DNA from: a virus
Length of the DNA stretch: 24,904 nucleotides
Virus record (IMG/VR): IMGVR_UViG_3300047319_000364
Location: 1 to 24,904 of that record
Strand: one strand, 5' to 3'
Under the pieces are notes generated by a model. The model was not told the DNA's origin, did not search any database, and saw only the letters and a list, made by a program, of their open reading frames with translations. This document shows positions 1-24,904 of this stretch, piece after piece. The translations under genes and the position numbers were made by a program. Each line of letters begins with the position of its first letter. The stretch's first letter is position 1.

Positions 1-23
1 TCATGTAACGGGAGTGCATTGAG

Positions 24-254
24 ATGACAGACGAACAACTCGCCAAGCTCGCGCTCAAGCACTTCGCACGATACGAGGAATGGAGCATCGACCTCAAATC
101 ATTTGCAGCCGAAGTGCGCGCAAATGCGCTTGAAGAAGCGGCCAACCATATCACGCGCGGAGTCGATGGCGTGAATCAGAACGGCTGGACCGATGCCGCC
201 AATGAACGGCTGCGTTGCGCGGAGGCTATCCGCGAACTCAAGGAGACGGCATGA
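24..254 (+). CDS. Small hypothetical phage protein (76 aa)
   Basis: I do not recognise this family. The ATG at 24 is preceded by a GGGAG ribosome binding site at 10-14. The product is acidic and probably helical, with an Ala/Glu-rich middle and a short basic stretch near the C-terminus; I see no Cys cluster, signal peptide or membrane segment. Its TGA overlaps the ATG of the next gene (ATGA at 251-254), so the two are probably translationally coupled in one early operon. Small proteins of this kind are common in the accessory early regions of temperate phages. The coding call rests on the ribosome binding site, the coupling and the frame; function is unknown. Confidence 0.7.
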   Translation: MTDEQLAKLALKHFARYEEWSIDLKSFAAEVRANALEEAANHITRGVDGVNQNGWTDAANERLRCAEAIRELKETA

Positions 255-541
255 CGCGCCCGCGCTGGAAGCAATCGAAGCCCGATCTGTGGCTCAATCA
301 CCCCTACTGCGCATTCTGCGGTCGAGACCCATACGAGTACGTCGACATCGGCGTTGGATACCAGGCCGTCGCCGTGAGCTGCTGCGATGAAGGAATAGCG
401 GTCTATCAGTACTTCGACAAGCCGCTTGGCCGAATCGCCCGCTTGCTGACCGGAGACAAACGCCAGGCTGCACGCGGAAAGCGCCGATGGGCCGCATATC
501 AGGAAATGCTCGACGAGCAGATGGATCAGGTCCACATGTGA
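251..541 (+). CDS. Hypothetical phage protein with a CxxC pair (96 aa)
   Basis: The start is ATG 251, coupled to the previous gene by an ATGA overlap; an earlier in-frame start at 215 would intrude 40 bases into that gene and is less likely. The N-terminus is basic and Trp-containing, followed by a C-A-F-C-G pair near residues 20-24 and a C-C pair near residue 45, which together could bind one metal ion. The C-terminal half is Arg/Lys-rich and ends with a Met- and acid-rich helix. I cannot name a family. The next 117 bases hold a promoter and operator, so this gene probably ends a transcription unit. Confidence 0.65.
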   Translation: MTRPRWKQSKPDLWLNHPYCAFCGRDPYEYVDIGVGYQAVAVSCCDEGIAVYQYFDKPLGRIARLLTGDKRQAARGKRRWAAYQEMLDEQMDQVHM

Positions 542-564
542 ATGTTGGCGATCGCACAAAAAAA

Positions 565-606
565 TTGACGCAAGCACTTGCGCAACGGATACCGTTTTAG
601 TATCAT
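565..606 (+). promoter_or_regulatory. Promoter with palindromic operator, site A
   Basis: A 17-bp dyad of the form GATAC-N7-GTATC lies at 588-604. A TTGCGC hexamer at 578-583 and a TATCAT hexamer at 601-606 are 17 bp apart, so the dyad fills the spacer and overlaps the -10, as a repressor operator would. A second -35-like TTGACG lies at 565-570 after a run of seven A. The same layout occurs at 7837 and 18171. The transcript would start near 613 and carry an A/C-rich leader to the gene at 659. Promoter activity is inferred. Confidence 0.7.
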
Positions 607-658
607 TCATCTCAGCAGCACCAAACACAAACCAAAACCACGAACGGAAGATTAGACC

Positions 659-886
659 ATGAACATAGCCTGCAGCCTGAAGAACGCGTTATTATTACGC
701 TCCGCAACGATTTTCCGCGCACGCCGGCATGACGCTGCGGAAAAAAATTTGTACGTGACGGATACCGTAGTAGCTAGCGTTTGCAAGGTCAACGACCTTT
801 TTCTCGCTTTCTCTGCTGGCGCGTGCGCAATGGCTCTCGCCGTGATGATCGTATTGACTTTCTCCCGGAGCCTGCAATGCAACTGA
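659..886 (+). CDS. Small predicted membrane protein with an internal operator-like element (75 aa)
   Basis: ATG 659 is preceded by GGAAG at 645-649 and lies about 55 bp after operator site A. The first 25 residues are basic. An in-frame segment E-K-N-L-x-x-T-D-T-V follows, encoded by an A7T3G run and a GATAC half-site element (741-777). Then comes one hydrophobic stretch of about 19 residues (around 48-66) and a short tail, which suggests a single-pass inner-membrane protein. The same leader plan (operator, ATG, basic segment, EKNL..TDTV, hydrophobic segment) recurs in the lipoprotein gene at 18241. The end overlaps the next start at 877. Function unknown. Confidence 0.55.
   Translation: MNIACSLKNALLLRSATIFRARRHDAAEKNLYVTDTVVASVCKVNDLFLAFSAGACAMALAVMIVLTFSRSLQCN
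741..777 (+). promoter_or_regulatory. Intragenic operator-like element, site F (degenerate)
   Basis: A run AAAAAAATTT (741-750), a 10-nt spacer and GATACCGT (761-768) match the elements at 3311 and 18302 in sequence and spacing. The second arm is degenerate (GCTAG instead of GTATC). The element lies inside the gene that starts at 659, 173 bp after site A. It may be a secondary operator or a decayed copy of a repeat. Confidence 0.45.
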
Positions 887-1113
887 TCGCCAAATCGTTG
901 AATGACCTTCGCCACGTTCAGACGAACGTGCGCCTGTCGCAAGCCGAGATTCTTGACGCCGAATACAAAGCACTCTGCGCGCGCACTGAGCAGCGCCAGC
1001 GTGCAGCAAAAGCCGATCTCGCTCGTCGCGGTGTGCATCCCCGCGTAGCGATCGGCAGCGGCTACGTGCCCCACTACATCGCGCGCCATTTCCTGCACGT
1101 CAAGGTGAGCTAG
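877..1113 (+). CDS. Small hypothetical phage protein (78 aa)
   Basis: The start is ATG 877, chosen because CCCGGAG ends seven bases upstream; an upstream in-frame ATG at 781 would overlap the previous gene heavily. The product is basic and helical, with an Arg/Gln/Ala-rich middle that could form a short coiled coil, and a His/Tyr-containing C-terminal third. It overlaps the previous gene by 10 bases and its TAG immediately precedes the next ATG, so it is embedded in a tightly packed operon that leads to the Sak4-like recombinase. No family recognised. Confidence 0.65.
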   Translation: MQLIAKSLNDLRHVQTNVRLSQAEILDAEYKALCARTEQRQRAAKADLARRGVHPRVAIGSGYVPHYIARHFLHVKVS

Positions 1114-1314
1114 ATGTACGCGCCAGACGACGACGGCTGGCAGTGGCAAGCCGAGCTTGAAGAACAGCAGCAGATTGAACTGAACGAACGAACTGAACGC
1201 ACAGGAGAGGCAAATGGCAATCGTAACCTTCATTCTCGGAGCATCGGGCACCGGCAAGAGCACGTCAATGCGCAATCTCGATCCTTCGTCGACCCTTTTG
1301 ATACAGGCTCTTAA
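1114..1314 (+). CDS. Possible small acidic protein overlapping the Sak4-like gene
   Basis: ATG 1114 directly follows the stop of the previous gene, with AAGGTGAG upstream as a plausible ribosome binding site. The first 30 residues are acidic and rich in Gln, Glu, Asp and Trp, which looks like real coding. The frame then continues for about 100 bases inside the Sak4-like gene in another frame, so the C-terminal half may be dictated by that gene. Its main role may be to couple translation to the ATPase gene, whose AGGAG-type site lies within it. Confidence 0.4.
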   Translation: MYAPDDDGWQWQAELEEQQQIELNERTERTGEANGNRNLHSRSIGHRQEHVNAQSRSFVDPFDTGS

Positions 1315-1864
1315 GAAGCCATTGCCTTTCCGCTCGGCGGGATGGGGCTATCTGTCCAAGGACACGCCGCGTGGAAACGTGATCGTCTGCGATCAATCGG
1401 ACAGCATCATCAAGTACATGACGCGAACGCAGCGCAAGGTGATCGTGCTCGACGACTTTCAGTACGTCATGTCGTCCGAGTTCATGCGCCGAAGCGACGA
1501 GAAGGGGTACGAGAAGTTCACCGAGATTGGCCGGCACGCGTGGGACATTCTGAACGCGGCGACTGCCCTGCCCGACGATGTGCGGGTCTACGTCCTGTCG
1601 CACACAGAGAAAAGCGACGACGGGACTACGAAGATGAAAAGCATCGGAAAAATGCTGGACGACAAAATTTGCCTTGAAGGCATGGTGACGATCGTCCTGC
1701 AAACCGATGTGATGGACCGTGACTATCGGTTCATCACGCAAAACAACGGCCGCAATACATGCAAGTCGCCGATGGGTCTATTCGAGGACGACACGATCCC
1801 GAATGACCTGGCGGCGGTCGACGCGGCTATCACCGAGTATTACTCCCTCACGGCTACGGCCTAA
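1214..1864 (+). CDS. Sak4-like RecA-fold ATPase, single-strand annealing recombinase
   Basis: This 216-aa protein has a Walker A motif, GASGTGKST, at residues 9-17 and a Walker B segment, VIVLDDFQ, at 76-83, as in the phage nucleotide-binding proteins related to Sak4 (compact RecA-like core, no long C-terminal domain). Sak4 proteins bind single-stranded DNA, hydrolyse ATP and promote strand annealing with the help of a phage SSB. The next gene encodes an SSB-like protein, and RusA and NinB follow 3-4 kb later, which supports a role in phage DNA recombination and repair. ATG 1214 has AGGAG at 1203-1207. An AAA-type ATPase of other function cannot be excluded from sequence alone. Confidence 0.85.
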   Translation: MAIVTFILGASGTGKSTSMRNLDPSSTLLIQALKKPLPFRSAGWGYLSKDTPRGNVIVCDQSDSIIKYMTRTQRKVIVLDDFQYVMSSEFMRRSDEKGYEKFTEIGRHAWDILNAATALPDDVRVYVLSHTEKSDDGTTKMKSIGKMLDDKICLEGMVTIVLQTDVMDRDYRFITQNNGRNTCKSPMGLFEDDTIPNDLAAVDAAITEYYSLTATA

Positions 1865-1888
1865 CAAGCAACCACAGGAAAACGCACC

Positions 1889-2590
1889 ATGTACGCACTG
1901 AACAGCGAGTCCGCGCAAGCAGCACGCAAGGCCGAGCAACGGACGAGCTTCATCGACGAAAAGGGCAAGTATGTCGGCAAGTTCACGCGCGCCGAGGACA
2001 TCACCGCGGCAAGCGGCACACGCGGCATCGCATTCACGTTCGAGACTGACGACGGCCAGAAAGCAAACTTCTCGATCTACACCATTAAGTCGGATGGCGA
2101 AAAACTTGGCGACTATGGCACGCTTATGGCGCTAATGACCTGCCTCGGCGTGAAGGATATTCGGCCCGCGCAAGTCACGTCGCTGGTGTGGGACCGTGAC
2201 GCAGGCGGGAACGTCAACAAGGAACTCATCCAGTTCCCCGAACTGCTCAACAAGCGCGTGGGCATCCTGCTCGCGATGGAAGAATACGAAAAGCGCGACC
2301 AGAGCAAGCGCCCGACCGGAGAAACCGGCTGGAGCGTGCGCCTGAATGCCGTGTTCCAAGCAGACACCGAACTCACGGCATCTGAAATTCTCGACCGTAA
2401 GACGACTCCGACGAAGCTGCCGCAGCTGGTCGCTGCCCTGAAGGATCGCCCGCTGAAGAACAAGCCGCATGCAGCATCGAGCGGCGCGTCGCATCCAATG
2501 GACATCGGCGGATTCGACGGTGGCGGTGCGTTCGATGATTCGATCCCGTTTGCCCCGGCATTCGCTCGCGCCGCTTGGGCTATCGCATGA
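1889..2590 (+). CDS. Phage single-stranded-DNA-binding-like protein (DUF669-like)
   Basis: This 233-aa protein has a compact beta-rich first half (roughly residues 25-110), a charged middle, a Gly-rich linker near 205-215 and the acidic/hydrophobic motif F-D-D-S-I-P-F near 216-222. That motif resembles the tip by which SSB proteins recruit partners. It lies directly after the Sak4-like gene, the usual place for its SSB partner, and I infer that it coats phage single-stranded DNA. About 12 residues follow the tip motif, whereas in bacterial SSB the tip is terminal. ATG 1889 has AGGAAA nearby at 1875-1880. The TGA overlaps the next ATG (2587-2590). The family name is from memory and less certain than the SSB-like role. 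Confidence 0.65.
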   Translation: MYALNSESAQAARKAEQRTSFIDEKGKYVGKFTRAEDITAASGTRGIAFTFETDDGQKANFSIYTIKSDGEKLGDYGTLMALMTCLGVKDIRPAQVTSLVWDRDAGGNVNKELIQFPELLNKRVGILLAMEEYEKRDQSKRPTGETGWSVRLNAVFQADTELTASEILDRKTTPTKLPQLVAALKDRPLKNKPHAASSGASHPMDIGGFDGGGAFDDSIPFAPAFARAAWAIA

Positions 2591-3141
2591 GTTTAGGTTC
2601 GCTCAAAACCTGCTTCAAGTGTGGCGTTGAGCGGCCCATCAGCGAGTTCTACAAGCACTCGCGGATGGGCGATGGTCACTTGAACAAGTGCAAGGAGTGC
2701 ACAAAGAGCGATGTCCGCAAGCACCGCGCCGAAAATCTGGACAAGATCCAAGCATACGACAGATCACGAGGAAATCTTCCTCATCGCGTCGCCGCAAGGA
2801 TGGAATACCAACAGACGGAAGCTTACCGGCAGTCACACAAGGAATCGCTGAATCGCTACTTCGAGAAATTCCCGAATCGGCGCAAAGCGCAGGTGATTGC
2901 GGGAAATGCCATTCGGGACGGTCGATTAAAGCGTCAGCCGTGCCTCATCTGCGGCGAGCGCGGCGAAGCTCACCACCCGGACTACGATGCGCCGCTCGAT
3001 GTTGTGTGGTTATGCACGACGCACCATAAGCAAGCCCATGCACTCGCAGTCGAAATTACCAGATCACAAGGAGAGCGCAATGCAAGAGTTCACAGTCTGG
3101 TTCGACAAGAGCACCAAGCCGATACACATTGGCGTCTATGA
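2587..3141 (+). CDS. Zinc-binding HNH-type phage protein
   Basis: The start is ATG 2587, in an ATGA overlap with the SSB-like gene; a TTG at 2575 is also open but unnecessary. The 184-aa product has an N-terminal C-x2-C / C-x2-C ribbon (C9, C12, C35, C38), a long basic helical linker, and a C-terminal C-L-I-C-G...HH-P-D-Y...W-L-C-x2-HH-x3-H block (C119 to H151) typical of HNH-like zinc domains in phages. It could be a nuclease acting during recombination or packaging, or a structural zinc protein that has lost activity. The last 62 bases overlap the next gene. Confidence 0.75.
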   Translation: MSLGSLKTCFKCGVERPISEFYKHSRMGDGHLNKCKECTKSDVRKHRAENLDKIQAYDRSRGNLPHRVAARMEYQQTEAYRQSHKESLNRYFEKFPNRRKAQVIAGNAIRDGRLKRQPCLICGERGEAHHPDYDAPLDVVWLCTTHHKQAHALAVEITRSQGERNARVHSLVRQEHQADTHWRL

Positions 3142-3322
3142 AGTGCGCCGCAAGCCGAACGGCAAGACCATCTTTCGGCTGTTCAGCTACTGGACCGGAA
3201 AGCGCTGGTCGTACACGGCGCAGACGCCACACGGCGCCGAGTCCTGCAAGCACAAGCCGAGCAGTGAAGCTGAGCGCGAAGGCGGCTTCGAATGGCGCGG
3301 GCTGCGACGCAAAAAAATTTGA
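3080..3322 (+). CDS. Small basic hypothetical protein (80 aa)
   Basis: ATG 3080 has a strong AAGGAGAG site at 3068-3075. The protein is basic, rich in aromatic residues and predicted beta-rich (V-W-F, F-R-L-F-S-Y-W, R-W-S-Y-T), ending in R-R-K-K-I. Its stop codon is formed by the A7T3GA run that begins the operator element at 3311, so the end of the gene and the start of the next promoter are fused. It overlaps the preceding HNH gene by 62 bases. No family recognised; the composition would suit nucleic-acid binding, but that is inference. Confidence 0.7.
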   Translation: MQEFTVWFDKSTKPIHIGVYEVRRKPNGKTIFRLFSYWTGKRWSYTAQTPHGAESCKHKPSSEAEREGGFEWRGLRRKKI

Positions 3323-3349
3323 CCGCTAAAGATACCGTCATGGTATCGT
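3311..3349 (+). promoter_or_regulatory. Promoter/operator element, site B
   Basis: AAAAAAATTT at 3311-3320 is followed after 10 nt by the 17-bp dyad GATAC-CGTCATG-GTATC (3331-3347). A TTGACC hexamer (3319-3324) overlaps the T-run, and TATCGT (3344-3349) is a candidate -10 at a long 19-bp spacing. An extra GATACCG half-site follows at 3362. The element lies between the gene ending at 3322 and the Gp157-like gene at 3398 and probably drives the operon from 3398 onward. Confidence 0.65.
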
Positions 3350-3397
3350 TATGCATGTACCGATACCGCAGCACAGACCGATAAAAAAGGAACCGAA

Positions 3398-3898
3398 ATG
3401 TCACTCAACCTGTTCGAAATCTCCCGAGAGTACCGCGAAGCAGCCGACACGCTGGTAGAGCTCGATCTGGACGAAACGACCGTGCGCGACACGCTGGAAT
3501 CCATCAGCGGCGATCTGACGACGAAGGCGCAGAACATCGGCTTCGTCATCAAGAACATCGAGGCGAGCGCAGAGCAGATTAAGGCGCACGCCAAGGCGAT
3601 GCTCGACAGGGCGAAGGCGCTGGAGAACCGTGCAACGTCGGTCAAGCAATACCTGTTCGACGGGATGAAGCTGGCGAACGTGCCGAAGATCGACACGCCG
3701 TTTTTCAAGCTCGCGATTCGCGACAACCCGGCTGCGGTGCATATCGACGACGAATCGCTGATCCCCGCCGAGTACAAGACTGATCCCCTGCCGCCAGTTC
3801 CGGCGCCAGACAAGAAGTTGATCGCCGCCGCGCTGAAAGACGGCTTTGAAGTGCCGGGCTGCCGCCTTGTTCGCGGCCAGCGTTTGGATATTCGCTAA
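3398..3898 (+). CDS. Siphovirus Gp157-like protein
   Basis: This 166-aa protein matches the pattern I know for the Gp157 family of siphoviruses: an all-helical N-terminal half with a long coiled coil (about residues 20-90, rich in Ala, Lys, Glu and Ile), then a beta-prone segment P-x-F-x-L-A-I-R-D-N-P-A-A-V, an I-P-x-E-Y motif, and a final K-x4-A-L-K-D-G-x-E-V-P-G-C-R-L segment. The family occurs next to phage recombination genes and was linked early to phage resistance; its biochemical role is unclear. ATG 3398 has AAAGGA at 3388-3393. It is the first gene after operator site B. Confidence 0.85.
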   Translation: MSLNLFEISREYREAADTLVELDLDETTVRDTLESISGDLTTKAQNIGFVIKNIEASAEQIKAHAKAMLDRAKALENRATSVKQYLFDGMKLANVPKIDTPFFKLAIRDNPAAVHIDDESLIPAEYKTDPLPPVPAPDKKLIAAALKDGFEVPGCRLVRGQRLDIR

Positions 3899-3911
3899 GT
3901 CGAGAACCGCC

Positions 3912-4025
3912 ATGCACACCGTCATCCTGCCTCACTTATCAAGCTACGCCGAGTATGGCTGCGTTGACGGTGGATCGTGGTTTCAGCGCCGCGTCGTCAG
4001 TCTCGCGCAGGTGTGCTGGTGCTGA
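3912..4025 (+). CDS. Possible 37-aa small protein
   Basis: An ATG at 3912 opens a short frame just after the Gp157-like gene, encoding a Cys-, Trp- and Val-containing peptide with a D-G-G-S-W-F-Q-R-R-V core. The start is 13 bases after the previous stop, but the upstream site (GAGAACC) is weak. It could be a real micro-protein of the operon or chance. Nothing else codes convincingly here. Confidence 0.3.
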   Translation: MHTVILPHLSSYAEYGCVDGGSWFQRRVVSLAQVCWC

Positions 4026-4349
4026 ACAGTTTTTGCAGTACGAACCGGCGTGATCCGGCTTACTGGCGAATCCGGGCCAGCCGAAAGCCCCGGATAACAA
4101 TCTGAGAGGACTGAGCCATGCGCAAATAACCAATGCCATTGCTGCTAAGGCCGATGGCCCGTTGAGAGCGGCACGATAGTCCGCATGGGATCGCACTTGC
4201 CCGATGGTTGAGGAGTACCCACCCTCGCTAACCAGATGACGGCGCCAAGCAACATGAGGTCGCAACACACTGCCGGGCCTGACGATCCGGGTGAAGCATC
4301 CAAAGCATGCCGCTGGCCCGGCGTAATGGGCAAGTTCAAGAGAGCCAAC
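4026..4349 (+). other. 324-base stretch without a convincing gene
   Basis: Apart from interrupted short frames (for example ATG-CGC-AAA-TAA at 4118 after a good GAGAGGA site), I see no coding signal here. The sequence has several G/C-rich complementary patches (around 4048-4100 and 4275-4325) that could fold. It could be a decayed gene, a leader or a structured RNA. It separates the Gp157-like gene from the methyltransferase operon, and no clear promoter is visible. Confidence 0.35.
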
Positions 4350-4526
4350 ATGAATGCAGACGAATGCTTAGCCCGCTTTATGGCCGCAGTGCGCGACGGG
4401 CGTAGCGGATCGTTCGAGCGCGCGAAGCAGATCGTCGAGAGCGTTCGCAGCAGGGCCGGTGATGAAGCGGCAGAGCGGGCGAAAAAAGAGTTATGGGCGT
4501 TTATTAGGAGCGACCGAAAAGCATGA
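4350..4526 (+). CDS. Small hypothetical protein upstream of the methyltransferase (58 aa)
   Basis: The start is placed at ATG 4350, with AAGAGAG at 4338-4344. The frame is also open from 4236, but the upstream residues look non-coding. The product is a short, highly charged helical protein rich in Ala, Arg, Glu and Lys. Its TGA overlaps the ATG of the methyltransferase gene (4523-4526), which argues that it is translated. It may be a small regulator or simply a coupling gene. Family unknown. Confidence 0.55.
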
Positions 4527-5200
4527 AAAAAGAAATCATCGGCGATGCAACGCTGTATTTAGGGGATTGCCGCGAAATCCTGCCGACGCTGCCGCGCGTG
4601 GATGCGGTAATTACTGATCCGCCGTACGGGATCAATAAAGATGGTCAGAAGCGCACCACGGGCGGCCATGGTGGGCGAAAGGCCTACGACTTCATGGGAT
4701 GGGATGGCGAGCGTCCGGGCGATGAAGTTTTCGAAATGATCCTCAAGGCAGGCAAGAAGCACGTCATCTGGGGCGGCAACTATTTCGCCGACCTTCTGCC
4801 TCCCACAATGCGCTGGCTCGTTTGGGATAAGGGGCAGCGTATCAATCAATCAGACGGCGAACTTGCGTGGACAAGCATCCAGGCTGCGCTGCGGATCTGC
4901 ACGATGAACCGCGTCGAGCTGATGACTGACGGCGCAGAGCATCCAACCCAGAAGCCTGTTCGTCTGATGAAGTGGAGCATCGAGCAAGTTGGGGATGCGC
5001 TGCTCATCCTAGACCCGTTTATGGGTTCCGGTAGCACCGGAGTTGCTGCGGTGCAAATGAACCGCGCCTTTATCGGCATCGAGCGCGAGCCGAAGTACTT
5101 CGAAATCGCCTGCCGCCGCATCGAAGACGCCCAGCGCCAAGAATCCTTATTCGAGCCGACTCCCGCAGTCAAGAACGAACAAATGGGACTGCTCGCATGA
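4523..5200 (+). CDS. Phage DNA methyltransferase (N6-adenine or N4-cytosine, beta-class order)
   Basis: The 225-aa protein carries T-D-P-P-Y-G at residues 31-36 (catalytic motif IV) and, about 130 residues later, [10 protein letters not shown] (the AdoMet-binding motif I), followed by F-I-G-I-E-R. The order IV, target region, then I is the beta arrangement of amino-methyltransferases. The conserved H-P-T-Q-K-P near residue 140 supports the family. It transfers a methyl group from AdoMet to adenine or cytosine in a target that I cannot predict. No partner endonuclease is adjacent, so it is probably an orphan that protects phage DNA or marks replication. It is coupled to both neighbours by ATGA overlaps. 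Confidence 0.92.
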
Positions 5201-5571
5201 CAGACCATCCATTATCCGGCGTTGCGCAGTTCCTGACACTGCCCTTGCCGCCGTCGATTAACTGCTATTGGCGGAAATGCCCGCGTGGCATGTTCATCAC
5301 GAAGGAAGGCAAGGACTTCCGCCAACGCGTCGCCGAGATCGTCGCCGAGCGCCAAGCCATCAAGTTCGGCGATGCGCGACTGTGCGTGGCGATGCACGTC
5401 AGCATGCGAGATCGGCGCGTGGCCGACATTGACAATCGCGTGAAGGCCGCGCTCGATGCGCTGACGCATGCAGGTGTCTACGACGACGACAGCCAGATCG
5501 ACGAGCTATTCGTCGCGCGCGGCGAGATCGTCAAGGGCGGCCGGTGTCACGTCATGGTCATGGGGGCGTGA
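5197..5571 (+). CDS. rusA: RusA-family Holliday junction resolvase
   Basis: The 124-aa length fits RusA. The N-terminal segment L-P-L-P-P-S-I-N-x-Y-W is the usual RusA start. The catalytic region has R-R-V-A-D-I-D-N (D77, D79) and, after a helix, G-V-Y-D-D-D-S-Q-I (D96-D98), matching the acidic residues that bind Mg2+ in RusA. RusA dimers cut four-way DNA junctions symmetrically and resolve phage recombination and replication intermediates. ATG 5197 overlaps the methyltransferase stop, and the stop overlaps the ninB start, so all are in one operon with the Sak4-like recombinase further upstream. Confidence 0.93.
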
Positions 5572-6017
5572 TGGACAAGCAACTCTACCGCCTCGTGCAT
5601 CCTACCGCGCGCCAGTTAGCGAGCCGCGCATGCATCCACGCGCCAGACGGATTCATTGTCGAGATCAAGGCGCCGACGAAATCTAGCGATCAGCAGGCCA
5701 AGTATCACGCCATGTTCGCCGATGTCGCCGCTCAAGTTCCATTCATGGGATCAATGCGCGACCTTGAAACGTGGAAGCGCCTGCTCGTCGACGCGTTCGC
5801 GCGCGTGAAAGCGGCCGAAGGCGATCCGGTGCAAGGCGTCGGCGCGATCATCCCCAATCTCGACGGAACCGGCTTCGTGCAGCTTGGCGTGCAGACGCGC
5901 AAGTTCAGCAAGCGCCACGCGTCAGAGTTCATCGAATTCCTTTATGCCTTTGGCGCCGAACACGATGTCAAGTGGAAAGACCCCGCTCCGGCCGGATATG
6001 AGGGACTGGCAGCATGA
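5571..6017 (+). CDS. ninB: NinB-like recombination mediator
   Basis: The 148-aa protein fits NinB (lambda Orf) in length and pattern. It has a K-A-P-T-K-S-S-D-Q-Q-A-K-Y-H segment near residues 34-47 (the loop by which NinB proteins open), a helix with D-L-E-T-W-K-R-L-L-V-D-A-F, and the strand plus helix L-G-V-Q-T-R-K-F-S-K-x-H-A-S-E-F-I-E-F-L-Y-A-F-G. Lambda Orf binds SSB and single-stranded DNA and can substitute for RecFOR. It lies directly after rusA, as in lambda-like nin regions. The start is ATG 5571 in a TGATG overlap, with a G-rich ribosome binding site. Confidence 0.9.
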   Translation: MDKQLYRLVHPTARQLASRACIHAPDGFIVEIKAPTKSSDQQAKYHAMFADVAAQVPFMGSMRDLETWKRLLVDAFARVKAAEGDPVQGVGAIIPNLDGTGFVQLGVQTRKFSKRHASEFIEFLYAFGAEHDVKWKDPAPAGYEGLAA

Positions 6018-6409
6018 CCGGCAAGCTCAATCCCAACAGCGTGCGCAACGACACGCGACGCAAGATCGTCGAACTGCTCACACAGGAGCCGATGACTGCG
6101 ATCGAGCTGCAAGCAATCGTCGGCATCGCTGAAACCGGCGTGCGTCGCCATCTGCGCATCTTGCGCACTCAGACGCCGAAGCAGGTCTACATCTGCGACT
6201 GGCACCGCATGGTCGGCAAGAGCGGCTTGTGGGGCGCCGTCTACGCTGCCGGCAACAAGCGCGACAAGCCGGAGCCGGATCGCACCGAGGCACGTCAACA
6301 GGCATCGGCCCGTCACTACCGCAAATATTCAGGCGTATTCAAGGCGCGTAGGACTGCTTGCGATGGGCGCGCGCATCCGTTCGCCGGATTGCTGGAGTCG
6401 GCACGATGA
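6014..6409 (+). CDS. Winged-helix DNA-binding protein
   Basis: Residues 12-60 form a recognisable helix-turn-helix with a wing: R-R-K-I-V-E-L-L, then M-T-A-I-E-L-Q-A-I-V-G-I, then the recognition helix T-G-V-R-R-H-L-R-I-L, followed by a beta-hairpin with K-Q-V-Y-I-C-D-W. The C-terminal 60 residues are basic and low in structure. The protein may regulate phage genes or act as a NinH-like accessory; it is a candidate, among others, for binding the palindromes scattered in this phage. It is coupled by ATGA to ninB upstream and to the YbcO-like gene downstream. Confidence 0.7.
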   Translation: MTGKLNPNSVRNDTRRKIVELLTQEPMTAIELQAIVGIAETGVRRHLRILRTQTPKQVYICDWHRMVGKSGLWGAVYAAGNKRDKPEPDRTEARQQASARHYRKYSGVFKARRTACDGRAHPFAGLLESAR

Positions 6410-6840
6410 AGCGCTCTGCATTGAAGCCTAGCGCATTCAAGCGCAAGCCCGGCGCGTCGTTCAGCAGCTTTCGCAGCGCGACGAAGCAGCTGGAGCGCAA
6501 GCCGATGAAGAAAACCGCGCGCAAGGCCAAGCCTGGCGATGACAGGCGCATGCGAGACGCCTGCCGCAATGAGCCGTGCTACCTGCAAATCCCCGGCGTC
6601 TGCAATGGCGACTGGCGAACATGCGTGCCGGCGCACCGGAACGAAGGGAAAGGCGCTGGCCTGAAAAACGCTGACTTTTTTACGCTGCCCGCGTGCTTCA
6701 CATGTCACACCGAATTCGATCAGGGAAAGCGATTCCTTCGCCAGCAGAAGCGGGACATGTGGAACGCAGCATTCGAGCGATGGAGCGCAGACCGCGCGGC
6801 AAAGCTAGGCATCACACAACCACAGATGGAGACGGTATGA
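6406..6840 (+). CDS. YbcO/DUF1364-type phage nuclease
   Basis: The 144-aa protein has a Lys/Arg-rich N-terminal 45 residues and then the block R-D-A-C...P-C-Y-L-Q-I-P-G-V-C-N-G (C53, C58, C66), A-H-R-N (H77), and L-P-A-C-F-T-C-H (C97, C100, H101). That order fits the DUF1364 family, whose member YbcO from a defective lambdoid prophage has an HNH-like zinc nuclease fold. The family is found in nin-type regions near RusA and NinB, as here. It probably nicks or cuts DNA during phage recombination. ATG 6406 overlaps the previous stop; the earlier in-frame start at 6358 is unlikely. Confidence 0.8.
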   Translation: MKRSALKPSAFKRKPGASFSSFRSATKQLERKPMKKTARKAKPGDDRRMRDACRNEPCYLQIPGVCNGDWRTCVPAHRNEGKGAGLKNADFFTLPACFTCHTEFDQGKRFLRQQKRDMWNAAFERWSADRAAKLGITQPQMETV

Positions 6841-7073
6841 CAGTTCAGCGATTCGGCACCAGCTCGGCGCCCTGCCCCAACGGCGTCTACGTTCGCCACT
6901 CCGACTATGCAACGCTTGAGGCTGAGTGCGAGCGGTTACGGGCACTGGAAACAGCGGTTCGGGATCACCGGTCAATGTACGAAGACACCAGTGACGAATA
7001 CAACATGAGCGCGCGCGGCATCGGAGAAGCGCTCGACAAGATCGAAGCAGCACGCACGACGGAGCAGTCATGA
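6837..7073 (+). CDS. Small coiled-coil hypothetical phage protein (78 aa)
   Basis: The start ATG 6837 overlaps the YbcO-like stop (ATGA). The frame is open further upstream, but that part is a shadow of the previous gene. The first 20 residues (with C-P-N-G-V-Y-V-R-H-S-D-Y) resemble the entry segment of many phage accessory proteins, followed by a Leu/Glu/Arg-rich coiled coil (about 22-45) and a second helix near the C-terminus. Coupled to the next gene at 7070. Function unknown. Confidence 0.65.
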   Translation: MTVQRFGTSSAPCPNGVYVRHSDYATLEAECERLRALETAVRDHRSMYEDTSDEYNMSARGIGEALDKIEAARTTEQS

Positions 7074-7477
7074 TCGACATCGACACATTGGAAGCGCTGG
7101 CGAAGGCGGCGACGCCTGGTGAATGGGTCAGCTATACGCCTATCGGTGCAGCGCTGAACCCATGGGAGGCGACTTTTGTTGCCGGCCCGATCCCCCGCTA
7201 TATGGATCGGTCGCAAGGGTTCTGCCCTGCCGATGGCAACTACATCGGTGCAGCCAACCCGCAAGTTGTCCTCGCCCTTATCGCCGAGGTGCGGGCGCTG
7301 CGGGCGGATGCGGCGCGGCTGGATTTCCTAATCGACAACGATGCGCACGTCTGGTCGATGGGGTTGGGTTGGCACGTAACAACCGGACACTCTGATGATC
7401 CGCAGAACCTAGAGCCATGGGACGCACATTGCGAATCGGCGCGAGAAGCGATCGACGCCGCGCGAGGTGCCAAATGA
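7070..7477 (+). CDS. Ea22-like phage protein
   Basis: The 135-aa protein starts with L-E-A-L-A-K-A-A-T-P-G-E-W, the signature opening of Ea22-like proteins. The middle holds I-G-A-A-N-P-Q-V-V-L-A-L-I-A-E-V-R-A-L-R, the usual helix near the end of that domain. The C-terminal part (L-D-F-L-I-D-N... S-A-R-E-A-I-D-A-A) is another module common in phage accessory proteins. The family is widespread in lambdoid early accessory regions and its role is poorly known. ATGA overlaps link it to both neighbours. Confidence 0.75.
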   Translation: MIDIDTLEALAKAATPGEWVSYTPIGAALNPWEATFVAGPIPRYMDRSQGFCPADGNYIGAANPQVVLALIAEVRALRADAARLDFLIDNDAHVWSMGLGWHVTTGHSDDPQNLEPWDAHCESAREAIDAARGAK

Positions 7478-7833
7478 AAAACATCGCCATCAGCAGTACA
7501 CGCACAGCCGAGACCGTCGCTCACGAAGACATGATCGCGGCAATGATTGCAAGCTACTCCTACACGCTCGACGAGATTTTCGCCCTACTCAACGAGCGCC
7601 CGCGCGCTGCTGTGCGTGACACGCTGCATGCACTCGTCGCGAAAGGCGTCATCTGGCGCGACGCCACGACATCGCGCGTGCGCTATGCATTGCTCGAAGG
7701 CGATGCACTGCGCGAAGCAATCGAACGAAAGACAAAACGGAGTGCGTCGCCGGTCTGGATGCACCGCAATCTCATCGGATACGAGGCTGAACAGCGCCGC
7801 TTCCGCGATTTATGCATGAAAACACGAAATTAG
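7474..7833 (+). CDS. Winged-helix protein, end of the early operon (119 aa)
   Basis: The start ATG 7474 overlaps the previous stop and has GAGG at 7464. Residues about 20-75 read as a winged helix-turn-helix: a helix M-I-A-A-M-I-A-S-Y, then T-L-D-E-I-F-A-L-L-N-E-R-P-R-A-A-V-R-D-T-L-H-A-L-V-A-K-G and a wing V-I-W-R-D...R-V-R-Y-A-L-L. The C-terminal tail is basic. A role in control of phage transcription is plausible; the next 82 bases hold operator site C. I cannot assign a known repressor family. Confidence 0.65.
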   Translation: MKNIAISSTRTAETVAHEDMIAAMIASYSYTLDEIFALLNERPRAAVRDTLHALVAKGVIWRDATTSRVRYALLEGDALREAIERKTKRSASPVWMHRNLIGYEAEQRRFRDLCMKTRN

Positions 7834-7836
7834 GTA

Positions 7837-7865
7837 TTGCGTTACAGATACTGTTGCGGTATCGT
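7837..7865 (+). promoter_or_regulatory. Promoter with palindromic operator, site C
   Basis: TTGCGT (7837-7842) and TATCGT (7860-7865) are 17 bp apart and enclose the dyad GATAC-TGTTGCG-GTATC (7847-7863). Hexamer positions relative to the dyad match sites A and D exactly. The leader to the gene at 7916 is again A/C-rich. It probably drives the accessory operon from 7916 on. Confidence 0.7.
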
Positions 7866-7915
7866 TACGCCAATAGCAGCACACACCAATAATCAACAAC
7901 AAACGGAACGGAACC

Positions 7916-8248
7916 ATGCTCTACACGAAATTTTCAGCATTATTACGCACGCCTGCGAACGCCATCATGGCCGCTCGTGTAAGCGCGTGCTCAGTCACTG
8001 CGCGCCGGGCGGCCGCCTCAAAGCGCCACATCGGAACCCGCACGGTGAAACAAGACCAACTTGCCCGCGCGCTCGCCCAGGCGACAGACGCATACCTGCG
8101 CTCTATCACGCCGACCAGTCAACTGACGCACAACCTGATCGCGGCAACCGCAGCCATCCTTGCGCGGGATAACCACGACCAGGTAAGCATTCGCATCGGC
8201 AACATACCGGCAATAACCCGCAAGCCGAATGCAAGCGCAGCTGCGTGA
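7916..8248 (+). CDS. Small basic hypothetical protein (110 aa)
   Basis: ATG 7916 is preceded by two ACGGAA copies at 7903-7912 and is the first gene after operator site C. The first 45 residues are basic (many Arg, Lys, Ala and Ser), and the rest is helical with a V-K-Q-D-Q-L-A-R-A-L-A-Q-A-T-D-A-Y-L-R segment. I see no membrane segment or Cys cluster and do not recognise the family. Being operator-controlled like the genes at 659 and 18241, it may be an accessory gene. A hairpin with a short T-run follows the stop. Confidence 0.6.
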   Translation: MLYTKFSALLRTPANAIMAARVSACSVTARRAAASKRHIGTRTVKQDQLARALAQATDAYLRSITPTSQLTHNLIAATAAILARDNHDQVSIRIGNIPAITRKPNASAAA

Positions 8249-8256
8249 CGAGCGTT

Positions 8257-8284
8257 GAGCGGCGCGACCCGGCTGCTCTTTTTC
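8257..8284 (+). terminator. Possible weak rho-independent terminator
   Basis: GAGCGGC (8257-8263) can pair with GCTGCTC (8272-8278), with one G-T pair and an 8-nt loop, followed by five T (8279-8283). It follows the gene ending at 8248 and precedes the next gene at 8321. Stem strength is modest, so termination may be partial. Confidence 0.4.
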
Positions 8285-8320
8285 GAATAAACCTGAAACC
8301 ATTCTATTGAGGCGCCGGCC

Positions 8321-8569
8321 ATGAATTGCAACTGCATCAACGACCTCGAAAAGAGGCTGCACGCGAAGTACACAGATGAGCTAGGCGCGCCGGCGAGCGC
8401 TGAATGTCAGGCGGCTGGCTTCACCTTCGGCAAGTCCGTCCAGGTGATCCACAAGACGGAATTCAAGATCACCGCCAATGCTGCCGGTTTCAAGCGCGGC
8501 AAGTCGATTCCCGTCATCGCAAGCTTCTGCCCGTTCTGCGGAACTTCGACGAAAGCGCAAGACGCCTGA
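8321..8569 (+). CDS. Small protein with an internal repeat and terminal Cys pairs (82 aa)
   Basis: ATG 8321 has GAGG at 8309-8312. The protein begins with a C-N-C pair and ends with a C-P-F-C-G knuckle, so N- and C-terminal cysteines may share one zinc. Between them are two copies of a similar unit, A-A-G-F-x2-G-K-S-x-x-V-I (about residues 31-43 and 54-66), which suggests internal duplication. Such proteins are common in phage accessory regions next to Lar-like zinc ribbons, as here. Function unknown. Confidence 0.65.
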   Translation: MNCNCINDLEKRLHAKYTDELGAPASAECQAAGFTFGKSVQVIHKTEFKITANAAGFKRGKSIPVIASFCPFCGTSTKAQDA

Positions 8570-8592
8570 CCCACTACGTTACCGGCATAGAC

Positions 8593-9240
8593 ATGAACGA
8601 CACCACCATGAATACAGGCGCAGCGAGTCTGTTGCCTTGTCCGTTTTGCGGCGCCGCTCCGAAGTTGATCGTTGGATATTCGCCCCTTAATCACGCATTC
8701 GTCGAGTGCGATTGTGGCATGCAGACCGCGCTGAAAGACACCGGCGAGGAAGTGACCGCAATGTGGAACCGTCGATCACCCACCACGCAGGCAGACGCCG
8801 CGCCGATCATCAACGGCCATGCGATCAATGACCTGTTCCTCAAGTGGTCGGAGTGGACGACCGAGTTGGGCGAAGCAATCTCGCGCAAGAACATCGACGG
8901 CTTCGTGAGCGAACTCCGCGCCGCGATAGCTGCTGGCGGAGCGCAAGAGCCGGTGAAGCAATCGGATGCCCGCTTTGTGGTGATCGGCTACGGCGAAACT
9001 GACCATCCGCAGGCAGCGTTCATCAATGAGCGCGAGCAACTTCTGGATGCCGTGCTGGGCATGATGTACACGCATGCGTCCGATGCAGACTCGGAAATTC
9101 GCGGAGCCTACGCAAAAGACCTTGCTGACGATGATGAATGGTCAAGCGACGGTATCTGGAGCACCGAGTTCGAAATCGGTGGCATCACGATCTACGACTT
9201 GGGCTATGGCTCTGCCGCATCTAACGGGGAACAGAAATGA
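8593..9240 (+). CDS. Lar-type zinc-ribbon protein with extra C-terminal domain
   Basis: The chosen start is ATG 8593; the frame is open from 8404, but that part shadows the previous gene, and ATG 8608 is an alternative. Residues 13-62 (L-L-P-C-P-F-C-G...V-E-C-D-C-G...A-M-W-N-R-R) match the Lar restriction-alleviation ribbon, whose founding member on the Rac prophage protects DNA from type I restriction. The remaining 150 residues are unlike Lar and contain a helical region and an acidic C-terminal part rich in Asp, Trp and Gly, so this is a longer fusion. Anti-restriction activity is an inference. The stop overlaps the next ATG. Confidence 0.75.
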   Translation: MNDTTMNTGAASLLPCPFCGAAPKLIVGYSPLNHAFVECDCGMQTALKDTGEEVTAMWNRRSPTTQADAAPIINGHAINDLFLKWSEWTTELGEAISRKNIDGFVSELRAAIAAGGAQEPVKQSDARFVVIGYGETDHPQAAFINEREQLLDAVLGMMYTHASDADSEIRGAYAKDLADDDEWSSDGIWSTEFEIGGITIYDLGYGSAASNGEQK

Positions 9241-9320
9241 CAACCGCTCAAGTTGTCGCTTTGCTGGTTGTCGCCCTCATGGGCTATGGAATCGGATATG
9301 CCAACGGAGCCCGGAAATGA
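9237..9320 (+). CDS. 27-aa single-pass membrane micro-protein
   Basis: An ATG at 9237 overlaps the stop of the Lar-like gene (ATGA), and its own TGA overlaps the ATG of the next gene at 9317 (ATGA again), filling the gap exactly. The peptide is a hydrophobic helix (Q-V-V-A-L-L-V-V-A-L-M-G-Y-G-I-G-Y) followed by a basic A-R-K end, as expected for a small inner-membrane protein. Double coupling makes chance unlikely. Function unknown. Confidence 0.65.
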   Translation: MTTAQVVALLVVALMGYGIGYANGARK

Positions 9321-10696
9321 CCGCCACTACCAGCAAGCTCGGAGCAGATATGCTGACTGATGAAGAAATTTTCGCCATTGCCGACGACAACGATTCTGGC
9401 CGCGCCATGAGCGGGCGACGCCTATTCTCTGAGCGCAACCTTCTTCTGTTCGCCCGCGCCCTGCTCGCCCGCCAGCCTGCCGCTATCGACAAGCAGGACG
9501 AGATTGCACGGATCAGATACGGGGCTCTGCGTGACGCCGAAAACATTGCGCGCCTATTCGACCTGGGCACGCCAGACGGTCATGCTATCGCGGACTCTAT
9601 TCGCAAACTGGCAGAGGCAGAGTGTGCGCAACCAACTGCCGCGCCATCGGTTGCGGCAGAATCAAAGGGGCATGAGGCATTCGAAAAGGCCACGGCGGTA
9701 ACCGATCCGGTAATGGCCGATTTCCTCTCCTCAGTAGCTGCTTCGCGTGCTAACCCCGCGCCATCGGTCGAGCAGGACGAGCGCGAGGCGTTTGAGGCGT
9801 GGGCGCGTACCAACGACGGTAACTGCAATGACAAAGACCTTCAACGCAGCATTCATGACGGCGGATACATTAACAAGCTAGTCGAGCGCGACTGGCTCGT
9901 ATGGCAAGCCCGCGCCGCATCAACTTCCGCCAATGTGGCGCAGCGAGAGGAACTGACAGTCTGGTACGGTTCGTTGCCGGAAAGCAACGGCAAGACGAAT
10001 TGGACTGCGATCCTGCACAAAGGGGATATTGCTGAAGGCCACACAATCGACCGTTCTGAGTATCCAGATCGCGTTCGATATGAAGCGGACTGCGTGCGCT
10101 ATCTGATCGGCGAACTCAAAGAGCGCCCGTGGATTCTCGATTACGACGCCGACAAGCACAGCGGCTACGTTGCCAATGTGGCGCAGGGTGCGGAGGCGGT
10201 GGCGACAGTCGAAGATTTAAATCTAGAAGTGTCTGATGGCACCCAGTACAAGTACAAGGGCGCGATATTAAACGCGAAGGGCGATGCTTTGCCGCATGGC
10301 ACGTCGCTCTACGCCGCCCCGCCAGCACAGCATAAATCCGACTGGCATCCCGATTTCGTTACAGCGCTGTACGACAACGCTGACCCTGACAAGCGTTACA
10401 CGATGGACCAAATGCGCGAATACGCAGATGCATTTCATCGCTCACGTATCGACGCCGCCCCGCCAGCACAGACAGCGCTCACGGATGATGCGCGCGAATG
10501 CCTTGCCGATGTTGTAAGCCACTATCGCGCGCTGTACGCGGGCCTTGCGTTCCAGCTAAACGAAGCGACGGTCAGCGAGAACAGCGACGACATGACGTAC
10601 TGGAAGCACGAGATAAAGGCGCTCGAACGCATGTATGCACAGGCAGAACGCGCCCTGACCGCCGCTCAATCCGCAAGCGCATCGGAGGGGAAATGA
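9317..10696 (+). CDS. Mosaic accessory protein (459 aa)
   Basis: The start is ATG 9317, coupled to the micro-protein; the frame is open from 9074, but that part shadows upstream genes. The sequence reads as a string of modules: a D-E-E-I-F-A-I-A-D...L-L-L-F-A-R-A-L-L-A opening (residues 14-52), an E-x-F-E-A-W-A-R-T...W-L-V-W-Q-A-R-A-A module (about 157-200), a domain with E-L-T-V-W-Y-G-S-L (about 212-310), an A-P-P-A-Q linker, a D-M-T-x-K/W region and a C-terminal helix ending R-A-L-T-A-A-Q. Short linkers recur (A-P-S-V twice, A-N-V-A-Q twice, A-A-P-P-A-Q twice), matching DNA repeats at the module borders. Such mosaics are typical of phage variable early regions. Function unknown. Confidence 0.7.
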   Translation: MTATTSKLGADMLTDEEIFAIADDNDSGRAMSGRRLFSERNLLLFARALLARQPAAIDKQDEIARIRYGALRDAENIARLFDLGTPDGHAIADSIRKLAEAECAQPTAAPSVAAESKGHEAFEKATAVTDPVMADFLSSVAASRANPAPSVEQDEREAFEAWARTNDGNCNDKDLQRSIHDGGYINKLVERDWLVWQARAASTSANVAQREELTVWYGSLPESNGKTNWTAILHKGDIAEGHTIDRSEYPDRVRYEADCVRYLIGELKERPWILDYDADKHSGYVANVAQGAEAVATVEDLNLEVSDGTQYKYKGAILNAKGDALPHGTSLYAAPPAQHKSDWHPDFVTALYDNADPDKRYTMDQMREYADAFHRSRIDAAPPAQTALTDDARECLADVVSHYRALYAGLAFQLNEATVSENSDDMTYWKHEIKALERMYAQAERALTAAQSASASEGK

Positions 10697-11130
10697 GCAA
10701 GCCCAAAATATTCACCGCCGTGTTCCGAGACGTAACAACCGACGAAGCAGGCGAAATAGTGAACCATGCGAAATGGTCAGCCGGATCATGGAGTCATGCA
10801 CTTGACGACCGAGACGATGCACGCCACGCCCTCGAAGCCGCGAACGCCCGCATAGCCGAACTTGAAGCGCAGATCGCCACTGTAGCGCCAGCCGTCGATG
10901 CGCAGCCGGTGGCGCGTGTATGTGTCGAAAGCCTGAAGCCGGGACAGGAGTTCAATACCAAATATTACGGCCGCGTCCGGTTTATCCGTTGGGATCACTA
11001 CATGGGACAGCGGACAGCCGATATTGAAAAGCTGGACTTCGGAGGTCGATGCAACCCTCTCCCGGAAACGCTTCAAGAATCTATCGACGCATGCGCATCC
11101 GCGCAATCAGAGGGATTGAGGAAGGGATAG
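10693..11130 (+). CDS. Hypothetical phage accessory protein (145 aa)
   Basis: ATG 10693 has a strong GGAGGGG site at 10685-10690 and overlaps the previous stop. The N-terminal 35 residues are unlike anything I know; residues about 38-65 form a coiled coil (A-L-E-A-A-N-A-R-I-A-E-L-E-A-Q-I), followed by a Val/Pro linker, Q-P-V-A-R-V, and a beta-rich C-terminal part with Y-Y-G-R-V-R-F-I-R-W. The plan of coiled coil, Q-P-V-A linker and variable end is common among phage accessory proteins. Function unknown. Confidence 0.65.
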   Translation: MSKPKIFTAVFRDVTTDEAGEIVNHAKWSAGSWSHALDDRDDARHALEAANARIAELEAQIATVAPAVDAQPVARVCVESLKPGQEFNTKYYGRVRFIRWDHYMGQRTADIEKLDFGGRCNPLPETLQESIDACASAQSEGLRKG

Positions 11131-11133
11131 CAA

Positions 11134-11193
11134 GTGATTGAAGCAGCAGCACAGCGGATCATCGAATTGACCCGCACTTACTGGAAGATCTGA
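11134..11193 (+). CDS. Possible 19-aa peptide
   Basis: A GTG at 11134 with AGGAAGGGA just upstream (11119-11127) opens a 20-codon frame that ends two bases before the ATG of the next gene. It encodes a short amphipathic helix. It may be a leader that couples translation of the gene at 11196, which itself lacks a good ribosome binding site. Weak evidence. Confidence 0.3.
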   Translation: MIEAAAQRIIELTRTYWKI

Positions 11194-11195
11194 AT

Positions 11196-11705
11196 ATGCC
11201 AACCCCGAAGAAGCCACGCAAGGCGCGCAAGTTAGTCTCACGCAAAGACGTCGTATCGACGCTGTTCAACGCCGACGAGCCGATGCAAGGCGAGGAAAAG
11301 CTGGAGGTGCTGACTAGCGCGCACATGGCCGCCCTTGCCCTCTCCCGCGGCACCGGCACGAAGAACGAATGGGATACGCTCGTCGTGACCGGCAACATTG
11401 CGATCGTGTTATGCGAAAGCGCCGGTAATCGAAACATCGGACTTGAGCCGCTGTACGCTATGCAGAACGCCATGATCGCAGTATGCGAACGCTTTCAGGA
11501 GATCGGCCGCTTTGTGCTGACTGGCGACGAGCTGCAAGCGATGAACGCCGGAATCGCATTGTTCGAGCAACTGGTCGACACGGTGAGTCGCCGTCAGTAT
11601 GTGCGCGCGTGTGCCGAGTACACACGGCGGCTGCACGCGGGCAAAGCGGTTCAGATTCGGCGCGGCCAGGCTACAGAACGGTTTGCGCTCCGTCAGGCGG
11701 CATAA
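11196..11705 (+). CDS. Hypothetical phage protein, helical (169 aa)
   Basis: ATG 11196 was chosen as the first Met of the frame. The first 20 residues are very basic (K-K-P-R-K-A-R-K), suggesting nucleic-acid contact, and the rest is almost all helical, with repeated Ala/Leu/Glu segments and no Cys cluster. The C-terminal 30 residues are again Arg-rich. It sits at the end of the early operon, just before the excisionase-like gene. I recall similar unnamed proteins in Burkholderia phages but cannot name a function. Confidence 0.65.
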   Translation: MPTPKKPRKARKLVSRKDVVSTLFNADEPMQGEEKLEVLTSAHMAALALSRGTGTKNEWDTLVVTGNIAIVLCESAGNRNIGLEPLYAMQNAMIAVCERFQEIGRFVLTGDELQAMNAGIALFEQLVDTVSRRQYVRACAEYTRRLHAGKAVQIRRGQATERFALRQAA

Positions 11706-11716
11706 TGGGAGAGGCG

Positions 11717-11944
11717 ATGGAAGAACTTTGGACGCACAAGGAACTGGCGAAGTTTTTAGGCTACAGCCCGGCATCAGTGCAAACGATGGTTACGAAGAAG
11801 CCGGCAAGCCTGCCGCCGCGTGTCGCCGGTCTTGGCCGGCCGCGTTGGGTTCCGTCAGTGGTGCGGGATTGGGTGATAGCGCAGAGTACGCAGCCCGCAC
11901 CAGCGCAGCGTGGGCGCCCGCGCAGGACGCCCACCGTTGTCTAG
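11717..11944 (+). CDS. AlpA/excisionase-like helix-turn-helix protein
   Basis: The 75-aa product opens W-T-H-K-E-L-A-K-F-L-G-Y-S-P-A-S-V-Q-T-M-V (residues 5-25), a MerR-like helix-turn-helix as in AlpA and Xis proteins, then a wing and R-P-R-W-V-P-S-V-V-R-D-W-V, the usual end of that domain, plus a basic tail. ATG 11717 is preferred because GGGAGAGG lies just upstream; ATG 11705 is an alternative. It faces the integrase gene, and their stop codons share the palindrome CTAG (11941-11944). By position and fold it is the likely recombination directionality factor. A transcription factor role is also possible. Confidence 0.75.
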   Translation: MEELWTHKELAKFLGYSPASVQTMVTKKPASLPPRVAGLGRPRWVPSVVRDWVIAQSTQPAPAQRGRPRRTPTVV

Positions 11945-12951
11945 CCGAGCTTGGCGGCGATGTCCGTCGCCTTCGGCTCATAGTAGATTTGCAGCATCTT
12001 GAGGGTCTTGTGCCCTGTCACCGCAGACAGTTCTAAAACGTTCGGCAGCAACTTGGACATGCGCGTCGCAGCTTCGCGGCGCGAGTCGTGGAAATGCAGG
12101 TCGGTCAATCCGGCCTTTTTTTTCGCCTCACGGAACAGAGTGTCAAATGATCCGGCATTCACTGGCACCAGAAAATCATCTGGCCGGCCCTTCGCAAGCA
12201 GCGAAAGCAGATCAACGGCACGCGTCGACAGAGGAACGTTGCGCGCGTCGTCGTTCTTCGTCTGCGGCAGATGGATATAGCGCTCGGCGATGTTGACGTC
12301 GCGATGCCGAATGTTCAGGATCTCGCCGCGGCGCATTGCCGTTTCGACGGCAAAGACGAATGACCAGGCGATCAGATGCTTCGATATTTCCGGCGTGGCC
12401 TTCATGTCCCAACCGAGCGCATTGCACATCGTCTGGATTTCTGTGTTATCGACGCGGCGCTTGCGAGGGCGCGCGCTCTTTGGCCGGCGGATCAGATGCA
12501 CCGGGTTTTCCTTGAGCGGCATGCGCCATTCCTTGATTGCAGTCGTGAACACGGCCGAAATCAAGTTGAGTTCGCGATTGACGGACGAAGCGGAAACGAC
12601 GCGCAATCGGTCATCGCGCCAATCAGCCACATCTTGCGGAGAGAACCGGGAAAGCGGCTTCTGGAAGACCTGAAAATTACGGGCAAGCATTTCAAGCCGC
12701 ATAACCTCCCACCGCTCGCCCCGCTTCGTCGGGCTAACCTCAAGGGCATAGCGAGTCAAAAGCTTTGAGACTGTCGGCAGGGTCACGGTGTTGTCGTCGA
12801 CAACCTGACCGCCCTCATTCAGCTTTGCCTCAGTAGCGGTCGCCCATGCCACCGCCTCGGGCTTGGTGTTGAATGATGCGCTCACAGGCTTGTGCCCCGC
12901 CTTGCGCACGATTGCGCGCCAGCTCTCGCCGCGCTTCTGGTATGTGGCCAC
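11941..12951 (-). CDS. int: Tyrosine-family phage integrase
   Basis: With the GTG start at 12951 the protein is 336 aa, opening M-A-T-Y-Q-K-R-G-E-S-W-R-A like many phage integrases, with GGAACCGGAA just upstream. The frame is open to GTG 12993, but that part lies in a DNA repeat. The N-terminal 60 residues form the arm-site binding domain, about 70-160 the core-binding SAM-like domain, and the rest the catalytic domain with A-M-R-R-G-E (R207), T-K-N-D-D (K232), H-D-S-R-R (H288, R291), T-G-H-K (H314) and I-Y-Y (Y323 or Y324). It integrates and excises the phage at attP/attB. Operators G and H and candidate arm sites lie upstream. Confidence 0.95.
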   Translation of the reverse strand: MATYQKRGESWRAIVRKAGHKPVSASFNTKPEAVAWATATEAKLNEGGQVVDDNTVTLPTVSKLLTRYALEVSPTKRGERWEVMRLEMLARNFQVFQKPLSRFSPQDVADWRDDRLRVVSASSVNRELNLISAVFTTAIKEWRMPLKENPVHLIRRPKSARPRKRRVDNTEIQTMCNALGWDMKATPEISKHLIAWSFVFAVETAMRRGEILNIRHRDVNIAERYIHLPQTKNDDARNVPLSTRAVDLLSLLAKGRPDDFLVPVNAGSFDTLFREAKKKAGLTDLHFHDSRREAATRMSKLLPNVLELSAVTGHKTLKMLQIYYEPKATDIAAKLG

Positions 12952-12985
12952 GTTTTCCGGTTCCTTTTTGTTTGGCGACGGCACC

Positions 12986-13009
12986 TGGTACACATCTGGT
13001 ACAGTCGCA
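12986..13009 (+). repeat. Direct repeat with tandem TGGTACA units, copy 1
   Basis: Two TGGTACA units spaced 11 bp apart, the second followed by GTCGCA. The 24-bp block matches 13147-13170 at 21 of 24 positions, 161 bp away. One-helical-turn spacing suggests cooperative binding, perhaps of the integrase arm-binding domain or the excisionase-like protein. Confidence 0.6.
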
Positions 13010-13027
13010 CTCTAAATTCGACCAAAT

Positions 13028-13044
13028 GATACCATGATAGTATC
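13028..13044 (-). promoter_or_regulatory. Palindromic operator, site G, upstream of int
   Basis: A full GATAC-CATGATA-GTATC dyad lies 77 bp upstream of the chosen int start. On the minus strand a TATCAT hexamer overlaps its end, 17 bp downstream of a poor -35 (GTGCTT), in the same geometry as sites A, C and D. It probably controls int. Confidence 0.6.
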
Positions 13045-13068
13045 CGTGAAGCACGGTTACATCAGGGT

Positions 13069-13098
13069 TTGACGGTCAACGGATACCGGATAAGTGTC
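13069..13098 (+). promoter_or_regulatory. Operator-like site H with one mismatch
   Basis: TTGACG (13069-13074) is followed by GATAC-CGGATAA-GTGTC (13082-13098), a copy of the 17-bp dyad with one base changed in the right arm. It lies 54 bp from site G (start to start), so the two may act together in the int control region. Confidence 0.45.
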
Positions 13099-13146
13099 CT
13101 CTCCTGGGCACCAAGCACCCTTATAGAATAAGGCTCTGCGGGCGAT

Positions 13147-13170
13147 TGGTACGAATTTGGTACAGTCGCA
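13147..13170 (+). repeat. Direct repeat with tandem TGGTAC units, copy 2
   Basis: The second copy of the block at 12986-13009, with the same 11-bp unit spacing and the identical final 13 bases TGGTACAGTCGCA. The first unit differs by one base (TGGTACG). Confidence 0.6.
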
Positions 13171-13193
13171 TTAAATCAGGCAAGAAAACATGC

Positions 13194-13216
13194 AAGCCGG
13201 CACCCGTTGCCGGCTT
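13194..13216. terminator. Strong hairpin, possible terminator
   Basis: AAGCCGGCA and TGCCGGCTT form a perfect 9-bp stem around a 5-nt loop. Neither side has a clean T-run (the plus side reads AATTGTATCTG, the minus side GCATGTTTTC), so direction and efficiency are uncertain. It may shield the int region from transcription. Confidence 0.4.
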
Positions 13217-13422
13217 AATTGTATCTGCTCTCTGAAGTTTCCCGGCACCCTCTTTTTACGCCGCTCAGCAAATGGGCGCGCTTCTGTCTCAAATTCAATT
13301 GGTAGATAAATCCGCTGGTACAGATGCAGTGTACCGGCGCTCGCAAACCCACGCCAGACAAGCATTTCGAGCAATTGCGCCTGGTACACGTCATTTGCAC
13401 CAATACCGCAGCAGGATTTTTA

Positions 13423-13451
13423 TTGGCGCGCGGATTCCTCCGTGGTATCTT
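13423..13451 (+). promoter_or_regulatory. Rightward sigma-70-like promoter for the ligase operon
   Basis: TTGGCG (13423-13428) and TATCTT (13446-13451) are spaced by 17 bp, upstream of the small-gene operon starting at 13480. No full GATAC dyad lies here, so control may differ from sites A-E. Confidence 0.5.
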
Positions 13452-13479
13452 GTCGCAAGAACGCAGAAGCGGGATGCAA

Positions 13480-13692
13480 ATGGGACTTTTCAATACCGAA
13501 TCAACCGACCGCCATTGCATCGGCTGCGAGCACTTCGCCGAGTGGCGCGCGGGCGGTGCGGTCATCCTCTGCATGCACGAAGGTAGGCCGTATGTGCAGG
13601 CGATGCCGGGGCGCGGCTGCGTGCACTGGGTTCGCGCGATCGGCGCCGACGACGAAGGTCCGATTCATGCTGGTCCGCGAACAAGGAGGTGA
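13480..13692 (+). CDS. Small zinc-ribbon-like protein (70 aa)
   Basis: The start ATG 13480 (or 13474) lies about 30 bp after the promoter and has AGAAGCGGGA upstream. The frame is open back to 13324, but that part is upstream of the promoter. The core H-C-I-G-C-E-H-F...I-L-C-M-H-E-G-R-P-Y...G-R-G-C-V-H-W has four Cys and several His in C-x2-C, C and C spacing, consistent with one structural zinc. Short proteins of this type are frequent in phage genomes and unassigned. The gene ends inside the ribosome binding site of the next gene. Confidence 0.65.
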   Translation: MGLFNTESTDRHCIGCEHFAEWRAGGAVILCMHEGRPYVQAMPGRGCVHWVRAIGADDEGPIHAGPRTRR

Positions 13693-13696
13693 CGCC

Positions 13697-13885
13697 ATGT
13701 TCGAGTACCGCAACCCTGAAGCGATTCTGCAAGTAGTTCTGCCTGACCGGACCAAGCGGAACGAGCACGGACATACGCTTGACGAGGACTTCGAGCACTT
13801 ATGTGACGTGACCGGCTGTCCCAAAGATGATGCATGGGCCAAGCTCGCGCTCGCGTGGGCATGGACGTCTCGCTACCGTGATTGA
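13697..13885 (+). CDS. Small acidic hypothetical protein (62 aa)
   Basis: ATG 13697 is preceded by AAGGAGGTGA (13683-13692), close to an ideal Shine-Dalgarno sequence, so translation should be strong. The product is acidic with a D-E-D-F-E-H-L-C-D-V-T-G-C middle and a Trp-rich helical C-terminus. No family recognised. Its stop lies within the start region of the ligase gene, implying coupling. Confidence 0.7.
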   Translation: MFEYRNPEAILQVVLPDRTKRNEHGHTLDEDFEHLCDVTGCPKDDAWAKLALAWAWTSRYRD

Positions 13886-14507
13886 CGCGTCGGATTTGAT
13901 GCTGGCGACTCTGCACCCACGACCGTTCTCCGATCCCGACTGGCTGTTCGAGCTCAAGTACGACGGGTTCAGGTGCCTGATCGTGAAAGCCGGAGAGGAC
14001 GTGAAGCTTTGGAGCCGCAACGGCAACCTGTTCAACGGATCGTTTCCCGACGTCGTGAAGGCGGTCGAGTCTGTGCCCGGCGACTTCGCATGGGACGCGG
14101 AACTGACCGTCGACGACGACACCGGCCGGTCGTCATTTGAACGGCTTCGCCAGCGCGCCGTCACGAAGACGCCGAAGAACGTCCGCGCCGCGGCGAAGTC
14201 TGATCCTGCGCGGCTGTATGTGTTCGACGCACTATCGATAGACGGCGCCGACATTCGCGGACTGCCGCTCATTGAGCGCAAACTGCATCTTCGCAAATCG
14301 TTCGACAATTCGAATACGCTGATTTACGCGAGCGGGATTGAGGATGAGGGACGGCTCGTCTTTGAGCACGTTGCAGAGTTGGGCCTTGAAGGGATGATCG
14401 CCAAGCGGATGGACTCAACGTACCAGCGGGGCCGGTCGCGGGACTGGTTGAAGATCAAGTATTCTGGTTATGGTCGCCCTGCCGCGCTAGGCTGGGGCAG
14501 AAAATGA
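13878..14507 (+). CDS. ATP-dependent DNA ligase adenylation domain (LigD-like), short form
   Basis: The 209-aa product has the ligase motifs: E-L-K-Y-D-G-F-R with the nucleotide-accepting lysine (K27), R-N-G, W-D-A-E-L (motif III), Y-V-F-D-A-L, E-G-M-I-A-K-R (motif IV) and W-L-K-I-K (motif V). The C-terminal OB-fold expected in ATP-dependent ligases (about 100 residues) is absent: the frame stops 14 residues after motif V and no downstream frame continues it. It should form ligase-AMP; whether it seals nicks alone is open. GTG 13878 overlaps the previous stop; ATG 13899 is an alternative and 13827 is unlikely. Confidence 0.85.
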   Translation: MIDASDLMLATLHPRPFSDPDWLFELKYDGFRCLIVKAGEDVKLWSRNGNLFNGSFPDVVKAVESVPGDFAWDAELTVDDDTGRSSFERLRQRAVTKTPKNVRAAAKSDPARLYVFDALSIDGADIRGLPLIERKLHLRKSFDNSNTLIYASGIEDEGRLVFEHVAELGLEGMIAKRMDSTYQRGRSRDWLKIKYSGYGRPAALGWGRK

Positions 14508-14511
14508 TGCT

Positions 14512-14529
14512 CTGCCGGATGGCAGGCTA
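14512..14529 (+). repeat. 18-bp direct repeat with hairpin, copy 1
   Basis: CTGCCGGATGGCAGGCTA occurs here and, identically, at 15022-15039. The first 14 bases form a CTGCC/GGCAG hairpin. It sits between the ligase stop and the GGAGGG site of the next gene. Confidence 0.75.
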
Positions 14530-14540
14530 ATGGAGGGAGT

Positions 14541-14837
14541 GTGAAGGCTAGCGAACCGTGGCCGCAATCGTGGCGCGATCTCGTCGAGGATGCTGTCGAA
14601 CGCGGTGCCATCGACGGGCAGTGGCTACATGCCGCACAGATGTGGATCGCGTTCGAAGATCGAAATGCGCATGCACAAAAAGCAGAGACCGATTCGCTTA
14701 CGCGAGATGCCATGCGCTATCGCTGGCTCCGCGATGGCAATTCCTATGCTCCAGAAGAAGCTATGGTCCGAGGCGGGGACGAGTTGGATTCGTTGTGTGA
14801 TGCAGGAATTGACGCGCCGCAACCTACGGGCAATTGA
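14541..14837 (+). CDS. Hypothetical phage protein with R-Y-R-W-L-R motif (98 aa)
   Basis: GTG 14541 has GGAGGG at 14532-14537. The protein is acidic and contains A-M-R-Y-R-W-L-R-D-G near residue 60 and a closing D-E-L-D-S-L-C-D-A-G-I-D segment, a pairing seen in many phage accessory proteins (often after a coiled coil) whose function is not known. The first 45 residues include W-P-Q-S-W-R-D-L-V-E-D. It begins immediately after an 18-bp repeat that recurs before the gene at 15051. Confidence 0.65.
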   Translation: MKASEPWPQSWRDLVEDAVERGAIDGQWLHAAQMWIAFEDRNAHAQKAETDSLTRDAMRYRWLRDGNSYAPEEAMVRGGDELDSLCDAGIDAPQPTGN

Positions 14838-14862
14838 TTGCGCTCATGGCGCGGGAGGAAAC

Positions 14863-15060
14863 ATGACGCACGACGAACTTCACCAGAGGCTTACCGAGCA
14901 GCTTCAAACGATGCCGCTCGGCACTTCCGCCGACATTACGGACTTCGCTATCGCCTATTGGGACGGACACAAGGTCGTGTATGCGTTCCTACGCGCCGCA
15001 GACTGCGGGCTAACTGACGCGCTGCCGGATGGCAGGCTAGGAGGAAAAGGATGGACGTAA
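14863..15060 (+). CDS. Small hypothetical protein (65 aa)
   Basis: ATG 14863 has GGGAGGAAAC at 14853-14862. The product starts with an amphipathic helix (H-D-E-L-H-Q-R-L-T-E-Q-L) and then a beta-prone segment A-I-A-Y-W-D-G-H-K-V-V-Y-A-F-L. The last 12 residues are encoded largely by the second copy of the 18-bp repeat, so the repeat may have replaced the original end of the gene. It overlaps the next gene by 10 bases. Confidence 0.6.
   Translation: MTHDELHQRLTEQLQTMPLGTSADITDFAIAYWDGHKVVYAFLRAADCGLTDALPDGRLGGKGWT
15022..15039 (+). repeat. 18-bp direct repeat with hairpin, copy 2
   Basis: Identical to 14512-14529, 510 bp downstream. Here it codes for L-P-D-G-R-L in the gene ending at 15060 and is followed at once by AGGAGGAAAAGG, the ribosome binding site of the gene at 15051. 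Confidence 0.75.
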
Positions 15061-15266
15061 GCGAGTGGTTCGACCGGATGGAAAGCGAATGGCGGAGTGC
15101 TACGCCTTGGCCGTGGCCGCGCACCATGACGGACGATGAGGTCGAAACGATGCAGCATGTCACCGGCGCGAAGTTCATCGACGGGGTGTTCGTGTATGGC
15201 GAGCCGAGAATGCGCTATGACGGTACGATCCGGTGCTTCTCTATCACGACAAAGATAGCCGCATAA
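15051..15266 (+). CDS. Small hypothetical protein (71 aa)
   Basis: ATG 15051 follows an excellent AGGAGGAAAAGG site. The protein has a Trp-rich N-terminus (W-F-D-R-M-E-S-E-W...W-P-W-P), a helix T-D-D-E-V-E-T-M and a beta-prone end. I do not recognise it. It lies in the same rightward operon as the ligase. Confidence 0.6.
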   Translation: MDVSEWFDRMESEWRSATPWPWPRTMTDDEVETMQHVTGAKFIDGVFVYGEPRMRYDGTIRCFSITTKIAA

Positions 15267-15322
15267 CCCTGGGCTGATTGATGGGCGCTCAGGCGCGGAA
15301 GGAAGGATGATGAGGGCGATCT

Positions 15323-15661
15323 ATGAAACCGCCAGAGCATGAATGTCCGCTCAGTTCGCGCTGCGAGATGGTCAACAGCCAGTTGATCGACTCGCGCGTT
15401 GAATACGTGCGCTCTCTCGAAGAATTGCAGGAGCGGCACGACTACTGGCGCGACAAAGCTATCAAGGCACAAAGAGCACTTGAACAGATCGGCAAGATGG
15501 TCAGCTATGAGGCTAACGGTCTGCCGATCCATGCTGGCGTGCCGGAGGCTGTGCGAGAGGCGCTAGACCGAGACCGAGCCATTCCAGTGGGAACCGCCAC
15601 CGCCGACCCGCACCCCATAATACAAAAGCGCGGCCCGCCAAGCCGGTACACCCGAGACTAG
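15323..15661 (+). CDS. Hypothetical coiled-coil protein, end of the rightward operon (112 aa)
   Basis: The start ATG 15323 has GAGGG at 15312-15316. The first 20 residues hold two Cys (C8, C14), followed by a coiled coil (about residues 25-60, with L-E-E-L-Q-E-R-H-D-Y-W-R-D-K-A-I-K-A-Q-R-A-L-E) and a Pro/Gly-rich end. The last 99 bases overlap, on the opposite strand, the end of the DUF1353 gene; the C-terminal 30 residues are therefore less certain, and the reading frame there may simply be open by chance. Confidence 0.55.
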   Translation: MKPPEHECPLSSRCEMVNSQLIDSRVEYVRSLEELQERHDYWRDKAIKAQRALEQIGKMVSYEANGLPIHAGVPEAVREALDRDRAIPVGTATADPHPIIQKRGPPSRYTRD

Positions 15662-15952
15662 CGCAGCTTCTCGAAGCACCGCATCAGCGGTTGCGCGATC
15701 GACCCAATGATAGGAGTAGATCGCGTCATGCACCACGCTTGCAGCATGAGCGCTATCGCCGCACAACGCGAACGCGATAGCCAGCCGAGGCACTGAGGCA
15801 AAGTCCGATTCGAAGCCAGTCGGCACGACGAACACGCGCCCCGCTACGTCCGAGTCATAGATCAGCGGCGCTGTCAGGCGCCACGTCCCTCGCCCGCTGT
15901 TCGTGGCGTCACTGATAAGCTCGACTTGCAGATCAGTCAGGAACTTGCTCAT
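15563..15952 (-). CDS. DUF1353 family phage protein
   Basis: The 129-aa protein fits DUF1353: F-V-V-P-T-G-F-E-S-D-F-A-S-V-P-R (about residues 41-56), then A-A-S-V-V-H-D-A-I-Y (about 70-79) and A-D-A-V-L-R-E-A...G-V-P-A-W-R-A-A-L-L-Y-Y-G-V-R-V-G-G. The conserved D/S, H-D and R residues hint at an enzyme, and the family is typical of phage lysis and tail regions, but no function is established. The start ATG 15952 overlaps the stop of the lipoprotein gene, so it is the last gene of the leftward lysis operon. Confidence 0.85.
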   Translation of the reverse strand: MSKFLTDLQVELISDATNSGRGTWRLTAPLIYDSDVAGRVFVVPTGFESDFASVPRLAIAFALCGDSAHAASVVHDAIYSYHWVDRATADAVLREAALVSGVPAWRAALLYYGVRVGGGGSHWNGSVSV

Positions 15953-16401
15953 TGCAGCGGCGCACCAGCGAGCGGCGTCGATGCTGCAACCGGAGCCGTG
16001 GCGGTGATAGCCGGCGCAAGGCTGATCGCGATATTGAACGCCAGCACACCGGTATCAATCGCAGCGTCGGCGGCCCTGATCTTGTCGGGCGACAGAGACG
16101 ACGAATCGACCAACGACTTCACAAGCGGCAGCGTCGCATTGACGATCGATTGAAGGTCCGGTTTGGCTACCGACGAGCCAGCCGAGCAAACCTTGTCCAC
16201 TGCGGGCTGAACGGTCTCGGTCAGCGTCTTTTCTGCGCCGCCAGTGAAGACGCCATCACCCCTCAGAATGGCAATCTCGCCGTTGGCGGCGCCGCATGCG
16301 ATGCTTACCTGTTGAGCGAACGTGAGCGTCGGAACGCCGGCGCAAGCGGAAAGAGCAAGCGCGACAATGCCTGCCGCGAGAGCGGCGAAAATCTTCTTCA
16401 T
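15949..16401 (-). CDS. Phage lipoprotein (150 aa)
   Basis: Residues 1-20 are a lipoprotein signal: M-K-K, a hydrophobic Ala/Leu/Val core, and L-S-A-C with the lipid-bearing Cys at 20. The mature part is Ala/Ser/Val-rich and largely helical, with no known catalytic motif. It lies after endolysin and holin genes, where outer-membrane spanin subunits occur, but it is longer than typical Rz1 proteins and I find no overlapping Rz partner, so spanin function is only a possibility. Superinfection exclusion is another. The start ATG 16401 was chosen to place the signal at the N-terminus. Confidence 0.75.
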   Translation of the reverse strand: MKKIFAALAAGIVALALSACAGVPTLTFAQQVSIACGAANGEIAILRGDGVFTGGAEKTLTETVQPAVDKVCSAGSSVAKPDLQSIVNATLPLVKSLVDSSSLSPDKIRAADAAIDTGVLAFNIAISLAPAITATAPVAASTPLAGAPLQ

Positions 16402-16439
16402 GGGATTGTTCCAGAGAGTGCCGCGGCGCGGCGGGATGG

Positions 16440-16652
16440 TTACTGCGCGGCTGCCTGCTTGGACGACAAACGCGCGTTCACGTAGTTGATGGCCGCGTGA
16501 GCGCCAGCTACCACCACGCCGGCAACGAGTGACGAAACGCTGGCGGGCACCGGCACATGAAATGCAAGGCCAAGCGCCCATTCAACTGCGGGCATGAGAG
16601 TAGCGGTCGAGATAGCGACGCCGCCCGTAATAACTGCGGAATTCTGTGCCAT
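16440..16652 (-). CDS. Probable holin (70 aa)
   Basis: The start ATG 16652 has AGGAG seven bases upstream; the frame is open to 16880, but that part shadows the HNH gene. The 70-aa product has two hydrophobic helices (about 7-31 and 36-60) separated by V-P-V-P and a charged, Lys/Arg-containing end (A-R-L-S-S-K-Q), the usual plan of a small two-span holin. Holins open the inner membrane so that a cytoplasmic endolysin can reach the cell wall; the endolysin gene lies 0.5 kb upstream in the same operon and lacks a signal peptide, which fits. Confidence 0.75.
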   Translation of the reverse strand: MAQNSAVITGGVAISTATLMPAVEWALGLAFHVPVPASVSSLVAGVVVAGAHAAINYVNARLSSKQAAAQ

Positions 16653-16660
16653 GAATGCTC

Positions 16661-17146
16661 CTATGCTGCGTGGTGGATGACTTCTGCGGCCGAGAACTGA
16701 TAGCCCTCCTTGCCGTACTTCTGTGCGATCCAGATCGGGAACGGCAAAGCGTGCATGCCCTCGTCTTTGCCGATGTGATGCGCCTTGCAAAGCAACATGC
16801 CGTTGACGGTCATGTCGTCGACGAACTGCGTCCAGTCGGTGAAGTTGTCCCAGTCGAACGCCTTTATTGCCTCGCCCCATACGCCGGCCTGTGCGTCGAG
16901 CTTGAAGCGGTCCCAGTCGATCATTTCGGCGAACGAGCGCTCGATCGGATGGTGATGTGCTTCGAGCGGATGGCCGCTCTGCTCGGCGGTGGCATTGCAG
17001 ATGAAGCAGCGGCCACCGTCACGCGCGATCAGTTGCTTGCGCGTGCGCTCGAATAGAGCCGTCGTCTTGCGTGGCTCGTGGCCTGGAATGTTGACGTCGA
17101 CGGTCAACGTCTCTTTCTCTTCGTGAATCTGGGTAACGTCGGTCAT
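16661..17146 (-). CDS. HNH endonuclease-like protein inside the lysis cassette
   Basis: The 161-aa protein (ATG 17146) has R-D-G-G-R-C-F-I-C (C47, C50), H-H-H-P (H64-H66) and L-L-C-K-A-H-H (C120, H123, H124), the zinc and catalytic elements of an HNH fold, with a long acidic, Trp-rich insertion between them. It separates the endolysin from the holin, and the endolysin terminator lies just before it, so it may be a later insertion. It could be a homing-type nuclease or a domesticated phage protein. The frame is open to 17230, but that would overlap the endolysin gene and cross the terminator. Confidence 0.75.
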   Translation of the reverse strand: MTDVTQIHEEKETLTVDVNIPGHEPRKTTALFERTRKQLIARDGGRCFICNATAEQSGHPLEAHHHPIERSFAEMIDWDRFKLDAQAGVWGEAIKAFDWDNFTDWTQFVDDMTVNGMLLCKAHHIGKDEGMHALPFPIWIAQKYGKEGYQFSAAEVIHHAA

Positions 17147-17156
17147 GTGCGGGCGT

Positions 17157-17180
17157 AAAAAAACCGCCCGAGGGCGGCTT
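17157..17180 (-). terminator. Rho-independent terminator after the endolysin gene
   Basis: On the minus strand a CCGCCC/GGGCGG hairpin (17164-17177) is followed by seven T (17163-17157). It lies 20 bp after the endolysin stop and 10 bp before the HNH start. Confidence 0.75.
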
Positions 17181-17198
17181 GTCGTTGGTTGGAGAGGA

Positions 17199-17849
17199 TC
17201 AGATGCCGAGCGCGTGCTTTGCGGCCTCATACCGCGCCGCGCGCTCGGCCGCGCCCTTCATGGCCGGGCCGTTGATCCGGCGCGTGATCGAATCGAGCGC
17301 GCCAGCGTCGGCAAGCGTGTTGCAGCCGTGCTCGACCCAGAACCAGCCAGCGGACAGCGCGCAAAGCGCAGGATCGGCGCGCAACTTGTCAGGCTGCGTC
17401 ACCAGATCGAGCGAGATGTCATGGCCGAATGCGGCAAAGTTGTCATGAAACGTGAGCTGGATCAGGCCGCTGCCGCGGTATCGCCATCCGTCGCCCGTCA
17501 TGCTGTCGCCGTTGCCATACTGGTTCGCGTACACGATCGACGCGATGCGCTGCTGGCGCGCGACGGGCACAAACGGCTCGTTCGGCTGCCGGCCTAGCGT
17601 GTTGGCTAGCGCGAACGGCATCTTGCGCGGCCACGTCGCCATCAAGCCCGGCACGCCGTAATTGAACGACTCCTGCGATGCCGATAGACCTGCGCTCTCG
17701 TGGCCCACTTGCGAGAGAAACGCAGCGATGCGCAACGGCGTGTTCACCGAGTAGCGATCGCATGCGGCTTGCAAGGGGGCCGCGTACTTGGCAGCATTGG
17801 CAGCGCTGGCACCACATGCGACCTGAAGCAGTGCGGGCGTGATGGTCAT
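17199..17849 (-). CDS. GH19 (chitinase-like) endolysin
   Basis: The 216-aa protein reads as a GH19-fold phage lysozyme: F-L-S-Q-V-G-H-E-S-A-G-L with the likely catalytic Glu at 51, S-F-N-Y-G near 61, a second acidic residue in the G-D-G-W-R-Y-R-G-S-G-L-I-Q-L-T segment (about 120-135), and a C-terminal A-G-W-F-W...C-N-T-L-A-D-A...I-T-R-R-I-N-G. It cuts the glycan strands of peptidoglycan at the end of infection. There is no signal peptide, so it depends on the holin. ATG 17849 overlaps the stop of the upstream membrane-protein gene. The residue after I-Q-L-T is Phe rather than the Gly usual in the family. Confidence 0.92.
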   Translation of the reverse strand: MTITPALLQVACGASAANAAKYAAPLQAACDRYSVNTPLRIAAFLSQVGHESAGLSASQESFNYGVPGLMATWPRKMPFALANTLGRQPNEPFVPVARQQRIASIVYANQYGNGDSMTGDGWRYRGSGLIQLTFHDNFAAFGHDISLDLVTQPDKLRADPALCALSAGWFWVEHGCNTLADAGALDSITRRINGPAMKGAAERAARYEAAKHALGI

Positions 17850-18112
17850 GGCTTGTCCGCTTTGAGATCCAACTTGTCTTCGATCCGCTCAAGCTTTGCG
17901 AATACCGCCTTGATCGCGTCGCTGAGCGTGTCGAACGTCTGCCGCATCGAGTTCGCTGTCACGTATTCCTTCGCGCAATACAATTCGAACTCGGCCAGCT
18001 TCGTCTCAGCCTTCTCGACGCGCGCGTGAACGGTTCGAAATAGCCACCAAACGACGACGCCGGCCGCAGTAGCGGCTGCGAGCAGCCAACTGTTCAAAAC
18101 GTTGAGATCCAT
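17846..18112 (-). CDS. Small membrane-anchored coiled-coil protein of the lysis cassette (88 aa)
   Basis: The protein has one N-terminal hydrophobic helix (about residues 8-25), then a long charged helix with heptad-like leucines (V-E-K-A-E-T-K-L-A-E-F-E-L-Y) and a C-terminal coiled coil K-L-E-R-I-E-D-K-L-D-L-K. Similar small proteins lie before endolysin genes in many Burkholderia phages; a holin, antiholin or inner-membrane spanin role is possible, but I cannot choose between them. ATG 18112 has GGAAG directly after a terminator hairpin. It is the first gene of the leftward lysis operon. Confidence 0.7.
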   Translation of the reverse strand: MDLNVLNSWLLAAATAAGVVVWWLFRTVHARVEKAETKLAEFELYCAKEYVTANSMRQTFDTLSDAIKAVFAKLERIEDKLDLKADKP

Positions 18113-18121
18113 CGGGCTTCC

Positions 18122-18147
18122 AAAGAAAAAGCCGCACTAGGCGGCTT
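18122..18147 (-). terminator. Rho-independent terminator just upstream of the lysis operon
   Basis: On the minus strand AAGCCGC-CTAGT-GCGGCTT is followed by TTTCTTT and then GGAAGCCCG and the ATG of the gene at 18112. The same terminator plus GGAAGCC layout occurs at 23408-23436. Confidence 0.7.
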
Positions 18148-18170
18148 GGGGTTGCGATACAAAAAACTGC

Positions 18171-18199
18171 TTGCGTTTGCGATACCGTATTAGTATCCT
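18171..18199 (+). promoter_or_regulatory. Promoter with palindromic operator, site D, before the cargo gene
   Basis: TTGCGT (18171-18176) and TATCCT (18194-18199) are 17 bp apart around the dyad GATAC-CGTATTA-GTATC (18181-18197). Additional half-sites lie at 18156 (GATAC) and 18202 (GTATC). It should drive the lipoprotein gene at 18241, placing the cargo under the same control as early operons. Confidence 0.72.
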
Positions 18200-18240
18200 T
18201 CGTATCGTCATAACAACGAACGCAGAACGGAGTAAACGAC

Positions 18241-19206
18241 ATGAAACACTGGACCCTTGCGGTACGACGCGGCACATCGAGCGATGCAATCCCGCGCGTC
18301 GAAAAAAATTTGATCGGCACGGATACTGTCACGGTATCCGTAGCGTGCGCGTTCATGGTGTGCGCCGTGCTGATGTTGTCAGCCTGCGGAGGTGCCGATG
18401 CGCCGGCGAAGGGCGCCGCGGTTAAGCAGGTCGCGCCTGCTCTCGCGGTGCCCGCATCATCGGCATCCGCCCCTGACCCGGCATCGTCGCCTAGCCTGGC
18501 TGATTCGGCTGCGTCGGCGCCTTCCGCCGCATCTACTCCCGCGCCTGCGTCGGCTCCTGCGGCTCAGGTGCCAGCGTCAACGCCGGTCGTCAAGATCGAA
18601 GTCTATGGCGACGACCAGATGGCGGGATTCGCCCTGAATCAGTACGGCTTCCCGTCCGTCGTATCGCCCAATGAGCCGGCCGCCCTTCAATCGCTGCTGC
18701 AACAGCGGTTCAACGATACGGGCATCACCGTAACGAACCGCGCGACCGGCGGCACATCGAGCAGCCTCTACAACGAGTTGCGCGGCATGGATGGCAACGG
18801 AGATCCGTTCGCGGACCGTATCAAGTTATCTGCAGCAAGCATCGTGATCGAGAGCCACACGATCAACGATGCGCTCGGCGGCGAAACCGTGGCTGATTAC
18901 CGGCAATACCTGGCTGATTGGGTCGTTGCAGTGAGAGCAGCCGGCAAGACGCCAGTGCTCGAAGAATCCGGTCCTGTCTGCGACTCGGACCATCCTCAGC
19001 TTGCCGCATACGGGCAAGCGATGGACGACGCGGCAGTCGCCTACGACGTGCCGATCATCAAGCAGTACTCGTACATCCAAGGAATTGCAGGTTGGCAGTC
19101 GCACATGACTGGGTGTTTGTACCCGGATGCGACGCTGCTCGCTGCGAAAGCTCAACAAGAACTGGGAGTCATTGCGCCGCTCGTGAAATCTGCGCTCGGA
19201 GAATAG
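18241..19206 (+). CDS. SGNH-hydrolase-like lipoprotein with altered nucleophile motif
   Basis: The 321-aa frame starts at ATG 18241 with an ACGGAG site. An unusual 33-residue leader (ending E-K-N-L-I-G-T-D-T-V) precedes the hydrophobic segment and L-S-A-C lipobox (C49); ATG 18355 (M39) would give a normal lipoprotein signal. A Ser/Ala/Pro linker runs to about residue 115. The SGNH-like domain follows with V-Y-G-D-D-Q-M-A-G (124-125), N-R-A-T-G-G-T, S-H-T-I-N-D-A and S-H-M-T-G-C-L-Y-P-D. The block I serine is replaced by Asp125. Relatives hydrolyse or transfer acyl groups on surface glycans; with the acyltransferase next door it may modify the host surface. Confidence 0.7.
   Translation: MKHWTLAVRRGTSSDAIPRVEKNLIGTDTVTVSVACAFMVCAVLMLSACGGADAPAKGAAVKQVAPALAVPASSASAPDPASSPSLADSAASAPSAASTPAPASAPAAQVPASTPVVKIEVYGDDQMAGFALNQYGFPSVVSPNEPAALQSLLQQRFNDTGITVTNRATGGTSSSLYNELRGMDGNGDPFADRIKLSAASIVIESHTINDALGGETVADYRQYLADWVVAVRAAGKTPVLEESGPVCDSDHPQLAAYGQAMDDAAVAYDVPIIKQYSYIQGIAGWQSHMTGCLYPDATLLAAKAQQELGVIAPLVKSALGE
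18302..18340 (+). promoter_or_regulatory. Intragenic operator/promoter-like element, site E
   Basis: AAAAAAATTT (18302-18311), a 10-nt spacer and the dyad GATAC-TGTCACG-GTATC (18322-18338) match sites B and F. TTGATC (18310-18315) and TATCCG (18335-18340) could serve as hexamers at 19 bp spacing. It ends 15 bp before the internal ATG 18355. The dyad codes for T-D-T-V-T-V-S on both strands. Confidence 0.6.
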
Positions 19207-19316
19207 AAGTGCGCGCGCCTCGACGAACTGTCCAAGACGGCCGCCCCACGTGTCTACAGTAACCGCCAGGATATACTTGTGGCCTTACAGATAATTACAA
19301 AGAATCTGAGGGACGC

Positions 19317-20252
19317 GTGAAAAAGCTAAGTTCAATCCACTTCCTGCGCATGGTCGCAGCGCTGGGAGTGGTAATACATCACGTCATCACATCTTCTGGC
19401 TCGGCCTTTATGCTCGGCGCCGCTGGTGTCGACGTGTTTTTTGTAATCAGTGGCGTTGTTATATCGCTAGCTCTCGAACGTGAATCGGCGCGCGAATTCG
19501 GCATGAAGCGCGCGATTCGAGTGCTTCCGCTTTACTGGATAGCCACGGTTATTTTCGCAGTGTTCCGATTCCATGCATATCAGATTGAGCCAACTTTCTC
19601 AGATTGGGTCCGGTCTTTCCTTCTGATACCGCGCACCGGATGGGCGCCGATCTATTACGCGGGATGGACGCTCTGCTACGAGGCGCTGTTTTATGTTGTC
19701 GCAACGACGTCGATTGCACTTTTCGGACCGATGGCTCGTAATGCGTGCATTGCGCTAGTTATGGCTATTGCTGCAGCCTTCAATCTGCCGTTGCTTCTGG
19801 AGTTTGGTGCTGGCATGCTCATCGGGCAATTGGTCATGCAGGGCCGAGTGCCCGACATCCGCCAAGGGCTTTTCTGCGTCACCATAGCTATCGGACTATT
19901 CCTGCATCACACTGGTGCCGTTGGTGATGAGCGCATGATCGTATGGGGCATTCCCGCTGCGCTCCTAGTCTATGGGATGCTGGCGTTTGACAGATCCAAG
20001 CTATTCCGCAGCAACACCGTTCAGATAGGCGGCGATGCTAGTTATGCTCTGTACCTTTTTCATCTGCCAATCGTTGAAGGAATAGGAATCATCATGCCGC
20101 ACGGAATTGCCACCGATGCCCTGCAAGTTGTGGCTGCTGTCGGCGTCGCTATCGTCGTGCGAGTTGCTATTGAGCGCCCAATGTTGCGGTGTATGAGTGC
20201 CGCGCTGATCCAGCGGAAACTTTCGGCAAAGCTTCCGCCAGAGCCAGCTTAA
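19317..20252 (+). CDS. Acyltransferase 3 family membrane protein (O-acetyltransferase-like)
   Basis: The 311-aa protein begins H-F-L-R-M-V-A-A-L-G-V-V-I-H-H (H21/H22) and continues G-V-D-V-F-F-V-I-S-G-V-V-I-S, the signature opening of acyltransferase-3 enzymes such as OafA and phage Oac. About ten hydrophobic helices follow, with Y-A-G-W-T-L-C-Y-E-A-L-F-Y in the middle and S-Y-A-L-Y-L-F-H-L-P near the end. It would transfer an acyl group to surface polysaccharide, a classic serotype-converting cargo that can block superinfection. The GTG start has GAGGGA upstream. Codon use is more AT-rich than in neighbouring genes, suggesting separate acquisition. Its stop is 3 bp from that of the opposing beta-helix gene. 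Confidence 0.88.
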   Translation: MKKLSSIHFLRMVAALGVVIHHVITSSGSAFMLGAAGVDVFFVISGVVISLALERESAREFGMKRAIRVLPLYWIATVIFAVFRFHAYQIEPTFSDWVRSFLLIPRTGWAPIYYAGWTLCYEALFYVVATTSIALFGPMARNACIALVMAIAAAFNLPLLLEFGAGMLIGQLVMQGRVPDIRQGLFCVTIAIGLFLHHTGAVGDERMIVWGIPAALLVYGMLAFDRSKLFRSNTVQIGGDASYALYLFHLPIVEGIGIIMPHGIATDALQVVAAVGVAIVVRVAIERPMLRCMSAALIQRKLSAKLPPEPA

Positions 20253-20255
20253 ACA

Positions 20256-21656
20256 CTAAGGCGTCACAAGGTAGGACACCGAATACGTAGTATTTGGCTG
20301 TGACGCTGACGGTGCGTTGATCGCATAGATCGTGAACCCCGTCTCCGTCAGAACCGTGGAGACAGGTTGAAGTTTCCACGTCAGCCCGTTGTTCGAAGTA
20401 AGCATCACCGACTTCGGCGGAACGGCAAGCGGCGTCGGAAACGTGACGCTGACAAGCGAACCTCCGGCAGGACTGGTGCCCGTGCCGAAGGTTATGATGC
20501 CGCTGATCGTGCTCCCAGAGATTTGCGGAGATGGAGGCGAAGTACCAGCGTTCGCGCCGGCCGTAACTGTAGGCGCAGGTGTTCCATGCTGCGTTACAAG
20601 CGGGGCTGTCAGGTTCTGAATGTAATACGACACGGCTGATGCCGGGCCAGACACAGCATAAGGTGTCAACGTGGCGCCGGCTGTGCTCACGCGATAGCCG
20701 TTAATGCGCAAGTTGTACGCAAAGTTGATCTGGATGCCGGTTGTCGAGCTTCCAGGGTTCCCTCCGACTACCGTCAGCCCGTCGAACTGCTCCTCGTGAA
20801 TGTCATTGTCTTGCGTTGTAGGATTCAAGCCATCGTTAAACTTGACGCCTATAAATGAGCCCGTGGAGATGTTAGAAAACACCTCAGCCTCATAAAAATA
20901 GTTCGTATCGCTGTTTGAGATCAGATCGATGCCTGTCGCGGTCACGTTGAAGAAGTGTAGCCCTACGAACGCGTTGTCTGTCGAGCCAGTTTCAGAGGCA
21001 GGACCGGCTAGCCCCAAGCCTTGCCACACGTTGAGCGCGTGCAGATTCTTGAATACGTTGACTGACGTATTGAATGCATGGCTTCCGGTAGCGGTCTGGT
21101 AGTAGGCGAACGGCCCCGACGCACCGGCTACCACACCTGCAATGTTGTTCACAGTGAGATCGTCGAACGAGCTCTGCCGCACCGTATCCCACATGATGCC
21201 GTACAAGTTGTTCGAACCACTCCCATCGACAGTCAACCCCTTGACGTTCATCCCAACCACTTGGGGGAACGTTGTCGCAGCAGGATTCCCTATCTTTACG
21301 ATGGGTGTGCAGCACACTCCGGGTGCAGACGCCCCCCATTTGAATGTCGCGCCATATGCATACACCGTTGCTGGAGACGTAATTGCCACTGTCCCCGCCA
21401 CCTTATATGTTCCAGGCGGAACGACCAGTACGCCACCCCCCGGAATGTTCTGCGCCGCAGTGATCGCGCTATTTAGGCAGGCAGTAGCATCGGTCGCGCC
21501 AGTGTTATCGCATGACGTTTGAATCGCGGAAGAGCCAATGAGGACCGGGCCGAGCGCAGACAATCCTCCGCTATCGCTCAAGCCGCTGACAGTCGTTTGC
21601 CCTAATGCGAGCGAAGAAGCTGCCATAAGACACAGAAGAAATTTGGATATTTTCAC
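20256..21656 (-). CDS. Pectate-lyase-like beta-helix protein with Sec signal peptide
   Basis: The 466-aa protein starts at GTG 21656 (ACGGAAG upstream). Residues 1-19 look like a Sec signal (M-K-I-S-K, a hydrophobic core, A-L-G then Q). Residues about 48-110 match the opening of pectate-lyase-3-type beta-helices (D-A-T-A-C-L-N-S-A-I...G-G-G-V-L-V-V-P-P-G-T-Y-K-V), followed by repeated short strands with V-x-G-L-T-V and N-x-Y patterns to about 330, then a C-terminal strand-rich domain. Such proteins are tailspikes that bind or cut host polysaccharide. It follows the fibre gene directly. A signal peptide is unexpected for a virion part, so it might be a secreted depolymerase instead. Confidence 0.75.
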   Translation of the reverse strand: MKISKFLLCLMAASSLALGQTTVSGLSDSGGLSALGPVLIGSSAIQTSCDNTGATDATACLNSAITAAQNIPGGGVLVVPPGTYKVAGTVAITSPATVYAYGATFKWGASAPGVCCTPIVKIGNPAATTFPQVVGMNVKGLTVDGSGSNNLYGIMWDTVRQSSFDDLTVNNIAGVVAGASGPFAYYQTATGSHAFNTSVNVFKNLHALNVWQGLGLAGPASETGSTDNAFVGLHFFNVTATGIDLISNSDTNYFYEAEVFSNISTGSFIGVKFNDGLNPTTQDNDIHEEQFDGLTVVGGNPGSSTTGIQINFAYNLRINGYRVSTAGATLTPYAVSGPASAVSYYIQNLTAPLVTQHGTPAPTVTAGANAGTSPPSPQISGSTISGIITFGTGTSPAGGSLVSVTFPTPLAVPPKSVMLTSNNGLTWKLQPVSTVLTETGFTIYAINAPSASQPNTTYSVSYLVTP

Positions 21657-21671
21657 TTTTATCTTCCGTTA

Positions 21672-23393
21672 TTATCCGAATGTGCGGCCTACGCCAGTGA
21701 AGTTGAATACGCAGCTCGAACCGTTACCGGATGACGCGTAAAGAGAAATGACCTGCAAACCCGCAGCGGCTACCGTGCCCGCGACCCACGATGCAATTTT
21801 TCCATTGGCGTTTGCGACCGCTGAATAGAACTGGCTAGGCGTACCATTAGCTACACCGTTCACATACGCTGTCGCTACCCCATAGCCACCTGCCGCCGTG
21901 GAGTTCGCGAAACCGTCAAACCCGCCATCAATCGCATCACCGATTTCTGCGACGAATTGAATGTTCGTCGTGCTTAATTGAACGTTCGTTGTTGAAGTGG
22001 TGTTGTTTGATTGGGAGCCCGTATTGAACATCTTCATCTGTTTGTTAAACCATGAACGGACGAAGCGCTGCGCTCCTGAATCGACAAATTGCGAACTCGC
22101 GGTGGTGTAAATCATTCCGACGTATGATTTCGTCGCGTCACCAATCATCGTCTCGACCCCAGTCGACGACGTGAGGTGCGATGTCGTGCTCGCGATGATC
22201 GACATTGAGCCGGCCGTCCATTGCGCGTAGATGTAATAGAGCGTCGACGCAGATAGTCCACTGTTGCTTATTGCTACGCCTCCGGTCGGAACCTGCCGCG
22301 GTACGCCATTGATAATTAGGTTATTGCCGTTGAGCGGAACCAGTGCAAGTGTCGTGGAATTTTGCACTTGAAGTTGGCATTGACCATGCCCAACCTGCCC
22401 CATCTGCACCGCATGCTGGCTCTGCGTGGCGGGAGCGACTTGCACTGCCCCGCCGGTCGAGTCGATCAGCACATATGATCCGCCGCCGATCGAGCTATTC
22501 CACTGCACCCACACGTCACCGTTTGTCGCGGTCTCGCCACCTTGCAGCGCCGAGTGTGCCGCACCGACTACAGCAACCGCGCCGAGGCCGTCGTTTAACG
22601 TAAGCGCGCCAGTGTTTGCGGCCGGAGCCTTGTAGCGCAGCACCATGCCATCAGTGCGCGACGTGATCGGCGGGCTGAATGCGGCGACGTGCGCGTTCGC
22701 TGTGCCCGTTGCGACGGCATAGTTAGAGCTGCCCTGCTGGATCATCGCGAGCAGGCTGGCTGGCAGGAACGGAGCGCCCGCGTACTGGCTGATGTTGCCC
22801 GACGTGATGGTCGTCGCGCCATACGGTACGCTGATGACCCAAAGGCCCGTAAAGCCAGCGTCAGGCGTCGGCGTGATCTGCGCGCCAGTCGTGGCAGCGA
22901 CGCCGGCTTTCAGCGAAAGCTGCACCGTGTTGTCGCGCGCGGTCGCCTGCGACGTGCCATTGCCGCTCGGGCCGTTGTAGGCCTGCGATGGATTTGCAGA
23001 ATTGTAATATGGCAAAACAACGCTGCCCGTGTCCACCTCTTGAAACGCGCCTTGCACGAGGTAGTTGATCGAATATCCTGCAGTCGTCGGCGCCGGGCAC
23101 GCGAAGTTCACCAGATTGAGCAGGATGCCCTGCTTCATAACCGGGGTTGCGTCCGCATTTAGCGACGAGTAAGCGCCCGTGTCCGTGGCCTGTAGCGAGT
23201 ACGCGCGACCAGGGTTCACGTTGACGGTCATCCCTGCGGGAGCCGTAGGCACGCAGCCGAGGCCGGAGAACAGCGTCGACGTGCCGAGCATGTCTTGCAG
23301 CACGTGACCGATTGCTGTCAGCACGTTCTTGTTCGTGTTCAGCAGGTCGGTTTCGAGAGGTACAGCGCCGGCATATACGGTTTGACGCTTCAT
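21672..23393 (-). CDS. Phage tail fibre protein
   Basis: The start is ATG 23393 with GGAAG just upstream; the frame is open further upstream, but that reads through a terminator. The 573-aa product is rich in Ala, Ser, Thr, Gly and Asn. Its N-terminal part (P-L-E-T-D-L-L-N-T-N-K-N...G-R-A-Y-S-L-Q...V-V-L-P-Y-Y-N) is of a type I associate with tail fibres or baseplate-attached proteins of proteobacterial phages. A middle section has G-A-L-T-L-N-D and W-V-Q-W-N-S-S, and the C-terminal 120 residues are likely receptor-binding. It lies after a baseplate-like gene and before the beta-helix protein. Confidence 0.8.
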   Translation of the reverse strand: MKRQTVYAGAVPLETDLLNTNKNVLTAIGHVLQDMLGTSTLFSGLGCVPTAPAGMTVNVNPGRAYSLQATDTGAYSSLNADATPVMKQGILLNLVNFACPAPTTAGYSINYLVQGAFQEVDTGSVVLPYYNSANPSQAYNGPSGNGTSQATARDNTVQLSLKAGVAATTGAQITPTPDAGFTGLWVISVPYGATTITSGNISQYAGAPFLPASLLAMIQQGSSNYAVATGTANAHVAAFSPPITSRTDGMVLRYKAPAANTGALTLNDGLGAVAVVGAAHSALQGGETATNGDVWVQWNSSIGGGSYVLIDSTGGAVQVAPATQSQHAVQMGQVGHGQCQLQVQNSTTLALVPLNGNNLIINGVPRQVPTGGVAISNSGLSASTLYYIYAQWTAGSMSIIASTTSHLTSSTGVETMIGDATKSYVGMIYTTASSQFVDSGAQRFVRSWFNKQMKMFNTGSQSNNTTSTTNVQLSTTNIQFVAEIGDAIDGGFDGFANSTAAGGYGVATAYVNGVANGTPSQFYSAVANANGKIASWVAGTVAAAGLQVISLYASSGNGSSCVFNFTGVGRTFG

Positions 23394-23407
23394 GTAATGG
23401 CTTCCAC

Positions 23408-23436
23408 AAAAGAAAAACCCCGCTCGATGGCGGGGC
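23408..23436 (-). terminator. Intercistronic rho-independent terminator in the tail operon
   Basis: On the minus strand CCCCGC-CATCGA-GCGGGG (23435-23418) is followed by TTTTTCTTTT. It lies between the baseplate-like gene and the tail fibre gene, only 15 bp from the fibre start, so it may lower fibre expression or need antitermination. Confidence 0.75.
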
Positions 23437-23463
23437 TGTATGGGTGAAATGCGGTGTCGGTCG

Positions 23464-24904
23464 TTAGCTGCTGATGCGCATCCAGACGATCGTTGCGGCA
23501 GGGATGACACTGGCCACGGCGGCGAATATGTCAGCGTCTGTGACCGACTGCTGAACCTGACTCAGGTCTGCATACTCTCCGCGCGACGCGGTGCTGTATC
23601 CAGATGGCGAACTGCCATAGCCGGCGACATACGGGATGCCTGTGCCGATTGGCCGGTACGCAGTCACGAACGCCTGATACTGGTGAACGAGCGAACCATA
23701 TGCACCCGCCACGCCGTAGCCGCCGACATAGCCGTACTTTGGCGCGACTGAGAACGTCGTCGATATGCCGTCGCCAGCGCCGAACACCAAGTTCGCCACA
23801 TTCACCGTCTGAGCCTTCTGTGTGCTCAGGTAGCTTCCAGTCCACGACAGCGATGCGCCGGCAGCAGGCGGCACGGCGAACGTGAGCGCGCCATTTGCAG
23901 AAAGCGCGTAATCGGTGACAGTGACTGGCGCGCCAAACGTCGAGATATACGGCGTCGCCGCGCTGGCGGGGTCGAGTTGCGTCCCGAAGTAACCTGTCGA
24001 AGCCGTGCCGTTGTTCGCGTCTGGATAGAACAGCGCACGCACGCTCGTGAAAGCGCCAGTGTTGAACGCAAACGAAACGCGATACCAACCGTTCGGCGCG
24101 GCAATGATCGACACAGACCCGACGACGTTTGTCGAAGTCGAAACAACCGGATCTGTGCCAGCCATGTTCAGCACAACGCGGCATATCTCAGTCGTGATAC
24201 TCCCGTCGTAGACACGGATGCCAGTCAGAGTCGCTGTGCCCTTCTGGATGAAAACGCTTCGCGTGGCCACCGATCCCGCCGCCACAGTCGCGACTGCCGT
24301 CCGGGCTGATAGCGTGCCGCTCGTTGTCGGCGTAAGCAGTGCACCAGACTGCAATCCATCCGGCCCGAGCAGGCTGTTCACGGCGGCCGAGATGCTTACG
24401 AGCGTCCAGCCAGTTCCGCCGACCGGGTTCGAGTATGGATCGAGGTTGGTCCGCGGAGACGCGGAAAGAAGCTGATTGCCTTGCCAATCGTTGCGATAGA
24501 TTTGCGAAAAGTTGATTGTGATCGCGTCGGTGCCGCCATAGCCGCCAGTATCGAGCGGCCGGCGCGGCTCAACGATGAGCGGCGCGCGACCGGTGAGCGT
24601 CGTGAGCACCTGCACGACCGCCTTGCGCGTCGCGCGTTCGCGGAACAGGTTGACCGTGATCCGGTTACGGAACGCGGTATCGCTCTCCCCCGCCGTGCGC
24701 GGCAACGTCGGGCCGAAGAAGTCGGCGGATATTAAATCGAGCCAGCCGTCACTCGCGGTAGCGATACGCGTTTGCGCCTTCGCGTAGATCAGGACGGAAT
24801 ACACATTGGCGAAGATCGCCGCGAAGCCTTTCAGAAGCGCGGTCAGGATCGGTGGAGCGTCGCCGAACCAGCCGCGCGGCAGGAGCGCTTGCAAGCGCCC
24901 CAGC
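23464..24904 (-). CDS. Baseplate/tail protein with carbohydrate-binding-like domain, partial
   Basis: The frame is open to the window edge; a TTG at 24894 is unlikely to be the true start, because L-G-R upstream continues naturally into L-Q-A-L-L-P-R-G-W. About 480 residues are visible. Counting from that TTG, the first 120 (L-L-P-R-G-W, then helices with W-L-D-L-I-S-A-D-F-F-G) resemble tail-tip or baseplate proteins that open with a LLPxG motif. Residues about 145-320 look like a jelly-roll carbohydrate-binding module (N-G-W-Y-R-V-S...G-Y-F-G-T-Q-L-D-P...A-T-P-Y-I-S-T), followed by G-A-L-T-F-A-V-P-P-A-A-G-A-S-L-S-W-T-G. It heads the tail fibre operon. Confidence 0.65.
   Translation of the reverse strand, partial: LGRLQALLPRGWFGDAPPILTALLKGFAAIFANVYSVLIYAKAQTRIATASDGWLDLISADFFGPTLPRTAGESDTAFRNRITVNLFRERATRKAVVQVLTTLTGRAPLIVEPRRPLDTGGYGGTDAITINFSQIYRNDWQGNQLLSASPRTNLDPYSNPVGGTGWTLVSISAAVNSLLGPDGLQSGALLTPTTSGTLSARTAVATVAAGSVATRSVFIQKGTATLTGIRVYDGSITTEICRVVLNMAGTDPVVSTSTNVVGSVSIIAAPNGWYRVSFAFNTGAFTSVRALFYPDANNGTASTGYFGTQLDPASAATPYISTFGAPVTVTDYALSANGALTFAVPPAAGASLSWTGSYLSTQKAQTVNVANLVFGAGDGISTTFSVAPKYGYVGGYGVAGAYGSLVHQYQAFVTAYRPIGTGIPYVAGYGSSPSGYSTASRGEYADLSQVQQSVTDADIFAAVASVIPAATIVWMRISS

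What the first reader, a model, noticed from the sequence alone, without database searches (positions are those of the whole stretch)
18241..20252. Cargo module: SGNH-like lipoprotein and acyltransferase under a phage operator
Two plus-strand genes sit between leftward tail and lysis operons, and the acyltransferase is visibly more AT-rich. Together they suggest surface O-acyl modification, i.e. lysogenic conversion. Yet the promoter carries site D, so a lysogenic repressor would silence it. Either the regulator activates, or the cargo acts during infection.
Basis: partly seen in the sequence, partly recalled or inferred. Interest (0 to 1): 0.6.

Follow-up and report, generated by a model that had tools for sequence, protein, structure and literature searches.

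The report
Phage surface module with dead esterase
Next to its tail-fibre genes this soil-bacterium phage carries a surface lipoprotein, built like an esterase but without the usual catalytic residues, and a sugar-acylating enzyme that relatives swap for other surface-modifying genes; the pair probably changes the cell surface during infection so that the phage and its kin no longer bind there.

Summary
The two plus-strand genes are real, at 18241-19206 and 19317-20252, between leftward lysis and tail genes. A palindromic phage operator (GATACNGTNNNNGTATC) overlaps the putative promoter at 18181-18197.

The first gene encodes an SGNH-fold outer-membrane-type lipoprotein, but the catalytic triad is gone: GDS became GDD, and block V Asp and His became Gly and Tyr. 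The change marks a clade of about 25 distinct Burkholderiales phage or prophage proteins under purifying selection, so 'SGNH hydrolase' does not fit. The second gene is a standalone AT3 acyltransferase with its key motifs intact. In relatives its slot holds other AT3s, intact SGNH esterases, methyltransferases, a glycosyltransferase, a dioxygenase or barrel-like secreted proteins, between the lipoprotein and the tail fibres.

Against one close relative, lipoprotein C-terminus, AT3, spike and tail-fibre end share about 99.9% identity over roughly 3.4 kb, while flanks differ by about 5%: they moved as one block. Best reading: a receptor-alteration (superinfection-exclusion or serotype-conversion) module, in this clade wired to the phage-wide lytic operator, so likely acting during infection. 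Activity, expression timing and regulator binding are inferred.

The parts
18171..18199 (+). putative promoter: -35 TTGCGT (18171-18176), 17-bp spacer, -10 TATCCT (18194-18199)
   Evidence: read from sequence; the same TTGCG-N17-TATC geometry recurs at sites 588 and 7847 and in relatives; below a 9/12 sigma-70 threshold, so inferred
18181..18197 (+). operator copy 1, GATACCGTATTAGTATC, over spacer and -10
   Evidence: 6 sites in window vs 0.06 expected; PWM 25 bits; present in all relatives of this clade with sequence there (one base changed in the L010-L013 type)
18229..18232 (+). Shine-Dalgarno GGAG, 8 bases before the ATG at 18241
   Evidence: read from sequence
18241..19206 (+). lipoprotein gene: lipobox LSAC-G (Cys49, codon 18385-18387), Ala/Pro/Ser-rich linker, SGNH-fold domain (about residues 115-321) with the catalytic triad lost (GDS to GDD at D125; block V Asp/His to G291/Y294)
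18302..18338 (+). A-tract plus operator copy 2 (18322-18338, GATACTGTCACGGTATC) inside the signal-peptide coding region; the same A-tract plus operator arrangement occurs at 3311-3347
   Evidence: operator codons unchanged at synonymous positions in 8 aligned relatives while neighbouring codons vary
19317..20252 (+). standalone AT3 acyltransferase (311 aa, GTG start), R-x10-H and RxxR motifs present
   Evidence: PF01757 E 9e-25; phrog_3333 O-acetyltransferase E 1e-42 and phrog_6705 O-antigen acetylase E 7e-12; motifs
20256..21656 (-). pectate-lyase-like spike gene, exchanged together with the AT3 gene
   Evidence: PF12708 E 1.5e-5 (below cut-off), phrog_7458 tail spike E 0.0012; 100% identical in L003
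19101..22500 (.). exchanged block: lipoprotein C-terminus, AT3, spike, tail-protein C-terminal end
   Evidence: 99.5-100% identity per 200 bp to contig G001; the joined alignment over 17.2-23.7 kb averages 95%

Best explanation
The pair is the cargo half of a receptor-binding and receptor-altering module of temperate Burkholderiales phages. Gene 1 encodes an outer-membrane-type lipoprotein with an SGNH fold that can no longer use the Ser-His-Asp mechanism. The most likely job is to bind, not cut: to occupy or mask the surface glycan or receptor seen by the phage's own tail fibre, as T5 Llp does with FhuA (inferred). Gene 2 encodes a standalone AT3 acyltransferase that should O-acylate a surface polysaccharide, as Sf6 Oac does (inferred from family and intact motifs). 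The two are probably co-transcribed (inferred: no clear promoter or terminator between them). In this clade the promoter carries a phage-wide operator plus a second operator 141 bp downstream inside the gene. The module should therefore be shut in the lysogen with the other early rightward genes, and open in infection or induction, giving superinfection exclusion and protection of progeny from cell debris (inferred). Shown: gene structure, triad loss, purifying selection, operator sites, swapping of cargo at the same place, joint exchange with the spike gene.
For: Triad loss in all 23 distinct aligned family members, while the Magia homologue and three cargo SGNHs keep GDS and a block V His; two more GDD members in bacterial genomes. 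GDD proteins fall on one side of a branch (91/83). dN/dS 0.07-0.25 in the domain in seven pairs; invariant D124, D125, H206, N209, D210, E241, E242, C247, D248, W285, H288. SGNH fold: model pLDDT 82, best match 1yzf Z 19.6, rmsd 2.5, 181 aligned. Constant place between lysis genes and tail fibres with variable cargo; the sequenced phage Magia has the same order. Joint exchange of AT3 and spike. Operator sites recur before early genes and the internal site is frozen at synonymous positions. Diverged relatives have a TTGACA promoter with a palindrome in the spacer before the same gene, essentially one such site per genome in the four large contigs scanned. Precedents: Sf6 Oac immunity (PMC9558356), T5 Llp beside its receptor-binding gene (PMC9586334).
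Against: No expression, binding or surface-chemistry data. No sequence match of the lipoprotein to Llp or Cor families was found. Lysogenic expression is not excluded: the AT3 could have a weak promoter of its own, and the regulator could activate. In the diverged relatives the module seems to have its own local regulator, so the timing inferred here may hold only for this clade. Host and full genome of the window phage are unknown (24.9-kb fragment). Most relatives are metagenomic contigs, several nearly identical.
Confidence: 0.5

Rival explanations
1. One reading: the SGNH lipoprotein and the AT3 protein work together as a split AT3-SGNH acyltransferase (OafA/OafB-like) on surface polysaccharide.
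For: Adjacent genes, AT3 motifs intact; standalone AT3 and soluble SGNH partners can cooperate (WecH with PatB, PMC9558356).
Against: Triad replaced at all three positions; mutation of the same residues in OafA abolishes or strongly reduces activity (PMC7448272). The lipoprotein keeps its place when the cargo is a methyltransferase, glycosyltransferase, dioxygenase or a second, intact SGNH protein, and in some loci the AT3 gene is on the other strand (L036; Magia).
Confidence: 0.1
2. Classic lysogenic conversion: the AT3 gene (and perhaps the lipoprotein) is expressed in the lysogen and changes the serotype, as for Sf6 or SfII Oac genes.
For: AT3 next to a tail-spike gene is the Sf6-like pattern (from general knowledge); Oac acetylation gives Sf6 superinfection immunity (PMC9558356); in relatives the module has its own promoter and, in ten loci, a nested HTH gene, typical of a self-regulated moron.
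Against: In this clade two strong phage-wide operators control the module and there is no clear AT3 promoter of its own.
Confidence: 0.25
3. The SGNH domain is still an enzyme, with a rebuilt site (Asp125 in place of Ser, new invariant His206 three residues before block III Asn, invariant His288).
For: D124, D125, H206, N209, D210, E241, E242, H288 invariant in 23 members; strong purifying selection. Asp nucleophiles replace Ser in some alpha/beta hydrolases (general knowledge).
Against: No SGNH enzyme with this set is known to me; coordinates of the model could not be measured, so clustering of these residues is unproven.
Confidence: 0.15

Closest known systems
Burkholderia phage Magia (MT701587): CPT_Magia_029 'outer membrane-associated lipid esterase', CPT_Magia_028 'membrane-associated acyltransferase'
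   Same: Same order: lysis genes, plus-strand SGNH lipoprotein, acyltransferase, tail fibre
   Different: Magia protein keeps GDS and the block V Asp/His; its acyltransferase is on the opposite strand; about 33% identical; not studied experimentally as far as found
Sf6 Oac (OacA), phage O-antigen O-acetylase of Shigella flexneri (PMC9558356)
   Same: Standalone AT3 protein of a temperate phage; R-x10-H and RxxR motifs; beside a tail spike
   Different: Substrate unknown here; gene sits behind a triad-less SGNH lipoprotein under a phage operator
OafA/OafB AT3-SGNH acyltransferases (PMC7448272)
   Same: AT3 and SGNH folds, surface glycan target presumed
   Different: Separate proteins, SGNH lipidated and without triad; not a functional pair by sequence
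T5 Llp, superinfection-exclusion lipoprotein beside the receptor-binding protein gene (PMC9586334)
   Same: Phage lipoprotein encoded next to receptor-binding genes
   Different: Much larger, SGNH fold, no detected sequence relation; receptor probably a glycan, unknown
Scattered-operator repressor systems (phage P1 C1, mycobacteriophage L5; general knowledge)
   Same: One operator repeated before many phage transcription units
   Different: Different operator; regulator not identified with certainty (candidate HTH gene in contig G012, phrog_5736 E 1.6e-10)

Membership tests
SGNH/GDSL hydrolases | SGNH fold | tested here: met
   pLDDT 82 model, 1yzf Z 19.6, rmsd 2.5, 181 aligned residues
SGNH/GDSL hydrolases | block I nucleophile Ser (GDS) | tested here: not met
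   GDD in 23 of 23 distinct aligned members and in L065, L066
SGNH/GDSL hydrolases | block III Asn (GxND) | tested here: met
   N209-D210 invariant, though the block III Gly is replaced (HTIND)
SGNH/GDSL hydrolases | block V Asp and His (DxxH) | tested here: not met
   Asp to Gly/Ser/Asn/Gln/Ala; His to Tyr/Val/Ala/Ile, kept only in L046
AT3 acyltransferases | PF01757 domain, R/K-x10-H in TM1, RxxR in first cytoplasmic loop | tested here: met
   E 9e-25; R11-x10-H22 and R65-A-I-R68; motifs as named in PMC9558356
AT3-SGNH (OafA/OafB) acyltransferase as a split pair | SGNH partner with Ser-His-Asp triad | tested here: not met
Sf6 Oac-type serotype conversion | acylation of host O-antigen and block to superinfection | not testable with these tools
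   needs surface chemistry and adsorption assays
Llp/Cor superinfection-exclusion lipoproteins | sequence relation to Cor or Llp | tested here: inconclusive
   PHROGs gives only phrog_8011 (unknown function) for this protein
Phage repressor regulon (scattered operators) | repeated operator before several transcription units | tested here: met
   6 sites in window against 0.06 expected; 5-10 strong sites in the other long contigs
Phage repressor regulon (scattered operators) | a phage repressor binds these sites | not testable with these tools
   candidate HTH gene only

The most novel reading that the evidence does not exclude
A conserved phage-borne SGNH subfamily in which the catalytic Ser is replaced by Asp and a new invariant His stands before block III, either a rebuilt enzyme or a glycan-binding lectin-like lipoprotein. 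It is the fixed partner of a swappable set of surface-modifying enzymes that moves together with the tail-fibre tip. In diverged relatives its gene carries a whole regulator gene nested in another reading frame.
Probability: 0.3. Interest if true: 0.72.

Novelty: new variant of a known kind. Interest (0 to 1): 0.55.

Why it matters
Phage surface modification is usually described gene by gene. Here one locus pairs a constant, triad-less lipoprotein with interchangeable surface-modifying enzymes and the tail fibre. If the lipoprotein binds the same receptor as the fibre, it would be a general superinfection-exclusion factor for Burkholderiales phages. It would also show how seroconversion genes and receptor-binding genes are exchanged as a unit. 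The catalytic rewriting of an SGNH domain under strong purifying selection is a clear biochemical question, testable with one purified protein.

Tried and rejected
Split OafA-like pair: rejected because the SGNH triad is absent and the lipoprotein keeps other cargo. Start of gene 1 at the downstream ATG near 18355 instead of 18241: less likely, because the RBS at 18229 and an open, same-length leader with the same spacing are conserved in relatives, although two leader types are unalignable. Programmed frameshift at AAAAAAATTTG: considered and dropped, since the ORF needs no shift. AT3 promoter in the 110-bp gap: nothing at 9/12. Solved-structure search by sequence: no hit for the lipoprotein profile and only a chance hit for AT3. 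AT3 relatives in viral contigs: only the G001 copy. Phage records by near DNA match: one 41-bp hit only. Direct-repeat search in relatives gave no shared operator. Papers on phage SGNH pseudoenzymes: none found. Operator half-sites near the candidate repressor gene in G012 and G009 (16681, 17691 and equivalents, 9.8-11 bits) are close to the noise level (null about 3 hits of 6 bits or more per 50 kb). They are not used as proof.

Full report
Observation. The window is a 24.9-kb phage fragment from IMG/VR, with relatives in metagenomic phage contigs and in Paraburkholderia, Ralstonia and other Burkholderiales genomes. Left of them lie minus-strand lysis genes, right of them minus-strand tail genes. 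The acyltransferase gene is AT-richer (53.8% GC against 58.7% for the window), but so is the neighbouring spike gene (55.5%).

The operator. GATACNGTNNNNGTATC-type sites occur six times in the window where shuffles give 0.06, and repeatedly in relatives' contigs. One class combines the operator with TTGCG-N17-TATC, a promoter-like element. Site 18181-18197 before the lipoprotein gene is of that class. A second site, 18322-18338, lies in the coding sequence, 141 bp downstream in every relative of this clade with sequence there. Its codons do not vary at synonymous positions among eight aligned relatives while adjacent codons do; the only change falls in the operator's unspecified centre. It is therefore kept as DNA. 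Sites recur before early genes such as the Sak4-like (1214) and Gam-like (3398) genes. The simplest reading is repression of early rightward transcription. A candidate HTH regulator lies in contig G012 (phrog_5736 E 1.6e-10), but its binding is not shown.

The lipoprotein. It has a lipobox (LSAC-G), a Pro/Ala/Ser linker and an SGNH domain. The model made from 19 relatives (pLDDT 82) matches SGNH hydrolases (1yzf Z 19.6, rmsd 2.5, 181 residues). The catalytic residues are gone: GDS is GDD, and in block V the Asp and His are Gly and Tyr. All 23 distinct aligned members have GDD; L065 and L066 add two more. The Magia homologue and three SGNH proteins found as cargo keep GDS and the block V His. 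The GDD proteins group on one side of a branch (91/83), and the domain is under purifying selection (dN/dS 0.07-0.25). Invariant residues include D125, H206, N209, D210 and H288. In OafA the triad is required for activity (PMC7448272). So the fold is met, the hydrolase definition is not, and the protein keeps a conserved function of another kind.

The acyltransferase. PF01757, with R-x10-H and RxxR intact, the motifs named as essential in the AT3 review (PMC9558356). Standalone AT3 proteins such as Sf6 Oac act without an SGNH partner, and Sf6 Oac gives immunity to superinfection (PMC9558356).

The module. In relatives the lipoprotein stays between lysis and tail genes, but the next gene changes: AT3 proteins (L015, L034, L036, L044, L045; L065 by inspection), intact SGNH esterases (L004, L006, L037), methyltransferases (L007; weakly L046), PhyH dioxygenase (L033), GT2 glycosyltransferase (L038; L066 resembles one by sequence) and secreted barrel-like proteins (L015 weakly PF13505; L007, L013, L014, L035 and L045 by inspection only). 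Phage Magia has the same order. Between the window and contig G001, 19101-22500 is 99.5-100% identical per 200 bp while the joined alignment averages 95%. This block holds the lipoprotein's C-terminus, the AT3 gene, the spike gene and the tail protein's C-terminal end. Cargo and receptor-binding parts were therefore exchanged together.

Regulation in relatives. In nine diverged loci examined in detail (L032, L033, L035, L037, L038, L039, L043, L044, L046) a small gene of phrog_20491 (four members tested; weak XRE-type HTH hits) lies in another frame inside the 5' end of the lipoprotein ORF. The lipoprotein frame is open through it in all nine; synonymous-codon shuffles give 1-22% for each, but the loci are homologous and not independent. 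Upstream stands a TTGAC promoter-like element with a palindrome in the spacer. Within four large contigs that palindrome occurs once, apart from one two-mismatch site in G020. L037 and L043 share a palindrome and near-identical HTH recognition residues; so do L033, L038 and L066. This fits local autoregulation there. In the window's clade the nested gene is absent and the phage-wide operator takes its place.

Mechanism. Most likely, during infection or induction the operator is released, the lipoprotein goes to the outer membrane and binds or masks the glycan receptor, and the AT3 enzyme acylates surface polysaccharide. Both would stop superinfection and loss of progeny on debris, as known for T5 Llp (PMC9586334) and, for immunity, Sf6 Oac. 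Binding, acylation target and timing are inferred. Conversion in the lysogen is the main rival.

Limits. The window is a fragment; its own repressor region is absent. Several relatives are near-copies. The promoter is below a strict sigma-70 threshold. Co-transcription rests on the absence of a clear signal in the gap.

Noticed in passing
L032, L033, L035, L037, L038, L039, L043, L044, L046 and L066, 5' end of the lipoprotein ORF: An HTH-type gene (phrog_20491) is nested in another frame inside the long 5' part of the lipoprotein ORF; the lipoprotein frame stays open through it in the nine loci tested, and HTH residues and promoter palindrome appear to covary.
   Followed up: partly
window 741-777 and 3311-3347: The A-tract AAAAAAATTTG followed at fixed distance by an operator (complete at 3331, only half near 762) as at 18302-18338; at 741 it lies in ORF 659-886.
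   Followed up: partly
window 13028-13044 and 13082-13098: A strong and a weak operator upstream of the integrase gene (11941-12993, minus strand), conserved in relatives.
   Followed up: no
window 19066-19203 and the same part in L004, L007, L014: The last 45 or so residues of the lipoprotein come as two alleles (GIAGWQSHMTGCLYPDATL and ALPDWQSHMASCLVPDAYL types) that reassort among relatives, near the former active site.
   Followed up: partly
L006 5209-6936: Cargo protein joining an intact SGNH domain to a GH43/GH130-like domain, as a lipoprotein.
   Followed up: no
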